Source: Sporocytophaga sp.
Lineage (GTDB): Bacteria; Bacteroidota; Bacteroidia; Cytophagales; Cytophagaceae
Length of the DNA stretch: 64,000 nt
NCBI GenBank assembly: GCA_024707265.1
Contig: JANQAB010000003.1
Span: 372,001-436,000, forward strand
Direction: 5' to 3'
The notes beneath the pieces were generated by a model. It was given only the letters and a program-made list of their open reading frames with translations, did not search any database and was not told the origin of the DNA. Positions 1-64,000 of this stretch are shown here, piece by piece. Position 1 is the first letter of the stretch. Every line of letters begins with the position of its first letter. The position numbers were made by a program, and so were the translations under genes.

Positions 1-505
1 CGTGCATTTCAATTCTGCTTTCATAGTCCCGACAAAAAGAAGCGATTTTTTCTTTACTCAGCGTGCCATCAGGAATATAGCAGTTCTCGGGAAGTATATC
101 TACATGATTGAACAGCTGCTCTTTCATAAACCTCACATAGCTATGCAGAGAGTCTGGCTGCATTGGATAGTATTCATCCAGATTAAATGTAATTACATTT
201 TTAAAGCTTAATCCCTCTTCTCTATGCATACGGATAAGCTCCTTGTAAACACCTTTGGGTGTTGAACCAGTAGCCAGTCCAAGTATACATGGTTTATTCA
301 GCATCTGCTTGCTTCGAATAATCTGTGCTATTTCAATAGCTACAACTTTTGAAGCAATTCCTGAATTGGAATAAATTTCTGTCGGAATCTTTTCAAATCG
401 TTTAGACAACTCTGAATCAGGTATTAAGACAGTCATTTTATCATTACTGTTCAGTATAACATTTTCTGAACTGATAGTAGATCCTTTTACTGAAGCCTCA
501 CTCAT
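1..505 (-). CDS. nagB: Glucosamine-6-phosphate deaminase, N-terminal part (cut by window edge)
   Basis: I translated this by hand: an open frame starts at the ATG at 505-503 and runs off the left edge, giving about 168 residues. It reads RFEKIPTEIY, then LGLATGSTPKGVYKEL and TFNLDEYYPM, the phosphate-binding loop and substrate region of the NagB isomerase/deaminase family. NagB converts glucosamine-6-phosphate to fructose-6-phosphate and ammonia in the cytoplasm. The roughly 50-residue lead before the first strand fits the long Bacteroidota form, which carries an extra C-terminal LmbE/PIG-L-like domain; that part lies outside the window, so its presence is inference. It lies 88 bases downstream of acs on the same strand and may share its transcript. 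Confidence 0.88.
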   Translation of the reverse strand, partial: MSEASVKGSTISSENVILNSNDKMTVLIPDSELSKRFEKIPTEIYSNSGIASKVVAIEIAQIIRSKQMLNKPCILGLATGSTPKGVYKELIRMHREEGLSFKNVITFNLDEYYPMQPDSLHSYVRFMKEQLFNHVDILPENCYIPDGTLSKEKIASFCRDYESRIEMH

Positions 506-593
506 ATCAATACCGTTTTTTCTTTTACCCTATTTGAACCGTATTCTTTAAGTTAAGTTTGCTATTGATGAATACTATTGAAGGAAGTTTTCC

Positions 594-2504
594 TTATCCT
601 TTTAATGGTACCAAAGCGCCCTTCTTAATTTCTTCAACTACTCCCGGGTCCAGCAAAGTAGAAATATCTCCCAGATTAGAAACATCACCTTCAGCAATCT
701 TTCTTAAGATCCTTCTCATTATTTTACCAGACCTGGTTTTAGGTAATCCCCTTACGATCTGAATTTTATCAGGTTTCGCAATGGGACCAATTATTCTTGT
801 AATGGTTGCCAGGATGCTTTGTCTTATCTTCTCATGATCCTGATCTATATCTTCACATATTACAAAAGCATATATGCCCTGTCCTTTAATATCATGCGGA
901 TAACCTACCACAGCAGATTCAATGACAGCCTCATCTTCATTGATTGCATTTTCCACTTCTGCTGTTCCCATTCTGTGACCCGAAACGTTTATCACATCAT
1001 CAACCCTGCCCAGTATTCGATAATAACCATCTTCATCGCGACGGCATCCGTCACCGGTGAAGTAAAGATTTTTATAGGTTGAAAAGTATGTCTGACGACA
1101 ACGCTCATGGTCTCCATAAGTCGTTCTTATGATTGAAGGCCATGGAAATTTTATGCACAGATTACCCTCTACGTTGTTACCTTCAAGCTCCTTACCTTCA
1201 CTATCAATAATCACAGGCTGTATGCCAGGCAATGGTAGTGTTGCATAAGAAGGTTTTGTTTTAGTAATGCCTGCTAACGGAGAAATAAGAATACCTCCTG
1301 TTTCTGTCTGCCACCAGGTGTCCACTATCGGACAATTGTTTTTCCCCACATGATCATCATACCAGTGCCATGCTTCTTCATTGATAGGTTCTCCCACAGA
1401 ACCAAGCACTTTCAGACTCTCAAGTTTGAAAGGCGTAACATGCTCAAGTCCACAAGCCATCAAAGATCTTATAGCCGTCGGAGCGGTATAAAAATGTGTC
1501 ACCTTATATTTTTCAATAACTTCCCAGAACCTTCCCGGTGTCGGGTATGTAGGAATACCTTCAAACAAAACACTGGTAACACCTGCCAGCAGAGGTCCGT
1601 AAACGATATAAGTGTGGCCGGTAATCCATCCGATATCTGCAGTGCTCCAGTAAATACTGTCATTTTCGCACTGAAACACATTACTGAAAGAGTATTCCGA
1701 ATACACCATGTACCCTGCTGTGGTATGAACAACGCCTTTGGGCTTACCAGTAGAACCTGAGGTATATAAAATGAAGAGCGGATCTTCGCTTTCTACTGCT
1801 TCAGCTTTATGTTCAGGACTGGCTTTTTCCATTAACTCATTCCACCAAAGATCTCTGGAGGATTTCATTTTTACGGGTTGACCAGTACGCTTATATACAA
1901 TTACATTCTTCACTCCCGGGCTATTTTCCAGTGCTTCATCCACAATATCTTTAATAGCAATGGTTTTATTCCCTCTGACCGAACCATCTGAAGTGATGAC
2001 TAAATCAGCTTTAGCATCATTGATCCTGTCAGACAAAGAGCTGGCACTAAACCCGGCGAATATTACTGAATGAATCGCACCTATGCGGGCACAAGCCAGA
2101 ACCGCCACCACCACTTCGGGGATCATTGGCATATAGATGCAGATTCTTTCTCCTTTTTTTGCACCTAATGACTTCAGTACATTTGAGAACTTACAAACTT
2201 CAGCATGCAATTGCGCATAAGTTATAGCTCGACCGGCTTCTGAAGGTTCATTAGGCTCCCAGTAGAAAGCCACTTTATCACTTTTATCCTTTAAATGTCT
2301 ATCAAGGCAGTTTTCAGATATATTAAGTTGGCCGCCTGAAAACCATTTCACATCCGGTTCAGAGAAATTCCAGTCCAGCACCCTGTCCCATTTTTTATTC
2401 CATTGGAATCTGTCTGCCTGTTTTGCCCAGAATGCTTCCGGATCTTTAACACTTGCAGCATACTCAGCCTGATACTCCTGCAGATTAGTGATCTTATATG
2501 CCAT
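594..2504 (-). CDS. acs: Acetyl-CoA synthetase (AMP-forming)
   Basis: A 636-residue protein, close to the usual 640-655 of Acs. It activates acetate to acetyl-CoA with ATP through acetyl-AMP. Visible signatures are the ATP loop YTSGSTGKPKGV near residue 250, the WWQTETGG substrate-pocket segment near 395, YFTGDG near 480, the hinge GRVDDVINVSGHRMGTAE near 500, and the C-terminal PKTRSGKIMRR with the catalytic lysine that is regulated by acetylation in other bacteria. The start (MAYKITNLQEYQ) matches the family N-terminus. It sits between the sugar permease (49 bases upstream) and nagB (88 bases downstream) on one strand, a position that would recapture acetate freed from N-acetylated sugars. 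Confidence 0.97.
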   Translation of the reverse strand: MAYKITNLQEYQAEYAASVKDPEAFWAKQADRFQWNKKWDRVLDWNFSEPDVKWFSGGQLNISENCLDRHLKDKSDKVAFYWEPNEPSEAGRAITYAQLHAEVCKFSNVLKSLGAKKGERICIYMPMIPEVVVAVLACARIGAIHSVIFAGFSASSLSDRINDAKADLVITSDGSVRGNKTIAIKDIVDEALENSPGVKNVIVYKRTGQPVKMKSSRDLWWNELMEKASPEHKAEAVESEDPLFILYTSGSTGKPKGVVHTTAGYMVYSEYSFSNVFQCENDSIYWSTADIGWITGHTYIVYGPLLAGVTSVLFEGIPTYPTPGRFWEVIEKYKVTHFYTAPTAIRSLMACGLEHVTPFKLESLKVLGSVGEPINEEAWHWYDDHVGKNNCPIVDTWWQTETGGILISPLAGITKTKPSYATLPLPGIQPVIIDSEGKELEGNNVEGNLCIKFPWPSIIRTTYGDHERCRQTYFSTYKNLYFTGDGCRRDEDGYYRILGRVDDVINVSGHRMGTAEVENAINEDEAVIESAVVGYPHDIKGQGIYAFVICEDIDQDHEKIRQSILATITRIIGPIAKPDKIQIVRGLPKTRSGKIMRRILRKIAEGDVSNLGDISTLLDPGVVEEIKKGALVPLKG

Positions 2505-2553
2505 AAACTGAATAAATATTTTTTATAAAAAGATAAAAACCACGACAATATTA

Positions 2554-3919
2554 TTATTCACCAGAGGTAAAGCTCCTTTTGCTTTTATACCCTCTTAGAG
2601 AAAAATATAAGATGTATAAATAGCAGATAAGGATAATAACAAAGCTATAACCATATCCAACCAGATGCGCAAGCTTTCCCTGAAGAGGAGGTATCAAAGC
2701 GCCGCCTGCCACCATAGTTACCAGAATCCCTGACCCTTTACTTGTATATTTCCCTAGTCCAGTAAGAGATAAAGGAAAAATGCAAGGCCACATGACAGAG
2801 TTTAACAATCCTACCAGAATCAGGAGAAGTATAGAAAAAGGAATTTCAACACTTCTAAATACAATAGGGAAACTTAGATTGAAATCCAGAATCATAATTT
2901 TGATACTTACCAATTCCGAATCAAAGACTCCTGTTATACTTATACCTACAAACAGCACAGCCAGAAAAGTTACAACTCTCAACATGATCTCAGCTCTTAC
3001 TTTTTGGCCAATTGCACTTCCTATTAACCTGCCTATCATAGCGCTTCCCCAATAATATGCTAATAAAGAAGATGCAAGTTTCTCATCACCAAATTGATTG
3101 ATCACTTCAGAAGAAGCCTTTATCAGATGATCTTCCACCATATAAAGAATAAGGATACTCCCAATAGCGACTTCAGCCCCTACATAAAAAAATATAGATA
3201 AAGCACCGGAAATCAAATGCTTAAAACTCCATATACTTTCCTCCAGCACCTCCCCCCTCTTCCACTTCTGACTTTAATTTAGGAAGTTTTAAAAAGTACA
3301 ATATAACTGCTATAGTTAATGTTAATATGGCTAACGCTATATATGGACCTTTTACAGCAGCAGCTTTTTGGATTGGATCAGTCAGGCTTTTATCCAATAT
3401 GAAAGCTCCTCCCAGAATAGGGCCTATAAATGTTGCCGTTGAATTAAGAGCTCCACCAAGATTTAACCTGGATGCACCTGTTTCCTCAGGCCCAAGAGCA
3501 ACGATGTATGGATTAATTGCGACCTGTAGTATGGTGAGGCCAATACCCACGACAAATAGGGCAAATAAAAAGAAAGGGTAAATAATCAGATCACTTGCAG
3601 GAATAAATAAAAGCAGCCCGGTGGCCATGACACCCAGTGAAACCGCTAACCCTTTCTTATAACCGATTTTTTGAATAAGATTACCGGCAGGAATAGACAT
3701 GATCGCATAAGCTCCGAAAAAACATGACTGAACCAGCATCACCTTCCAGGAATGAAGGTTAAATAACCCTTTTAAACTAGGAATCAGAACATCATTCATC
3801 ACAGTGATGAACCCAATCATAAAAAACAGTGATACCATAAGCGCTAAAGGCACCCCATAATTGGTATTTTCATTTCCCGAAATTTCAACGGGGTTGGAAT
3901 CTTTGCCGAATGTGGCCAT
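2554..3919 (-). CDS. FHS-family sugar permease (FucP/GluP type), frameshifted in this sequence
   Basis: Two overlapping frames make one transporter. The N-terminal half (3919 to 3221) has six membrane segments and the family stretches MIGFITVMNDVLIPSLK, QVAINPYIVALGP and SRLNLGGALNS. The C-terminal half (to 2554) resumes at SIWSFKHLISGALSIFFYVGAEVAIGS. The break is a run of six C at 3252-3257 (G on the coding strand); five would restore a continuous protein of 454 residues, the normal 12-segment length. FHS permeases bring fucose, glucose/galactose or N-acetylglucosamine across the inner membrane by proton or sodium symport. With acs and nagB downstream, an amino-sugar substrate is plausible but inferred. 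Sequencing error is likelier than a pseudogene. Confidence 0.85.
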
Positions 3920-4433
3920 ATTTTGGATTTAATATTTTAACAGATACTATAAATTCGGTTAGATCGAGTCACCTGGTCCTTGGGTATTTACTGAATACCA
4001 GAAAATTTTCAATCAGTTACTTAATTTTTTCCCAAAAAAACAACATTTTTTCACATCATCAAGATTTTCAAACCTTTGTTTTTTATGAAAGTCCTAAAAA
4101 AGACCAAAATAAATCCTGCTACTGGAAAAGAGATGCCATATCCACTAAAAAATCTCGAAAGAGGATCTGATTAAATACATAAAACTCATCAATAAGTTTA
4201 AAACATTTATCGAGTAATCCTATTTAATGCAAATTACTTCTGCGTATTTCTTCCCTTCATTGGATTGATGAGAATTATTTTATGATTAATTAGTCTTAAC
4301 ATCCAACTTTATGCCTTAAGCTTGAAGCTTTCAGTCTTAAACACTTACAACTATTTAGTTTTCCGGATTGTGTCAATTTTTATTTACCCGATTAATGATT
4401 TAAGTTTGCCCTTTAATTTTAAAGTGAGGTAAA
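3920..4433. other. AT-rich divergent intergenic region
   Basis: A 514-base non-genic stretch between the minus-strand permease and the plus-strand TPR gene. It must hold both promoters. I see no RNA gene and no strong palindrome. The only coding candidate is the 29-codon frame at 4085-4174, listed separately. The segment before 4434 contains TTTG at 4405-4408, which could be a Bacteroidota -33 element, but no convincing -7 partner. Confidence 0.5.
4085..4174 (+). CDS. Possible 29-residue small protein
   Basis: A short frame opening with ATG at 4085 and closing with TAA at 4172-4174. It encodes a lysine-rich peptide starting MKVLKKTKINPATGKEMPYP. The amino-acid composition looks protein-like (NPATGKE, PLKNLERG) rather than translated AT-rich spacer, and it follows a T-rich leader. 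No family recognised. It could equally be chance or the remnant of a larger gene. Confidence 0.25.
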   Translation: MKVLKKTKINPATGKEMPYPLKNLERGSD

Positions 4434-4516
4434 ATGAATAGCATTTATTTCTGGAACTCCTGGAAAAAAGTCAAAAGATAGTTTTTATTTCAGCAATAGG
4501 CCTGTCAGCTCTTGCT

Positions 4517-7453
4517 GTGATTTACTTCTTCGCCGGATGGTACCTTGAAGATAAACTGGTAATACAATGGGAAGTTGATTCAACTGCTGAAACTATAAAC
4601 ACCCCAGTTGACACATTCGTAAAGCACCTTTTTAAATATACTGTTGAATCGGACAGCTACCTTCTTTCTCAGACATTCAAGGGAAGCAGTCTTCATCTGT
4701 ATCCTTTAACCTCCTACATTTACTTTGGCCTGTCTGTAGCTGCAATAATAATATTGCTAACCACCTTTACATACCTTGATCTTATATGGTATGGAGCTGC
4801 CATGCTGGCCTTCACCTTATTTCTATCAACACTTAAAACGGATCTGCTTGGAGTTTTTAAAATATACGGGAATCAATTTCTGGCAGGAATGCTTGTGTTA
4901 TACCTTGTCCCTAGTTATTATTTTCAGGCTTTTAAAAAAGATACTGCATTTTCTGTACGGCTTGGGGTATTTACAGCTATTACCCTTGTTCTTGGCATTA
5001 TTATCGGTCAGTTCAGCGAGGTTGGTACTCCTTTTTATTATATGGCCAATTTCGGAATTGCAGTTCCGATTGCACTTACAATACTATTCCTTATTCTCAT
5101 CTCCTTTGAAATTATTAACAGTTTCGTGTTTCTTACAGCTGGCTCCAAAAACATGGCTGGCAAAAACTCCATCTTAAACTTTTTAATTATTAGCGCTTTA
5201 TACCTTGGAAATCTTTTGCTTCTTCTTCTAAAAAAGATGTTGATTCTCCAATGGGATAGTTTGATTTTAAATGCATTCTGGATATTTCTGATTTCTGCGA
5301 TAGTCGGACTATGGGGATATAAAAAGAGGGCTCCCCTTTTCTATGACATTATCCCATTCCGTCCCTTCGGAGCTTATTTTTATATGGGACTGGCAATCAT
5401 CTCTCTTTCTGTCTGCGGGTATGCATTTATCTCTGCGAACGATCCGTTAAAAGAATCAATAGAATATGCCATTATATACTCACATCTTGGAATAGGTGCT
5501 ACGTATTTCCTTTATATCATATATAATTTCTATGACCTTTTTCCGAGGAATGTTAAGGTCTATGATGTCGTTTACCAGCCCAAAAGGCTACCATTCTTCA
5601 TGGTGAGGGGAATAGGATTTGTAGTAGTACTTGCGCTCTTTTTATATTCTAACCGATTTGCCTACTACCTTTGTCTCTCTGGATACAATAACGGAATAGG
5701 TGATGTTTATCTTCATGAACAAAACATTCTCCTTGCTAAGCATTATTACAGAGAAGGCGTAATCAATGACTTTCAGAATCATCGCAGCAACTACTCTCTG
5801 GGTGTGATTGCAGAAAAAGAAAATAACAGAAGAGAAGCTGTTGATTATTTCGCTTCAGCTAGCGTAAAAAGGCCAATGGCTGAAGCTTATGTAAATCTTA
5901 GCAGAATATATTTTCAGGAAAACATGTTCTTTCCTGCTCTTTTTACACTTCAGGAAGGTTTACAGAAATTCCCTGAAAATGGCATGATCCAAAACAATCT
6001 TGGTCTGCTTTACATGAACAAAAGCATGTCTGACTCCACCTATTTCCATTTGACTAACAGTGAGAAAAATCTTAAAGAGAACAAAGCGGTGGCAGCCGGA
6101 AACATTCTGAATTTCCTTACAAGGAAAGGACTAACAACAGAAGCCGACTCAATCAGCAGTCAGGGACTTTTTGAAGATGTAATTGCATATCAGACAAACA
6201 AGCTTTCTATTTTAAATTTCAATGGTAAAAAGTATAAGTCAGGATTAAAAAATGATTTTATCAGAGACAGTATTTTATCTCTGGAATCTTTTTCCTATCT
6301 GAATAATTTAACATTAAATCATCTTCAAGATGGTAACAAAGAAATTCTTGATCAACTTCAATCATTTGCAAAATGGCAGGGAAATGAGGATTATAAAGAA
6401 CAACTCACTTACTTAACTGCGTTATATTTCTATTATAACAATGAAGGTTTGAAAGGAAAGGAGATACTTGACAACATCAGGTTAAACTCCTCTTTTGCGT
6501 CAACTTACAATTCTGTTCTTGGTCTTTGGATGATGCAGCACGATCTATATAAGGTTGCAATAGACTATTTCTCCCAGAGCAAAGCAGAGCTTAAAAGCTC
6601 TAATATTCTTTATTATGCCATTTCACTTATGGAAACCGGAGACCTTGAAGGCAGTAAATTCATATTAATGCAGCTCAATTCGATTCCAGATAAGAACATA
6701 AATAAAATCACTGAGAATCTTCTTCAAATCATTAATACTACCTCCATTGCAGAAGTTAAATCATGGAGTGACGAACTGAAGCTTCAGTTTATCCATTATA
6801 AAAAAGCTTCTTTAAACCTAGAGCAAATAAAAGAGCTTTTTAATTCTATGTCACGTGGAAATGCAAAAATAGAAGTAACAGCAGACCTTATGGACTTTTA
6901 TCTTTCTCAAAATAAGATACAAGAAGCAGATTACTTCTTCGGTGCACTTGGGGTAATTGAAAAGGAGGATAATGATTCTCAAAGCTTTTTAAACAGAATT
7001 TACCTCAAGTACCTTGTGCATAAAGGTGAATATGAAGAGCTCAACAAGCAACTTTCTCAGGTTTATCTGAATGAAGACGACTCAAGACTTAAATCATATT
7101 TTTCAGCTTTATATGGTGAAGCCAGGAACAATACCAAAGATGCAAAGCTGAATTTCGATAAAGCATTACAGCTAAATCCATTCAATGAAGAGGTTCGTAT
7201 TGCTGCGGCATTATTTTATCAAAAAAATAACGAGTCGGAGAAGGCTTATGACATCTTGTTAAAAGGAATTGAGATCAACAGATATAGTGTTCCGCTTATT
7301 AAGGCTTATGTCCTGCAGGCAGTAAGGATAAACCTGGTTTCTTACGGAGAAAGTATTCTTGAAGATTTAAAGCTTTATGTGAGTGCTTCAGAGTTTTCAC
7401 AATTCTTTAAAGTCTTTCAGGATGAGATTGTTAAAAATCAAGATGCCGAATAA
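4517..7453 (+). CDS. Large membrane protein with C-terminal TPR repeats, function unknown
   Basis: 978 residues from the GTG at 4517. The first about 390 residues hold roughly ten hydrophobic segments; the rest is a soluble region of tetratricopeptide-like helix pairs (for example NYSLGVIAEKENNRREAVDYFASASVKRPMAEAYVNLSRIYF, and later FDKALQLNPFNEEVRIAAALFYQ). TPR arrays bind proteins, so this could be a membrane scaffold, but no specific function is recognised. The GTG start cuts into a first membrane helix. An ATG at 4434 gives MNSIYFWNSWKK and then hits a run of six A at 4464-4469; one more A would join it in frame and give 1006 residues with a complete helix. I favour 4434 as the true start. 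The stop is directly followed by the cobalamin adenosyltransferase start, so the two are probably co-transcribed. Confidence 0.8.
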   Translation: MIYFFAGWYLEDKLVIQWEVDSTAETINTPVDTFVKHLFKYTVESDSYLLSQTFKGSSLHLYPLTSYIYFGLSVAAIIILLTTFTYLDLIWYGAAMLAFTLFLSTLKTDLLGVFKIYGNQFLAGMLVLYLVPSYYFQAFKKDTAFSVRLGVFTAITLVLGIIIGQFSEVGTPFYYMANFGIAVPIALTILFLILISFEIINSFVFLTAGSKNMAGKNSILNFLIISALYLGNLLLLLLKKMLILQWDSLILNAFWIFLISAIVGLWGYKKRAPLFYDIIPFRPFGAYFYMGLAIISLSVCGYAFISANDPLKESIEYAIIYSHLGIGATYFLYIIYNFYDLFPRNVKVYDVVYQPKRLPFFMVRGIGFVVVLALFLYSNRFAYYLCLSGYNNGIGDVYLHEQNILLAKHYYREGVINDFQNHRSNYSLGVIAEKENNRREAVDYFASASVKRPMAEAYVNLSRIYFQENMFFPALFTLQEGLQKFPENGMIQNNLGLLYMNKSMSDSTYFHLTNSEKNLKENKAVAAGNILNFLTRKGLTTEADSISSQGLFEDVIAYQTNKLSILNFNGKKYKSGLKNDFIRDSILSLESFSYLNNLTLNHLQDGNKEILDQLQSFAKWQGNEDYKEQLTYLTALYFYYNNEGLKGKEILDNIRLNSSFASTYNSVLGLWMMQHDLYKVAIDYFSQSKAELKSSNILYYAISLMETGDLEGSKFILMQLNSIPDKNINKITENLLQIINTTSIAEVKSWSDELKLQFIHYKKASLNLEQIKELFNSMSRGNAKIEVTADLMDFYLSQNKIQEADYFFGALGVIEKEDNDSQSFLNRIYLKYLVHKGEYEELNKQLSQVYLNEDDSRLKSYFSALYGEARNNTKDAKLNFDKALQLNPFNEEVRIAAALFYQKNNESEKAYDILLKGIEINRYSVPLIKAYVLQAVRINLVSYGESILEDLKLYVSASEFSQFFKVFQDEIVKNQDAE

Positions 7454-7454
7454 T

Positions 7455-8006
7455 ATGAAAATATATACCAAGACAGGAGATCAGGGACAAACGAGTCTAT
7501 TATCAGGTGGCAGAGTTTCTAAATCTGATATCAGAATAGAAGCTTATGGCACAGTCGACGAGCTTAACTCCTACCTTGGTCTGGTGAGAGATCAGGAAGT
7601 GAATAAAGTACGAAGTGAACTCCTTGAAGAGATCCAGGAGAAGCTTTTTGTTATAGGAGCAATTCTAGCGGCAGGAAAAGACCCTGAGAAAATGAAACTG
7701 CCGCAGGTGTTAAACGAAGACGTGGAAAAACTGGAAGCTGAAATTGATATGATGGAAGGAGCATTATCCCCTCTGAAGAACTTTATTCTTCCAGGGGGGC
7801 ATCAATCTGTTTCCTATACTCATATTACCAGATGTATTTGCAGAAGAGCCGAAAGACTGGTAATAGCCTTACATGAACAACATCCGGTAAACACTATTAT
7901 TATTATTTATCTTAATCGCCTTTCTGATTATTTATTTGTTCTTTCAAGGAAAATGTCCCTTGAACTAGGAGTTGAAGAACATGTCTGGAAAGGCAGAAAA
8001 GCCTGA
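7455..8006 (+). CDS. Cob(I)yrinic acid a,c-diamide / cob(I)alamin adenosyltransferase, PduO type
   Basis: 183 residues from the ATG at 7455, one base after the previous stop; an in-frame ATG at 7443 would add four residues and overlap that gene. The N-terminal MKIYTKTGDQGQTSLLSGGR is the PduO/MMAB signature that holds ATP. Further motifs are YGTVDELNSYLG, FILPGGH and RCICRRAERLV near residue 135, then YLNRLSDYLFVLSR. The enzyme transfers the adenosyl group of ATP to reduced cobalamin, making coenzyme B12 in the cytoplasm. This implies a B12-dependent enzyme such as methylmalonyl-CoA mutase elsewhere in the genome. Confidence 0.95.
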   Translation: MKIYTKTGDQGQTSLLSGGRVSKSDIRIEAYGTVDELNSYLGLVRDQEVNKVRSELLEEIQEKLFVIGAILAAGKDPEKMKLPQVLNEDVEKLEAEIDMMEGALSPLKNFILPGGHQSVSYTHITRCICRRAERLVIALHEQHPVNTIIIIYLNRLSDYLFVLSRKMSLELGVEEHVWKGRKA

Positions 8007-8058
8007 ACAGGTCTAAGATTAATTTTGTTTTATCCTTTTAAAAACATATATAATAAGC

Positions 8059-9136
8059 ATGACAAACGAACAATACAAAGATCTAAAAGGCAGAGTTGCT
8101 GCTTTGAGGAGGTATCTTTGACTACGACAACAAAGTAGAACAGATAGCAGAATCAGAAAAAATTACAACAGCAGCCGATTTCTGGGACAATCCTAAAGAA
8201 GCTGAAGCGACACTTAAATCCATTAAGTTACTAAAGGTCTGGACGGATTATTACAAACAGGTTGAAGATAGCTTCAATGACTTTGAAACCCTTTATGAAT
8301 TTTACGAAGCCGGGGATGTGGACGAGACAGAGATTGAAAAGGAATTCAATAAGGTTTCCAAAGATGTAGAAGGACTTGAATTCAAAAAAATGCTTAGCGG
8401 CGAAGAAGATCAGTTAAGCGCTATTATTGAAATCAATCCTGGTGCAGGAGGTACAGAAAGCAATGACTGGGCCGGAATGCTTATGCGGATGTATATCATG
8501 TGGGCAGAAGCCCATAAATTTGGTGTAAAAGAAGTCAACTATCAGGCTGGTGAAGTTGCCGGTGTAAAATCTGTAACTTTGGAGATCACAGGAGATTTCG
8601 CTTATGGGTACCTGAAATCAGAAATCGGGGTACACAGACTTGTTAGAGTCTCACCTTTTGATTCAGGAGGAAGAAGACATACTTCCTTTGCCAGTGTCTT
8701 TACATATCCGGTGGTAGATGATACGATTGAGATTGATATCAACCCAGCAGACATTGAATGGGATACATTCAGAGCTGGAGGAGCTGGCGGACAGAACGTA
8801 AACAAAGTAGAAACTGCAGTACGATTGAAGCACAAACCTTCCGGACTTGTGATAGAGTGTCAGCAGGAACGTTCACAGATACAAAATAAAGACAAGGCTT
8901 TGAAACTTTTAAAATCCAGGCTTTATCAGATAGAAGTAGACAAGAAAAACGAAGCAAGAGCAGCCGTAGAAAGCACAAAGAAACGAATAGATTTCGGATC
9001 CCAGATACGCAATTATGTGCTGCATCCTTATAAACTCGTCAAAGACTTAAGAACAGGGATAGAACGCACCGATGTTCAGAATGTGCTTGACGGAGATCTG
9101 GATGAATACATCAAAGGATTTTTAATGGAAGCATAA
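8059..9136 (+). CDS. prfB: Peptide chain release factor 2, made by programmed +1 frameshift
   Basis: RF2 releases the finished peptide at UGA and UAA codons. The first frame starts at ATG 8059 and gives 20 residues ending RRYL before an in-frame TGA at 8119-8121. Skipping T8119 continues at GAC 8120 ([12 protein letters not shown]...) to the stop at 9136, making 358 residues, the normal RF2 length. The body carries the SPF stop-codon recognition tripeptide ([14 protein letters not shown]) and the GGQ catalytic loop ([15 protein letters not shown]). Downstream internal starts such as 8318 lack the N-terminal helical domain and are not the real beginning. Expression is self-regulated: low RF2 slows reading of the UGA and favours the shift. 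Confidence 0.96.
8107..8122 (+). promoter_or_regulatory. prfB programmed +1 frameshift site
   Basis: AGGAGG at 8107-8112 is the internal Shine-Dalgarno-like stimulator. It is followed three bases later by CTT TGA C at 8116-8122. Spacing and slip codon match the classical bacterial RF2 recoding site, in which the CUU-decoding tRNA slips onto UUU while the UGA waits for RF2. Confidence 0.95.
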
Positions 9137-9591
9137 ATTCTATAGGCCCTGACCTTTGTTGGGGCCCTATTCTTAGCCTTTCATCGGGCCCTCCCTCCTT
9201 ATCTCATCAACTCCTCTTTTCCTGCTATTAAGCATAGAATTACTATTCAAAATTTAGTAAGTAAAAAATAAGGCTTTATCTACTTCAAAAATCATCAGAT
9301 TGCAAAAAGACTATAAAATAATACACTAAAACATCTTCTTTTCAAAAACGAACACACCTAATTAGTTTAATTTTTTATTTAAATAATACCAAAAATGCAG
9401 GATAATAAAATTTATTCTGATTAAAAAATTTTTTCATTTAAAAAATGTAACCTTTTTTAAATGTAGCAACACACAATTGATTTACAACGAATTTAAGGGG
9501 GTTTTGTTTGCCTCCTATTATTTTTCTTTGTATTCTCGCAGATTCGTCAAAAAAAATTTTAAACTATTTAACCAAATAATCACACTTAAAC
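9137..9591. other. Intergenic leader upstream of the SusC/SusD operon
   Basis: 455 bases without a gene. Just after prfB an imperfect hairpin pairs ATAGG-CCC with GGGGCCCTAT at about 9142-9170, but lacks a T run. The rest is strongly AT-rich. A TTTG-rich stretch at 9503-9535 could contain a Bacteroidota-type promoter for susC, but no clean TTTG/TANNTTTG pair stands out. No sigma/anti-sigma regulator gene lies next to this operon. Confidence 0.4.
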
Positions 9592-12500
9592 ATGAGAAAA
9601 AAGCTACCACCGAAAATCTCCCGGAGAGGTAATTTTATTACATCTCCGAGAATTTTTAAGATTGCGTTAACCCTCGCTGTCATTTTAGTCGGCTTTATGC
9701 AGGCAATGGCACAGGATGCAATTCCTATCACAGGAAGAATAGTATCCGATGATGGGGAAAGTATACCAGGAGTTACCATTGCTATCAAAGGAACTTCAGC
9801 TGGAACTATCACTGACGAAAATGGAGATTTCTCCATATCAGTACCGGATAGCAATGCAGTACTTGTTGTAAGCTATATTGGTTTTGTAACACAGGAAGTA
9901 AAAGTAGGGAGTCAGACAGTTGTAAATGTGAAGCTGCCAGCAGACAACAAACTTGACGAAGTTGTTGTCGTTGGTTACGGAACACAGAGGAAAGAAGACG
10001 TTACAGGTTCTGTAACTGTTGTAAAATCAGCGGAACTTAACAAAAACGTTGTTATCGATGCGACCCAGTCAATCCAGGGTAGAGTAACAGGGGTTAGCGT
10101 TACACAGAACAGTGGAGCCCCAGGTGCACCTTTATCCGTAAGAGTCAGAGGGGTTGGTACGATCAACGGCTCCAGTCCCTTCTATGTCGTAAACGGTGTT
10201 CCGGTACTTGATATCAGCACTATTAACTCAAACGATATTGAATCTATGAGTATCCTTAAAGATGCTGCTGCTGCTGCAATTTATGGATCAAGAGCTGCAA
10301 ACGGAGTTGTCCTTATCACAACAAAAGGAGGAAGCCCTAAAAAAACAACTTTTGATTTTAACTATCTGACCGGTGTTTCTCGTGAATGGAAAAGATATAA
10401 CCTTCTCGATGCCAAAGAATGGGCAACATTAAGAAATGAGGCTTCTATGACAGATAACGGTACAGTTCTTTACAACCCTGATACAATAGGTGCGGGAACA
10501 GACTGGCAGGATCAGATATTCAGAAAAGCAATGATGAAGAGCTATTCATTGAATGCTTCAGGAGCAACGGATAAGCTTAGTTATTATTTGGGAGGTGGTT
10601 ATCTGTCTCAGGAGGGTATTCTTAAAAACTCTGCTTATGAAAGATACACTTTTAATACAAAACTTGATTACCAGCTTGCAAAAAGATTGAAAGTTGGAAC
10701 TTTCATGAACATTGCATCTTTTAATCGTAAGCAGTTATATGACGGAGATCCATACAACTCTATCATTGCAAACTCTTTGAATATGGACCCTATCACGCCA
10801 TTGTATTCAGGCCTTGGCGGTGATTCGATTTTCGGATCAGGTGCAACAAGAACAGATGTTCCTAACCCACTTGCCAGACTAACTTACTACAACAACAGAT
10901 ACAAAGGTTTTAATTTCCTTGGCAGCTGGTTTGCAGAATACGAGATTATTAAAAACCTGAAAGTTAAAACTTCATTGGGATATCTATATAACAACTTAGA
11001 CAACCAACAATTTAATGGGAAATATTTCGTATCTGCGAATGAAAACCTTCAAGAGTCTCAAGTTGTAATGCAACAAAATCAGAACAAAAACCTCATCTGG
11101 GAAAACTCTGTAACTTACGAAAAAACAGTTGCCGAAAATCATAAACTTTCCGGCCTTTTTATGTTTGGAGCTCAGAATAATACTGCTTCATACTTTCGTG
11201 GAGCAAAAAATAACACATTTAACAATGATCCAAGCCAGTGGTATTTGAACTCAGCAACCGGAACCGCTACTGCGAACTCTCAAATGACTGAATACTCTAT
11301 GCTATCTTATTTATTCAGAATCAACTATGAATTTAAAGATAAGTATCAGCTTCAGGTTAACACAAGATATGATGGAACCTCTAGATATTTGGACAAGAAC
11401 AAATATGGTATTTTCCCTTCTATAGCTGCAGGTTGGATTTTATCTGAAGAAACATTCATGCAACCAATCAAATCTTATGTAAACTATTTTAAATTGAGAG
11501 GTAGCTACGGTAAACTTGGTAACCAGGACAATCCGGCCAGATATGCAGAATACCCTACCACAACCAACATATTTTCAGGATATAACTATGGTGGATTTTT
11601 CGGAAGTGCTCCTCTCGGATCAGGTAACAAAGACCTCAAATGGGAAACAGTCACTACTTCCAACATCGCTGTTGATTTAAGATTTTTGAATAACCGACTT
11701 GCGTTCACTGCTGAATATTTTACAAAGAAAACAGCAGATATGATTTACAGAAAGCAGGTACCATACTATGCAGGAACAGAAGAGCCTCCTTTTGTCAACG
11801 GTGGAACTATGCTAAACAAAGGTTTAGAGCTTGCTGCTGATTACACTAACTGGATAGGAAAACTACAATATAACGTTGGTGTAAACTTCACAACAATTAA
11901 AAACAAAGTAACCAAATTAGAAGATCCGATTTATCAAGGACAATTCAGAACTGTATATACCAACATTACCCAACAAGGAAGTCCAATTGCCCAATTCTAT
12001 GGATGGGAAACAAACGGAATCGTGCAGACAGCTGAAGAGGCAGCTGCACTTCAAACCGCACAACCAGGTGTACGTCCTGGAGACTTCAAATTTAAAGATC
12101 TTGATGGTGACGGTATTATTACTGATAAAGACAGAACTACCCTTGGAAGCCCACTACCAAAATTCACTTATGGTATTAATGGAAATGTAGCTTACAAAGG
12201 ATTTGACTTCTCATTGTTATTACAAGGAAGCTACGGAAACAAACTTTTCAATGGAAGCAAATACACACTTGAAGGTGGTGTTCCAAACTCCAACTTTTCA
12301 GATGCTATGCTTGACAGATGGACTGGTACTGGAACTTCAAACGATGTTCCAAGAGTATCTTCAAACGATGTAAATAATAACAGAAGACCTTCTAATTATT
12401 ATGTAGAGAGTGGTTCATTCTTAAGAGTAAGATCTATGCAGATAGGTTATACACTGCCGGATAAATTACCTCAACTAGTGAAACTGCAAAAGGTTAGAGT

Positions 12501-12678
12501 GTTTATTATGGCTCAGAACCTATTCACGTTTACTAAATATTCAGGACTTGATCCGGAGATCGGAACTTACACACCTGACTTCAACGTGACTAGTTCATAC
12601 CTTGACATAGGAGTTGACAAAGGAGGTACTTACCCACAAGCCAGAACGTGGTTTTTCGGAATCAATGCTTCATTTTAA
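9592..12678 (+). CDS. SusC/RagA-family TonB-linked outer-membrane transporter
   Basis: 1028 residues. After an N-terminal signal segment ending near MAQD (residue 41) comes a carboxypeptidase-D regulatory-like domain (ITGRIVSDDGESIPGVTIAIKGT, to about 115), then the TonB-box-like LDEVVVVGYGTQRKEDVTGSV, a plug domain with GRVTGVSVTQNSGAPGAPLSVRVRG and SILKDAAAAAIYGSRAANGVVLITTK, and a long beta-barrel ending in an aromatic residue (WFFGINASF). This is the usual SusC architecture. SusC proteins form TonB-driven channels closed by a SusD lid and import oligosaccharides or peptides. The substrate cannot be read from sequence. susD follows after 27 bases. The signal segment is unusually long and basic (about 25 residues before the hydrophobic core). 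Confidence 0.97.
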   Translation: MRKKLPPKISRRGNFITSPRIFKIALTLAVILVGFMQAMAQDAIPITGRIVSDDGESIPGVTIAIKGTSAGTITDENGDFSISVPDSNAVLVVSYIGFVTQEVKVGSQTVVNVKLPADNKLDEVVVVGYGTQRKEDVTGSVTVVKSAELNKNVVIDATQSIQGRVTGVSVTQNSGAPGAPLSVRVRGVGTINGSSPFYVVNGVPVLDISTINSNDIESMSILKDAAAAAIYGSRAANGVVLITTKGGSPKKTTFDFNYLTGVSREWKRYNLLDAKEWATLRNEASMTDNGTVLYNPDTIGAGTDWQDQIFRKAMMKSYSLNASGATDKLSYYLGGGYLSQEGILKNSAYERYTFNTKLDYQLAKRLKVGTFMNIASFNRKQLYDGDPYNSIIANSLNMDPITPLYSGLGGDSIFGSGATRTDVPNPLARLTYYNNRYKGFNFLGSWFAEYEIIKNLKVKTSLGYLYNNLDNQQFNGKYFVSANENLQESQVVMQQNQNKNLIWENSVTYEKTVAENHKLSGLFMFGAQNNTASYFRGAKNNTFNNDPSQWYLNSATGTATANSQMTEYSMLSYLFRINYEFKDKYQLQVNTRYDGTSRYLDKNKYGIFPSIAAGWILSEETFMQPIKSYVNYFKLRGSYGKLGNQDNPARYAEYPTTTNIFSGYNYGGFFGSAPLGSGNKDLKWETVTTSNIAVDLRFLNNRLAFTAEYFTKKTADMIYRKQVPYYAGTEEPPFVNGGTMLNKGLELAADYTNWIGKLQYNVGVNFTTIKNKVTKLEDPIYQGQFRTVYTNITQQGSPIAQFYGWETNGIVQTAEEAAALQTAQPGVRPGDFKFKDLDGDGIITDKDRTTLGSPLPKFTYGINGNVAYKGFDFSLLLQGSYGNKLFNGSKYTLEGGVPNSNFSDAMLDRWTGTGTSNDVPRVSSNDVNNNRRPSNYYVESGSFLRVRSMQIGYTLPDKLPQLVKLQKVRVFIMAQNLFTFTKYSGLDPEIGTYTPDFNVTSSYLDIGVDKGGTYPQARTWFFGINASF

Positions 12679-12705
12679 TTAATCACCTTCAAAATCGTAT
12701 TAACA

Positions 12706-14229
12706 ATGTTTAAAAAAATATATCCATTTATCGGTTTAATCGTGATCAGCACGTTGGGAGGTTGCAAGAAAGATTTTCTTGACAAGACTCCTCAGGCTGC
12801 TGTTACAGACGAAAACTACTATAAGACTGCATCTGATCTAAACAGTGCAATAAACGCTGCATACGACCCAATGGGTTGGGAAACTGAAAGAAAAGGTCAG
12901 ATTTACGCTAATCTTTTCTTCTTTGGAGACGTTGTTTCTGATGATGCAATAAAAGGCGGTAGCGGAACCAGTGATATTCCTGATTTTCACGCACTCGAAA
13001 CTTTCATAGGAAATGCCGGCTTACCTGCACTTTTATTACCATGGCAAAGAAACTATACTGGTATTTATAGAGCTAATCTCGTAATTGAAAGAGCTCCTCT
13101 TTCAAATGCAGATGAAGCTACTAAAACCAGAGTTATTAATGAGGCCAAGTTTTTAAGAGCTTACTATCACTTCGAACAGGTAAAAATGTATGGAGATGTA
13201 CCATTGGTAACAAAAGTACTTGGTGCTAACGATTACAATCTGGGCAGAACCCCGGCAGCTGAGGTTTACAAACAAATAGAAGCTGACCTTAAAGACGCTT
13301 CTGCCCTTCCTCAAAAAGGTGGAATTGAGACAGGAAGAGCAACAAGAGGTGCTGCGTTAGCTTTACTTGCAAAGGTTCAAATGTATCAGACTCGTACAGA
13401 TTTGGGAAAATGGAATGAAGTGTTAACCAATGCTGAATCTGTAATTAATTCAAAAATTTATGACCTGGAAAAAAAATATGCTGATGTCCATACAGTAGCA
13501 AAAGAAAATGGAATTGAGTCTATTTTTGAAATTCAAAGCAATACTAAAGTTGGTGGAGCGGCTGGGGATAACAACTCAGACTGGTCTCTCGGGAATGAAG
13601 GTACATTTATCAACGTTATGTTCAGAGGAAGAGATAATGGAGGTTGGGGTTTCAACTGTCCTTCTCTTGACCTTTTGGAAGAGTTTAAGAAAGAAAAGAC
13701 AGTTGATGGCCATGATGACCCTCGTTTAAAAGCAACCATAATCCAGGATGGAGATTCTGTATTTAATGAAAAGTACAAAGCGGATATCAATTCTTATCCT
13801 TATACAGGAACTTATTGCAGAAAATATGTGGAACCTCAAAGTTTATTTGGATTAAACCAAAGTGATGGACCTTCCAACTATAGAATTATCAGATATGCAG
13901 ATGTATTGCTTATGGCAGCAGAAGCAGCTAATGAATTGGGTATGACTGAAAAAGCTCTTAAATATCTGAAAGAAGTAAGAGACAGAGTTAATATGCCCGA
14001 AGTCACTGAGGTTAATAAGGATAGATTAAGAGAAATCATTTGGCGTGAAAGAAGGGTTGAACTTGCCCTTGAAGGTCATAGATTCTTTGACATCGTAAGA
14101 CAAGGAAGAGCTGCTCAGATTATGGGAAAAACTTATACTTTCAGCAATGCCCAGGAAGTATTCCCAGTACCTCAGGCAGAAATTGATATGTCAAAAGGAA
14201 AAATTAAGCAAACAACAGGATTAAAATAA
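12706..14229 (+). CDS. SusD/RagB-family nutrient-binding lipoprotein
   Basis: 507 residues. A lipoprotein signal peptide ends in LGGC with the lipid-bearing Cys at residue 20, followed by KKDFLDKTPQAAVTDENYYKT, the standard SusD opening. SusD features follow: INEAKFLRAYYHFEQVKMYGDVPLVTK, the YRIIRYADVLLMAAEAANELG helix near residue 395, and the C-terminal IIWRERRVELALEGHRFFDIVRQGRA. It caps the SusC barrel at the cell surface and binds the incoming glycan. The tight spacing to susC and to the next lipoprotein gene (19 bases) indicates a three-gene operon. Confidence 0.97.
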   Translation: MFKKIYPFIGLIVISTLGGCKKDFLDKTPQAAVTDENYYKTASDLNSAINAAYDPMGWETERKGQIYANLFFFGDVVSDDAIKGGSGTSDIPDFHALETFIGNAGLPALLLPWQRNYTGIYRANLVIERAPLSNADEATKTRVINEAKFLRAYYHFEQVKMYGDVPLVTKVLGANDYNLGRTPAAEVYKQIEADLKDASALPQKGGIETGRATRGAALALLAKVQMYQTRTDLGKWNEVLTNAESVINSKIYDLEKKYADVHTVAKENGIESIFEIQSNTKVGGAAGDNNSDWSLGNEGTFINVMFRGRDNGGWGFNCPSLDLLEEFKKEKTVDGHDDPRLKATIIQDGDSVFNEKYKADINSYPYTGTYCRKYVEPQSLFGLNQSDGPSNYRIIRYADVLLMAAEAANELGMTEKALKYLKEVRDRVNMPEVTEVNKDRLREIIWRERRVELALEGHRFFDIVRQGRAAQIMGKTYTFSNAQEVFPVPQAEIDMSKGKIKQTTGLK

Positions 14230-14248
14230 CATTTAAATCTTAATTAAC

Positions 14249-15400
14249 ATGAATATCAAAAGACTTTCCTTATATATTCTTATTACAGGAGTAATTTTTT
14301 CCTCCTGCAAACCGCAAAAGGGTAAAGATAAAGATTTACCTGCTCCTTCTTCTGCGGACTTCGTATTTGAGAGAAAAATAGACCCGGCAGATCCAGATGA
14401 TAAAAACACTTATACTTTCAGGAATACAACTCCTGGAGTGTTTATTACTTCATGGGATTTTGGAGGAGTAGCAAAATCTAAAAACCCAAATGAAACCGTT
14501 TTCTTTGGCTATAAAGGTACTTACAAAATAAAGTTGCTTACTACCTCTGCTGGTGGCACTACAACAATTACTAAAGATCTGGTAATTGAAGAGAATAGCC
14601 CTTATGCAGCAGATTTTACAATAGAAAACGTAAATGATTATACATTTAAGGTAACTTCTACTACTCCTGGCCCACAGGATTTAACATTTAAATATGCAAA
14701 TGGAGATAGTTCCAAATCTGGTGTTTCTACTGTATATTTCCCTTTTAAAGGATCTTATGACATTTCCTTGAAAGTGAAAACCGCTAAAGGATCATCAACC
14801 ATTACCAAGCAAGTGAATGTTGCAAATGATGACCTTTCCAATCCTGATCTTAACGATCCTATTGTTAAATTTTTAACAGGTGGTCTTGATGCTCCTAATG
14901 GAAAAACATGGGTGATGGTATCTGCTGGTAAAAGTGGTGGTGTTGGTCCTCTAAATACTTTAACTCCTGACTGGTGGGATCAACCGATGGGCTTCGGAGG
15001 TGATGCTTGGGACAAAGGTATGCTGAGCAATGAGTTTACATTTAACCTTCGTCAATACCAATATACTCCTAAGAGTAATAATGTAACCGTGCACTGGAAC
15101 TTTGCAAAAGAGTTAACCGGTTCAGCAAGACCTAAAGATCAGGACACTTATTACTCTGATCCTAAACATACAAAAGCTCCTTTTATTATCAGAAATGCAA
15201 ACTCTGGTGTAGGAACTGGCTATACATTGGACTTTGGCAATGGAAGCTACCTTGGATATTATGACAGACGTTACAATCATGATATTGTAAGAATATCTGC
15301 TGACACTTTGTACATCAGACATCACTACAATGATGACCCCACGGCAGACCCTGCAGGAGACGGTGGTGTAAGATACTTCACATTAGTACCCAAGAAGTAA
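14249..15400 (+). CDS. Surface lipoprotein with PKD-like domains (SusE/F position)
   Basis: 383 residues with a lipobox SSC (Cys20). Residues about 35-110 and 115-195 look like two PKD-type Ig folds (TYTFRNTTPGVFITSWDFGG, then a repeat of the form GTYKIKLLTTSAGG / GSYDISLKVKTAKG). The C-terminal half (from VKFLTGGLDAPNGKTWVM) is rich in Trp and aromatic residues and resembles the glycan-binding end of third genes in other sus-like operons. It is the last gene before a strong terminator. Role inferred from position: extra carbohydrate capture next to SusD. No catalytic motif is seen. Confidence 0.8.
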   Translation: MNIKRLSLYILITGVIFSSCKPQKGKDKDLPAPSSADFVFERKIDPADPDDKNTYTFRNTTPGVFITSWDFGGVAKSKNPNETVFFGYKGTYKIKLLTTSAGGTTTITKDLVIEENSPYAADFTIENVNDYTFKVTSTTPGPQDLTFKYANGDSSKSGVSTVYFPFKGSYDISLKVKTAKGSSTITKQVNVANDDLSNPDLNDPIVKFLTGGLDAPNGKTWVMVSAGKSGGVGPLNTLTPDWWDQPMGFGGDAWDKGMLSNEFTFNLRQYQYTPKSNNVTVHWNFAKELTGSARPKDQDTYYSDPKHTKAPFIIRNANSGVGTGYTLDFGNGSYLGYYDRRYNHDIVRISADTLYIRHHYNDDPTADPAGDGGVRYFTLVPKK

Positions 15401-15422
15401 TTGATTATAAAAGTTATTATTG

Positions 15423-15453
15423 AAAAGCCCGGGAAAATTTCTCGGGCTTTTTT
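15423..15453 (+). terminator. Rho-independent terminator of the susCD operon
   Basis: Stem AAAGCCCG pairs with CGGGCTTT around a short AT loop and is followed by a T run ending at 15453. It lies 23 bases after the lipoprotein stop codon. Confidence 0.9.
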
Positions 15454-15504
15454 GTTATACAAATTTGTAATTTCATTTCATTTTCATCCCTCTACCCTAT
15501 TAAA

Positions 15505-15524
15505 AATAACCATTTGTGGTTATT
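15505..15524. promoter_or_regulatory. Palindromic operator-like site A
   Basis: A perfect inverted repeat with 8-base arms, AATAACCA-tttg-TGGTTATT. Its right end overlaps TTGACC at 15523-15528, a -35-like hexamer. The same arrangement recurs at sites B and C. The symmetry and size suit a dimeric HTH regulator; the adjacent PAS-LuxR proteins are the obvious candidates, by inference. Confidence 0.7.
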
Positions 15525-15557
15525 GACCTATGCTCATTTTTTGGCAAATATTACACT

Positions 15558-15641
15558 GTGATTTTTCATTAATAATATTTTGGGGAGTTCAATCAGCTAT
15601 GTTAAACAACGACAACTTTATTATCTGAAGTTGTCGTTGTT
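15558..15641 (+). ncRNA. Candidate small RNA unit A
   Basis: No open frame of note. Boundaries are inferred. The proposed 5' end is GTGATT at 15558, exactly 35 bases after the TTGACC hexamer, as in unit B. The body holds GGGGAGTTCAATCAGCTA at 15582-15599, matching unit B in 16 of 18 bases, and it ends in a perfect 14-base-pair hairpin (15605-15618 with 15628-15641, nine-base loop). No T run follows that hairpin, so it may be a structural element rather than a terminator. A 5' untranslated leader is excluded by the absence of a following gene for 480 bases. Confidence 0.5.
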
Positions 15642-15849
15642 CATTTGCCCCATGTCCTTAAAAGTCGTACCAACCTTTCTCTTACCAAGTTTTAAATCAA
15701 TCACAACTAAAGCTCATTCTACCTATCTTCAAACATCAATTTTCATTTAGCAATAATTATCTTTAAAGTTAAATAGGAACATGCTATTCGTAGCTGTTAG
15801 TCTATAATTGATCAACTCTCCGTCCAACGTTCTCTCTTCAAACATTAAA

Positions 15850-15869
15850 AATAACCATTAGTGGTTATT
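15850..15869. promoter_or_regulatory. Palindromic operator-like site B
   Basis: Perfect inverted repeat AATAACCA-ttag-TGGTTATT, identical in both arms to site A, with TTGACC at 15868-15873 in the same position. Confidence 0.7.
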
Positions 15870-15902
15870 GACCTCAGCCCATAATTTTACAATTTTTGTG
15901 TC

Positions 15903-16000
15903 GTGATTATTAAGTAATACTTGGGAAGTTCAACCAGCTAATTTTTTTTACCTAAACTAAACTAAAACGGCAGACTCATTTTGAATCTGCCGTTTTTTTT
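15903..16000 (+). ncRNA. Candidate small RNA unit B
   Basis: About 98 bases, boundaries inferred. It starts at GTGATT (15903, 35 bases after TTGACC at 15868), carries GGGAAGTTCAACCAGCTA at 15923-15940, and ends in a strong terminator at 15964-16000. No start codon opens a frame longer than a few codons. Compared with unit A the loop region and operator are conserved while the hairpin arms differ in sequence but keep the pairing, the pattern expected of a family of structured RNAs. Confidence 0.58.
15964..16000 (+). terminator. Rho-independent terminator of unit B
   Basis: AAAACGGCAGA (15964-15974) pairs with TCTGCCGTTTT (15986-15996) and the T run continues to 16000. No protein gene ends nearby on this strand (the nearest stop is 560 bases upstream and already has its own terminator), so it must end a non-coding transcript. 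Confidence 0.85.
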
Positions 16001-16121
16001 ATGCTTAACCCTTAAGAATTACATCTAAATTTATTATTATTATACCCTGATATATCGAACCTTTTGAGGGGTCAATCTATTTTTTCACAAAATCTTTTTT
16101 ATTAACTAAACTTATTCTTTT

Positions 16122-16925
16122 ATGGGTATTACCAATTTGCAGAAAAAATATACCGAACTGAATGTCATTAATGAGGAGATTGTTTCTTTAGCAAATGAGC
16201 CTGATATATATTTTCAAATTGAAAAAATAAAAAAGCTACAGGAGATATATCCGCATTTGAAACACTCCCCTAATATCATTTGTGTTATAGATATTTTAAC
16301 TCAGGAATATCTTTTTGTAAGTGACAACATCCTTGCTATTCTAGGCCATGAGCCTTACGATATATATAAAGAAGGTTTCAGAAAGACATTCTCATTATTT
16401 GCGCCAAATCAGCTTAAAATAATACTGGAAAAAATATTTCCTACAATGTTTAAATTTTTCAACCAACATAAACAATCCGGAAATATAATGGATCTGAAAA
16501 TCTCATTTTCTGCATTAATGAGCCACAAAGATGGCTCTCAAAGATGGTACTTGAATCAGATCACTGTTGTGAGGCAAAATGAAGATAATAATCCGCACTG
16601 GCTACTAAAACAGGTTACAGATATACATGATTTCAAAAATGACAATTTTATAACCTTTGTTATTGCTCAAAAAAACCAAAATGGTATATATCGTAACACA
16701 TATAAAGAATCCTTTTTATGTGATGAGGAATCAACCAATTTAACAGAAAGAGAAATTGAAATTTTACACCTCATGAGCCAGGGATTTTCAAGCAGAGAAA
16801 TCGCAGAGGCTCTTTTTATCAGCCTGCATACAGTTTACAAGCACAGAAAAAATATGTTGAAGAAAATGGATGTAAAAAGATCCGGAGACCTGATGAAAGC
16901 AGCAATGAAAGCAGGCTTAATTTGA
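16122..16925 (+). CDS. PAS-domain LuxR-family transcription regulator, copy 1
   Basis: 267 residues. Residues about 45-180 form a PAS sensor fold (CVIDILTQEYLFVSDNILAILGHEPYDIYKEGF at about 54-86; SHKDGSQRWYLNQITVV later). Residues about 205-267 are a LuxR/GerE helix-turn-helix: LTEREIEILHLMSQGFSSREIAEALFIS, then HTVYKHRKNMLKKMDV. There is no receiver domain or histidine kinase nearby, so it is a one-component regulator; a ligand or cofactor in the PAS pocket cannot be predicted. It lies between candidate RNA units B and C and is a close paralog of the protein at 17428. It probably binds the shared palindromes (inference). Confidence 0.92.
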   Translation: MGITNLQKKYTELNVINEEIVSLANEPDIYFQIEKIKKLQEIYPHLKHSPNIICVIDILTQEYLFVSDNILAILGHEPYDIYKEGFRKTFSLFAPNQLKIILEKIFPTMFKFFNQHKQSGNIMDLKISFSALMSHKDGSQRWYLNQITVVRQNEDNNPHWLLKQVTDIHDFKNDNFITFVIAQKNQNGIYRNTYKESFLCDEESTNLTEREIEILHLMSQGFSSREIAEALFISLHTVYKHRKNMLKKMDVKRSGDLMKAAMKAGLI

Positions 16926-17008
16926 AGCCTTCCATGAATGACTTTATTTTCTCGACTAAAAAACAATCATGAATTTAATTATAGCTCAAACCTTAAAAAA
17001 GCTATAAA

Positions 17009-17028
17009 AATAACCAATATTGGTAATT
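17009..17028. promoter_or_regulatory. Palindromic operator-like site C
   Basis: AATAACCA-atat-TGGTAATT, the same left arm as sites A and B with one changed base in the right arm. TTGCCC at 17027-17032 replaces TTGACC but keeps the position. Confidence 0.6.
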
Positions 17029-17061
17029 GCCCCCTTGCTTAAACCTTTCTAATATTGTCTT

Positions 17062-17210
17062 ATTAAGTTTTACTCAGATAATATTTATCCGATCGATAAT
17101 AATATTACAATCTAAGATTACGGCGAAGTTTGAATTAAGTGCTCAAATCATTTTTTAATATCTTTTTGCCTTAGAGAGGCTGTCTCAGGATTTGAGGCAG
17201 CTTTTTTTTT
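17062..17210 (+). ncRNA. Candidate small RNA unit C
   Basis: A more diverged third member; limits inferred from the -35-like hexamer and the terminator. It shares TTATTAAG (17060-17067) with unit B and a GAAGTT core (17124-17129) with unit B, but is about 50 bases longer. It lies between the two regulator genes and ends in its own terminator; the downstream regulator starts 218 bases later. It could alternatively be a long leader of that regulator with an attenuator. Confidence 0.45.
17179..17210 (+). terminator. Rho-independent terminator of unit C
   Basis: GCTGTCTCA (17179-17187) pairs with TGAGGCAGC (17193-17201), with one G-U pair and a five-base loop, followed by nine T. Confidence 0.85.
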
Positions 17211-17427
17211 GACTGTTGGATGATTTTTCTTTAACCATTCTTCTAGTGAAGAAATTCTTTCTGATCCCCCGATTACAGTTCTTTTCAATATTTAATTTAT
17301 CTTTCATACATACCCATACTTTTCTAAAATACCTAAAAATCGGTATATTTACTAGCACAATGCATTTTCTAAGGTTGCATTTTTATGACAGGATAAATTA
17401 ATTTATTAAATTTTTATTACATTTTTT

Positions 17428-18237
17428 ATGAAAAGTATCCAACCAATTAAGACTAATCTAGATTATTACAGACAAGCAAGTAAAGTAATCTGGAAATATG
17501 TCCCAATTGATATTATTCAATTTAAGACGAATGAGAAACCGACAAATTTACCTCAATTCCGATCACTCACGGCATTATTTCCAAGTGTTGTATGTGCAAT
17601 AGACATAAAGTCCAAAGAATATCTATATGTAAGCAACAATATCGCAAGCACACTTGGATATTCCCCAGAGGAATTTTACACTGAAGGTTTTCTTAAGACT
17701 ATCAAACTTTTTCCTTTATCTCAGCTGGAAATTGTTCTTGAAAAAATCTTCCCGCTAATGTTTGAAACGCTTGAAAAATATAGTACATCTGATAATGTTG
17801 AAGACTTAAAAATATCTTATTGCACCTTAATTAACCACAAGGATGGACATCAGCATTGGTTTCTTCACCAAATAACTGTTTTAGTAAAAGATGAAAATAA
17901 TAAAGCTCATATTTTAATTAAACAGGTGACAGACATTAATCACTATAAAACCGATGACAACATCATATTTACTGTTGATAAGAAAGATGCTCATGGAGTA
18001 TACCATAACATATTTAAAAAATCCTTTTTATCTAAAAACATAGAGCATGCTCTATCAGATAGAGAAATTGAAGTACTTCATTTAATGGGACAGGGTTATA
18101 CTAGCAAAGAAATTGCAGATTCTTTATTTGTAAGTGAACATACGATTTATAAGCACAGAAAAAATATGCTTAAAAAGATGAATGTGAAAAGATCTGGTGA
18201 TCTTTTAAAGAAAGCTATGGGGTCAGGAATTATCTAG
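17428..18237 (+). CDS. PAS-domain LuxR-family transcription regulator, copy 2
   Basis: 269 residues, paralog of the regulator at 16122 along its whole length. The PAS part reads VCAIDIKSKEYLYVSNNIASTLGYSPEEFYTEGF (about 56-89) and INHKDGHQHWFLHQITVL. The HTH part reads LSDREIEVLHLMGQGYTSKEIADSLFVSEHTIYKHRKNMLKKMNVKRSGDLL. The ATG at 17428 is chosen because it gives the same N-terminal length as the paralog. DNA recognition helices of the two copies are nearly identical (HTVYKHRKNM / HTIYKHRKNM), so they could share targets while sensing different signals. Confidence 0.92.
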   Translation: MKSIQPIKTNLDYYRQASKVIWKYVPIDIIQFKTNEKPTNLPQFRSLTALFPSVVCAIDIKSKEYLYVSNNIASTLGYSPEEFYTEGFLKTIKLFPLSQLEIVLEKIFPLMFETLEKYSTSDNVEDLKISYCTLINHKDGHQHWFLHQITVLVKDENNKAHILIKQVTDINHYKTDDNIIFTVDKKDAHGVYHNIFKKSFLSKNIEHALSDREIEVLHLMGQGYTSKEIADSLFVSEHTIYKHRKNMLKKMNVKRSGDLLKKAMGSGII

Positions 18238-18453
18238 ATTAAATATAGCTCTAACAGATTTTCTCTATGGTTAATGAATAATAAAATTATAAACACCTTA
18301 TAATAAGCCATGATATAATTCTCTTCCTAAAAGAATACAATGTAACAAAAGATGCAAATCAAATATTTTCGTCTTTACTTTAATTTTTTAGATTTGATTT
18401 TTTCAAAACTCTTGTTTTACTTTAACATTCTTCAAACTATATTTTACACAAAA

Positions 18454-18990
18454 ATGGAAAGAATACTTGGAATTGGTTCCAGAGTTAATCACAATAGATT
18501 CGGCGAAGGAATAGTTGCCGGCACAAAACTGGGAAATTACAGGATCGGCTTTTTTGGAAAAGGAATTATTGAAATCCCTAAAGATTCTGAAGAAATTGAA
18601 GTACTGGAATTGCTTGCTCCTGAAGGACATATGATCAGCACCGATGATGTTGAAACTACACTGATCGACATTCTCAGAAAATGGTCAGATCTGTCTGAGG
18701 TAGTACATATTGCAGATAAATGGAAAAAAGGCACATTGGTTATAAAATCTTATGATGATTCTGTAAAGCCTAAGGAAGTACCTCTTGACACCTTCTTTCA
18801 CAAAATCGTAATGCTAAGAGACCGATTAAGAGTTCTGGAACAAAAGATTAATGCACACCCTGTCATGACTGATAGTGAAAAAGTAGATATGCAGCAGTAT
18901 ATTACCCGCATTTATGGTTCATTAACAACATTCAACGTTTTATTTAAAAATTCATCACAGGTGTTTGTTGGAGAAAAAGGAAAAGAATAA
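18454..18990 (+). CDS. Small protein with N-terminal Tudor/KOW-like domain
   Basis: 178 residues from ATG 18454 (MERILGIGSRVNHNRFGEG). An in-frame extension upstream to 18352 is AT-rich and unlike protein, so I reject it. Residues 6-50 (GSRVNHNRFGEGIVAGTKLGNYRIGFFGKGIIEI) resemble the Tudor-like domain at the end of UvrD/PcrA helicases, which has the same pattern of a basic 'H-x-x-F/W-G-x-G' strand and a 'GKGI' strand. The rest is helical, with no catalytic motif. The helicase domain is absent, so this is a stand-alone protein; a nucleic-acid or RNA-polymerase contact is a guess. Terminated by the hairpin at 19034. Confidence 0.7.
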   Translation: MERILGIGSRVNHNRFGEGIVAGTKLGNYRIGFFGKGIIEIPKDSEEIEVLELLAPEGHMISTDDVETTLIDILRKWSDLSEVVHIADKWKKGTLVIKSYDDSVKPKEVPLDTFFHKIVMLRDRLRVLEQKINAHPVMTDSEKVDMQQYITRIYGSLTTFNVLFKNSSQVFVGEKGKE

Positions 18991-19033
18991 TAAAACCAAA
19001 CCTCTGCTCTTTTAAAATTTAATCTTTAATAAT

Positions 19034-19072
19034 AAAAAAAGCGGATCATGTTTAGCATGATCCGCTTTTTTT
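19034..19072. terminator. Bidirectional terminator
   Basis: AAAAAAAGCGGATCATG pairs with CATGATCCGCTTTTTTT around a five-base loop. A runs on one side and T runs on the other let it serve both the plus-strand gene ending at 18990 and the minus-strand glucanase gene ending at 19089. Confidence 0.92.
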
Positions 19073-19088
19073 ATTCTGGACTTACAAT

Positions 19089-22000
19089 TTACTTTATTTT
19101 AATCATCCTTACTGCCTCTTTTCTACCAGAAGCATAAATTACATTTAAAACATATACACCCTGCTCCAAATCTCCCCCCAAGTTAATTTCCTGTCCTCCC
19201 GCGACTCTTCCTTCTGAAGCAATCTCTTCACCCAGAAGGTTTATAATCGAATAGCTTCCGATGTCTTCATTTACTACAAACCTGAAGTCTGAATTACTAG
19301 GATTAGGATATAATTTCAACTGCAAAGATGATGATCCTGAATGAATGCTGGATATAACCGGAGCTACATTAATTGTTACAGGAACTGATGGCATCTTTGC
19401 TCCATTATCATCTGTTGCTACCGCAATAATTGTATAAATACCATCTCCGGGATCTAACCATGTAAATTCAAATGGAGCATTAGCAGCAGTACCTAAGAGT
19501 TTACTTCCGATGTAAAATTCAACTTTTGATATCTGTCCATCTGCATCTGAAGCATCTGCTGTTAAAATTATTTCTTCTGAAGATAAAAGTATATCATTAT
19601 TTCTCGGAGAGGTGATTTTTACCGCGGGTGACTGATTTGACACTGTAGTCAATAGCAACGGAGATGATACTGCCACAGCTCCATGGCTGTCAGTCACCTT
19701 AACAGTAATGCTATATGAGCCCGCTCCTGGTACAGTCCAGTTAATATTAAATGGAGCCGAAGTTAAAGTTCCTATTAAAAGTGATCCATTATAGTATTCA
19801 ACCTTTGTAACACTTCCATCAGGATCGCTTACAGATATGTCAAAATTAACAGATGAGCCAACTTTAATTGTACTGTTGTTTAAAGGAAAATTTACTACCA
19901 CAAGTGGAGGTTGATTGTCATTTACCGTAAATGATACTACAGAACTAGTTGTCGTTCCCCCATTATTATCTGTTGCTTTGGCCGTTATGGAATAAGTCCC
20001 CACAGACAGATCAGACATTGTATAGCTATAAGGCGCGGCGAGATCTGTTCCTATCAGGAGATCTTCCGAATAAAATTCCACTTTAGCAACTGAGCCATCT
20101 GAATCTGTTGCATCAACATTTATTATTACAGAAGCCGGAGCTACAAACGCTGCATTATTTGAAGGTGATGTTATGGTAACCAAAGGTGGCTGGTTTACGG
20201 TCAATAAAACAGGAGAAGAGACTGTTACGCCACCTTTATCATCAGTAGCTTTAGCTGTAATGGTGTATTTTCCCGCAGGCACAGAAGTCCAGCTGAAACT
20301 GTATGGAGCCGAAGCATCACTTCCCAGAAGTGTAGTACCGTTATAGAATTCAACTTTTGAAATCAATCCATCTTCATCCGTTGCATCTGCTGTAATGATA
20401 ACATTTTCCGGAGCTGTAAAGGATGCATTGTTAAGAGGAGCCGTAATAGAAATCTGAGGAACTTGGTTCACAACAATGGTTATTGCAGAAGAAGTCGAAA
20501 CTCCGCCTTTATCATCTGTAGCTTTCGCAGTTAAAGTATAAGTACCTGCTGTAAGATTTGGTATAGTAAAATTATAAGGTGAGGTATTATCACTTCCCAG
20601 CAATGTGGTTCCATTATAAAACTCCACTTTCACTATAGATCCATCAGTATCAGAGGCTGATGCAGTCAAAGAAACATTTGAAGCCGGGTCCTGAAGAACT
20701 GTATTATTTGCAGGAACCGTCAAGGATACAGATGGAAGTTTATTAGCATTCACAACAACTATAACAGGAGTACTTTGGGATGATGCTCCGTTATTGTCTG
20801 TTGCTTTTGCAGTGATTGTATATGTGCCTGCAGCAACATTTTTCCATTCGTAAGAGTATGGGGCCGTTGCATCGCTTCCCAATAAAGTACTTCCGTTGTA
20901 AAACTCCACCTTGGTTATATTACCATCCGGATCAGCTGCATTTGCAGTGATTGTAAAGGATGCTACTGCAACATAAGTAGTATTATTTGCAGGAGCAGTA
21001 ATACTCACTGATGGTAATTTATTACCTGCAACTACGTCAACATAATTAAGGTTTATCTCATCAGAATCGAAAACGATTTTCATGATTTGTTTTCCGGCAG
21101 TTAAAGAAATTGCAGGAATGATAACTGTCTGCCATTCCTGGAAATCGCCTGTATTGGGAACTTTAATCACCCCCGTAACATTCACCCCATTCATTTCAAT
21201 ATGCATGGTTTTTCCAGCAGCAGTTGCGGCCACTCTTACTTTAAAATTGTATTGTCCAGTCTCCGACACATTCACAGTATATTCCAGCCATTCACCTTCG
21301 ACAGTCCAACCGATATTATACCCTTCTCCTACATCAGTTGATGCTTCAATATCAACATCGTCTGTTCTGAACGCTTCCCCCCTGTTCCCTTCATCAGAAT
21401 CAGAATAAGCAAGGCCACTTCCTCCCAGATCATAATTTTCAGCTTCTATTTTTCCTGGAATAGGCCAGGCCTCACCTCCATAGGGTGTTTGAGGAACTGT
21501 TACAGTAATCTTTACAGGTGTTGAGGTACCAATACCTCCTCTATCATCAGTAGCTTTTGCAGTTATGGTATAAGTTCCGGGAGAAACTTCTTCCCAGGTA
21601 TAAGTATATGGAGAAGTAGTTGCTGAGCCAAGAAATGTAGTTCCATTGTAGAACTCTACTTTGCTGACCGTACCATCAGCATCTGTTGTACTAGCAGTAA
21701 ACGTTATATTAGCCCCTCCTTCAAAAATTGCATTATTGGCAGGAGCTGTGATTGAAACTGTTGGAACTTTGTTTGCAGTTACAACAACAGTAATTGCTGT
21801 TGAGGTAGTAGCAGCCCCGCTGTTATCAGTAGCCTTAGCTGTGATGGTATGGGTTCCCGCAGCAACTCCTGTCCAGGCAAAAGAATAAGGAGAAGTAGTT
21901 GAGTATCCCAGTAGGGTGGTACCGTTATAATATTCCACTTTACTGATTTTCCCATCTGTATCTGCGGCATCTGCAGTGAGGAAAACGCTTGAACCGGCTG

Positions 22001-23051
22001 CAAAAGTAGCATTGTTTGCAGGCGCAGTAATAGAAACTGTTGGAGGAGTGTTTACGACACAGGAAATAAAATTATCAGCAACGGATAATTTGGTTTTCAT
22101 ATATGCTCCCGAAGGGGAAAGGTCATTCCAGGCATCCGCATCGCAGGCACCGGGGTTAAGAGCTGCTGAAGCTTCATCTTTATCACAATAACTCCAGTTG
22201 ATCCAGCTTATTTTCTTTGAATTCATCCAATTGACCCAGTTATCAAATTCAGAAAGATAAGGACCACCGTTACCGCTTGCGTCAGAAGAGCCACATTCAG
22301 TTACAAAAAGTGCTTTACCCTTTGCGATTGCAGCATCCCCTTTTTGTCTTAAAGATGCGCCATGTGTACCACTATAAAAATGTAGTGAATACATCAGGTT
22401 TTCATAGTTTAAAGGATCATTGGCTGCAATGTCAACATCCTGACTCCAGTTTGGAGTACCTACAATGATAATTGTACTTGGATCAATAGCTCTGATTACT
22501 GGAATTACAGCATTTGCATAAGTCTTTACAGTAGACCAGCTGACGCCGTTTGGTTCATTACAGATTTCAAACAACACGTGTTTTTTTCCACCGTGTTTAG
22601 TTGCCATATAAGCCCAGAATTCTTTCGCTTCGGTAAGGTTAGCATTCGGATCGCCGGGAGTCAGCACATGCCAGTCGATCATACAATAGATACCTCTTTT
22701 CTCACATTCATCTACCCAGGTATCGATATATGTTTTCCAATAAGAAGGGTCTGTTATATAACCCTCTTCTCGCACATACATGGCCAGACGGAAGATATCT
22801 ATGCCCCAGTTATCGACAAGTTCGTCCATTGCAGAAGTTTTCATACAATTTGAAAACCATTGCAAACCATGTGAACTGAAGCCTTTAAGTTGTAAAGGAT
22901 TTCCGCATTCGTTTGTCAATTGAGATCCGACCACCTTTAATTTGCCATTCATAGCAACAAGTGATCCTGCAGGGTATTGAGCAAAGCTATTCTTCCAGCA
23001 AAAAAATAATATTAGAAAAGCTATTTTTCTAATGAAAGAGAAGTGCTTCAT
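19089..23051 (-). CDS. Secreted GH5 endoglucanase with Ig-like repeats, CBM6 and T9SS domain
   Basis: 1320 residues. A signal peptide ends near FAQ (residue 25). Residues about 30-330 are a glycoside hydrolase family 5 domain of the bacterial cellulase type: acid/base Glu166 in FEICNEP, nucleophile Glu252 in FVTECGSS, plus DWHVL and YSLHFYSGTH. Two Ig-like repeats (about 338-424, 429-518) lead to a CBM6-like carbohydrate-binding module (about 527-675, WPIPGKIEAENYD...GEWLEYTVNV), six more Ig-like repeats (about 680-1240) and a T9SS sorting domain (LKLYPNPS...RMIKIK). It should cut beta-1,4-glucan or a related glucan outside the cell. The Ig repeats share KVEFYNGTTLLGS and TITAKATD. The domain order, with the CBM inside the Ig array, is unusual but internally consistent; no dockerin is present. 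Confidence 0.95.
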   Translation of the reverse strand: MKHFSFIRKIAFLILFFCWKNSFAQYPAGSLVAMNGKLKVVGSQLTNECGNPLQLKGFSSHGLQWFSNCMKTSAMDELVDNWGIDIFRLAMYVREEGYITDPSYWKTYIDTWVDECEKRGIYCMIDWHVLTPGDPNANLTEAKEFWAYMATKHGGKKHVLFEICNEPNGVSWSTVKTYANAVIPVIRAIDPSTIIIVGTPNWSQDVDIAANDPLNYENLMYSLHFYSGTHGASLRQKGDAAIAKGKALFVTECGSSDASGNGGPYLSEFDNWVNWMNSKKISWINWSYCDKDEASAALNPGACDADAWNDLSPSGAYMKTKLSVADNFISCVVNTPPTVSITAPANNATFAAGSSVFLTADAADTDGKISKVEYYNGTTLLGYSTTSPYSFAWTGVAAGTHTITAKATDNSGAATTSTAITVVVTANKVPTVSITAPANNAIFEGGANITFTASTTDADGTVSKVEFYNGTTFLGSATTSPYTYTWEEVSPGTYTITAKATDDRGGIGTSTPVKITVTVPQTPYGGEAWPIPGKIEAENYDLGGSGLAYSDSDEGNRGEAFRTDDVDIEASTDVGEGYNIGWTVEGEWLEYTVNVSETGQYNFKVRVAATAAGKTMHIEMNGVNVTGVIKVPNTGDFQEWQTVIIPAISLTAGKQIMKIVFDSDEINLNYVDVVAGNKLPSVSITAPANNTTYVAVASFTITANAADPDGNITKVEFYNGSTLLGSDATAPYSYEWKNVAAGTYTITAKATDNNGASSQSTPVIVVVNANKLPSVSLTVPANNTVLQDPASNVSLTASASDTDGSIVKVEFYNGTTLLGSDNTSPYNFTIPNLTAGTYTLTAKATDDKGGVSTSSAITIVVNQVPQISITAPLNNASFTAPENVIITADATDEDGLISKVEFYNGTTLLGSDASAPYSFSWTSVPAGKYTITAKATDDKGGVTVSSPVLLTVNQPPLVTITSPSNNAAFVAPASVIINVDATDSDGSVAKVEFYSEDLLIGTDLAAPYSYTMSDLSVGTYSITAKATDNNGGTTTSSVVSFTVNDNQPPLVVVNFPLNNSTIKVGSSVNFDISVSDPDGSVTKVEYYNGSLLIGTLTSAPFNINWTVPGAGSYSITVKVTDSHGAVAVSSPLLLTTVSNQSPAVKITSPRNNDILLSSEEIILTADASDADGQISKVEFYIGSKLLGTAANAPFEFTWLDPGDGIYTIIAVATDDNGAKMPSVPVTINVAPVISSIHSGSSSLQLKLYPNPSNSDFRFVVNEDIGSYSIINLLGEEIASEGRVAGGQEINLGGDLEQGVYVLNVIYASGRKEAVRMIKIK

Positions 23052-23430
23052 AAATAGAATGTTTTTAATTTTATTTTGTAAAATTTCCAGATTTAAAACT
23101 GCAAATGCAATTATTGTTCATTTTATTCGACAAAAAATCTAATCCCTTAAGCAACATATATGATTATTCTAAGAAAAAATACAAATTAAAAATGGCATAG
23201 CTAGGTGATGTCAAATGTCTTGAATAAAAAATTAAACAAAAAATATTAGCATAATACAAATACTAAAAAATATACAATATCGCAACTTTTCGATTAAAGG
23301 TATTTTTTAAACCTATTATCTATTTGCAGGAATTCTCAAATATTGGGGTCTTCCTTTGCATGGGTATCAAAAAAAATCCAGATTCTACCTGATGCAGAAT
23401 CTGGATTTACTCTTAAAATTTAATCTTTTA
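23052..23430. other. AT-rich intergenic region upstream of the glucanase gene
   Basis: 379 bases between two minus-strand genes. It contains the terminator at 23370-23408 and, by position, the glucanase promoter. I see no other palindrome, RNA gene or reading frame. Confidence 0.5.
23370..23408 (-). terminator. Terminator of the Ig/CBM6 gene
   Basis: AAATCCAGATTCT (23374-23386) pairs with AGAATCTGGATTT (23396-23408) around a nine-base loop; on the minus strand the stem is followed by a T run. Confidence 0.88.
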
Positions 23431-25131
23431 TTATCTAACTTTTATTAATCTGACAGACTCTCTTTTTCCGGAAGTATATAAAACATTCAAAACATAAGCT
23501 CCGCGATCAAGCTCCTCACCGATAGTAATCTCACCTCCCCTTGTCAAATCAGTTTCCACATACACCTCTTGACCAAGCAGATTTACTACTGAAAGACTAC
23601 TTATATCTTCACTAACTTTCAGATTAAAGAAATCAGGAGCCGGATTTGGATAAATGTTCAATGAATTGCCTGAAGAGCGGTTAGGTAAGCCTGTAACAAC
23701 ATCAGAAGGCATAATTTTTACATAATCCAGATTCATTTCATCAGAATCAAAAACAACTTTCATGATCTGGAGTCCTTCTGTCAGAAATATCCCGGGAACA
23801 TCATCTGTTTGAAAGCGATACCAGTCTTTTGTATCAGGAATTAAAATAGGTCCTGTTACATCTATATCGTTTATTTCTATATGCATGAATTTTTGGCCAG
23901 GAGATTGGAAAGCAAAATTTGATGCATTTATTTTAAAGTCATATGTACCGGTATTTAAAACATTCACTGTATATACCAACCATTCGCCTTTAAGAATGTA
24001 GGCAACATGATATCCATCATTATTTTGTTCGACATCAACTCTATCTCCTCTATAATAATTTGTTAATCCAAATCCATCCAGTTCATGGAAGCCTACACCT
24101 TCACCTCCCATATCATAGTTTTCAGCTTCAATTCGACCCGGAATCGGCCATGGAACTCCTTTATATGGAACCTGAGGCTCAACTACTGTAATATTAATCT
24201 CTTTCCATGTAGATCTTTCTTTGTCATCGACGACAATAAATCTTATTTGGTAATTACCAGCTTTCACATTTTTCCATGTAAACTTGTATGGAGGACTCTG
24301 TAATTGAGCTATAATCCTATTATCATATAGTTCCGCAGATAGATTAACTACATTTATCCTATTAATACTTCCATCCTCGTCCATTGCATCAATTTCAAAT
24401 TCAATATCAGCAGGTTCATAAAAATAAGAATCATTAGCCGGGGAAATCATATTTACAACTGGAGCTTTATTGGGTCGTATATCAATTGTAACAGGAGAAG
24501 AAACTGTTACTGCATCAAAATTATCTATGGCCTTCGCTGTTATAATAAAAATTCCTGGCTCTGAACCCATAAGATTGTGCTCATAAATATTATCATATCC
24601 ATGATCAGTAGACCTCACTAAAACATCATTTTTGTAGATCTCCACTCTCTTAATAGTTCCGTCAGAATCAGTGGCTTTCACACGAATATTAATTTGAAGT
24701 GCTTCATAAAAGACCTGATTATTCATAGGAGCCATAATGGAAACCTCAGGCAACTTATTGTTAAAGACAGCCACTAAAACATTATTGGAAACAGTTACAC
24801 TACCTTCGTTGTCAATGGCTCTTGCAGTCAGGTTAAATGTTCCTGTTGGAACTTTAATCCATTTGAAAGTAAATGGAGATGTTGTTGAAGATCCTACCAA
24901 TACTTGCCCACTATAAAAATCAACTTTCGCAATAGATCCGTCAGAATCGGTGGCAACAGCCGTAAAGACTATATTGATGTAACTGGTGCCACTAATAATT
25001 GTATCCTGTTTTACTGCAGTCAATGAAATCACTGGTGGTGTGTTTTCTTCTGCAATACAATTCCCTGATACAACACAAAATAAAAATATTAGAAATACAA
25101 CATTTTTAAAAATAGCTAAAAAATACTTCAT
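23431..25131 (-). CDS. Secreted Ig-like/CBM6/T9SS protein without catalytic domain
   Basis: 566 residues. After a signal peptide ending near CIAEE come three Ig-like repeats (about 30-125, 128-220, 223-325), a CBM6-like module (about 330-470, WPIPGRIEAENYDMGGEGVG...KGEWLVYTVNV) and a T9SS sorting domain (LNIYPNPAPDFF...RLIKVR). The CBM6 and C-terminal parts match those of the neighbouring glucanase, but no glycoside hydrolase domain is present. It probably binds polysaccharide at the cell surface, as an adhesin or substrate-tethering partner. It is transcribed toward the glucanase gene but separated by a terminator. Confidence 0.9.
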   Translation of the reverse strand: MKYFLAIFKNVVFLIFLFCVVSGNCIAEENTPPVISLTAVKQDTIISGTSYINIVFTAVATDSDGSIAKVDFYSGQVLVGSSTTSPFTFKWIKVPTGTFNLTARAIDNEGSVTVSNNVLVAVFNNKLPEVSIMAPMNNQVFYEALQINIRVKATDSDGTIKRVEIYKNDVLVRSTDHGYDNIYEHNLMGSEPGIFIITAKAIDNFDAVTVSSPVTIDIRPNKAPVVNMISPANDSYFYEPADIEFEIDAMDEDGSINRINVVNLSAELYDNRIIAQLQSPPYKFTWKNVKAGNYQIRFIVVDDKERSTWKEINITVVEPQVPYKGVPWPIPGRIEAENYDMGGEGVGFHELDGFGLTNYYRGDRVDVEQNNDGYHVAYILKGEWLVYTVNVLNTGTYDFKINASNFAFQSPGQKFMHIEINDIDVTGPILIPDTKDWYRFQTDDVPGIFLTEGLQIMKVVFDSDEMNLDYVKIMPSDVVTGLPNRSSGNSLNIYPNPAPDFFNLKVSEDISSLSVVNLLGQEVYVETDLTRGGEITIGEELDRGAYVLNVLYTSGKRESVRLIKVR

Positions 25132-25326
25132 ACATTATTAATTAAGATTGAACATACTACAAATTTAAGAGTATTTTCAAAATTGTAACATTTCAAATTA
25201 TCAAAATAAGTTTAAACATGAATTTATCTTATTATCATAATAATGCAATTATTTAATAACTCATAAACAAATGCTTTGATAGCCTGTTTTTGAATTAAAG
25301 AGTTTAATACAGAGTACAAAAGATGG

Positions 25327-25368
25327 CTTGTCCGGAGATTAAGAATCTGTGATTCCTTTCCGGACAAG
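25327..25368 (-). terminator. Terminator-like hairpin after the GH63-like gene
   Basis: CTTGTCCGGA (25327-25336) pairs with TCCGGACAAG (25359-25368); the loop can form an inner stem from GATT and AATC segments. The T run is weak. Confidence 0.6.
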
Positions 25369-25382
25369 TTCAATTCATGCAT

Positions 25383-28034
25383 CTAAACCTTCTTCTGATT
25401 CAGGAACTCATATTTCTGAGATATCAGCTCGCTTACAAGTCCGGTCCAGCCTGTCTGGTGAGAAGCCCCAAGACCTTTCCCAGAATCCCCGTGGAAGTAT
25501 TCATAAAAAAGGATATAATCTTTAAAATTAGGATCATTGTTTAACTTGTCTACATTGCCAAATACGGGCCTTTTGCCTTCTGCATTCATTGTAAACAAAT
25601 TAATGAGACGATCTCCCAGATGATGAGCAATTTCATTAAGACTTAGCATATTTCCTGAGCCAACCGGGTATTCTACTTTATAATCATCTCCGAAATAATG
25701 GTAAAATTTATTCAGTGATTCAATCAGGAGGAAATTAACAGGAAACCATATAGGGCCTCTCCAGTTGGAGTTTCCTCCAAACAATTTTGAATCTGACTCT
25801 CCTGGAAGGTAACTCACTGAGAATAGATTATTATCAACTTTTATCTCATATGGCCTATCCTTGTGGTATTTGGATAATGCACGGATTCCATAATCAGATA
25901 AGAATTCCTTTTCATCCAATGCTCTTTGCAATAAGTTTTTCAGCCTTGCACCTCTAAGCAATGAAAGCAGTCTTGTCTCACCCTTCCCTGCTTCATACCA
26001 TCTGGAAATCAAGACAGAAAGATCAGGACGATTTTCCAGCACCCATTCCAATCTCCTTTTAAAATCCGGAAGATCAGAGACCATTTCCGGCTCTATAGTT
26101 TCCACAGCAAACATAGGAATCAGACCTACCATTGACCTGATCTTCATTGGTATGCTTTCCCCTTCCGGCTTGTGAAGCACATCATAAAAGAACTCATCCT
26201 CATTATCCCAAAGGCTGATACCTTGACCTGCAATATTGGTAATGGCACCGGCGATATAGAGAAAGTGTTCGAAGAATTTTGTAGCCAGATCCTGATAAAC
26301 AGGTCTTACCATAGCCAGTTCAGTGCTTATCTTAAGAAGGTTTAATGAATACATAGCCATCCAGCTGGTACCATCAGCCTGCTCAAGATATCCACCAGTA
26401 GGTAATTTTTGGCTTCTGTCAAATACGCCAATATTATCAAGGCCAAGAAACCCACCTTCAAAGATATTATTACCGCTTATGTCTTTTTGATTTACCCACC
26501 ATGTAAAATTAAGCAGGAGCTTATGAAGGACTTTTTCGAGAAAATCATAATCGCCTTTTCCTGTAAACTCTTTATCGATCTGATATACTTTATATGCGGC
26601 CCATGCATGAACGGGAGGATTAACATCACTGAAGTTCCATTCATATGCAGGAATCTGTCCATTGGGATGCATATAATATTCTCTCAGCAGCACTACCAGT
26701 TGTCTCTTTGCAAAATTAGGATCTAACCGTGCAAGAGGTACACAATGGAATGCCAGATCCCAGGCAGCATACCAAGGGTATTCCCATTTATCCGGCATTG
26801 AGATAATATTGGAATTACTCAAATGCCTCCATTGATTGTTTCTTTTATACTTCCTTTCTTCAGGAGGTGTTGGTTGCCCAGGATCACCTTCCAGCCATTG
26901 ATTTACATTAAAGTAATAAAACTGTTTACTCCACAACATTCCTGCATAGGACTGCCGCTGAATCATTCTTAATTCCGGGTCTGTAACATTTTTCTGTAGA
27001 TCATTATAAAATGCATCAGCTTCATTAAGCCTCAGCCTGAATATATCATCAAACTCCTCAAACGCTCCATGATGTGACTTGTCTGTAAGTCTGAGCTTGA
27101 CTACTTTTGTTTCACCAGGTGCAAAATCAAGCTCATACAATGCTGACGCTTTCGTTCCCTCTTTAAAATTTACAGCTTCAACCTTCCCTTCAACTATATA
27201 ATCATTTATACCATCTTTAGAGTAAGCAGTAGAGTTGGCAAAATTGTATAGTCTTTTATAGTTGGTTTCATTTTCACAGAAGAGGAATCTGCTGTGATTT
27301 TCTGCATATAAATGAAAAGTTTTATAGGGTCTGTAATTTATGCTGATTTCATCATTAGAAACAGCTTGCATGGAAGGCTTAAAAATTTTATTATCCCATG
27401 ACCATGTATTTCTGAGCCAAACTGTAGGTAAAACAGTGAGTTTGCAATGATCATCTCCCCTGTTGGTAATACTTATCTTTACTAAAATATCTTCCTTGTC
27501 AGCCTTTGCATATTCAACGAAAACATCATAGTAGCGATCATCATCGAAAACTCCGGTTTCCAGAATTTCATATTCCGGATCTGCTTTTGTCCGTTTTCCG
27601 TTCTCTTCAACTATTTTAGAATAAGGGAATGCTCTTTGAGGATATTTGTAGAGCATTTTCATATAAGAATGAGAGGGCGTATTATCAAGGTAATAATATA
27701 ACTCCTTGCAATCTTCTCCATGATTTCCTTCGTTCCCGGAGAGGCCATAGAGTCTCTCTTTCAGTATCGGATCTTTACCATTCCAGAGTGCAAGAGCAAA
27801 ACAAAGTAGTGATTTATTATCTGAAATGCCTGCAATGCCTTCTTCCCCCCATCTATATGCCCTGCTTCTGGCCATATCATGAGAGACAAATTCCCAGGCA
27901 CTTCCGGAAGCACTATAATCTTCCCTTACAGTACCCCATTGCCTTTCTGTTAAATATGGACCCCACTTCTTCCATCCGATACTTTCTTTGTATTGTTTTA
28001 CACGTTCACGTTCAGGATTCCAGCTATTTTCCAT
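25383..28034 (-). CDS. GH63-like / MGH1-type glucosidase
   Basis: 883 residues without a signal peptide, so probably cytoplasmic. It opens with ERQWGTVREDYSASGSAWEFVSHDMARSRAYRWGEEGIAGISDN and has WEYPWYAAWDLAFHCVPLARLDPNFAKRQL in the middle, then FEGGFLGLDNIGVFDRSQ and, near the end, FGGNSNWRGPIWFPVNFLLIESL and ASHQTGWTGLV. These are the conserved blocks of the mannosylglycerate-hydrolase/GH63 group of (alpha/alpha)6-barrel enzymes, which release glucose from alpha-glucosides by inversion. The acidic catalytic residues are likely the Asp in AAWD and a C-terminal Glu; I cannot fix them from sequence alone. Start MENSW is the only good ATG. Substrate unknown. Confidence 0.9.
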   Translation of the reverse strand: MENSWNPERERVKQYKESIGWKKWGPYLTERQWGTVREDYSASGSAWEFVSHDMARSRAYRWGEEGIAGISDNKSLLCFALALWNGKDPILKERLYGLSGNEGNHGEDCKELYYYLDNTPSHSYMKMLYKYPQRAFPYSKIVEENGKRTKADPEYEILETGVFDDDRYYDVFVEYAKADKEDILVKISITNRGDDHCKLTVLPTVWLRNTWSWDNKIFKPSMQAVSNDEISINYRPYKTFHLYAENHSRFLFCENETNYKRLYNFANSTAYSKDGINDYIVEGKVEAVNFKEGTKASALYELDFAPGETKVVKLRLTDKSHHGAFEEFDDIFRLRLNEADAFYNDLQKNVTDPELRMIQRQSYAGMLWSKQFYYFNVNQWLEGDPGQPTPPEERKYKRNNQWRHLSNSNIISMPDKWEYPWYAAWDLAFHCVPLARLDPNFAKRQLVVLLREYYMHPNGQIPAYEWNFSDVNPPVHAWAAYKVYQIDKEFTGKGDYDFLEKVLHKLLLNFTWWVNQKDISGNNIFEGGFLGLDNIGVFDRSQKLPTGGYLEQADGTSWMAMYSLNLLKISTELAMVRPVYQDLATKFFEHFLYIAGAITNIAGQGISLWDNEDEFFYDVLHKPEGESIPMKIRSMVGLIPMFAVETIEPEMVSDLPDFKRRLEWVLENRPDLSVLISRWYEAGKGETRLLSLLRGARLKNLLQRALDEKEFLSDYGIRALSKYHKDRPYEIKVDNNLFSVSYLPGESDSKLFGGNSNWRGPIWFPVNFLLIESLNKFYHYFGDDYKVEYPVGSGNMLSLNEIAHHLGDRLINLFTMNAEGKRPVFGNVDKLNNDPNFKDYILFYEYFHGDSGKGLGASHQTGWTGLVSELISQKYEFLNQKKV

Positions 28035-28074
28035 TAATTAAATAAAAAATAATAATACAATAAATTACATAAAA

Positions 28075-28097
28075 ACATAGGGCGTAAAACCCTATGC
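28075..28097. terminator. Hairpin CATAGGG/CCCTATG
   Basis: A seven-base-pair inverted repeat with a seven-base loop, upstream of the GH63-like gene and downstream (on the minus strand) of the 146-residue protein gene. It may be a weak terminator for that gene; the T run is poor. Confidence 0.4.
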
Positions 28098-28188
28098 TGA
28101 AAAACTTTTAATATCATTGACTTTTAACCTACACTTAAAGGATTTTCCTCACCCCCTAAAACTTAAAAATCATCTGCAGCGGAAAAAT

Positions 28189-28210
28189 GAGACGCCAGAC
28201 ATGGCGTCTC
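28189..28210. repeat. GAGACGCC/GGCGTCTC palindromic repeat
   Basis: Perfect nine-base arms, GAGACGCCA-gaca-TGGCGTCTC, nine bases from the stop of the 146-residue protein gene. Palindromes of this GAGACG...CGTCTC type occur as dispersed extragenic elements in many bacteria; here only one copy is visible. Confidence 0.65.
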
Positions 28211-28217
28211 TACCGCT

Positions 28218-28658
28218 CTAATTCGCTTTTACATTCTCATAACCTACCATGTAGGTCTTTGGTGTCAGAGTCTTAACAACTTCCTTTTTCTGCTTTCCAT
28301 TTTTATCAACCATCTGTATTTGATTGTAATCTTCCTCTATCTTAATATCAACAATGATTTCAACGTTTTCTTCCTTTGGTATGATAATATATTGGTTTTC
28401 CACTTTAGGATCCGGTTTGATAGAAGCATGCTTAGAAGTAACGTACATAGTATGCTTTACATTTTCTATTCCTCCTTCGAGCTTTACTTTGATCTTGTTT
28501 TCCTTGTTCTTTATCAAATATGTAATAAGGTTTTCCGAATCACCCTCTACAAGGTAAATATTTGCCTTTGGAGCTGCCCCTTCTTTAGGTCTCCCCTGAG
28601 CAAAAATATTCAGTGAAACAAAAGTTAATGCCAGGATAATTATAGTTCTTAATGCCAT
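28218..28658 (-). CDS. Exported protein of unknown function
   Basis: 146 residues with a signal peptide (hydrophobic TIIILALTFVSLNIFA then QGR). The mature part alternates charged and beta-branched residues (NKIKVKLEGGIENVKHTMYVTSKHAS...IKIEEDYNQIQMVDKNGKQKKEV) and looks like an all-beta fold, vaguely like one C-terminal domain of GldM, but without a diagnostic motif. It lies downstream of the 901-residue protein gene on the same strand (51-base gap) and is likely co-transcribed. Function not recognised. Confidence 0.75.
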   Translation of the reverse strand: MALRTIIILALTFVSLNIFAQGRPKEGAAPKANIYLVEGDSENLITYLIKNKENKIKVKLEGGIENVKHTMYVTSKHASIKPDPKVENQYIIIPKEENVEIIVDIKIEEDYNQIQMVDKNGKQKKEVVKTLTPKTYMVGYENVKAN

Positions 28659-28709
28659 TATGTTTTATCTATATTTGTATATTAAATCTACAGAAATAAT
28701 CCCGAAAGG

Positions 28710-31415
28710 TTATTTTATTCGGGCAATCTCAATACTTTTTTTATTCACTTTAACTAAGCTTCCCTCATTATATTTTTCCAGATAAACTGCTGTGGACTTT
28801 TCCTGACTTTTGATCCATCCCTCGCCTAGAAATTTTCCATTTGGAGTAAACACAATGCTTCTACGATTGGTAAGGTCATTTACAAGCCAATAAGAAATAT
28901 TAGCCGCTATTGAATGGATATATTTTATGTCATACTTTTCTAAAGGAAAATTGGTCTGAGTAAATAACGGACTCAGAGACATATCAAGAAAATCCAAACG
29001 GTCTTTATCTTTTCTGACAATAGTATATGATTTGTTTCTATCATCAGGATACAGGGAAAATTTACTTTCGGGACTTAAGCGGAAAAGTTGTACTCTCTTC
29101 GCTATTTTTCCTGTAAAATCTACTTTAATTAACTCTCCTTTTTCTGATAATATCGTTATGTAACTATTGCTGGCTGAGGAACTTTTTTCTATAAAAAACG
29201 GACTAGTTGTTGCATGCTCCAGCTTTATTGGGAAACCATCAATAACCTGACCCTTTCTATTGAACACGTGCAATTTCCCCTTCCTTGACAAAGCTATGAT
29301 GTAATCCTTATCAGCTACTCTTACATGCAAAGGCTTGCCAACTAAACTATAATCAATTTTTTTAGGCTTCCAACCATCCAGCAGCATTCCCTTAGCATCC
29401 GAAGCATAAATATTCCCTGAATCATCACCTGCAAAAATTCTGTAATTTTTACTTCCATCATAATCAATCAACGCAAGGGAAGTAATATGTACTTTACCAG
29501 GAATAATTAAGGGATAACCTTTTATAACCTGACCATTAGCGCTATTGATTGCATAAATTTTATTTCTTACTGCAAAAACTATTTCATCTTTTCCTGTCTT
29601 GTCGATGTTTCCCCAAACAGGCTCCGTACTTAGTTTTCCATCTACTTTGGCGTTCCATAACAAAGTACCAAACCTGGAAAACAGATGCGTATTATACAGT
29701 GAATCCTGAACAAGAAAATGCTCTTCCAGTCCTGATATTACTCTTAATGGATAGACCTCCGAAATAAGCCCGGCATTGAACTGTATCGTTTTATTGATGG
29801 CCAGTGATTTAGGTTTGCCTGTTGTACTGGCTTTGCCTTTTTGAATAATATATCTGAAAGAAAACTTCTTGTCAGAGCCCATTGTAAAGCTTACACCAAT
29901 ATAAGAAAGAGAAGCTGAAGAACTGATCCAGTTATTTTTCATTTCTGTATCACGAATGCACTTACCTGCAAGAGATTCAGAATAGGCAGGATTTACATAA
30001 AGTGAAATATTCGAAGGTTCTGTAAAAAACTTTATTCCTGCTGTCTTTTTGAGAACGTATCCGTTCTGAACCTGCTGGAGATAAGTATCCAATGCAGACA
30101 ATTGATTTCCGATTACCACAAAGTTGCCATGACTTGTAATAAAGTATTCTTTAAAATCTGAAAATACAGGACCAAATAAATGCGTAAGAAGCTCCTTTTT
30201 ATGTACTGCATAAATCTTCCTGTTTGGATTAGGGGTAGTAACAGAAGTAGAAGAATCAGCAAGATATTTGAATGCATTCATAAATGCCCCCCCATCAGAA
30301 GTCTTTATTATGGCATATTGAAATACTTTATTAGTAAATTCAGGCTCCGTGAGTACCCAGACTACCTCATCTTTGATAAGCTGGACAGCCTTCATTAATT
30401 GTTTATCGGCTCCACCATTCAAAGGAATTTCTTCATTTATTTTATCATACTCAGTAAACCAGGCAGAAAAGTCAGAAACGCTTAATCTGAAAATCGCAGA
30501 AGCATTTTCAGGAATTACTGATCCCATTGAGAAATTAACAGGAGTTTGATTTCTAAAAGTATGCAGAAACTGCTTTTCCTCAGCCACTGTCTCGCCGATC
30601 AGCATTAATGCAGATCCTTCCTTTTCCCAGGTTACTCCCGAGTAGGAGGCAAAATTTGCGAGTTCTTTAAGGCCTTTGACATATTTTGGTGCGCAATAGA
30701 GCGAAAGATAATCAGGCAGGTTCTTATGATTAATTAATATTTTAGTTGAAGATTTGGGTCCCTGGAGCTTATTGGCCTGAGTCCAGGAAAGGTCTTTATC
30801 TTGTTCCAGGTTTCTGATAATATCTTCAAGCAGGAAACCTGAAAAACTTCCGATAAAATACCCTTCATGAAGTATGAAGGAAAACTTCTTTCTCTCTCCC
30901 CTTCTGCCTAAATCATAAATCATGATATCATTAAACAGCCGATGATCAAGCGTTAAAGAGGCATCCTGTTTAACAAGTTTCTCAAAATCAGAATGCGCTT
31001 TTTCCTGATCTCTTTTCAGATAGAAAATAAGATCTACATCGCTTTTACCAGCAGCATTTAAGGATATGTACACCTTTTGTTTATCTGAAAATTTTATGAG
31101 GCTGTCCAGCAGAGGATCTTCATCTAAATGGTTGTAAAGAAATTCCAAAAAAGGAACGGAGGAAAACAAGGAAGATGAAGACCTGCATTCCTTCATAATC
31201 TCTGTAAGGTCATCAGATTCCATCAATACTACTGATGAAGGGGATAGCAGTTGATAAACAGTATCCTTTTCACTTTTATAAAATCTTAAAGCAATGAAGA
31301 TGAATAATATTGCAACAATAGCAATTCCTGTAGTAATTAAGGCTTTTCTTTTCTCGCTTACGAATTCTTTAATATTATTGATTACTTCCGATTTGCTTTT
31401 GGAAAGCATTTGCAT
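28710..31415 (-). CDS. Membrane-anchored protein with C-terminal beta-propeller-like region
   Basis: 901 residues. One membrane helix near residues 27-47 (ALITTGIAIVAILFIFIAL) anchors a large periplasmic domain. Residues about 60-550 have the spacing of DUF3352-like proteins (lipase-like repeats of the form FPALDTYLQQVQNGYVLKKTAG), and about 560-880 contain short beta-propeller blades resembling PQQ/WD-type repeats (GNIDKTGKDEIVFAVRNKIYAINSANGQVIKGYPLIIPGKVHITSLALIDYDGS; KPLHVRVADKDYIIALSRKGKLHVFNRKGQVIDGFPIKL). Divergent from dtd by 49 bases. No catalytic motif; function unknown. Confidence 0.82.
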   Translation of the reverse strand: MQMLSKSKSEVINNIKEFVSEKRKALITTGIAIVAILFIFIALRFYKSEKDTVYQLLSPSSVVLMESDDLTEIMKECRSSSSLFSSVPFLEFLYNHLDEDPLLDSLIKFSDKQKVYISLNAAGKSDVDLIFYLKRDQEKAHSDFEKLVKQDASLTLDHRLFNDIMIYDLGRRGERKKFSFILHEGYFIGSFSGFLLEDIIRNLEQDKDLSWTQANKLQGPKSSTKILINHKNLPDYLSLYCAPKYVKGLKELANFASYSGVTWEKEGSALMLIGETVAEEKQFLHTFRNQTPVNFSMGSVIPENASAIFRLSVSDFSAWFTEYDKINEEIPLNGGADKQLMKAVQLIKDEVVWVLTEPEFTNKVFQYAIIKTSDGGAFMNAFKYLADSSTSVTTPNPNRKIYAVHKKELLTHLFGPVFSDFKEYFITSHGNFVVIGNQLSALDTYLQQVQNGYVLKKTAGIKFFTEPSNISLYVNPAYSESLAGKCIRDTEMKNNWISSSASLSYIGVSFTMGSDKKFSFRYIIQKGKASTTGKPKSLAINKTIQFNAGLISEVYPLRVISGLEEHFLVQDSLYNTHLFSRFGTLLWNAKVDGKLSTEPVWGNIDKTGKDEIVFAVRNKIYAINSANGQVIKGYPLIIPGKVHITSLALIDYDGSKNYRIFAGDDSGNIYASDAKGMLLDGWKPKKIDYSLVGKPLHVRVADKDYIIALSRKGKLHVFNRKGQVIDGFPIKLEHATTSPFFIEKSSSASNSYITILSEKGELIKVDFTGKIAKRVQLFRLSPESKFSLYPDDRNKSYTIVRKDKDRLDFLDMSLSPLFTQTNFPLEKYDIKYIHSIAANISYWLVNDLTNRRSIVFTPNGKFLGEGWIKSQEKSTAVYLEKYNEGSLVKVNKKSIEIARIK

Positions 31416-31464
31416 TATTTTTTTACAAAATTTATACTTTTATTTCAATTAGAAAAATTTATTA

Positions 31465-31917
31465 ATGATTGCTGTTATTCAAAGAGTTAAACAGGCTTCC
31501 GTTACCATTGACAACACATTAAGATCCAGTATCTCTCAAGGACTTCTGATTCTTTTAGGTATTGCACATGAAGATACACAGGAAGATTCAGAATGGCTCA
31601 CAAAAAAAATAATTAACCTGAGAATTTTTTCTGACGCTGAAGGCAAAATGAATTTGTCTCTGAAAGATATTAATGGGGATCTGCTGGTTGTGAGTCAGTT
31701 TACCCTGCATGCCAGTACAAAAAAAGGCAACAGGCCTTCCTTCATTGACGCTGCAAGGCCTGAAAAAGCTATTCCAATGTATGAACAATTTATAAAACTT
31801 AGTGAGGATGAGCTCGGGAAAAAGGTGTTTACGGGTGAATTTGGTGCAGATATGCAGGTGCAACTTTTAAATGACGGACCTGTAACTATTATTATTGACA
31901 CAAAAAATAAAAGTTAA
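31465..31917 (+). CDS. dtd: D-aminoacyl-tRNA deacylase
   Basis: 150 residues, the standard Dtd length. It starts MIAVIQRVKQASVTID and contains the two signature motifs, SQFTLHA near residue 76 with TKKGNRPSF, and the Gly-cisPro motif NDGPVTI near 138. Dtd frees tRNAs wrongly charged with D-amino acids or glycine. The stop codon is followed immediately by the start of the MazG-like gene, so the pair forms an operon. Confidence 0.97.
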   Translation: MIAVIQRVKQASVTIDNTLRSSISQGLLILLGIAHEDTQEDSEWLTKKIINLRIFSDAEGKMNLSLKDINGDLLVVSQFTLHASTKKGNRPSFIDAARPEKAIPMYEQFIKLSEDELGKKVFTGEFGADMQVQLLNDGPVTIIIDTKNKS

Positions 31918-32244
31918 ATGACTATAAAAGAAGCTCAGGAAGCTGTTGACCAGTGGATTAAAACTACGGGAGTCCGCTACTTCAACGAATTGACCAATAC
32001 TGCTATTTTAATGGAAGAGGTTGGAGAAGTTGCCAGGATCATGGCAAGAAAATATGGAGAACAATCTTTTAAAAAAGGTGAAGATGGCAAAGACCTTGGC
32101 GATGAATTTGCTGATGTCCTCTTTGTACTGATATGTCTTGCCAACCAGACCGGTGTAGATCTGACCGAAGCTCTGACCAAAAGTATGGAAAAGAAAAGTA
32201 TAAGAGACAAAGACAGGCACAGAAATAATGAAAAGTTATTTTAA
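31918..32244 (+). CDS. MazG-like nucleotide pyrophosphohydrolase
   Basis: 108 residues starting at the base after the dtd stop codon. The metal-binding motif is present as MEEVGEVARIMARKYGE with a downstream DLGDEFADVLFVLICLANQTGVDL, that is EExxE and ExxD, typical of the MazG/all-alpha NTP-PPase fold. Such enzymes hydrolyse non-canonical or (d)NTPs to NMP and PPi; a house-cleaning role beside Dtd is inference. A hairpin at 32251 closes the transcript. Confidence 0.92.
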   Translation: MTIKEAQEAVDQWIKTTGVRYFNELTNTAILMEEVGEVARIMARKYGEQSFKKGEDGKDLGDEFADVLFVLICLANQTGVDLTEALTKSMEKKSIRDKDRHRNNEKLF

Positions 32245-32250
32245 ATAAAG

Positions 32251-32279
32251 TGATGCCATCACATAAAGAGATGGCATCA
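32251..32279. terminator. Convergent terminator hairpin
   Basis: TGATGCCATC (32251-32260) pairs with GATGGCATCA (32270-32279). It sits between the MazG-like gene and the convergently transcribed dienelactone hydrolase gene. The adjacent T run is weak, so the confidence is moderate. Confidence 0.65.
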
Positions 32280-32300
32280 ATAAACTAATTCAAGTTTTTT

Positions 32301-33071
32301 CTAAGCTCCGAAAACCTCTTTTAAAAATACCACCAAAGCTTCCCAGGAACGTTTAGCTGCTTTCTCATTATAGGCTGCACCTTTGGAATTATCACTACCT
32401 GCACGTTCTTCAGTGAAGGCATGGACAGCATTTCCATAATAAACCATCTGCCAGTCTGCTTTCCCATCACGCATTTCTTTTTGAAAACCTTTTATATCAG
32501 CATCTGAAATATAAGGATCGTCAGCACCATGCAGCACGAGTACTTTAGGCTTAATTAAAACATTGGTACGTGAAGAATCTTTGCCGAGGCCACCATGGAA
32601 AGAAACAACTCCTGCCACCGGAAGCTCTCCCCTTGCTGCTTCCAGAGCTCCAGTACCTCCAAAACAATATCCCATTACAACTATCTTATCAGGATCTACA
32701 CCCAATTTTATCAGTTCCTGAATTGCTGCTTTGATTCTGGACTGATAAACAGCATAATTATTTTTATAATATGATGACGTTTTCGCGGCTTCCTGCCTGT
32801 CTTTGGGTCTTGAGTTTTCACCATAAATATCCGCGACAAGTGCATTATAACCTAACTTGCTTAACTTATCTGCTGAAAGCTTTGAATGATCATCAACTCC
32901 CATCCATGCATGGATTATAACGACACCAGGAGCTTTTCCTTTCGCTCCCTGTGCCTTTACATAGTATCCTTTTAAAGAAGCGGAGCCGTCGGAGTAAATA
33001 ACATCTTTGCCCTGAGCAAAGGCAAGGCTTGTGAGCATAACAAAGACAATGATTATATTTAACAATCTCAT
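32301..33071 (-). CDS. Dienelactone hydrolase-family esterase, exported
   Basis: 256 residues with a signal peptide ending near FAQG (residue 20). An alpha/beta hydrolase of the dienelactone hydrolase (DLH) family: HAWMGVDDHSK near residue 54, nucleophile Cys136 in GYCFGG, Asp near 186 in LHGADDPYISD, and His near 215 in GNAVHAFTE. These make the expected Cys-Asp-His triad. Family members hydrolyse lactones and other esters; the natural substrate here cannot be named. Probably periplasmic. Confidence 0.93.
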   Translation of the reverse strand: MRLLNIIIVFVMLTSLAFAQGKDVIYSDGSASLKGYYVKAQGAKGKAPGVVIIHAWMGVDDHSKLSADKLSKLGYNALVADIYGENSRPKDRQEAAKTSSYYKNNYAVYQSRIKAAIQELIKLGVDPDKIVVMGYCFGGTGALEAARGELPVAGVVSFHGGLGKDSSRTNVLIKPKVLVLHGADDPYISDADIKGFQKEMRDGKADWQMVYYGNAVHAFTEERAGSDNSKGAAYNEKAAKRSWEALVVFLKEVFGA

Positions 33072-33156
33072 ATTGGTAATTATGTTATATAAAAGTTTAG
33101 TATTAGCAATTTAGGTCCCGTTAACAATAATGGACGTTAGATAAAACTCTAAAAAG

Positions 33157-33288
33157 ACCTCACCCTAAATCCCTCTCCTGAAGGAAAGGGACTTTAATGC
33201 GTATGTTATTAGTTCTATCACTATTAATTCAACATTTTTCTCGTCGACTGTTCCCTTCTCCTTCAGAAGAAAAGTTAGGGATGAGGTG
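33157..33288. repeat. Long imperfect inverted repeat (extragenic palindromic element)
   Basis: The left arm at 33157-33195 (CCTCACCCTAAATCCCTCTC...) pairs with the right arm at 33250-33288 (...AAGTTAGGGATGAGGTG), about 39 bases each around a 54-base centre. The CCCTAAATCCCTCTCC / GGAGAGGGA style is typical of miniature, non-coding extragenic repeats in many bacterial genomes. Placed in the 241-base gap before the MFS gene. Confidence 0.75.
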
Positions 33289-33312
33289 TTTATTGGCTTT
33301 GATACACATGAT

Positions 33313-34591
33313 TTATCCGACAGCTATCTTCTGCTGGTTTTCTCTTGTTTTTAATATTGTCTGTTGTTTTTCTTCTACCTGTTTATTGACATAATAGATC
33401 GCAACCAAAGCAATGATCATTGCTACAGTGACGACATAACCAAGTATATCATAGTTGAGAATTTTCCCTTCAGATGTCTGAACAACTATAATTCCGGCAA
33501 TACCTGATCCTATTCCTCCTGAAATTTGCTGTACTGCAGAGTTGATGCTCATAAAGGCACCTCTGTCATTAGGATTCGGAATGCCAGTCATCAGTGCAGA
33601 AGAAGATATGATACGGGCAGTAATTCCAAAAAACATAAAGATGTTAATAACTATCAATAACCACAAAGGAGTAACACCAAGATGACAATAGATCAACATG
33701 GTAACAATGCTAAATACTGTTCCGATAAAGAAAATATTAAACTTACCTAATACATCACTGTATTTTCCAATAAAAGGACCTGCAATCATTGAAAATATAC
33801 CAGTAACACCATATAGTATCGGGAGATCTTCCTGAGGAATTCCAAGATTATTGGTCGTAAAAGCACTTGCAAAAGGCATAATCATAAAACCTCCTGTTGC
33901 CAGCAATGTCGTGGATGCAAAGGCTTTCAGATAAGAGGTATTGGAAAATGTCTTTGTAAGAAGATTTAAAGCATTTCGGTCTGATTTAATTTTCAGATGG
34001 TCCGTTACAGGTTTCATGTATGTAAAAAGAATTACCCCAATGATAACGCCCAAACCAGCAATCATCCAGAAAGGAGCATGCCAGTTCAGGTGATTAGCCA
34101 GATAGAGACCGATAGGTATACCTAATACCTGACTAACTGAAAAGGCCATTTGCACAAATCCCATCACTCTGCCTCTTACCTCCATTTTAAACAAGTCTGT
34201 AATAATCGCAAAGCCTATAGACGATAACACACCTCCAAATAAACCGGTGACGATACGAGCAATAAGCAGTGAAAGAAAGTCCGTGGCCAAAGCACAAAAA
34301 ACAGTCCCCAAAATAAAGCCGACATAAAAAAACATGAGCATTTTTTTTTCTGTCATATTTATCTGCAAAACCCGCAGCCATGATTCCAGCAATACCGGCG
34401 CTAATAGCATAACCGGAAACAACCAGACCAAACTGAGAAGTTTTCATATTAAGTTCTTTTAATAGTATTACCCCAAGTGGAGATAAAACCATGAAATCAA
34501 GTATCACTGTAAACTGCAGAATAGCCAGCATAGCAATCATGAAGACCTGGTATCCTGTGAAGAGTTTTTCCTTCTGAATAGTAGTTGTCAT
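33313..34591 (-). CDS. MFS drug-type efflux transporter, frameshifted in this sequence
   Basis: Two frames make one protein: an N-terminal piece from 34591 (LQFTVILDFMVLSPLGVILLKELNMKTSQFGLVVSGYAISAGIAGIMAAGFADKYDRKK) and a C-terminal piece to 33313 (MLMFFYVGFILGTVFCALATDFLSLLIARIVTGLFGGVL...). Removing one base from the nine-T run at 34341-34349 joins them into 425 residues, a normal 12-segment MFS protein. The motif A region GFADKYDRKKMLMF spans the break. The Bcr/CflA/AraJ-type group exports drugs or sugars. It lies downstream of a TetR gene and a small HMA-like gene on the same strand, so it is probably inducible efflux. Homopolymer sequencing error is likelier than inactivation. Confidence 0.88.
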
Positions 34592-34600
34592 ATTTTTTAT

Positions 34601-34828
34601 TTAATCCATAAGCTCCTCGCAAAAGAAGCCCGCCTCGTTAATCATTTTTACTATTGTCTCGATATCAATTCTAGAAGATTCCAGTCTGAGTACCTTATCA
34701 TGGTCTTCCAGATCCACACTCCAAGCAGAAATTTCTTTTACACTCCTGAAGAGAGGTTCAATCAACTTTAAATCTTTCTTATGGCTGATATTAGTCTTGA
34801 AGACCAGCACTGTTGTATTTGTTTCCAT
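34601..34828 (-). CDS. Small HMA-like protein without CxxC
   Basis: 75 residues, METNTTVLVFKTNISHKKDLKLIEPLF...SRIDIETIVKMINEAGFFCEELMD. The order beta-alpha-beta-beta-alpha-beta, with VLVFKTNI at the start and IVKMINEAGF at the end, matches the ferredoxin-like fold of heavy-metal-associated domains. The metal-binding CxxC after the first strand is absent (KTNISHKKDL), so metal transport is unlikely; a single Cys sits near the end. It lies ten bases before the MFS gene, and its operator is shared with that gene. Confidence 0.75.
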   Translation of the reverse strand: METNTTVLVFKTNISHKKDLKLIEPLFRSVKEISAWSVDLEDHDKVLRLESSRIDIETIVKMINEAGFFCEELMD

Positions 34829-34844
34829 AGTGATCTTTTTTTTA

Positions 34845-34860
34845 AATGAACATTCATTTT
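34845..34860. promoter_or_regulatory. TetR operator candidate 1
   Basis: Inverted repeat AAATGAA-CA-TTCATTT just upstream of the HMA-like/MFS pair (17 bases before the start at 34828). The same sequence recurs upstream of tetR, so the regulator probably represses this promoter and its own. Binding is inferred. Confidence 0.75.
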
Positions 34861-34875
34861 GGTGAACAGTAAAAA

Positions 34876-35466
34876 TTATGGCTTTAAAGCCTTTAGGACT
34901 AGCTGTAGCGTTTCCATCATCAATTCATCAGTCAGGTGAAATTCTTTATTGGCGTAACTATGACCCTGAGAGTGGAATTTGATTAATTGATATAAAGGAC
35001 CAAATGCCACGGACCAGTATGCTTCAAAAGGTAGTTCAATTAATTCCTTATTTTTGATGGCATTCCGTGTAAACTTTGTCATTACTTCCTTAAAATGTCC
35101 CTTATTAGCTTCTACAAAGCGCTCATAATGTTGAGAATGTTTGATCTGTTCCACAAAAAGCATTTCTGTAGGATTTTCGGTGAAAAATCTGGCCCTGTTT
35201 CGCCATTGTAATTTCATCCCTTCCTCAAAACTCATTTCCGGGTTAAAATTTTCAAGGCTTGTACAGGTCAGCTTTTCACTGGCATACAATGCAAGCTGAA
35301 TGATAAGGTCATCTCTGTCTTTGTAGTATATGTAAATGGTAGCGGGAGAAACTCCGGCAGCTTTGGCCAGCTTCTGCATACTGAGCCCATCCAGACCTTC
35401 TTTTACAATCATCTCCACAGCCTTCTGCCTGATGGCGATTTCTTTATTTTCGTCTCTTGCTCTCAT
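34876..35466 (-). CDS. TetR-family repressor
   Basis: 196 residues. The N-terminal HTH reads AVEMIVKEGLDGLSMQKLAKAAGVSPATIYIYYKDRDDLI (residues about 14-55), a textbook TetR DNA-binding domain; the rest is the helical ligand-binding and dimerisation part (TEMLFVEQIKHSQHYERFV). It is the first gene of a minus-strand series tetR, HMA-like gene, MFS transporter, a common self-regulated efflux arrangement. Operator candidates flank it at 34845 and 35489. The ligand is unknown. Confidence 0.95.
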   Translation of the reverse strand: MRARDENKEIAIRQKAVEMIVKEGLDGLSMQKLAKAAGVSPATIYIYYKDRDDLIIQLALYASEKLTCTSLENFNPEMSFEEGMKLQWRNRARFFTENPTEMLFVEQIKHSQHYERFVEANKGHFKEVMTKFTRNAIKNKELIELPFEAYWSVAFGPLYQLIKFHSQGHSYANKEFHLTDELMMETLQLVLKALKP

Positions 35467-35488
35467 TTCTGAATTTAGCTACAAAAAT

Positions 35489-35508
35489 AAATGAACATTC
35501 ATTCATTT
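35489..35508. promoter_or_regulatory. TetR operator candidate 2
   Basis: AAATGAACATTCATTCATTT, containing the same AAATGAACATTCATT core as site 1 plus an extra CATTT half-site. It lies 23 bases before the tetR start codon at 35466, where a repressor would control its own gene. Confidence 0.75.
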
Positions 35509-35614
35509 AATAACCATAAAAGGAAATTAATTCCAAACAGCACATATATGACCTATTTACAAATACTTGACTGCAAAAAGCAGGGAATTAATCGCATTTC
35601 TTAGATATTCAATA

Positions 35615-35660
35615 AAAATAAAATAAGCAGAAGAGAGCATAGCTCCCTGACTGCTTATTC
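35615..35660 (-). terminator. Terminator of the HtrA-like protease gene
   Basis: AATAAGCAG (35622-35630) pairs with CTGCTTATT (35651-35659), with a further short stem inside; a T-rich tract follows on the minus strand. Confidence 0.75.
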
Positions 35661-35683
35661 CCCCTTAAAACAACTTATTTAAT

Positions 35684-37144
35684 TTAGAAAGCTATGGCGT
35701 AAAATGCTTTTTCACCATTCGGGTAAACACCCTGCACCAGCACACCATCTTGTTTATTCTTATTAATGATCTTAGTTGCATCTTCAATGGATTTCACCGG
35801 AATTTTATCGATATGTGTGATGATAAACCCGTCTGCCATACCGGCATTTTTGAATTTACCAGGTAGAACTTTTTCAATTTTCACCCCACCTTTAACCTTA
35901 TACTTTTTTGCTTCTTCTTTTGAAAGCTCCTTCAACTGGGCTCCCACAAGAGCGCCCATTTCATTAGGATCTTTCTTACTAAGTTTGGTTCCGCCAGTGC
36001 TGTTTTTAAGGAGCACTTCCGTCTCACGACCTTTACCTTCTCGGGAATAAGATAATTTGATCTTATCCCCTGGTCTGTGAATGGCTACGATTTCCTGAAG
36101 CTCCGCAGGCGAGTCGACAATATGACCTTCAACCATTTTAATAATGTCCCCCTTTTGAATTCCCGCCTCGGCTGCAGAACTTCCTTTCACAACAGAGTCT
36201 ACATAAACACCGTGGAAATCCGGAATTTTCTTGGCTTTTACCAAAGCGGCATCGAGGTCCTGGATCGTAATGCCTAGAATTGCCCTCTGAACCTGCCCAT
36301 ATTTTTTCAAATCTTCAACTACCTTAAAAACAATATTAGAAGGTACTGCAAACGAGTATCCGGCGTATGAACCTGTCGGACTGGCGATAGCGGTATTGAT
36401 TCCTATCAGTTCACCTTTAGTATTGACTAAAGCTCCCCCACTATTTCCAACGTTTACAACAGCATCGGTCTGAATGAATGATTCAATTGCCATATTGCTT
36501 TGCTCTGCCAGCACACCTACGTTACGGCCTTTGGCGCTTACGATACCCGCAGTTACTGTAGAAGTCAGGTTAAACGGATTTCCTACTGCCAGCACCCATT
36601 CTCCTATTTTTATGATATCTGAATTGCCATAAATGATAGGAGTTAATTCACCGGTTTCAATTTTCAGAAGGCTTAAATCTGTTTCCGGATCTATGCCTAT
36701 GATCTTTGCATTGTAACTTCTTTTATCATTCAGCACAATTTCTATTCTATCAGCACCTTCAATCACGTGATTGTTACTCACAATGTAGCCTTCTCCTGAA
36801 ATAATTACCCCTGATGCCGATGCAATGGGATACTCCTCTGGTTTCTGTTCATTATCCTTACTTTGATCTCCTTGAGGAGTTTCTGTCTTACCCCCATATA
36901 GTTCTTCCAAAAAATCCTGAAGCGGATTTTCAAGAGAAGCAGAACCTGTAGGTGAATTAGAATAGGTCTGAATAAAAACCACTGCAGGCCTGGATCTTTC
37001 TGCGGCATAAGTGAAATTCATCCGCTCCGGAACAACAATATTAGTGTCTTTTGGAGCAGGAGCCTGCAGACCTGCATAAATTAAATGATTCACTCCTGTG
37101 AAGGATAGAACCAAAGCCATCATTAATTTTGTCCAACTTCTCAT
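35684..37144 (-). CDS. Periplasmic Do-like serine protease (HtrA/DegP type)
   Basis: 486 residues with an N-terminal signal or anchor segment (LMMALVLSFTGVNHLIYA). The trypsin-like domain (about 45-265) shows the catalytic triad His126 in NNHVI, Asp156 in DPETDLSLL and Ser235 in GNSGGAL. Two PDZ domains follow (about 280-385 and 395-486; GVYVDSVVKGSSAAEAGIQKGDIIKMV, then GVKIEKVLPGKFKNAGMADGFIITHI). DegP-type proteases degrade or refold misfolded envelope proteins. A low-complexity insert (TPQGDQSKDNEQKPEE, about 89-104) is a normal loop. Sits alone between two minus-strand genes, with a strong terminator at each end. Confidence 0.96.
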   Translation of the reverse strand: MRSWTKLMMALVLSFTGVNHLIYAGLQAPAPKDTNIVVPERMNFTYAAERSRPAVVFIQTYSNSPTGSASLENPLQDFLEELYGGKTETPQGDQSKDNEQKPEEYPIASASGVIISGEGYIVSNNHVIEGADRIEIVLNDKRSYNAKIIGIDPETDLSLLKIETGELTPIIYGNSDIIKIGEWVLAVGNPFNLTSTVTAGIVSAKGRNVGVLAEQSNMAIESFIQTDAVVNVGNSGGALVNTKGELIGINTAIASPTGSYAGYSFAVPSNIVFKVVEDLKKYGQVQRAILGITIQDLDAALVKAKKIPDFHGVYVDSVVKGSSAAEAGIQKGDIIKMVEGHIVDSPAELQEIVAIHRPGDKIKLSYSREGKGRETEVLLKNSTGGTKLSKKDPNEMGALVGAQLKELSKEEAKKYKVKGGVKIEKVLPGKFKNAGMADGFIITHIDKIPVKSIEDATKIINKNKQDGVLVQGVYPNGEKAFYAIAF

Positions 37145-37321
37145 ACGCGTCTATCTTTTGGCAAAGACAGCTTTACTGATGTCATTTGCATGTTTATTTA
37201 TTCAACTGTGCGCAAAGAATAATAGTTATTCAAAGAAATTTCGGACGGATTTACAGGGAAAAACTATGGCTTAAAAACAGATTGGATAGAATGCAGGAAG
37301 GATTGTATTCAAGTCTAATCA

Positions 37322-37372
37322 AAAAAATATAAAAATCACAGATGCCATTGACTAAAGCAATGGCATCTGTGA
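37322..37372 (-). terminator. Strong terminator after the methyltransferase gene
   Basis: A perfect 15-base-pair stem (37336-37350 with 37358-37372, seven-base loop) ends eight bases past the methyltransferase stop. On the minus strand it is followed by a T-rich tract. Confidence 0.88.
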
Positions 37373-37379
37373 AAGCGGA

Positions 37380-38283
37380 TTAACCTTTTACAGAGCTAAA
37401 CCTTGAAAATACTCCTAATGGTAATTTCTTTTTAAATCTATCCTGAAGAAACAGCTCCCCAATTTCCAGATTTTTCCTGTCGCCAAAAAGTTGTCTGGTA
37501 AATGTCTCCAGGATTAGTGCCGAAAAACCTATTGAATAAAGGTTGATGATGAAGAAATAATGCTCATTATCCAGCAGCTCTGCGCAGAGCTTTAACATTT
37601 GATTCAGGTGTTCTTCAATGATCCATTTCTCTCCTGTCGGGCCCCTTCCATAAGCGGGAGGATCAAGAATAATTCCCTGGTATTTATTCCCCCTCTTCAC
37701 TTCTCTTTGCACAAACTTCATCGCATCCTCTATCACCCAACGAATATCGGTCAGTTGAGATGCCTCCATATTTTCTCTTGACCATGTAATCACTTGTTTT
37801 ACCGAATCAACATGTGTTACATCTGCCCCGGCTGCTTTTGCTGCAATAGAGGCCCCTCCGGTATAAGCAAAAAGATTCAGAACTTTTGGCTTTCCAGGCA
37901 TGGCTTTAACAGTATCATAGATATAGTCCCAGTTGGAAGCCTGTTCAGGAAAAATTCCTACGTGCTTGAAGCTTGAAAGACCAAGTCTGAACTTCAGATC
38001 CATTCCTTTATAGGCATATGGCATTAACCATTGTTCTTTCATTCCTTTCTTCAGCACCCACTCTCCTCTTTCGCTGTCAAAGTTTTTATTACCTTCTTCT
38101 TTTTTTCTTCACGAAAGCAGCATTGTTCATTTTGCTCCATTCATCTTCTCTCATAGAAGGGTCCCAGACTGCCTGAGGTTCTGGTCTGGAAAGAATGAAT
38201 TCACCGAACTTCTCCAGTTTTTTATAATTTCCCGAGTCTATCAGCTCATAGCTTTTCCAGTGTTCGGGAGTAAGTAATTTCAT
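37380..38283 (-). CDS. SAM-dependent methyltransferase (RlmI/RlmK-like), frameshifted in this sequence
   Basis: The ATG at 38283 opens MKLLTPEHWKSYELIDSGNYKKLEKFGEFIL..., which stops early at about 38089; the second frame resumes at GMKEQWLMPYAYKG and ends at 37380. Removing one base from the seven-T run at 38100-38106 gives one 300-residue protein. The Rossmann domain has FAYTGGASIAAKAAGADVTHVD (SAM-binding) and ILDPPAYGRGPTGEKW (the DPPAYGRG catalytic loop), as in class I RNA methyltransferases of the RlmI type that act on 23S rRNA cytosine, here without the usual N-terminal PUA domain. The target is inferred. Homopolymer error is the probable cause of the break. Confidence 0.85.
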
Positions 38284-38337
38284 TTTGTTAATGAAGGTTT
38301 AAGGAAGTATATGGAATCTCTATTCTATTAAAAGCAT

Positions 38338-38370
38338 AAAGTGTAAGCACCTTTCGATACTTACACTTTT
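38338..38370 (-). terminator. Terminator of lysS
   Basis: AAAGTGTAAG (38338-38347) pairs with CTTACACTTT (38360-38369), followed on the minus strand by a T-rich tract. It lies 20 bases after the lysS stop. Confidence 0.8.
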
Positions 38371-38389
38371 ATTGAATCTAATTTTGAAA

Positions 38390-40120
38390 TTAAGCTTCAA
38401 TCCAGGATTTTACCTCATCGATTGTGGGAGCTTTGATTTCAAGCTTCATCTTTTTTCTCATTCCGCAAAGGTCATTGAACAGCTTGTTGGGGTTTGCGGA
38501 TTTCAATTGTTCAATATTATTTATTCCGGCTTTCTGGATCAATGGAATCCACTCTTTCTGAATTCCTCTGGAAAGATATTCCGCATCAGGAGTTTGTTGC
38601 ATCTGCTTCTCTGGTTTCATCTGAGGGAAGAAGATAACATCCTGAATAGAATTTGAATTGGTCATGATCATTGCAAGACGATCTATACCAATACCCAGAC
38701 CTGCTGTCGGAGGCATACCATATTCAAGAGATCTTAAGAAGTCCTCATCTAGCACCATAGCCTCTGTATCTCCTCTTTTCCCTAGCTCCAGCTGCTCTTC
38801 AAATCTTGCTCTCTGATCCACAGGGTCATTTAATTCTGAGAAAGAATTGCAGATTTCTTTTCCGTTGCAAATAGCTTCAAAACGCTCTACCAGGCCTTCT
38901 TTCGTTCTGTGTCTTTTTGCAAGCGGAGACATTTCTACAGGGTAATCCATGATAAATGTAGGCTGAATCAGATTCGGTTCGCACTTCGCCCCGAAGATTT
39001 CATCTATCAGCTTTCCTTTACCCATAGTATCGTCCACATTAATATCCAGGCTTTTTGCAACATTTCTAAGTTCATTCTCATCCATGTCATCAATAGTGAT
39101 GCCAGTGAAATGCTTAATTGCCTCAAACATCGTGAACCTCTTCCATGGTCTCTGGAAGCTGATTACATTATTACCAACCTGTACTTCAGTAGTACCGTGA
39201 AGTTTTAGAGCTATTTTCTCCACCATTTCCTCTACCAGGTCAGCCATCCAGTTATAGTCTTTGTAGGCAACATACAACTCTATCTGGGTAAACTCCGGAT
39301 TGTGGAAACGGGACATCCCTTCATTTCTGAAGTCTTTTGAAAACTCATAAACACCGTCAAATCCGCCTACGATCAACCTTTTCAGGTACAGCTCGTTTGC
39401 GATTCTAAGGTAAAGAGTCATATCAAGGGTATTATGATGCGTCTTAAACGGCCTTGCGGCAGCTCCACCATAAAGTGGTTGCAGAATCGGAGTTTCAACC
39501 TCAAGATAACCTTTGTTATTAAGGTATTCTCTCATAGTATTTACAAGAGCTGTCCTCTTAATAAAAGTATCCTTTACATCCGGATTTACAATAAGATCCA
39601 CATATCTTTGGCGGTATCTCTGCTCCGGATCTGAGAATGCATCAAATATTTTTTTATTACCTTCTTCATCTTCTGCTTCCTTCACGATTGGCAGAGGCTT
39701 TAATGCTTTTGTAAGCAAAGTAAGGCTTGTTACGTGAATTGAAATTTCTCCGGTCTGAGTGGTAAATACATATCCTGTTACCCCGATGAAATCTCCTATA
39801 CCCAGAAGCTTTTTAAAGAATGTATTGTAGTATGTTTTATCCTCTTCAGGGCAAAGATCATCTCTTCTTACATATAGCTGAATTCTGCCGGAACTATCCT
39901 GAAGCTCCACAAAAGACGCGTTTCCCATGATCCTTCTGCTCATGATCCTTCCTGCAATGGAAACATTCTTATAATCCGTCTTTCGCTGCTCGTAATGCTG
40001 ATGGATGTCTTTTGCTGATACATTTACATGAAAAGTCTCTGACGGATAAGGATTTATACCCATACTCATCAAAGTTTCCCTTTCTTCTCTTCTAATTAGT
40101 TCCTGTTCACTTAATTGCAT
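38390..40120 (-). CDS. lysS: Lysyl-tRNA synthetase, class II
   Basis: 576 residues from the ATG at 40120 ([17 protein letters not shown]); the longer reading from 40144 begins with TTG and adds eight residues. An OB-fold anticodon-binding domain (about 45-150, [33 protein letters not shown]) is followed by the class II core with motif 2 ([23 protein letters not shown]) and motif 3 ([16 protein letters not shown]). It charges tRNA-Lys with lysine. It is longer than the about 500 residues of E. coli LysRS because of a C-terminal extension ([25 protein letters not shown]...), typical of some Bacteroidota. No T-box leader is visible. Confidence 0.97.
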
Positions 40121-40412
40121 AATATTTTTCCAATGAGAGGACAAATCTATAAAGATTCCGTCAATTTCCAGACAGGTTTTAGATTGAAATCTTACAGATT
40201 AATATTAAAAAGGTGTTTTTTATGTATTAGTTCGCCTAAGAAAGATTATTTTCCATTGAAGAACCTTTGATTCAGATTTCTTTTCTATTGTATCAATTAA
40301 AAATATCTATCTTCAAGAACCTGATCAACAAACAATTAAGATTCACTTAATTTTTAAAACAATTCGTCTAGAATTTTCCTTAGTAATGAGAGCGAAAGAA
40401 TTTAATAAAACC

Positions 40413-41750
40413 TCAAAAGTAAAACAGAGAACTGATTGAAACATCTGTCCCTTTTCCCCACCTGGTGACTAAAGGAATCAGATTGGAAGTAGCAATACCT
40501 ATTGTAAAACATTTATACTTAACAGAAGCCATACATCCCAATCCGATCCTTGCATATCCACCTGCAAACAAACCAGGACCTATTTCAAAAAAATCTTTCC
40601 AGTTGTAAGTATAACCAAGTGCTAACTGATTGGAAAGTTCATTAAACCTGAATTCATCAAAAAGACCTGAGTAGGAAATAAAAGCCCTGTGTTTGCTGTA
40701 TCTTACAAGTGTCCGATTAAACAAAATTTTCTCATCCTCCTTACTTTTCCATGAAAAAAGAATGTTCAATCTTTTATTTAAAGCATGTTTATAACGGTCC
40801 TGACTTCTATTTACTGTCAGATCATTAAATATAGTATCGTCTTTAACTCCTTTGAAACCTTCATCATCATTGAATCCTTCAAAACGAATCGATGAACTAT
40901 GCCTGAGATGTTCAAGAGATTTTTTGAATCTGATACTGCCAACATCCACCACAGAGACAGAAGCAGAATAATTTTTCAAGTTAAAAGAAAGTCCTGCATC
41001 CAACGACATACCAATACCTGTAATACCCCATGGATTTGAAGAACTACTCAGAATATTAGAAGTATGGAGGTCAAAATCAGAATTTACGTCAATATACTTT
41101 GCGCTTTGATCCATATAAAAATCCACCGAAGCATTTTCGGTTAAAATAGATGCTATTCCACAAAGAAACTTCACCCTTCCTCCTGCAGAAATCGAAAATT
41201 TTTTTCTTTTAAAAATTCTCCCCGCTCCTCCAATAAAAAGTTCTCTGTAATAGATTCCATTGAGCTTAATATTATTAATCTTTCGATTCTGACCTGCAAA
41301 AGTTTGATCTGCTTTAAGCACAAGCTTCATAAGGTCTCCGGGAAATACTACTTCAGCATCAGCACGCTCTGCCATTCCAGCATTGAATGCCCAGTTGCCA
41401 CGCAGTCGGTCAGGAACATAATATGCTAAAAAAGTAAAAGCTATTGCATTCAGGCGGATTCGGTTGGAACTTCTGAAATTTTCAGGGTGATCAAGAATAT
41501 CATTTTGAACATTCTCATTACCACTCAATGCTGAAAGCAGTTTTTTATGTTTTATAAAATCATTACCAATTCCTGCATAACCATTTAGTGGAAAATATAT
41601 TTCAAATTGCGCTCCGTTATCGTTTAGATATGCCGGATGATAAAAGGACGTCAGGCCTGAGAATTTATAAGAAGCAATAGCGGGAATGATCGTCTGCGAG
41701 AGAGATGCCAAAGGAAGACCAATAAGCAAACAGCAGACTTTAAATTTCAT
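40413..41750 (-). CDS. Outer-membrane beta-barrel protein, DUF5723-like
   Basis: 445 residues with a signal peptide ending near SLSQ (residue 19). The mature part is made of alternating amphipathic strands with many aromatic end residues, ending DVSISSLFYF, as expected for an outer-membrane barrel. The order of features (FYHPAYLNDNG, then IRLNAIAFTFLAYYVPDRLRGNWAFNAGMAERAD) resembles Bacteroidota proteins annotated as DUF5723/PorV-like. Function unknown. Flanked by non-coding gaps and no operon partner. Confidence 0.75.
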   Translation of the reverse strand: MKFKVCCLLIGLPLASLSQTIIPAIASYKFSGLTSFYHPAYLNDNGAQFEIYFPLNGYAGIGNDFIKHKKLLSALSGNENVQNDILDHPENFRSSNRIRLNAIAFTFLAYYVPDRLRGNWAFNAGMAERADAEVVFPGDLMKLVLKADQTFAGQNRKINNIKLNGIYYRELFIGGAGRIFKRKKFSISAGGRVKFLCGIASILTENASVDFYMDQSAKYIDVNSDFDLHTSNILSSSSNPWGITGIGMSLDAGLSFNLKNYSASVSVVDVGSIRFKKSLEHLRHSSSIRFEGFNDDEGFKGVKDDTIFNDLTVNRSQDRYKHALNKRLNILFSWKSKEDEKILFNRTLVRYSKHRAFISYSGLFDEFRFNELSNQLALGYTYNWKDFFEIGPGLFAGGYARIGLGCMASVKYKCFTIGIATSNLIPLVTRWGKGTDVSISSLFYF

Positions 41751-42165
41751 ATCCTAAATACCAGTGTGATGACTGCTTTCAACTTCAAATACGTTTTATA
41801 ATATCCTTTCAAAATCAAATCATTTTAGGTCAGAAACCTGAAGGTTTTGAACATGATAAAAATCCATTACATCAACCCTCCGTAAAGAAATCATCCAGGA
41901 ATAATCAATAGTTATAAAGATTATAATCAGAGATGAATTAAAAACTTATAATGATGCCAGGTGTTTACAAAAATATACTGACAAACTTCATCTCTGACTT
42001 TCGCTTGTTTTGAAGGGAAACAACTGCGAATAATACCATTTTAACTTGTATTAAACAGGAAGAAATCAAAAGGATTATGTTTGTTTTAAAAACTGATATG
42101 AAATAAAAAGCAGCCTTTACTGCGATTAAAGGCTGCCATTGGAGTTTTAAAATATTTATATAAAA
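41751..42165. other. Intergenic region between the outer-membrane protein and glycosyltransferase genes
   Basis: 415 bases. The glycosyltransferase-side terminator is at 42101-42136. The rest is AT-rich and must hold the promoter of the outer-membrane protein gene. I see no RNA gene, repeat or conserved frame. Confidence 0.5.
42101..42136 (-). terminator. Terminator of the glycosyltransferase gene
   Basis: GCAGCCTTTA (42110-42119) pairs with TAAAGGCTGC (42127-42136) with a seven-base loop, followed on the minus strand by a T run. It ends the glycosyltransferase/acyltransferase transcript. Confidence 0.88.
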
Positions 42166-43359
42166 TCAGGAAATTACAGCGCCTCTCTTGGATCTTTCCC
42201 AGGCTGCTGATTGGTCCCCTCTCACAAACCTTATAAATCCTGCAAATACCGCATAATTCATAATAAAGAAATAATATGGTATAAATAACAATTTTACCCT
42301 TAACTCTCTATTCTCAAGGTACCAGCCGATCATTGCAGAAATATAAAAAAGAACCTGCGCTGAAAATATTACCTGGTATATATAATGCTCAAAAAACAAC
42401 AGACCATTTGCCGGAAGCATCAGAAGGAGTAATACAGGTGTAATGCTCCATCTCAAAACTCTGTGAGATATAAACTGAAATGCCAGCCAGAAATTCTTAA
42501 ATGGATTCATTGCTGATATAAGTCTGCCCATGGACTGCCACCCACCTGCACAAATCCTTACCTTTCTCTTTAGTTCTTCCCTGACTGATGCAGATGCCGT
42601 TTCCAAAGCATAGGCATTAGGCTCGTATACCACCCTGTAGCCCTTTTCAGCGATTCTCATTGAAAGCATAAAATCATCCAGTATGGTATCCGTTTCAAGA
42701 TCCGTAAACAATTCCTTTCTGAAAGAGAACAATTCACCGGCTGCTCCCACAATGGTTGACATTTCCGAATCCATACGCTTAAGGAAAGATTCATATTTCC
42801 AGTAGACTCCTTCTCCGGCACTGGAGGCAGTTGCTGCTTCCTTTGACATTATTCTTTTTTCGCCACTCACTGCGCCTGTAAGAGGGTCAGCGTAATGTTT
42901 AACAATTTCTTTAATTGTTTGCTGAGGCAGAATAGTATTTGCATCAGAGAATACTACTATAGGAGAAGTAACATGCTTCATAGCCCTGTTCTCAGCAGCA
43001 GACTTGCCGCCTCTTTGATCTTCATGCAAAAGATGTATATTCTCATATTGCTTTACAATTTCCGGTGTGCCATCATTAGATCCGTCAGTTATAAAAATTA
43101 TCTTCAGTTTATCCATAGGATAATCCAGTTCAAGAGAATTTTTTATTTTGGATTCAATTACTTCAGCTTCGTTATAACAAGGCACTACAAAACTCACCTC
43201 CGGTTGATACTCAGCATCACTTATTTTTCTTCTCCCCTTAAACAACCTTTTAACTTTCACAAAGAAAAACATAACAATACCATATCCCATATAAGTATAG
43301 AATACTACAAACAGACCGATCCAGAAAATTATTTTTGAATAAAGAGTAATTCCATCCAT
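42166..43359 (-). CDS. Membrane glycosyltransferase, family 2
   Basis: 397 residues. One membrane helix near the N-terminus (IFWIGLFVVFYTYMGYGIVMFF) and several at the end (about 300-380) surround a GT2 domain. Nucleotide-sugar motifs are VVPCYNEAEVIESKI (near residue 55), TDGSNDGT near 90, the DxD-type SDANTILP near 138, and a catalytic aspartate in DDFMLSMRIAEKGYRVVYEPNAYA near 221, then an RVICAGGWQ region in place of QxxRW. It probably extends a polysaccharide at the cytoplasmic face of the inner membrane. The hexapeptide acyltransferase gene lies 12 bases upstream, so both are co-transcribed. Confidence 0.92.
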   Translation of the reverse strand: MDGITLYSKIIFWIGLFVVFYTYMGYGIVMFFFVKVKRLFKGRRKISDAEYQPEVSFVVPCYNEAEVIESKIKNSLELDYPMDKLKIIFITDGSNDGTPEIVKQYENIHLLHEDQRGGKSAAENRAMKHVTSPIVVFSDANTILPQQTIKEIVKHYADPLTGAVSGEKRIMSKEAATASSAGEGVYWKYESFLKRMDSEMSTIVGAAGELFSFRKELFTDLETDTILDDFMLSMRIAEKGYRVVYEPNAYALETASASVREELKRKVRICAGGWQSMGRLISAMNPFKNFWLAFQFISHRVLRWSITPVLLLLMLPANGLLFFEHYIYQVIFSAQVLFYISAMIGWYLENRELRVKLLFIPYYFFIMNYAVFAGFIRFVRGDQSAAWERSKRGAVIS

Positions 43360-43371
43360 ACTTCAAATTAT

Positions 43372-44028
43372 TTAGTTAACTCCGTTTTGCTTCACGAGTT
43401 CTTTAACCCTTTCCCATTTCTGTGTACCAAAATCATATTGCTTAATAATTTTAGCAGGATTACCTGCAACGATAGAATACGGAGGAACATCCTTAGTTAC
43501 CACACTACCTCCAGCGACAACAGCGTGTTTACCTATTTTAATACCTGCGGTAATAACAGAATTTGCACCAATCCATACTTCATCTTCTATTATAATATCT
43601 GCAACAGAACACTTCTGCAAGCAAATAGGTATAGAGATATCTTCATACCCATGATTTAAGCCGGATAAAACAATATTCTGAGCAAGGATAACATAGTTTC
43701 CAATACTCACTGGTCCGATGATTACATTTGACATCCCAACCCTTACATGGTCACCAATCACTACTGGCCCCATTCCATTATTGACTGTAGAGAAATCTTC
43801 TATTGTAGAATTTTTACCCACGACAAACGGATTAAAAGGCACTACATCCATTCTTGTAACAGGACGAATAATACTACCTGATCCTCTTTTATGCACCAAT
43901 GGATTAATCAGCCATTTCACCCAAGCTCTTGGCCTAGCCTGATTCTTAGGAATGAGTAATCTGTGGATTATCTTCTTAAGTACAGGATCAGATTTTATTT
44001 TTTTTATAAAGGTGTCAATTGTTTTCAT
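43372..44028 (-). CDS. Hexapeptide-repeat acyltransferase
   Basis: 218 residues from the ATG at 44028; a longer reading to 44046 starts with TTG and I do not favour it. From residue about 60 it consists of left-handed beta-helix hexapeptides (VVIGDHVRVGMSNVIIGPVSIGNYVILAQNIVLSGLNHGYEDISIPI, then IIEDEVWIGANSVITAGIKIGKHAVVAGGSVVTKDVPPYSIVAGNPAKIIK), the WbbJ/LpxA-like fold of sugar O- or N-acyltransferases. The helix ends with VAGNPAKI, the usual end of this family. It would acetylate a sugar of a surface polysaccharide, matching the neighbouring glycosyltransferases. The cut at 28 bases to the next gene suggests an operon with it. Confidence 0.92.
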   Translation of the reverse strand: MKTIDTFIKKIKSDPVLKKIIHRLLIPKNQARPRAWVKWLINPLVHKRGSGSIIRPVTRMDVVPFNPFVVGKNSTIEDFSTVNNGMGPVVIGDHVRVGMSNVIIGPVSIGNYVILAQNIVLSGLNHGYEDISIPICLQKCSVADIIIEDEVWIGANSVITAGIKIGKHAVVAGGSVVTKDVPPYSIVAGNPAKIIKQYDFGTQKWERVKELVKQNGVN

Positions 44029-44055
44029 ATTTAAATTTTCAATCAAATTACATAC

Positions 44056-45660
44056 TTATTTCTGCACTACTACTTTTTTAGCTTTAAACTTTTTACCTCT
44101 CTGCAAACGACAGAAATAAACGCCTGAACTAAGATCCGTATCACTTAAAGAATAATTATAAGACATAGAATACATTTTCTTAGTAGGTATAATTTCCTTC
44201 ACCAACACGCCCCTTGCGTCATAAAGCCCAAGACTAACTTCAGTATCTTCCTTCAGGAAAAAGACTATTTTAGCTTCTCCGGCAAAGGGAGATGGGTAAA
44301 CTAAAAAATCATCGAACTCCTTCGTATAAGGTGATTCTATGGCGCCTATATCTATTCCATTACCCCTGGGTCTTTTATTACCAACATAATCATCAGGAAC
44401 CGGAAGTCCCGGAACTTCGATTCCAACATCAATCATGGGTGATTTATCGGATAACATGAAACCATCCAGATAAAGTCCCTCCGTATTTTCAGCGCTTATG
44501 TTCGAAACTTCTCTCCATGAATTAGGATTGGCAACACTGAAGAAATTATCTCCTTTTGTTGTGACAAGAATGTTATTGATAAATTCATTTCCTGAGCTAT
44601 TGAAATTATTATTAAGAACAACACCTGAAGAAGCTTCTGAAAGAATCGTATTATTAATGATATGATACCCTTTACCTGGAGCAACCATGCTGTCTTCCAA
44701 CAGTATTGCCATGTCTCCGTTTTTAGCAATTCCGGTAAATACATTATTATATACAAAATTATCCCCGGCACCATTAAGCCACAAACCGGGCCCACTGCCA
44801 TCAGCTATCATATTGTTATACAATTCTCCAGTTGTACCTGTACTGAGATGTACACCTGCGGATTGGTATTTATCATTGTTTCTTCCGTAATTTTCAATTT
44901 TGTTTGAATAAATCTTAACATCGTTTGTTGCACATCCTACCTGTATACCTTCTCTGCCTATGTTTTCGAGAAGATTGTTATAAATCCTCACGCCTACAAG
45001 ATCATGAGGAAGCACTCTTACAGAAGCTCCGTTACAATCTTTAATGATACCCCGGTAATGAGGGAATCCGAGATAAACGCCTTCTCCTTTAGTATTATGA
45101 ATATAGTTATCATGAATAAAAGTATTTTTTTGAACGAAATTGCCTCTGTTCGGAATACCGCTGCAATCAGGATCCGTCTTCGTCAAGATGCCTGCAAAGC
45201 CGGTATTGGCAATTTCGATATGATCTATTTCCATATCCGTTGACATCATTCCTATGGAGATTCCCGGAATCTGATCTCCCGTCTGCAACACTGCAAAACC
45301 ATAAGTTATTTTAGAATCACCGGTACCTGTAAGTCTGAAGTGGGAACAGTTATTTACCCTAATGCCATAATACCAGTCATTATTTTTGACAGTTACTTTT
45401 CCTCCACAATTGATAATTGTTACCGGTTTTTCCGGAGTTCCATGAATATTGGCAAAACCCAAATATTTTTTTACAGATGATTTGATGCAGATTGTAGATC
45501 CGGGAGTAATTTTTAACACATTCCCATCGACATAAAGAATATTCTCATCAATTGTAAAGTCGCAGTTACATCCGGATGCGCCATAGCAAAAGCCGGAACA
45601 GACAAAGGAAAAAAATACTGCGTTAAATAAATATGATAAAGTGCGGTTGAGCTTTTCCAT
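44056..45660 (-). CDS. Secreted right-handed beta-helix protein with T9SS domain
   Basis: 534 residues with a signal peptide ending near CYGASG. Residues about 35-410 are beta-helix repeats of the PbH1 type, with a Cys pair (CNCDFTI near 33, STICIKSS near 58) and the shared cores GFAGILTKTDPDCSG, IHDNYIHNTKGEGVYLGFPHYRG and GREGIQVGCATNDVKIYSN. About 440-534 is a T9SS sorting domain (FLVYPSPFAGEAKIVF...AKKVVVQK). Such parallel helices are found in polysaccharide lyases and epimerases, but no catalytic triad can be assigned. Paralog of the three genes upstream. Confidence 0.9.
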   Translation of the reverse strand: MEKLNRTLSYLFNAVFFSFVCSGFCYGASGCNCDFTIDENILYVDGNVLKITPGSTICIKSSVKKYLGFANIHGTPEKPVTIINCGGKVTVKNNDWYYGIRVNNCSHFRLTGTGDSKITYGFAVLQTGDQIPGISIGMMSTDMEIDHIEIANTGFAGILTKTDPDCSGIPNRGNFVQKNTFIHDNYIHNTKGEGVYLGFPHYRGIIKDCNGASVRVLPHDLVGVRIYNNLLENIGREGIQVGCATNDVKIYSNKIENYGRNNDKYQSAGVHLSTGTTGELYNNMIADGSGPGLWLNGAGDNFVYNNVFTGIAKNGDMAILLEDSMVAPGKGYHIINNTILSEASSGVVLNNNFNSSGNEFINNILVTTKGDNFFSVANPNSWREVSNISAENTEGLYLDGFMLSDKSPMIDVGIEVPGLPVPDDYVGNKRPRGNGIDIGAIESPYTKEFDDFLVYPSPFAGEAKIVFFLKEDTEVSLGLYDARGVLVKEIIPTKKMYSMSYNYSLSDTDLSSGVYFCRLQRGKKFKAKKVVVQK

Positions 45661-45753
45661 ATTAAAAAAATCTCAACTTCACTTTATTTGTTTTTAAAAC
45701 TTCCGTAAGCCTTTATAGACAGGGGATAGTAATAATTTTTGATTTATAAAAAA

Positions 45754-47070
45754 TCAAAATTCCTTACAACCCGGATCGGGCGTTCTTGATTTTCTTCTTG
45801 CTTTTCCGTTTATATCTTCGTCTACAGCGAAAACATCCTGCTGTTTCCCTTTTTGAGCAACTTCAGAAACAAAGTCGTTTTGAAGCAAAGGTTTTATTAA
45901 TGATTTTTTATTTGAAGTAAAGTTTCCTTCCGTTCTGGCTTCAGCTCCATCGCTAAGGGAAATGTAATAATCCTTTTTCTCACCAGGTTCTCCCGTCCTT
46001 ACTATTATGTTATTAAGAATATAGTTATCTGTTAATTCATTAGACATTTTAATTCCCTGCTTTTTAGGATTTAAAATAGAATTGTTAACTAAAATTATCT
46101 TAGAAGAATCTCTTACTTCTCTATTGTCACAGAAAATACCAAACTCACCGCAATTTGAAATAAGGTTGTTATAAATAATATTATCTCCTATTCCAAGAAC
46201 GATAATACCATTACCCATTCCATTGGTAACCCGGTTTTTATACACAAGACCCGTAGTACCAAGGCCTACCTGAATACCATTTCTCTGAGAGCCTATATTA
46301 GCAAGACCAAAGCTATCAATAGTGTTATTAAAGATTTCAGCATTGCTTACTGCACATCCCAGTTGCAAACCATCCCATTGAGTGTTCGAAATTTTATTGT
46401 TATAAATTTTAATATTTTTCAACTCATGTGGATACAGCAATGTATCAGGGCATTTCTTATTTCCATTCCAACCAGTGTAAAAAGAGTTGCCAACATAAAG
46501 TGCCTCACCTTTAACATGATGAATGTAGTTATGATGAATTGATACGTTTTTTTGAATAAAGGTACCTCTATTGTAATTACCATCACATTCAGGGTCTGTC
46601 TTGGCCATAATACCGGCAAAACCACTATTCTTTATTTCCAGATGATCAATTTCAAAATCTGAGCTCCCTTTGCCAACCATGATACCACTAGCTCCTTTTT
46701 TGGTGGAGTCAATTAAAAAACCATATTCAAAGTTTTCATCTCCTGTACCTGTAAGCTTAATATAATGGCAGTTGTCTAACTTTATTCCATAGCCTAATAC
46801 CTGATTAGAAATCTCTACTCTCCCACCGCAGTTAATCACCTTTACAGGATTGAGTGAATCACCTTCAATATTAACAAGTTGAAGGTTTTTCCTTTTTCCA
46901 GCCATAATACAAATCACATCTCCTGGTTTTACAAGGGTTTTTAATCCGTTGATTTGTTCGGTTTCAGGCGATAATCTGAAATCGCAATGGCATGAGGGCT
47001 CCTCAAAATTAAAGTTCCCGAAAAAGAATAAAAAAGTTAAAGGGAGAAACAATCTGATTATCATCAACAA
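45754..47070 (-). CDS. Secreted right-handed beta-helix protein, short form
   Basis: 438 residues with a signal segment near the start (LTFLFFFGNFN). The beta-helix core matches the other three family members (CHCDFRL; DVICIMAGKRKNLQLVNIEG; GFAGIMAKTDPECDGNYNRGTFIQKN; GDNIIYNNLISNCGEFGIF), but the protein stops at about residue 438 with no T9SS domain and no lipobox. How it is exported or anchored is not visible; it may be periplasmic. No sign of frameshift at the end, so the lack of a tail is real in this sequence. Confidence 0.85.
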   Translation of the reverse strand: MLMIIRLFLPLTFLFFFGNFNFEEPSCHCDFRLSPETEQINGLKTLVKPGDVICIMAGKRKNLQLVNIEGDSLNPVKVINCGGRVEISNQVLGYGIKLDNCHYIKLTGTGDENFEYGFLIDSTKKGASGIMVGKGSSDFEIDHLEIKNSGFAGIMAKTDPECDGNYNRGTFIQKNVSIHHNYIHHVKGEALYVGNSFYTGWNGNKKCPDTLLYPHELKNIKIYNNKISNTQWDGLQLGCAVSNAEIFNNTIDSFGLANIGSQRNGIQVGLGTTGLVYKNRVTNGMGNGIIVLGIGDNIIYNNLISNCGEFGIFCDNREVRDSSKIILVNNSILNPKKQGIKMSNELTDNYILNNIIVRTGEPGEKKDYYISLSDGAEARTEGNFTSNKKSLIKPLLQNDFVSEVAQKGKQQDVFAVDEDINGKARRKSRTPDPGCKEF

Positions 47071-47118
47071 AGCTTTTAGATAAAAAAGGAATATAAAAAC
47101 AATTGTTTAAAAATATTA

Positions 47119-47150
47119 ATAAAAAAAATACCCGGCAAGGCCGGGTATTT
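47119..47150 (-). terminator. Terminator of the 725-residue beta-helix gene
   Basis: AAATACCCGGC (47126-47136) pairs with GCCGGGTATTT (47140-47150) with a three-base loop, and a run of T follows on the minus strand. It sits in the gap before the 438-residue gene, so the genes are separate transcripts. Confidence 0.9.
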
Positions 47151-47174
47151 AAGTTTAACTATATTTAAACCTGC

Positions 47175-49352
47175 TTATTTTACAAGATTAAAGTTTACTG
47201 ATAATGGAGTTCCTGCAGTTCCTTTAGTACCAGCCTGAGAATAAGGAGTTGCGGATACAGTGTGATTTCCAAAAGCAAGGTAATATGAACCATAGTTTCC
47301 ATTATTATCACCACCTATAGCATATGGAGCATCACTTTCGATTCTGCCAGATTTGCCATCCATTTTGAAAGCAACACTTTTCACTTCGCTTCCAGTATTA
47401 GCCCTGATATTGATCTTGTTTGCTTTAAGAGCAGAAAGGCTGATGGTAGCACCATTGGTAATAGTTGCGATATCCCTATTTGTTTCAGCATTGATCAGTG
47501 TGAAACTAACAACAGAGTTACCAGTTGTAGGTGTTGGAGTTGGAGTTGTTACCACTCCGTTTGTTACTGTGAAAGATATCTCAGTAGTTCCACCAGCAGT
47601 TCCCTGTGCATTAGCAGCAGAGTAATCTGTTACAGCTAACTTATGGCTTCCGGCTGTAAATGTACCTGGCTTATAATCAGTACCAGCATCACCGAACATT
47701 GTTATAGGAGCATAGCTTTCTGTATTAACAACTGCGCCATCTAATTTAAACTGTACGCTTCCGGCAAAACCTGATGCCACATTAGCTCTGACATTGATAT
47801 TCTTTGTACCAATTTTAGAATAATCAATTACTGCACCGTTAGATAAAGTCATGATATCTTTATCTGTATCAGCGTTAACAAGAGTAATGCTTGTTACTTT
47901 TGTTACACCAGGAGTTGGAGTCGGAGTAGTTGGATTTGTTGGAGTAGTTGGATCAGTTGTGCCTCCACCTGTACCTGGATTAGGGACAGGAGTTCCTGAA
48001 GAGTTACCTTCGTAAGCTCCGATATCATAAGTTCCACCTGTAGGTCTTGCAGTGTTAGAGAAATCATAAGTAACACCGAAAGAAGAAACGTCAGTACCTT
48101 TGTCAATCGCAGGAGAACCTGCAGCAAGGCGATAATCTCCACCAGAAGCATTCACAAACTTAACATCACCAATATTCATTGTTGTATAGTTATTTTTGTC
48201 TGTTACTTTAGCACTGTTTCTGGTATTGATAAACTTACCTGATTTAGGATTTACGATGATGTTATTCATAATATTAGTCATCGGAATCTTTCCAGCAGCG
48301 ATCATGAAACCATCAGATCCACTATTGATGATCGTGTTGTTGATGAAGTTAAATGCTTGTCCAGGAGTATATCTGGTATCGGCATATACACCATATGCAC
48401 CGGCATTAAGGATCAGGTTGTTATACACAAGGTTATCACCGTATCCAAGACAGATTATACCGTTACCAGGACCGTTTTTGATAATATTGTTGTAGCATTT
48501 CCCCCCAGTACCTTCACCTAACTGAAGACCATTATTCTGGTGTGCTGCAAATGGGTCTTTACCAAAGTTTTCAATTGTGTTTTCGAAAATTTCACAACCT
48601 TTTGTTGCACAACCAACCTGAATACCTTCGCAGCCGCTATTAACAACTTTGTTTTTGAATAGACGAAGACCTTCTACAGTGTGAGGCGTGATAGTTCCAC
48701 ACGAAAGGTTTCTACCTGAAGCATAGAATGAGTTACCAATATAAAAACCTTCACCGGTAACATCGTGAACATAGTTATCATGAATAGAAATATCTCTCAT
48801 AACAAAGTTTCCATTCCATGTAGCCGGATCACAAGATGGATCTGTCTTTCCCATTAAGCCTGCGAAGCCAATGTTGCTGATCTCAACATTAGAAATTTCC
48901 CAGTTGGTGGACAAACTTTCAAAAGTAACACCGATATGTGAACCTTTCACATGGATACCATACTGATCATTCGATCCGTTACCGGCTACTTTTACATATT
49001 TACAATTTGAAAATTTCAGACCATAACCATTGCTGCTGGAGGCACTGATAGTCACTTTACCACTTGAGTTTACAAAGGTAATTGGTTTACCAGCCTGGCC
49101 TTGAAAATTCTTTAACCAAAGCGGACCTCTGGTGCCCGCTTCGATACATACAACGCTTCCCGCAGGAAGATTAAGAGTGCTACCGTCAACTACTGATTGA
49201 CTTGTTTTAATTGTATAGACGCATGTATAACCTTGAACAGCTGCTAAACTACTTTCAGCTGCATTATTTTTGGTGACATCATGTTCTTTTTTACAGGAGG
49301 TAATAGAAATACCCATGACACATAAGGCCATCAAAATACTAGATCTTCTCAT
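47175..49352 (-). CDS. Surface lipoprotein, right-handed beta-helix with two C-terminal Ig-like modules
   Basis: 725 residues. Lipobox ITSC places the lipid on Cys20 (MRRSSILMALCVMGISITSCKK). The beta-helix (about 45-445) holds the family blocks GSVVCIEAGTRGPL, GFAGLMGKTDPSCDPATW, IHDNYVHDVTGEGFYIGNSFY, GEGTGGKCYNNIIKNGPGNGIICLGYGDNLVYNNLI. A proline/threonine linker (PNPGTGGGTTDPTTPTNP near 455-490) leads to two copies of an Ig-like module of the type ITLVNADTDKDIMTLSNGAVID...NVRANVASG...GTFTAGSHKLAVTDYS, separated by a second TP linker. It is likely displayed on the cell surface and may bind or process polysaccharide. No catalytic residues assigned. Confidence 0.9.
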   Translation of the reverse strand: MRRSSILMALCVMGISITSCKKEHDVTKNNAAESSLAAVQGYTCVYTIKTSQSVVDGSTLNLPAGSVVCIEAGTRGPLWLKNFQGQAGKPITFVNSSGKVTISASSSNGYGLKFSNCKYVKVAGNGSNDQYGIHVKGSHIGVTFESLSTNWEISNVEISNIGFAGLMGKTDPSCDPATWNGNFVMRDISIHDNYVHDVTGEGFYIGNSFYASGRNLSCGTITPHTVEGLRLFKNKVVNSGCEGIQVGCATKGCEIFENTIENFGKDPFAAHQNNGLQLGEGTGGKCYNNIIKNGPGNGIICLGYGDNLVYNNLILNAGAYGVYADTRYTPGQAFNFINNTIINSGSDGFMIAAGKIPMTNIMNNIIVNPKSGKFINTRNSAKVTDKNNYTTMNIGDVKFVNASGGDYRLAAGSPAIDKGTDVSSFGVTYDFSNTARPTGGTYDIGAYEGNSSGTPVPNPGTGGGTTDPTTPTNPTTPTPTPGVTKVTSITLVNADTDKDIMTLSNGAVIDYSKIGTKNINVRANVASGFAGSVQFKLDGAVVNTESYAPITMFGDAGTDYKPGTFTAGSHKLAVTDYSAANAQGTAGGTTEISFTVTNGVVTTPTPTPTTGNSVVSFTLINAETNRDIATITNGATISLSALKANKINIRANTGSEVKSVAFKMDGKSGRIESDAPYAIGGDNNGNYGSYYLAFGNHTVSATPYSQAGTKGTAGTPLSVNFNLVK

Positions 49353-49465
49353 TTTTAATGTGTTTTGTTAAGAGTACAAAAGATTTGTTTGAATTTTACC
49401 GTAATCAAAGGCCAATCGATTGTTTAATAAGGTGCTTCTCCAGCACGGGGCGATATTACTTATTG

Positions 49466-49479
49466 TTTCTGCGCAGAAA
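49466..49479. promoter_or_regulatory. 14-base perfect palindrome upstream of a beta-helix gene
   Basis: TTTCTGCGCAGAAA, 114 bases before the start of the 725-residue beta-helix lipoprotein gene. A possible regulator site; no second copy was found. Confidence 0.4.
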
Positions 49480-49699
49480 TTTAACTGCCTTGAACCCGAT
49501 AAAAAGTAGAGATTTAACTTATAGGTATTTGAGGTTTATTGGAAAATAATTTTGACAAATTTTGCTTTACAGCTTTGATTTGTTTAGTTAAGAAACGGAG
49601 CTTCAAATCTCATATTGCCTTTCTGTTGCGAGCTCCATTTCATACTACTTAAAAACTTTAATATTCTAAGAAAATTATACTTTGAAATATTTTTTCTAA

Positions 49700-49735
49700 G
49701 AAAATATCCGGAAGCCTCATAAACAGAGGCTTCCG
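49700..49735 (-). terminator. Terminator of the 589-residue beta-helix gene
   Basis: CGGAAGCCTC (49709-49718) pairs with GAGGCTTCCG (49726-49735) with a seven-base loop; an AT-rich tract with T follows on the minus strand. Confidence 0.85.
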
Positions 49736-49763
49736 AACACCTCTTATGATTATGCTTTAATTA

Positions 49764-51533
49764 TCAGCTTACTACATTAATTGATACTGTATATAAAGCC
49801 CCTGCTGTTCCTGAAGCTCCTTCTTTAGTATATGGAACCGTAGTGATAGTATGTACTCCTAATGCAGGTGTCCATGGATTGTAGTTACCTACTCCTGCAT
49901 CGCCATACATGGTATATGGAATACCACTTTCTGTCCTTACATTTACCCCGTCAAACTTAAAAATCACGCTTTTAGTTCCTGCGGATGTATTTGCACGAAC
50001 ATTTATTTTATTTGTACCAAGTGCACTAAAGCTTATTTTAGCACCATTGGAAATTGTCATGATATCTTTTCCGGTAGTTGCATTTACAAGAGTTAAGCTG
50101 GTGATCTGAGCAGTTCCGGTTGAAGTAGCCGGTGCACCTGAACCACTAGGAGTATTATTTGAAAGAGAAGAACTACTTCCTTCAAATGCTCCAATATCAT
50201 ATGCCGCGCCGTTTGGTCTTCTTCCTCCGCCAAAATCAGAAGAGATTCCGTAAGATGCCGTATTCATCCCTTTATCAAGGGCAGGAGAGCCAGAAGCTAT
50301 TCTATAGTCATTACCTGAAGGATTCACGAATTTAACTTCGGCAATAGTAGCAGCATTAAGGTTATTGGAAGATGTAAGTTTTACATTGCCACTCCTCGTT
50401 GAAATGAACTTACCATTTTTAGGTCCTGCAATAATATTATTAACAACATAGTTCATCGGAATTTTTTCAGAATAAACCATTATACCATCTTTCCCGCTAT
50501 TAACAATAGTATTATTAGCTAATTTGAAAAACTGGCCAGGTGTAAATCTTGAATCGGAAAAGATACCAAATGATCCTGCATTTATAATTAAATTATTATA
50601 AACAACATTGTCACCATAACCTAGGCAGATGATACCATTACCAGGGCCGTTTTTAATGATGTTATTATAGCACAACCCGCCTGTTCCTTCTCCTATCTGA
50701 AGACCATTGTTCTGGTTTGCAGCGAATGGATCTTTACCAAAGTTCTCTATAGAGTTGTTATAAATTTCGCAACCTTTGATAACACATCCGACCTGAATAC
50801 CTTCACAACCGCTGTTTAATACTCTGTTATTATATATTTTAACACCTTCAATGCTATGAGGAGAAATATTTCCACATGACAGGTTTCTTCCACCTTCATA
50901 GAATGAGTTTCCAATATAGAAACCTTCTCCGGTTACATCGTGAACATAGTTATCATGAGCAGATACATCTCTCATTGTAAAATTTCCTCTCCATGTAGCA
51001 GGATCACATGAAGGATCTGTTTTTCCCATCAATCCTGCAAATCCTATCTTACTTATTTCCACATTGGAAATTTCCCAATTTGTAGACAATGCCTCAAAGC
51101 TAACTCCTATGTGGGATCCTGTTACATGAATTCCATATTGATCAGAAGAGCCATTGCCGGCAACTTTTACATATTTACAATTGGCTAGTTTTAATCCATA
51201 TCCATTGCTGGGAGAACATTGTATCGTTACTTTTCCGTTTCCGTTGACAAAAGTAATCGGTTTTCCAGGCTGACCTGAAAAGTTCTTAAGCACAAGCGGC
51301 CCTCTGGTACCTGCTTCTATACATACTACACTTCCTGCCGGAATATTAAGCGTACTTCCATCTACAATAGGTTGATTAGCCTTTATGGTATAGGTACAAG
51401 CATATCCTTCGACTCCTGCGCTGTCACCTACAGCCATAGAAGGCTTAACATTTTCAATGTCATGTTCCTTTTTACAAGAGGCAAAAGAAATACCTATGGC
51501 ACATAATGCCATCAAAATACTAGATCGTCTCAT
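49764..51533 (-). CDS. Surface lipoprotein, right-handed beta-helix with one C-terminal Ig-like module
   Basis: 589 residues, close paralog of the 725-residue lipoprotein: same lipobox region (MRRSSILMALCAIGISFASCKK, Cys20), same beta-helix blocks (GFAGLMGKTDPSCDPATWRGNFTMRD; GEGTGGLCYNNIIKNGPGNGIICLGYGDNVVYNNLI), but only one C-terminal Ig-like module (SLTLVNATTGKDIMTISNGAKISF...GTAGALYTVSINVV) and a shorter linker. The difference in module number between the two lipoproteins suggests gain or loss by recombination. Divergent from the glycosyltransferase gene at 51773. Confidence 0.9.
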   Translation of the reverse strand: MRRSSILMALCAIGISFASCKKEHDIENVKPSMAVGDSAGVEGYACTYTIKANQPIVDGSTLNIPAGSVVCIEAGTRGPLVLKNFSGQPGKPITFVNGNGKVTIQCSPSNGYGLKLANCKYVKVAGNGSSDQYGIHVTGSHIGVSFEALSTNWEISNVEISKIGFAGLMGKTDPSCDPATWRGNFTMRDVSAHDNYVHDVTGEGFYIGNSFYEGGRNLSCGNISPHSIEGVKIYNNRVLNSGCEGIQVGCVIKGCEIYNNSIENFGKDPFAANQNNGLQIGEGTGGLCYNNIIKNGPGNGIICLGYGDNVVYNNLIINAGSFGIFSDSRFTPGQFFKLANNTIVNSGKDGIMVYSEKIPMNYVVNNIIAGPKNGKFISTRSGNVKLTSSNNLNAATIAEVKFVNPSGNDYRIASGSPALDKGMNTASYGISSDFGGGRRPNGAAYDIGAFEGSSSSLSNNTPSGSGAPATSTGTAQITSLTLVNATTGKDIMTISNGAKISFSALGTNKINVRANTSAGTKSVIFKFDGVNVRTESGIPYTMYGDAGVGNYNPWTPALGVHTITTVPYTKEGASGTAGALYTVSINVVS

Positions 51534-51772
51534 TCGAAATTAATTTGGTTAAATATTAGAGATTTATTTATGATGCCCGGTCGTTGGTTATTTGATTATA
51601 TCCGGGACTTCCATAAAAGTAGAGTTTGTTCCTATAGGCTGGTTTTTAATTTATTAAGAGGAATTATCCTTTTATATTTATTCCTGTCTTAAACACTATC
51701 ACTTCTGAATCAGTTCTATTTTTAACAGGAGATTTAATTTTCTTTTATTTTATTTAAAATACATAAATAGAT

Positions 51773-52660
51773 ATGTCAAGATTTACCATGCCTGCTTGGG
51801 TGTACAGGCATAATAATATTCAGTTTAAAGAGAATGATTTATATTCTCTTCAGATAGTAGATAAAATCAAAGAAAAGTTAAAAAGGTTCCACCAGGATGA
51901 TCCGGAAGTAACTATTGTAATTCCAGCATATAACGAGGAGAAGAATATCCTTAGAACACTTTCATCTATTTCAGAATTAAAAACCAGCTATCGTACTGAA
52001 TTGATCGTTGCAAACAATAATTCTAAAGACAGGACACAGGAAATACTGGACAGATGCGGTGTAAGATCTGTCTTCGTGAAAGACCAAGGAATCAGCTATG
52101 CAAGACAAGGAGGTCTGGAAGCAGCAAAGGCCTCAATAATCGCCAATGCAGATGCAGATTCTATATATCCTGCTCAGTGGTTAGATACTATTATTGAGCC
52201 ACTTCACAACTCTTCAATTTCCTGTAGTTATGGAACATATTCATTTATTCCAGGAGAAGATAATAATAGATTTACCTTAGCATTATACGAATCTGCCGCT
52301 AATGCTTTCTTCGCAATAAAAAGAAAGCAAAGAGAATGTGTAAACGTGATGGGCTTTAATTTTGCCTATCGCAAGGCCGATGCTCTTGAAGTCGGTGGAT
52401 TTTATCATCAGCTCAACCGCAAGGTTACCAAAAGAAGTGAAGACGGCTGGATGGCTATGTGTCTTACAAGAAAAGGAAATCTTCAATTAGTGGAATCTCC
52501 TCATGCAAGAGTGTGGACCAGCGACAGAAGATTAATGGATGATGGATCTATTGGGAAAGCACTATATAACAGAGCAAAAAAAGAAATATCCAGAATTGGA
52601 ATTTATTTCACCGAAAAAGGAGAAATAAATATAGAAGAAGAAAAAGCAAAGAAATTTTGA
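51773..52660 (+). CDS. Glycosyltransferase family 2
   Basis: 295 residues, soluble, no membrane helix. The GT-A core starts near residue 45 with VTIVIPAYNEEKNILRTL, has LIVANNNSKDRT near 80, and the DxD-type NADADSIYPAQW near 124. Downstream come NVMGFNFAYRKADALEVGGFYHQLNR and SEDGWMAMCLTRKG, the usual acceptor-side elements. It transfers a sugar from a nucleotide donor. Divergently oriented from the beta-helix family; with the other GT2 and acyltransferase it hints at a surface polysaccharide block. Confidence 0.92.
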   Translation: MSRFTMPAWVYRHNNIQFKENDLYSLQIVDKIKEKLKRFHQDDPEVTIVIPAYNEEKNILRTLSSISELKTSYRTELIVANNNSKDRTQEILDRCGVRSVFVKDQGISYARQGGLEAAKASIIANADADSIYPAQWLDTIIEPLHNSSISCSYGTYSFIPGEDNNRFTLALYESAANAFFAIKRKQRECVNVMGFNFAYRKADALEVGGFYHQLNRKVTKRSEDGWMAMCLTRKGNLQLVESPHARVWTSDRRLMDDGSIGKALYNRAKKEISRIGIYFTEKGEINIEEEKAKKF

Positions 52661-52768
52661 TTCCCGATCTTTTAAAATAAACCTGAGACGTTAAGTGCTC
52701 AGGGCATTTAAATTTATTCAGGACAATTAAGTAGAAGGACATTTTTATAAAAAATATAATTCACTGAT

Positions 52769-54385
52769 ATGAAAATAAAATTACATTTCTTTTTTATTTA
52801 CATACTTTTATTCTGCAACAATTCATTTTGCCAGGATACAGGCTATTGGGAGACAGAATCTGAAGATCATGATCTGATACATAGACATGAATGTAGTTAT
52901 GTTGAATGTGATGGCAAATTTTATCTTATAGGAGGAAGAAGATTAGGGGTTGATAAATTTGTGAACATTTATGATCCCTTAACAAAAGATTGGGTAAAAG
53001 GAACATCCTTGCCTCCTGCTCCGGATGCCCCGACAACAGCATTGGAACTACACCATTTTCAGGCTGTAGCATACAATCACAAAATTTACATTGTAAATGC
53101 ATTTACAGGAAATTATCCTTCTGAAACACCTGTAGACAGAATATATATTTATGATCCTGCTATTGATAAATGGTCTGAAGGACCTATCATTCCAGTGGAA
53201 AGACGAAGAGGATCTGCCGGAGTAGTTGTATACGGAGGAAAATTCTACATTGTAGGAGGAATAATTAATGGACATAATAATGGCTTTGTACCATGGTTTG
53301 ATGAATACAACCCTCTAACCAATGAATGGAAGATTATGCCTGATGCCCCAAATGCCCGAGATCACTTCCAGGCTGTAATACATAATGGCAAAATCTACCT
53401 TTCCGGAGGAAGACAATCTTCTGTCTCCACGGGACAAACAAACAATCTTACAGTTGAACCAATAGATGTGTTTGACTTTTCTAGTCAGACTTGGGAAAGC
53501 TTACCTAATAATATACCAACTCCAAGAGGAGGATGCTCTTCCGTAGTATTGGGAAATGAATTATTGGTTATTGGAGGAGAAGGACCTGGAACAGTAAATA
53601 ACCTGGCTTTCAACAAAACAGAAGCCCTTAATCTCACCACGAAAACATGGAGAACCCTTGCTCCTCTTGATAGCGGAAGACACGCAACTAACGCAATTGT
53701 TTACGATAACAAAATTTATATTGCAGCGGGAAGTAAAACCAATGGAGGAAGCGGAAGTTCAGAACTTTCAAATCAGGAAATTTTTCACGCCTCTTCAATA
53801 GAAGAACAAATTATACTAACAGTTCCCGATGCAATAAACTTTGGAGAACATGACTATCTGGAACCTGAAAAAACACTTACTGTCAATCTATTAAATACAA
53901 CATCACATAATATACAAATCAATGGAATTTCTGTTAGGGAAAACAGTCCTGATTTCTGTTTTTCTTCTAACCAGATATTTCCTTATACCATTACTCCTTT
54001 TAGTAGTGTTCCTTTAGATATATGCTTTTCCCCTAAGGGAGCAGGATTAAAATCATCATTCATAGACATTAGCCATACGGGAGTTAATAACCCTGCTTCA
54101 ATAGGCGTCTATGGAGAAGGGCTTGGAAATATTGCATCGATCAAGAATAAACTGACAGGAGTAACTATTTATCCTAACCCGGTAAAAGATTACCTCAATC
54201 TGATAGATACGCAGAACAGGGAAAGTCTATATTGGGAAATAATAAACAGCACTGGGAATAAAGTGATAAACGGAAATAAGAGTCAGCGCATAGACTTTAG
54301 CGAACTACCAAAAGGGTTTTATATTGTAAATATTGTATCGGAAAAAACATCTGAAAAAATTTCAATAAAGATTATCAGGGATTAG
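52769..54385 (+). CDS. Secreted Kelch-repeat protein with T9SS domain
   Basis: 538 residues with a signal peptide (LHFFFIYILLFCNNSFCQ). Residues about 35-340 hold at least six Kelch blades, seen in the pattern 'xxxG(K/N)FY(L/I)(I/V)GG': YVECDGKFYLIGGRR, NHKIYIVNAF, YGGKFYIVGG, HNGKIYLSGGR, GNELLVIGGEG, DNKIYIAAGS. About 350-445 is a beta-sandwich linker of the ASH/choice-of-anchor type (NFGEHDYLEPEKTLTVNLLN), and about 455-538 is a T9SS sorting domain (VTIYPNPVKDYLN...KIIRD). Kelch propellers bind glycans or proteins; function unknown. Terminated by the hairpin at 54407. Confidence 0.93.
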   Translation: MKIKLHFFFIYILLFCNNSFCQDTGYWETESEDHDLIHRHECSYVECDGKFYLIGGRRLGVDKFVNIYDPLTKDWVKGTSLPPAPDAPTTALELHHFQAVAYNHKIYIVNAFTGNYPSETPVDRIYIYDPAIDKWSEGPIIPVERRRGSAGVVVYGGKFYIVGGIINGHNNGFVPWFDEYNPLTNEWKIMPDAPNARDHFQAVIHNGKIYLSGGRQSSVSTGQTNNLTVEPIDVFDFSSQTWESLPNNIPTPRGGCSSVVLGNELLVIGGEGPGTVNNLAFNKTEALNLTTKTWRTLAPLDSGRHATNAIVYDNKIYIAAGSKTNGGSGSSELSNQEIFHASSIEEQIILTVPDAINFGEHDYLEPEKTLTVNLLNTTSHNIQINGISVRENSPDFCFSSNQIFPYTITPFSSVPLDICFSPKGAGLKSSFIDISHTGVNNPASIGVYGEGLGNIASIKNKLTGVTIYPNPVKDYLNLIDTQNRESLYWEIINSTGNKVINGNKSQRIDFSELPKGFYIVNIVSEKTSEKISIKIIRD

Positions 54386-54406
54386 TTTGATTTTCCATTA
54401 ATAATT

Positions 54407-54463
54407 TAAAAAGGTATAGGGAGAAAAAATAATTGTTTATTGTTTCTCCCTATACCTTTTTTT
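54407..54463 (+). terminator. Terminator after the Kelch gene
   Basis: A 19-base stem AAAAAGGTATAGGGAGAAA pairs with TTTCTCCCTATACCTTTTT, followed by T. It begins 22 bases past the stop codon of the Kelch gene. Confidence 0.92.
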
Positions 54464-54521
54464 AATACATAAACACTGGTCAGACACAGAAGTTAACTAT
54501 TGAAATTCATAGTTATCTGAC

Positions 54522-57341
54522 ATGAAAACCTTATACCCATTTTCGAAAAAAATCTTTATTGTTCTTCTGTTCCTGGTTCTAAACAAAACTTTTGTTTTTA
54601 GTCAGAGTTTTACCTCAAGCACACTTCAGAACGCAGGAGTTATTACGCCTACATCTCTTCAATTCGGACCAGATGGTAAATTGTATGTTGGACAACAGGA
54701 TGGGGCTATAAAAGTATTGACCATCAACCGGACTTCAGCAAATAACTATACTGTAACCGGATCCGAAACAATTACCCTTGTAAAAGAAATACCAAATCAT
54801 AATGATGATGGAAGTTTATTAAGTCAGCCTTCATCTAAAAGACTTCTGACAGGTATAGCTGTTGCAGGAACACCTGAAAATCCTGTACTATATGCTACCT
54901 CCAGCGATCCCAGAATTGGAGGAGCCAGCAATGGTGATCTCGATCTTTGTACCAATTCCGGAGTATTATCCAAACTAACGAAAGTAGGAAACAAATGGAC
55001 AAAAACAGACCTTGTCAGAGGGCTTCCCAAATCAGAAGAAACCCATTCCTGCAATGGTCTATACTTTTTCGAAGGGAATGGTAAAAAAACAATGCTAATA
55101 GCTGTAGGAGGCCAGACAAATGCAGGTTCTCCCTCAAATGTATTTGCTTACATATGTGAATACGCCCTTTCTGCTGCTGTCCTTTCTGTAGATCTAAATG
55201 TAGTTGAAAACCTTCCGGACAAGCAAGATCCATCAGGAAAACATCCGTATAAATATGATATGCCGACTCTGGATGATCCCACCAGGCCTAATAATCCTGA
55301 TGGATCTGATCAAAATGATCCGTGGGGAGGGAATGACGGATTAAATCAGGCTAAAATAGTGACAAATGGCCCAGTCCAGGTATTTGCATCAGGCTTTCGA
55401 AATCCATATGATGTTTTAATATTAAAACATCCATCCAAAGCAGGAAAAATCTTCACCGTAGACAATGGCCCTAATAAAAACTGGGGAGGTACTCCTATTA
55501 TGGGTGATAATGGAATGGCTTCAAACAAATATGCATCATCAGAACCAGGATCACAGGATGTCGGCAACTTTGACGGACTTGAACTTATAGGTGATATGGA
55601 TAATTATACTGCTGGATCTTTTTATGGTGGTCATCCAAATCCAATAAGAGCAAACCCAGAGAGTGCGGGACTCTATACAAATTCTCCTTCGGGGACAGGC
55701 TGGCGCTATAATAAGAACGACGCTTCTTTGCCTTTGCCACAGGACTGGCCTCCTGTGCCTGTTGCAGATCCAAAACAAGGCGAATATAAAAAAGCTGGAA
55801 CAGACGCTGACAAATCCTTGCTGTACTTTAAAAATTCTACCAATGGAATATGTGAGTATAGATACTCAGGCAACCCACTTTATGGTGATATCCTTGCTGC
55901 TGGATTCGACGGAAATCTTTATAGAATAAAACTCAATGAAACTGGAGAGGCTGTTCTCAACAATAAAGATGCCGCCAGACTGAACTTGGATAACCCTTTA
56001 GGAAGCGCTCTCGAAGGGAAAGCACTGGATGTAACTTCACAAGGAGATGGAGAGATCTTTGAAGGTACTATATGGGTTGCTGTATATTCAGCAAATCTGA
56101 TAAAAGTATTTGAACCCGCTACTATCATATGCAGCAATACCTCCCCTACTGCTGATGATGATAACGACGGATATTCTAATGAAGAAGAAAATGATAACCA
56201 GACTGATCCATGTAATCCTGCCGATTCTCCGGCAGACAATGACAAAGATATGATAAGCGATAAATGGGATATTGATGATGATAATGATGGCGTTCCGGAT
56301 AACCAAGACTTCTTTGCATTGGATAATCAAAACGGATTACAAAATAATATTCCTAAAATCTTTAATCTCACCAATGCTGATCCCGGAACAGGCTTCTTTG
56401 GTGTAGGGTTAACAGGATTAATGTCCAATGGAACCAGCAATTATCAAGACCTCTACAATAATGATAATATCATTGCAGGTGGAGCAATCGGAGCAATTAC
56501 CGTAGAAGAAGTTCCTGAAGGGGATGCCTATCAAACCAATAACAATCAGCAATACGCCTTTCAGGTTGGTATAAATACTAACAAAAACACTGGTGTCTTC
56601 ACCGTCAAAACCGGAATATTGCCCAATTACTTCAGCTCCGGAACACCACAAAACTTCCAATCTCATGGAATGTTTATAGGTACGGGCGATCAGGACAATT
56701 ACATTAAACTTTCATTAAACGCAAATGGAGGTTCAGGAGGTATTGAGTTATTGACAGAATCAGATGGTGTAGCTACCAGCCTTCAAAATCCACTACCCGG
56801 AGCCATTCCTCAAACCAACATTATTTTCTACTTTACTATTGATCCTGAGACAGGCACAATTTATCCAAAGTATAAAATAGAGGATGCCATGTATAGCTTT
56901 GATCCCATTCAGGCGCCGGCTAAAGTAGCAAGCACTATTCAGAATGATCAAACTGCTTTAGCTGTTGGACTTATTGCTACATCCAGAGGATCAGGCAATA
57001 GATTCAGCGCTACCTGGGATTATATAGAAGTCACACCAGGGAGCATTACATCTATAAACTTTCGGAATAATGGAGGAAAATCCAAAAATATAAACTTGTA
57101 TCCAAACCCTTCAAATGATTTCGTTAATATGAATATTAATGAAGAATCACCACAAAGTTATACCATAAAGATATTCAACAGCTTGTGTCAGCTCATTGAT
57201 GAAAGAAAAGTTGAATATGCTCCTGGAGGCGATGATCATAAGATTAAAGTAGCAGATTATCCGAATGGCATCTACTATTTTCAATTAATTACTGAAGGTC
57301 AGGAACAATCTGCAACAGTCAAATTTATTAAAAGTAACTAA
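54522..57341 (+). CDS. Secreted PQQ-sugar-dehydrogenase-like propeller with TSP3 and T9SS domains
   Basis: 939 residues. Signal peptide ends near FVFSQ (residue 29). The propeller (about 40-525) opens TPTSLQFGPDGKLYVGQQDGAIKVLTI and has PNHNDDG, YATSSDPRIGG, DLVRGLPKSEETHSCNGL, DDPTRPNNPDGSD, VQVFASGFRNPYDVLI and FTVDNGPNKNWGG, as in glucose/sorbosone dehydrogenases. About 545-600 are TSP3-like calcium-binding acidic repeats (DDDNDGYSNEEENDNQTDPCNPADSPADNDKDM), then a beta-rich domain to about 845 and a T9SS tail (INLYPNPSNDFVN...VKFIKSN). It may oxidise or bind sugars outside the cell; I cannot prove PQQ binding. Paralog of the next gene. Confidence 0.9.
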   Translation: MKTLYPFSKKIFIVLLFLVLNKTFVFSQSFTSSTLQNAGVITPTSLQFGPDGKLYVGQQDGAIKVLTINRTSANNYTVTGSETITLVKEIPNHNDDGSLLSQPSSKRLLTGIAVAGTPENPVLYATSSDPRIGGASNGDLDLCTNSGVLSKLTKVGNKWTKTDLVRGLPKSEETHSCNGLYFFEGNGKKTMLIAVGGQTNAGSPSNVFAYICEYALSAAVLSVDLNVVENLPDKQDPSGKHPYKYDMPTLDDPTRPNNPDGSDQNDPWGGNDGLNQAKIVTNGPVQVFASGFRNPYDVLILKHPSKAGKIFTVDNGPNKNWGGTPIMGDNGMASNKYASSEPGSQDVGNFDGLELIGDMDNYTAGSFYGGHPNPIRANPESAGLYTNSPSGTGWRYNKNDASLPLPQDWPPVPVADPKQGEYKKAGTDADKSLLYFKNSTNGICEYRYSGNPLYGDILAAGFDGNLYRIKLNETGEAVLNNKDAARLNLDNPLGSALEGKALDVTSQGDGEIFEGTIWVAVYSANLIKVFEPATIICSNTSPTADDDNDGYSNEEENDNQTDPCNPADSPADNDKDMISDKWDIDDDNDGVPDNQDFFALDNQNGLQNNIPKIFNLTNADPGTGFFGVGLTGLMSNGTSNYQDLYNNDNIIAGGAIGAITVEEVPEGDAYQTNNNQQYAFQVGINTNKNTGVFTVKTGILPNYFSSGTPQNFQSHGMFIGTGDQDNYIKLSLNANGGSGGIELLTESDGVATSLQNPLPGAIPQTNIIFYFTIDPETGTIYPKYKIEDAMYSFDPIQAPAKVASTIQNDQTALAVGLIATSRGSGNRFSATWDYIEVTPGSITSINFRNNGGKSKNINLYPNPSNDFVNMNINEESPQSYTIKIFNSLCQLIDERKVEYAPGGDDHKIKVADYPNGIYYFQLITEGQEQSATVKFIKSN

Positions 57342-57350
57342 ATGATTTAG

Positions 57351-57392
57351 ATAAAGATGAGATTTTCAAAAAAAATCTCATCTTTATTTTTT
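57351..57392 (+). terminator. Terminator after the 939-residue propeller gene
   Basis: ATAAAGATGAGATTTT pairs with AAAATCTCATCTTTAT around a short A-rich loop, followed by T. It begins nine bases past the stop. Confidence 0.9.
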
Positions 57393-57455
57393 CTACAAAG
57401 TGCTCTCTTCCTTCACATTGGAGGTTCTCATATTAACTTATCCCTAAAAACCAAC

Positions 57456-57480
57456 CTATGTCAATGAACAGCTGACATAG
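57456..57480. promoter_or_regulatory. Inverted repeat upstream of the second propeller gene
   Basis: CTATGTCA (57456-57463) pairs with TGACATAG (57473-57480); a third TTATGTCA half-site follows at 57496-57503, 15 bases before the start codon at 57518. Possibly a regulator site, or a leader hairpin. Confidence 0.4.
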
Positions 57481-57517
57481 TTATTGAGTTATTTTTTATG
57501 TCAATAATTCCTACATC

Positions 57518-60311
57518 ATGAAAAATTTGTACAGCTTTTTAAGAACAGTATCGTTTATTTTGATAATCCCCATGATCACTCCGATCATTGTGTTTGGGCA
57601 GAATTTTACAATGAGTCAGCTAAAAAATGTTAACCTGGCTAACCCCACATCTCTGCAATTTGGTCCAGACGGGAAATTATATATTTCGCAACAAGATGGA
57701 CAGATAAGAATTATAACCATACAACGTAATGGTCCAAATGACTATACAGCTACTAATACTGAAACTATTACATTGGTCAGAGATATCCCTAATCACAATG
57801 ACGACGGAACCAATCATCCGGCAAAGAAAAAGACAAGTAACCGGAATACTAGTAGACGGTGATGCCAGCAATCCTATCATTTATATAGCCTCCAGCGATG
57901 CACGTATTGGAGCTGGGAGCTTCGGAGATGTTAACCTTTGTACAAACTCTGGTATCATTTCAAAATTATACAAAGAAAATGGTCATTGGACAAAGATAGA
58001 TCTTGTAAGAGGTCTTCCTAGATCTGAAGAAAATCATGCAACCAACGGATTAGTAAAATATGGAGACAAGCTTTTAGTTTGCCAGGGAGGAGGAACAAAT
58101 GCAGGAGCACCTTCCGCTTTATGGACATACGTTACAGAATATGCACTGGCCGCGGCTATACTTGTAGTAGATTTGGCAGCTGTAGAGGCAATGCCAACGA
58201 AGATTGATCCTACTGGTAAAAATCCTTATAAGTATGACATTCCGACTTTAGATGACCCCACAAGACCTAATAACCCTGATGGTAGTGATGTCAATGATCC
58301 ATGGGGAGGGAATGACGGGCTCAACCAGGCAAAGATAGTACCGGGTGGTCCTGTTCAGATTTTTGCTGGAGGATTTCGAAATCCTTATGATATTGTTATA
58401 ACCAAACACCCCTCAAGAAGTGGAAGAGTTTACAGTATAGATAATGGACCTAACAGAAACTGGGGCGGATATCCTGTAAAAGAAAACGGAACAGTCACGA
58501 ACAATTATCCTGAAGGTGAACCTGGTTCTCTTACAGTTAACAATCTTGATGGCATGGAATATATTGGTAATATCAACACCTATAAACCAGGTGATTATTA
58601 TGCAGGTCATCCAACACCTATAAGAGCTAACCCATCAGGAGCAGGTTTATTCACAAACGATCCAATAAGTGGAAGCAAATGGAGAATTAATAAACCCGAC
58701 CTTCCGGTTGACTGGCCTCCTGTTCCAGAAAGCATGAAAGACCCCAGAGAGGCTGATTATTATAATGCCGGAACAGCTGCAGACAAATCGGTTATATACT
58801 TTGAACAATCTACCAATGGAATGTGTGAATATCTTTATTCAGGCAACGCCATGTATGGAGATATTTTAGCTGTTGGATACGAGGGAGATATATTCAGAAT
58901 AAAGATGACAGATGACCCTACAGCTGTTCGCAATAATCAAATGCTCAATAGAGTCAACATGGATAAAGGATGGTCAATCGGAGATGCCAAACCACTGGAT
59001 ATTACTGCTCAGGGAGATGGTGAAATATTTGCAGGAACCATTTGGATTGCAAGCTGGGGCAAAAGCAGAATAGACATCTTTGAACCGGGAGCTGAGATCG
59101 AATGTAATAGTGGACCCAATTCCCCTAATGATGATGATCTGGACGGATACTCCAACGATGAGGAGACCAAAAGTGGCACAGATCCATGCAATGGAGCGGA
59201 TAAGCCCACAGACTTCGATGGAGACTTAATAGGTGATTTTTTAGATGATGATGATGACAATGATGGAATTAAAGATATTGTAGACCTTTATGTTCGAGAC
59301 AGAGACAATGGAGCTTCTACTACTATTCCAACACATTATGCATTATTCAACTATGATCCGGGAACGGGCTTCTTTGGCCTTGGATTTACAGGGCTTATGT
59401 CCAATTACAAAACAGATTACCTGAATATGTTCGATCCATATAATATGATTGCAGGAGGAGCTGCGGGAGCACTTACACTTGAAGACGTTACACCCGGAGA
59501 TGCTTACGAAGATATCAATACCCAGATGAACGCATTCCAGTTTGGAATAAACGTAGATAAATACTCAGGCACATATATGGTCTCAGCAGCCATTCTACCA
59601 AGTTACTTTAATGCAACAACACCCAAAGATGATCAGTCTCAGGGAATTTATATCGGAAATGGCGACCAAGACAACTATATTAAACTTGTCCTTAATTCAA
59701 ACGGTGGAAAGGGAGGAATAGCTCTCGTAACAGAAGTAAATGGAAAGGCTACAACCGTCCAAAACGACCTGCCAACTTCGACAATTCCTACAGGCCCTGT
59801 TATATTCCAATTTTACATAGATCCTGAAAGCGCTACAGTTTATCCCATGTATCAGATTGCTAAATCTTCCTATAGCTTTGATCCAATAACAGCTTCCGGA
59901 AGAACCAAAGGTGCGATACAAAGGTTAGATACTACATTGGCAGTAGGCATTATTTCTACATCCAGAAACGCTAATGAGACTTTCAATGCTACTTGGGATT
60001 ACATAGAAGTGAAACCAGCAATTATTTCTTCAATCAAATGGAGTAACTCTTCTTCTCCTTCAAATATTATTGCCTATCCAAATCCGACTAAAAATATCAT
60101 CAACATTAGCTTCAAAGATAAAGTTGATCAAAACTATGCTATTAAAATATACAATAGCATGAGTCAGGCAATGAAAGAAACAACTGTAAACACTAATAGT
60201 AATGGAATGGATTTTCCAGTAAACGTCTCAGATCTTGAACCTGGTGTTTACTTTATGCAACTGACTTCAGAAGATTCCAAAACAGCAACTCTTAAATTTA
60301 TTAAACAGTAA
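57518..60311 (+). CDS. Secreted PQQ-sugar-dehydrogenase-like propeller with TSP3 and T9SS domains (frameshifted)
   Basis: Paralog of the 54522 gene, broken near its start. The first frame from ATG 57518 carries the signal peptide, TSLQFGPDGKLYISQQDG and TLVRDIPNHNDDGTNHPAK, and the second continues KRQVTGILVDGDASNPIIYIASSDARIGAG to 60311. In the paralog these two parts are joined without a break. Removing one base from the five-A run at 57827-57831 restores 930 residues. The rest holds the propeller, a DDDLDGYSNDEETKSGTDPCNGADKPTDFDGD TSP3 stretch, a beta-rich domain and a T9SS tail (IIAYPNPTKNIIN...LKFIKQ). Function as for its paralog. Annotating two genes here would be wrong. Confidence 0.88.
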
Positions 60312-60332
60312 TAAGGGATAACAAATGATAAA

Positions 60333-60368
60333 AGGGGCAGGTCATATATCTGCCCTATATATTTTTAA
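60333..60368 (+). terminator. Terminator after the second propeller gene
   Basis: GGGCAG (60335-60340) pairs with CTGCCC (60350-60355), followed by an AT-rich stretch with T. Moderate strength. Confidence 0.65.
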
Positions 60369-60555
60369 AAATTACTTTTTAAAAATTCTTTTTTTAAACT
60401 CCTACAAAGTGAAAGATTTACAATACTTTGCTCCATTTTCATATGTATTCCGAAGGGACTTTATCTAAAAGTAAGATATCTGATTAATTTAAAAAATTTT
60501 GTAAAACTTCTCATTCCTCAACCTGTTTAGCAATTTAAAATAACTCCTCATCCAT

Positions 60556-62163
60556 ATGTTATTCGATAAAAGAAAAATGGTAGTAAACTTTCCCCTATTT
60601 CTTCTTTGCTCTGTTATATTTTATTTTATAATAAACCTGCCACCACAAAGTACTTCAACAAAACATTTTGCAAAAATAGAACTCGCTCCAAATTCAGTTA
60701 AACATACCCGAGATAATAAATCTAATAATCTTATTAAAAAAAGAAGTACCAAAACTAAAGTGAAAGGAGCCAAACTAACAATCATATTTGACTCAAAACC
60801 TTTATCCTATAGTCTTACAAAATCTCCACTCATGTATAATAAAGATTTCGCTTATAGTTTCACACTTGACGATGGAAAGGCTTGCGCATATGACTATGCT
60901 TTTCCATTAATAAATGGAGGAAGAAATAATAAGAACAATAAAGATTTTCCCGGACTATACTTCTCTGACGGATGTGGTAGTAGGGTTCCTTTTAAGCTTG
61001 GTATAGCAATGTGCAGCACTAACCCTAAGGGAATAGATAATCATGTAAAAAAGAACCATGAAGACATGACATGGGATGAACTGAAGATTTTACATCAAAA
61101 TGACTGGGATGTTCTCAATCATAGTTTGTTTCATCAGACAGGCCCTGGCACTGACTATGAATACCAGATAGCTCAAAATATAAAGTATGTAAATGAAAAG
61201 ACTAACATTACAATGACACACTTTGTAATTCCTGGAGGAGACACTGGATATACAAAACCTGCAATAAAACTTGGTATGAAATCAATTTATAATCAGAAAT
61301 TTTTTAATGGTTATAATGGGATAAGTACAGATACTCTCAAAGATCTGAAAAACTATCAGATGTTCAGGCAATTTCTGGAAGAGGCTAACCTGGATAGATA
61401 CATCAACAAAATAGATGAAATTTCAAATCAAAGTGCACCTGATAATCACTTGTGGTATTCAGCCTTTACTCACCAGGTGGGAGAAGTACTTCAAGGTGGA
61501 AGCCTTGCTTATCAAACATTTGAAAATTATATGAACACCCTTGAACTGAATTATGGTATAAAAGGGAAAGACAATATGTATATGGCCCCGTTACAAGAAG
61601 TTTATGAGTATATTCAAACCCGCAACATAGTTGATCCAATATCAGAACAGTATGGAGACACATTAATACTGTATCTTGATTTCTCAAATGTTCCTGACCA
61701 AAGAAGGTATCAGCTTTCCCTCAATCTGAAGTGTAATGAAAAGATTGATAAATTAATCACAGAAGAAAATGTCAGCTTTATCAGCTATAATAATGAAAAC
61801 GAAAACAAACTGATCAACTTAAAATGGAGCTCTAAACCCCAAACAGAATATCTTACAGGGCAACCGCCTGTTATATTAGGGAACTCTCCTTCAATATTTT
61901 CAGGCAACTATATCAATGCTTATCCCAATCCAGTATCCGGCAAGCTTTTAATAAACATCCCGGAAGTGGTCAATGCTAATCCGGAAATTGCTATTGTGGA
62001 TATGAAAGGAAATTGTATTCAGGTAAATACATATACTTTCACTGATAACAACTCCATTGAAATAAATCTGCTACCATTTAACCTTTCTGAATCTATGTAC
62101 TATATAAGGATCAAGTCTGGCGACTTGCTGAGGTTTAGCAAGATATACTGGAATAAAAAATAA
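60556..62163 (+). CDS. Secreted polysaccharide-deacetylase-like protein with T9SS domain
   Basis: 535 residues with an N-terminal membrane or signal segment (FPLFLLCSVIFYFIINL, about 13-29). The region about 90-300 resembles the NodB fold: AYSFTLDDGKACAYDYAFPLI holds the metal-site motif (FTLDDG in place of TFDDG), and LNHSLFHQTGPGTDYE holds the NHxxxH motif. About 450-535 is a T9SS tail (INAYPNPVSGKLLINIPEV...FSKIYWNKK). Deacetylases of this family remove acetyl groups from chitin, xylan or peptidoglycan with a bound metal; the substrate is not evident. The family usually begins nearer the signal peptide; the extra 60 residues are low complexity. Confidence 0.85.
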   Translation: MLFDKRKMVVNFPLFLLCSVIFYFIINLPPQSTSTKHFAKIELAPNSVKHTRDNKSNNLIKKRSTKTKVKGAKLTIIFDSKPLSYSLTKSPLMYNKDFAYSFTLDDGKACAYDYAFPLINGGRNNKNNKDFPGLYFSDGCGSRVPFKLGIAMCSTNPKGIDNHVKKNHEDMTWDELKILHQNDWDVLNHSLFHQTGPGTDYEYQIAQNIKYVNEKTNITMTHFVIPGGDTGYTKPAIKLGMKSIYNQKFFNGYNGISTDTLKDLKNYQMFRQFLEEANLDRYINKIDEISNQSAPDNHLWYSAFTHQVGEVLQGGSLAYQTFENYMNTLELNYGIKGKDNMYMAPLQEVYEYIQTRNIVDPISEQYGDTLILYLDFSNVPDQRRYQLSLNLKCNEKIDKLITEENVSFISYNNENENKLINLKWSSKPQTEYLTGQPPVILGNSPSIFSGNYINAYPNPVSGKLLINIPEVVNANPEIAIVDMKGNCIQVNTYTFTDNNSIEINLLPFNLSESMYYIRIKSGDLLRFSKIYWNKK

Positions 62164-62282
62164 AATCAAGAATACAAATTAAGAAGGAAAGAAAGGAGCG
62201 ATAAAGTTTGTACTATGCCCTATTTTTTTACATTCCTTTTATTTTTAATAAATTGCAAAAAATACCGATACGAACAAAATTA

Positions 62283-62290
62283 TAACTTTG
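62283..62290 (+). promoter_or_regulatory. Possible Bacteroidota -7 promoter box
   Basis: TAACTTTG matches TANNTTTG, 15 bases before the ATG at 62306. The partner TTTG/TTG is not well placed, so this is tentative. Confidence 0.35.
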
Positions 62291-62305
62291 AAAAATTAAC
62301 TTGCA

Positions 62306-63040
62306 ATGTTTATTCATCATGGAAGAGAAAGAACTTTTAGACATAACCTTCAGATTGCATCTCTGCTTTCCTTTGTGGCAGGAATAGTTAATGTTGCCGG
62401 ATTTTTATCAGTGGCAAAACTGACTACCAATATCACAGGTCACTTTGCCTTTTTTATTGACGAAGCATTCAAGCTGAATATCGCCCAGACATTTCTTTAC
62501 CTTCTTTATATAATAGCTTTTTTTGCGGGCTCATTTACATCAGGTTTTCTAATAGAAATTTTTTCAAGAAAAAGCGCAAGATTTGTATTTGTAGTTCCAA
62601 TCATTCTTGAAAGTTTTATTTTGATGTCGACAGGCGTATTGAGCTATAGCTTTATTAACAATAATGAAAACCTGATCGCGACAATATTACTTTTTACAAT
62701 GGGTTTGCAAAATTCGTTGGTAACAAAAATCAGCAATGCTACAGTGAGAACTACCCATTTAACAGGACTCTTTACCGACCTGGGTATTGAGTTATCACAA
62801 TTATTCTTTTATAAAGAAAATGAGCAAAGGCGAAAGCTTTATAGTTCCATTAAACTCAGGTTCACCATTATATCTTTTTTCTTTCTGGGAGGTCTGTTTG
62901 CCGGCATACTTTATGAATTCATGCAAATCAGAGTGCTCCTAATAGGAGCTACAGTATTGATAGCAGGAATTATATATAATTTCAAAAAACAACGTCCTAC
63001 GGAACCTCTTACACTCGTAAATCAAGAAATAAAAAATTAA
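62306..63040 (+). CDS. YoaK/DUF1275-family membrane protein
   Basis: 244 residues with six or seven membrane segments. It opens FRHNLQIASLLSFVAGIVNVAGFLSVAKLTTNITGHFAFF, the DUF1275 signature (GxVNVAGF and T-N-x-T-G-H), and has GLQNSLVTKISNATVRTTHLTGLFTDLGIELSQLFF, which holds the second family block with N-x-T-x-R-T-T-H-x-T-G. Function of the family is unknown. A hairpin at 63035 closes the transcript. Confidence 0.93.
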   Translation: MFIHHGRERTFRHNLQIASLLSFVAGIVNVAGFLSVAKLTTNITGHFAFFIDEAFKLNIAQTFLYLLYIIAFFAGSFTSGFLIEIFSRKSARFVFVVPIILESFILMSTGVLSYSFINNNENLIATILLFTMGLQNSLVTKISNATVRTTHLTGLFTDLGIELSQLFFYKENEQRRKLYSSIKLRFTIISFFFLGGLFAGILYEFMQIRVLLIGATVLIAGIIYNFKKQRPTEPLTLVNQEIKN

Positions 63041-63066
63041 TCCTTCACATTTAAGAAGGATTAATT
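63035..63066. terminator. Convergent hairpin terminator
   Basis: AATTAATCCTTC (63035-63046) pairs with GAAGGATTAATT (63055-63066), around an eight-base loop. It lies between the convergent YoaK-type and glycosyltransferase genes and can serve both. Confidence 0.8.
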
Positions 63067-63087
63067 AATATTCCAGTTGTATAATTC

Positions 63088-64000
63088 CTATACCTTTGAA
63101 CTACCTGAGTGAGGAGTATGAATAAATTTTTTATTAGCCCCTTTTAATTTAAACAGTACTAAAACCATAACTATAAAAGCCTTAGGTAGCTGAGCAATTG
63201 CCTTCATATTCTTTTTGTTAAAAAATTCACTAGGTACCGCGATTACCAATCCAAGAGTCTGAATAAGAAATAAGCTTATCCAGTAAAATGCTCCTGGAAA
63301 GGCCAGAACCCCTGAGGTAAACTCAATTAAAGCCGATAATGCAGCTGTTACACCCGTTACTCCCAGAAGTAACACCCTTGGGGCGAGAAATTGCTGAAAA
63401 GCTTTGTCAAAGAAATCCATATTTCCTTTGGTTAAAAGATGCCAAAGGCCTTGGAAGAAATATTGTCTGAAATAATGCAACTGAGCTGATATCCATCTCC
63501 TCCTCTGATTCTGAAACACTTCAGCATTTTCTACCTTTTCATCCAGGATATAGGCATCTTCTACATACTCGATTTTAACTTTATCTCTCAGCAATTTATG
63601 TTCAAGCTCTTTATCAAATCCACCTATAGCATGATTTGTAGCCATTACCTTCTTAAAATAATTATAATGAAAAGCCATTCCGGAACCTATAAGTCCGGAA
63701 GAAAGTCCTAATATCCGATGGCCTCTCCTGTAGATATGATTATTAATTTCTTCGCTTATGGCATCCAGAATGGCAAAGTTAGTATTCATATTCTTAGCTA
63801 CTCTGTGACCTTGAACAGCTCCGATTCCTTTTACAGATATTACAGAATTTAACTTCCTTATGAAATCTGCTTTCATTACGTTATCAACATCAAGCACCAG
63901 TGCATAGTCATAAAGGTTCTCATCCAGTTGATTGAGTGCTACATTCAGTGATTTTGCCTTTGTACTTTTATCAAAGAAAACTTCAATCACTTTAATGGGC
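63088..64000 (-). CDS. Processive glycosyltransferase family 2 (C-terminal part, cut by window edge)
   Basis: At least 304 residues; the frame is open to the right edge (a reading from GTG at 63990 is not the real start). It holds KAKSLNVALNQ, the DxD motif in ALVLDVDNVMKADFI, the catalytic EDAYILDEKVENAEVFQNQRRRW with the QxxRW motif, and C-terminal membrane helices (about 205-280, FLAPRVLLLGVTGVTAAL and FYWISLFLIQTLGLVIAV). These are the marks of cellulose- or hyaluronan-synthase-like enzymes that extend and export a polysaccharide. Product unknown. Confidence 0.92.
   Translation of the reverse strand, partial: PIKVIEVFFDKSTKAKSLNVALNQLDENLYDYALVLDVDNVMKADFIRKLNSVISVKGIGAVQGHRVAKNMNTNFAILDAISEEINNHIYRRGHRILGLSSGLIGSGMAFHYNYFKKVMATNHAIGGFDKELEHKLLRDKVKIEYVEDAYILDEKVENAEVFQNQRRRWISAQLHYFRQYFFQGLWHLLTKGNMDFFDKAFQQFLAPRVLLLGVTGVTAALSALIEFTSGVLAFPGAFYWISLFLIQTLGLVIAVPSEFFNKKNMKAIAQLPKAFIVMVLVLFKLKGANKKFIHTPHSGSSKV

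Follow-up and report, generated by a model that had tools for sequence, protein, structure and literature searches.

The window analysed here, the whole 64,000-nucleotide stretch of Sporocytophaga sp. DNA, contains a locus in which three dyads, three RNA-like units (A, B and C) and two genes for putative PAS-LuxR regulators (luxR1 and luxR2) lie together on the forward strand (Table 1). A first-pass annotation of the same DNA had described the layout as RNA units with two LuxR genes; both elements are there, but species comparison points to three dyad-RNA-PAS-LuxR modules having once stood here in a row, a reading that the remnants described below also fit.

Table 1. Coordinates of the predicted features of the locus, numbered from the first letter of the window.
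Feature	Position	Strand	Details
Dyad A, predicted LuxR-type operator	15505..15524	+	AATAACCATTTGTGGTTATT; -33 TTG at 15523-15525, overlapped by the right edge of the dyad
-7 box, unit A	15546..15553	+	AAATATTA
RNA unit A	15558..15641	+	hairpin arms 15605-15618 / 15628-15641 intact; U-tract lost in this strain
Antisense core of A	15587..15601	+	GTTCAATCAGCTATG; pairs with CATAGCTGGTTGAAC of S_C10b, 15 bp, one G-U
Dyad B	15850..15869	+	AATAACCATTAGTGGTTATT; -33 TTG at 15868-15870
-7 box, unit B	15891..15898	+	AATTTTTG; 20 nt past the -33 TTG
RNA unit B	15903..16000	+	terminal hairpin about 15964-15996, then T-run
CTTGGG of B	15920..15925	+	predicted second contact: UUGGG pairs with the CCCAA of the S hairpin 1 loop
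Antisense core of B	15928..15940	+	GTTCAACCAGCTA; 13 Watson-Crick pairs with S_C10b
luxR1, PAS-LuxR regulator	16122..16925	+	267 aa
Dyad C	17009..17028	+	AATAACCAATATTGGTAATT; -33 TTG at 17027-17029
-7 box, unit C	17050..17057	+	TAATATTG
RNA unit C	17062..17210	+	hairpin and T-run
luxR2, PAS-LuxR regulator	17428..18237	+	269 aa; predicted PAS and LuxR HTH

The dyads (20 bp each) are nearly identical, and at the right end of each stands the -33 TTG of a promoter of the Bacteroidota type, within the hexamers TTGACC, TTGACC and TTGCCC for A, B and C, respectively, as the first-pass annotation had described these inverted repeats. When the window was scanned with the pattern AATAACCAN4TGGTWATTG (up to three mismatches), 8 matches were found against 0.82 expected, a count reached by none of 100 shuffles; six of the eight are the three dyad sites read on both strands. 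Exact matches across the genome were limited to dyads A, B and C, and a composite pattern of dyad and -7 box matched 28 times in the four genus genomes and 0 times in the reversed control. In class II activation by LuxR proteins, the operator is centred near -42 and overlaps the -35/-33 element. The dyad centre lay 43 nt before the predicted RNA start in 8/8 A and B units of the four genus genomes, with the start set by the homologous block that follows the -7 box. By this measure the placement is class-II-like (centre at -43, overlap with the -33 element), and the dyads sit where a LuxR-type activator is expected. Of the 390 genomes searched across the order, 4 contain the dyad followed by TTGAC (at most one mismatch); these 4 belong to the genus, and none of the other 386 has it. 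A looser form (no AC after TTG, at most one mismatch) matched 7 of 19 family genomes, including the non-genus genomes G009, G010 and G016; two of the three G010 sites were inspected, and neither shows such a unit.

That both regulators are PAS-LuxR proteins was likewise borne out, by scores above the Pfam cut-off for GerE (the LuxR HTH) in both ORFs and by a PAS fold in the predicted structure of LuxR2; Pfam PAS_3 reached 20.4 and 25.5 bits, under its cut-off of 25.6. The best Foldseek matches of LuxR2 were 3clo, a solved structure of a LuxR-type regulator from Bacteroides thetaiotaomicron (17-19% identity by Foldseek, 10% by VIA), followed by VqmA (6ugl, 6ide, 6kju, 7dwm) and EL222. Over the full length, the VqmA structures among the ten top rows had TM scores of 0.26-0.41 and an rmsd of 8-12 Å, and VqmA is not named among the 47 sequences with profile matches to the PDB at E <= 0.001. 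LuxR1 is 93-94% identical in the relatives G001 and G002, and in G003 its first 79 aa are 95% identical before the contig ends. Among non-genus PAS-LuxR relatives (28-44% identity), no such dyad was found upstream of the 9 loci with a detected HTH, one of which had just 441 nt upstream; 7 further loci were unparsed.

Units A and B are paralogous, sharing a conserved promoter, core and hairpin but not their flanks, and both are found in all four genus genomes. Mean pairwise identity among the four species was 72-96% for dyad, promoter, core and hairpin versus 34-43% for flanking DNA (in unit B, 0.96 for the core, 0.92 for the dyad, 0.87 for the terminator and 0.34 for the upstream flank). Because the conserved stretch contains indels whose lengths are not divisible by three, A and B have no conserved reading frame. 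Folding z-scores were -4.75 (A, folded as 15558-15660), -2.47 (B) and -2.39 (C), and the description of the units behind the dyads as sRNA-like was upheld. Covariation of the hairpins in related genomes, on which the first-pass annotation had made its reading depend, was detected for A and B: 5 of 15 pairs changed on both sides, 97.5% of cells were paired, and the covariation score of 0.307 (0.007-0.143 in slid controls) was reached by 0 of 500 shuffles. The strong terminators claimed for B and C stood in so far as both have a hairpin and then a T-run, but a simple scan allowing no stem mismatch listed none of A, B or C on the + strand and found 3 sites versus 2.3 expected. Judged from the letters, and with + strand terminators missed by that scan, A and B appear to be non-coding units with their own promoter and terminator. 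The hairpin arms of unit A match perfectly over 14 bp but no T-run follows, and the -7 box of the unit is probably weakened in this strain, since the box ends in G in three relatives (AAATATTG, AATAATTG and AAATATTG). Its three orthologues keep the T-run and the last -7 base; as both are missing here, unit A may be decaying in this strain.

Rfam gave no gathering-score match in the window, and its 9 matches within 15400-17430 were all sub-threshold (E 0.07-0.99). Model R1, representing A and B, matched exactly twice in each of the four genus genomes (82-103 bits). With the 150 best candidates scored per genome, the next best match across 19 family genomes scored 46 bits and lay antisense to the B unit of G001, and the other 34 rows were at or below 46 bits. 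A scan of genome contigs returned two weak loci, in a Flavobacteriaceae genome and a Sporocytophaga MAG.

Whereas the paralogy of A and B preserves part of the earlier view of A, B and C as a tandem RNA family, a single family of three was rejected: C is unrelated, and the one unit with which it could be aligned is its counterpart in G001, at 80% identity (in G003 the contig stops short of this position). The antisense core described below is absent from unit C, for which the candidate readings are an sRNA of its own or a luxR2 leader. Extended to all three units, the latter would make them cis-acting 5' leaders, with each dyad promoter reading into the next luxR and the terminator serving as an attenuator that tunes the regulator. 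B and C end 121 and 217 nt before their luxR starts, the B-luxR1 stretch is also conserved (79%), and a luxR remnant follows unit A in G002 and G003, all of which would suit leaders, and unit C suits this best. However, a -7-like box (TACCTTTT in the three relatives, AACCTTTT in this strain) is conserved after the terminator of B and ahead of the luxR1 ATG, unit A of G001 retains promoter, core and terminator without any luxR trace after it, and the consensus fold of A and B contains no competing antiterminator; we regard leaders as a distinctly unlikely explanation of the units.

The conserved core of A and B (GUUCAAYCAGCUA) carries the antisense of a predicted multicopy sRNA family, here termed S and T, at the putative 5' end of its members. 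We scanned the four genus genomes (about 26 Mb) for complements of the core. With a 14-mer and at most one mismatch, the 30 matches comprised 8 A/B units, 10 S RNA 5' ends and 12 others (15 in the reversed control); with an exact 12-mer, 35 matches comprised 7 A/B, 9 S, 7 T and 12 others (3 in the control). Outside A and B, 16 of 28 exact matches were at S/T RNA 5' ends. Complementarity of 12-15 nt with at most one G-U pair joins A/B to S/T RNAs in all four species (for the core of B, 12 pairs both with GAAA-kind S copies and with T RNAs); the exceptions are S copy C10a, with one mismatch, and divergent copies, which pair less. Cofolding of A or B with S gave -13.7 to -23.2 kcal/mol in 18/18 same-species pairs, with 0 of 200 shuffles as strong in each case; this set held 9 of the 10 S RNAs then known and left out the copy without a terminator. 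The corresponding values for unit C with S were -1.9 to -4.4 kcal/mol. Duplex-only folding was dropped as a score in favour of cofolding, being too forgiving of A-U tails. Of three A/B-S cofolds printed, two show the UUGGG-CCCAA second contact.

Because S and T emerged from scanning about 26 Mb, where chance matches are expected (the 15 of the reversed 14-mer), the complementarity might be coincidental and the units might do something unrelated. Yet in all four species the matches coincide with the putative 5' ends of a single RNA family, the S/T word is kept in other genera, some pairs show a second contact that was not searched for, and the exact 12-mer control yielded 3 matches versus 28 outside A/B, a comparison in which the multicopy S and T copies are not independent events. 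Coincidence thus seems very improbable, and A and B appear complementary to the conserved S/T word, the putative pairing region of these RNAs. The antisense core, the key feature of A and B, is absent from the first-pass annotation, and the UUGGG-CCCAA contact played no part in the search that found S.

S and T RNAs are preceded by promoter-like boxes and followed by hairpins. Among the 15 family genomes that do not belong to the genus, 11 contain the S/T word CAUAGCUGGUUGA, and CATAGCTGGTTGA occurs together with an S/T-like hairpin in 11 of the 15. In alignment A5 the invariance of the word is partly by choice, as rows were chosen for carrying it and 3 of 14 non-genus best matches, which do not, were left out. 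Rfam had no match at E <= 0.05 to any of the six S or seven T-type loci searched. An order-wide S RNA search gave 8 matches outside the genus, with two mismatches each and judged from the matched letters only; it was blind to T RNAs because the 7-nt spacer after TTTG was fixed. Among viral contigs, four matches to CCATAGCTGGTTGAAAG all fell within reading frames and were taken as chance.

Since the word is kept in genomes where model R1 detects no A/B, S/T function is probably independent of A/B. This bears on whether A and B could instead be ordinary, VqmR-like mRNA-targeting sRNAs under PAS-LuxR control, with S/T acting as their sponges or sharing their target space. The promoter, hairpin and conservation data would fit equally well, and a conserved unpaired core is expected of such an sRNA too. 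We nevertheless consider it unlikely, given that 16 of the 28 exact core complements outside A/B are S/T 5' ends and that family genomes without R1-detected A/B retain the word. In 3 of 4 species the sense word of B also stands in the recQ leader, immediately ahead of the start codon, and cofolding with this leader gave -17.5 for T2 (a strength reached by none of 600 background segments) and -14.0 for S_C10b (reached by 1 of 600), suggesting recQ as a candidate S/T target mRNA. A SusC gene at 9592 was rejected as a target, ranking outside the six strongest among the ORFs of the window.

With a core antisense to the S/T 5' end, the likely job of A and B is to sponge sRNAs; we lean, if only slightly, towards A and B being sponge RNAs that block S/T, likely switched on by the neighbouring PAS-LuxR proteins. 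The PAS domain would sense a ligand or other cue, and a LuxR dimer would bind the dyad centred at -43 as a class-II-type activator of A and B. By folding, A/B and S/T are predicted to form a stable duplex, with the second contact in some pairs, which would hide the S/T seed and may destroy the S/T RNAs. Messenger RNAs repressed by S/T would thereby be released, recQ being a candidate; if recQ is so repressed, A and B would be target mimics. The remnants suggest that the array grew when a dyad-RNA-PAS-LuxR module was duplicated, and that it is now shrinking.

The best-known sponge RNAs and LuxR-sRNA pairs are those of Gammaproteobacteria. In vibrios, the DPO receptor VqmA turns on vqmR, an sRNA gene that lies upstream of its own (PMC10426928). 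Similarly, the locus pairs a one-component regulator (PAS and LuxR HTH by predicted fold) with a predicted terminated sRNA-like unit directly upstream of its gene (B-luxR1 and C-luxR2, also in relatives) and a dyad at the promoter of the unit. The first-pass annotation likened the layout to quorum-type loci; a quorum-sensing role is conjectural. Unlike VqmA-VqmR, it has two to three tandem modules, A and B have no Rfam match to any sRNA, and by sequence they look like sponges rather than mRNA regulators. A second parallel is QrrX, a Vibrio cholerae sponge with the LysR-type activator QrrT, which is also an sRNA with a transcription-factor gene in its context, aimed at the conserved pairing domain of a multicopy sRNA family (PMC9732341). 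That system is LysR-type and Hfq-linked, whereas here the regulators are PAS-LuxR proteins, there are two sponge copies and sponge action is predicted. By analogy, the locus most likely works like VqmA-VqmR in layout and like QrrX in its sponge. The fuller proposal, a ligand-sensing PAS-LuxR switch that works by transcribing sponges, as target mimics aimed at the invariant seed of an undescribed sRNA regulon found across the family, uniting VqmA-VqmR wiring and QrrX sponging in one self-duplicating module, we put forward tentatively, as somewhat short of probable.

Titles and abstract openings of open-licence papers yielded no paper on such a locus and, for Bacteroidota, neither VqmA-VqmR wiring nor QrrX-type sponging. 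If the proposal is true, sponge RNAs and LuxR-sRNA pairs would both appear in Bacteroidota, where two papers describe trans-acting sRNAs as barely studied and RNA-binding proteins as different (PMC7366714, PMC11697453). Sequence alone yields a candidate conserved Bacteroidota sRNA family, S/T, with a near-invariant 5' word, as well as a putative genus-specific antagonist that is antisense to this word and, adjoining it, a candidate regulator. In design, S/T RNAs resemble the FopS/GibS sRNAs of Bacteroides, a multicopy group about 65-70 nt long whose members have a common 5' seed and promoters of the sigma-ABfr type and act close to start codons (PMC11697453). Set side by side by eye, S/T and the FopS/GibS R1' consensus given there (GTGTTTTTCATAGTATTAGATTTAAGG...) have only CATAG in common.

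Re-reading of the window (G000:C9:372001-436000, in a genome of 6.76 Mb) bore out the three dyads, hexamers and hairpins claimed in the first-pass annotation. Ahead of each of the predicted non-coding RNA units A, B and C stands a dyad, an inverted repeat and predicted LuxR-type operator, whose right end overlaps the TTG of a -33 element, and a -7-like box lies 20 nt past this TTG (AAATATTA in A, AATTTTTG in B, TAATATTG in C). These boxes resemble TAnnTTTG, the Bacteroidota promoter consensus quoted in PMC7366714. Unit A of the window lacks a T-run and the last base of the -7 box, both of which are kept in its orthologues. The centre of the dyad lies 43 nt 5' of where the homologous block begins in all eight A and B units of the four species, which is the class-II position for a LuxR-type activator; transcription starts of these units are predicted positions, and binding by LuxR1 and LuxR2, the two PAS-LuxR regulators, and a ligand for them are likewise presumed. 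In a search of the order (390 genomes), the dyad with TTGAC and at most one mismatch turned up in four, each of them a genus member, and a looser pattern matched in three further family genomes outside the genus; by this distribution the dyad is a genus-specific element. A composite pattern (dyad, spacing and -7 box) gave 28 matches in the four genus genomes (11 at this locus, three at a fourth dyad termed unit D, 13 at a sister box or near variant, and one other), and its reversed form gave none in the same genomes. The A dyad of G003 is itself preceded, 43 nt further 5', by a second one, AATTACCAATATTGGTAATAA. The dyad is not confined to RNA units, since a copy with the exact sequence of dyad C stands in G002 at the head of a disrupted gene whose product looks secreted.

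Flanks were barely alignable among the four species, and dyad, promoter, core (the conserved antisense stretch of A and B) and hairpin stood out. Mean pairwise identity in B was 0.92 for the dyad, 0.96 for the core and 0.87 for the terminator versus 0.34 upstream, and in A 0.94 (dyad), 0.85 (core) and 0.81 (hairpin) versus 0.39-0.43 in the flanks. By these alignments, selection has acted on A and on B as units. The B-to-luxR1 stretch (0.79) was conserved as would be expected of a luxR1 promoter and leader. Hairpin covariation in related genomes, to which the first-pass annotation had looked, was observed for A/B: both partners had changed in five of the 15 base pairs. With the 150 top candidates of every genome scored, an A/B covariance model recovered two copies in each genus genome, at 82-103 bits, and nothing above 41.4 bits in 15 further family genomes. 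Unit C aligned well only with G001 (80% identity).

Across 59 related genomes searched, PAS-LuxR relatives were present in 11 (E <= 1e-30) and the locus in three more genus members (G001-G003). A third regulator gene, luxR3, is frameshifted in both G002 and G003, and tblastn detected nothing of it in either the window or G001; luxR2 was lost from G002 except for a 24-residue C-terminal trace. Since a PAS-LuxR gene stands, or formerly stood, behind every RNA unit in some species, the ancestral array probably comprised three dyad-RNA-PAS-LuxR modules. Directly 5' of unit A (window 9592-15400) lie SusC-like, SusD-like (by eye) and PKD-domain genes, and the array follows comparable genes in G001, G002 and G003 too, placing it behind a polysaccharide-utilisation-type locus in all four.

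Gene orders and positions of dyads, boxes and words in the four genus genomes
Feature	Genome	Position or order	Basis
Gene order	G000 (window)	A - B - luxR1 - C - luxR2	
Gene order	G001	A - B - luxR1 - C - luxR2 (as window)	
Gene order	G002	A - dyad with broken secreted-looking gene - luxR3 remnant - B - luxR1	
Gene order	G003	A - luxR3 remnant - B - luxR1 start (contig end); luxR2 on separate contig	
Second dyad	G003	L088:2982	
Dyad identical to C	G002	L087 reverse complement 3555	
Sister box	G000	C1:684834, C2:67486, C4:827541, C4:827970	composite pattern
Sister box	G001	C12:16308	composite pattern
Sister box	G002	C20:509357, C4:284689, C5:3564, C4:389264, C4:448118	composite pattern
Sister box	G003	C8:1779, C62:3154, C44:63913	composite pattern
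Unit D	G000	C2:746395 (L092:5396)	composite pattern
Unit D	G001	C3:242909 (L090:3910)	composite pattern
Tandem words GGTTAGCTGRTTGAAT	G001	C2:629134, 629297	
Tandem words GGTTAGCTGRTTGAAT	G003	C33:488798, 488854	
TTCAAYCAGCTA before start codon, recQ-like	three species	L219, L232, L226	sense word
TTCAAYCAGCTA before start codon, IS200-like	G001	L217	sense word

The reverse complement of the core, GTTCAAYCAGCTA (14-mer, at most one mismatch), matched 30 times in the four genomes versus 15 for a reversed control, including the eight A/B units themselves and 10 members of one predicted small-RNA family, S. The S layout is a TAACTTTG-like box, 4 nt, (TC|CT)ACCATAGCT(G/A)GTTGAA, a C-rich-loop hairpin and a terminator, the last missing in copy C4a; each species has one near-identical copy. 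The S model R2 added four copies, two with the word shortened to TAGCTGGTTGA (G001:C6, G002:C12) and two that have lost it (G000 C4c, C7b). An exact 12-mer gave 35 matches versus three in the control: seven A/B, nine S, seven T (RNAs starting with CCATAGCTGGTTGAAAGA, then a hairpin), three recQ-like leaders, four tandem words and five others. The tandem words are intergenic; in G001 an S RNA lies 3.7-3.9 kb away from them. Outside the genus, CATAGCTGGTTGA with a downstream hairpin occurred in 11 of 15 family genomes and seven of nine other genera, at loci with low model scores recognised by the word. A DEAD-box-helicase-like gene lies 5' of four of the seven such loci with neighbours read, as it does of T2 in G001-G003. 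Among 12 aligned T rows (11 genomes, seven genera), picked for carrying the word, the word was invariant and the hairpin sequence variable. The S/T word thus seems to predate A/B.

All 18 same-species A/B-S combinations tested cofolded at -13.7 to -23.2 kcal/mol; with the 5' part of A/B shuffled, means were -2.7 to -6.2 and the observed value was never reached (200 trials each). Unit C with S gave -1.9 to -4.4. Because the S RNAs were found through complementarity, these energies speak to strength and not to independence. Three observations are more independent: the word sits at the 5' end of a single RNA family, it also occurs beyond the genus, and UUGGG of A/B makes a second contact, with CCCAA of the S loop, in two of the three cofolds printed (those of A and of B with S_C10b, but not that of G3_B with S_C22); UUGG is invariant in all eight A/B units. 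When 1,500 random window segments served as background, 0-3 of them did as well as A with five S RNAs and none did with T2; for B the numbers were 3-20 and three. With two divergent S copies, B failed against this background, and A was at background for one, whereas for the other 27 of the 1,500 segments did at least as well as A. Chance complementarity is, in our judgement, very unlikely.

B's sense word TTCAACCAGCTA ends 7 nt 5' of the start codon of a gene recQ-like by eye in G000, G002 and G003, the three species examined for it. The G000 leader cofolded with T2 at -17.5 kcal/mol (none of 600 background segments as strong) and with S_C10b at -14.0 kcal/mol (one of 600). A further match lies just 5' of the start codon of an ORF named IS200-like by eye in G001, and both genes are candidate S/T targets. 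The natural reading would be that S/T repress translation of mRNAs carrying the sense word near the start codon, and that A/B mimic this target. A role for A/B as sponges against S/T RNAs is proposed at slightly better than even confidence; that A/B are themselves mRNA-targeting small RNAs appears unlikely, and that the units are a cis leader, a reading that fits C best, seems quite unlikely.

The sister box reads AATGACCA-N4-TGGCTATTG, with variants, and has a -7 box at about the same distance. Within 500 nt downstream of 11 of the 13 lies an ORF with a secreted- or lipoprotein-like signal-peptide start (by eye), so this arrangement of box and promoter has the look of a genuine expression element; sister boxes may mark a regulon controlled by further PAS-LuxR paralogues in the genome. 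The other two form the tandem pair on C4 of G000. An automated scan that covered one of them reported no ORF in the next 500 nt; ~130 nt past C4:827541 begins an ORF that lacks a signal peptide and is acyl-carrier-like by eye. The three unit D matches fall in two species, one being the mirror of another; roughly 150 nt of downstream DNA is partly conserved, and neither terminator nor antisense core was seen at the G000 and G001 loci. Transposase-like ORFs lie downstream of unit D in G000 only.
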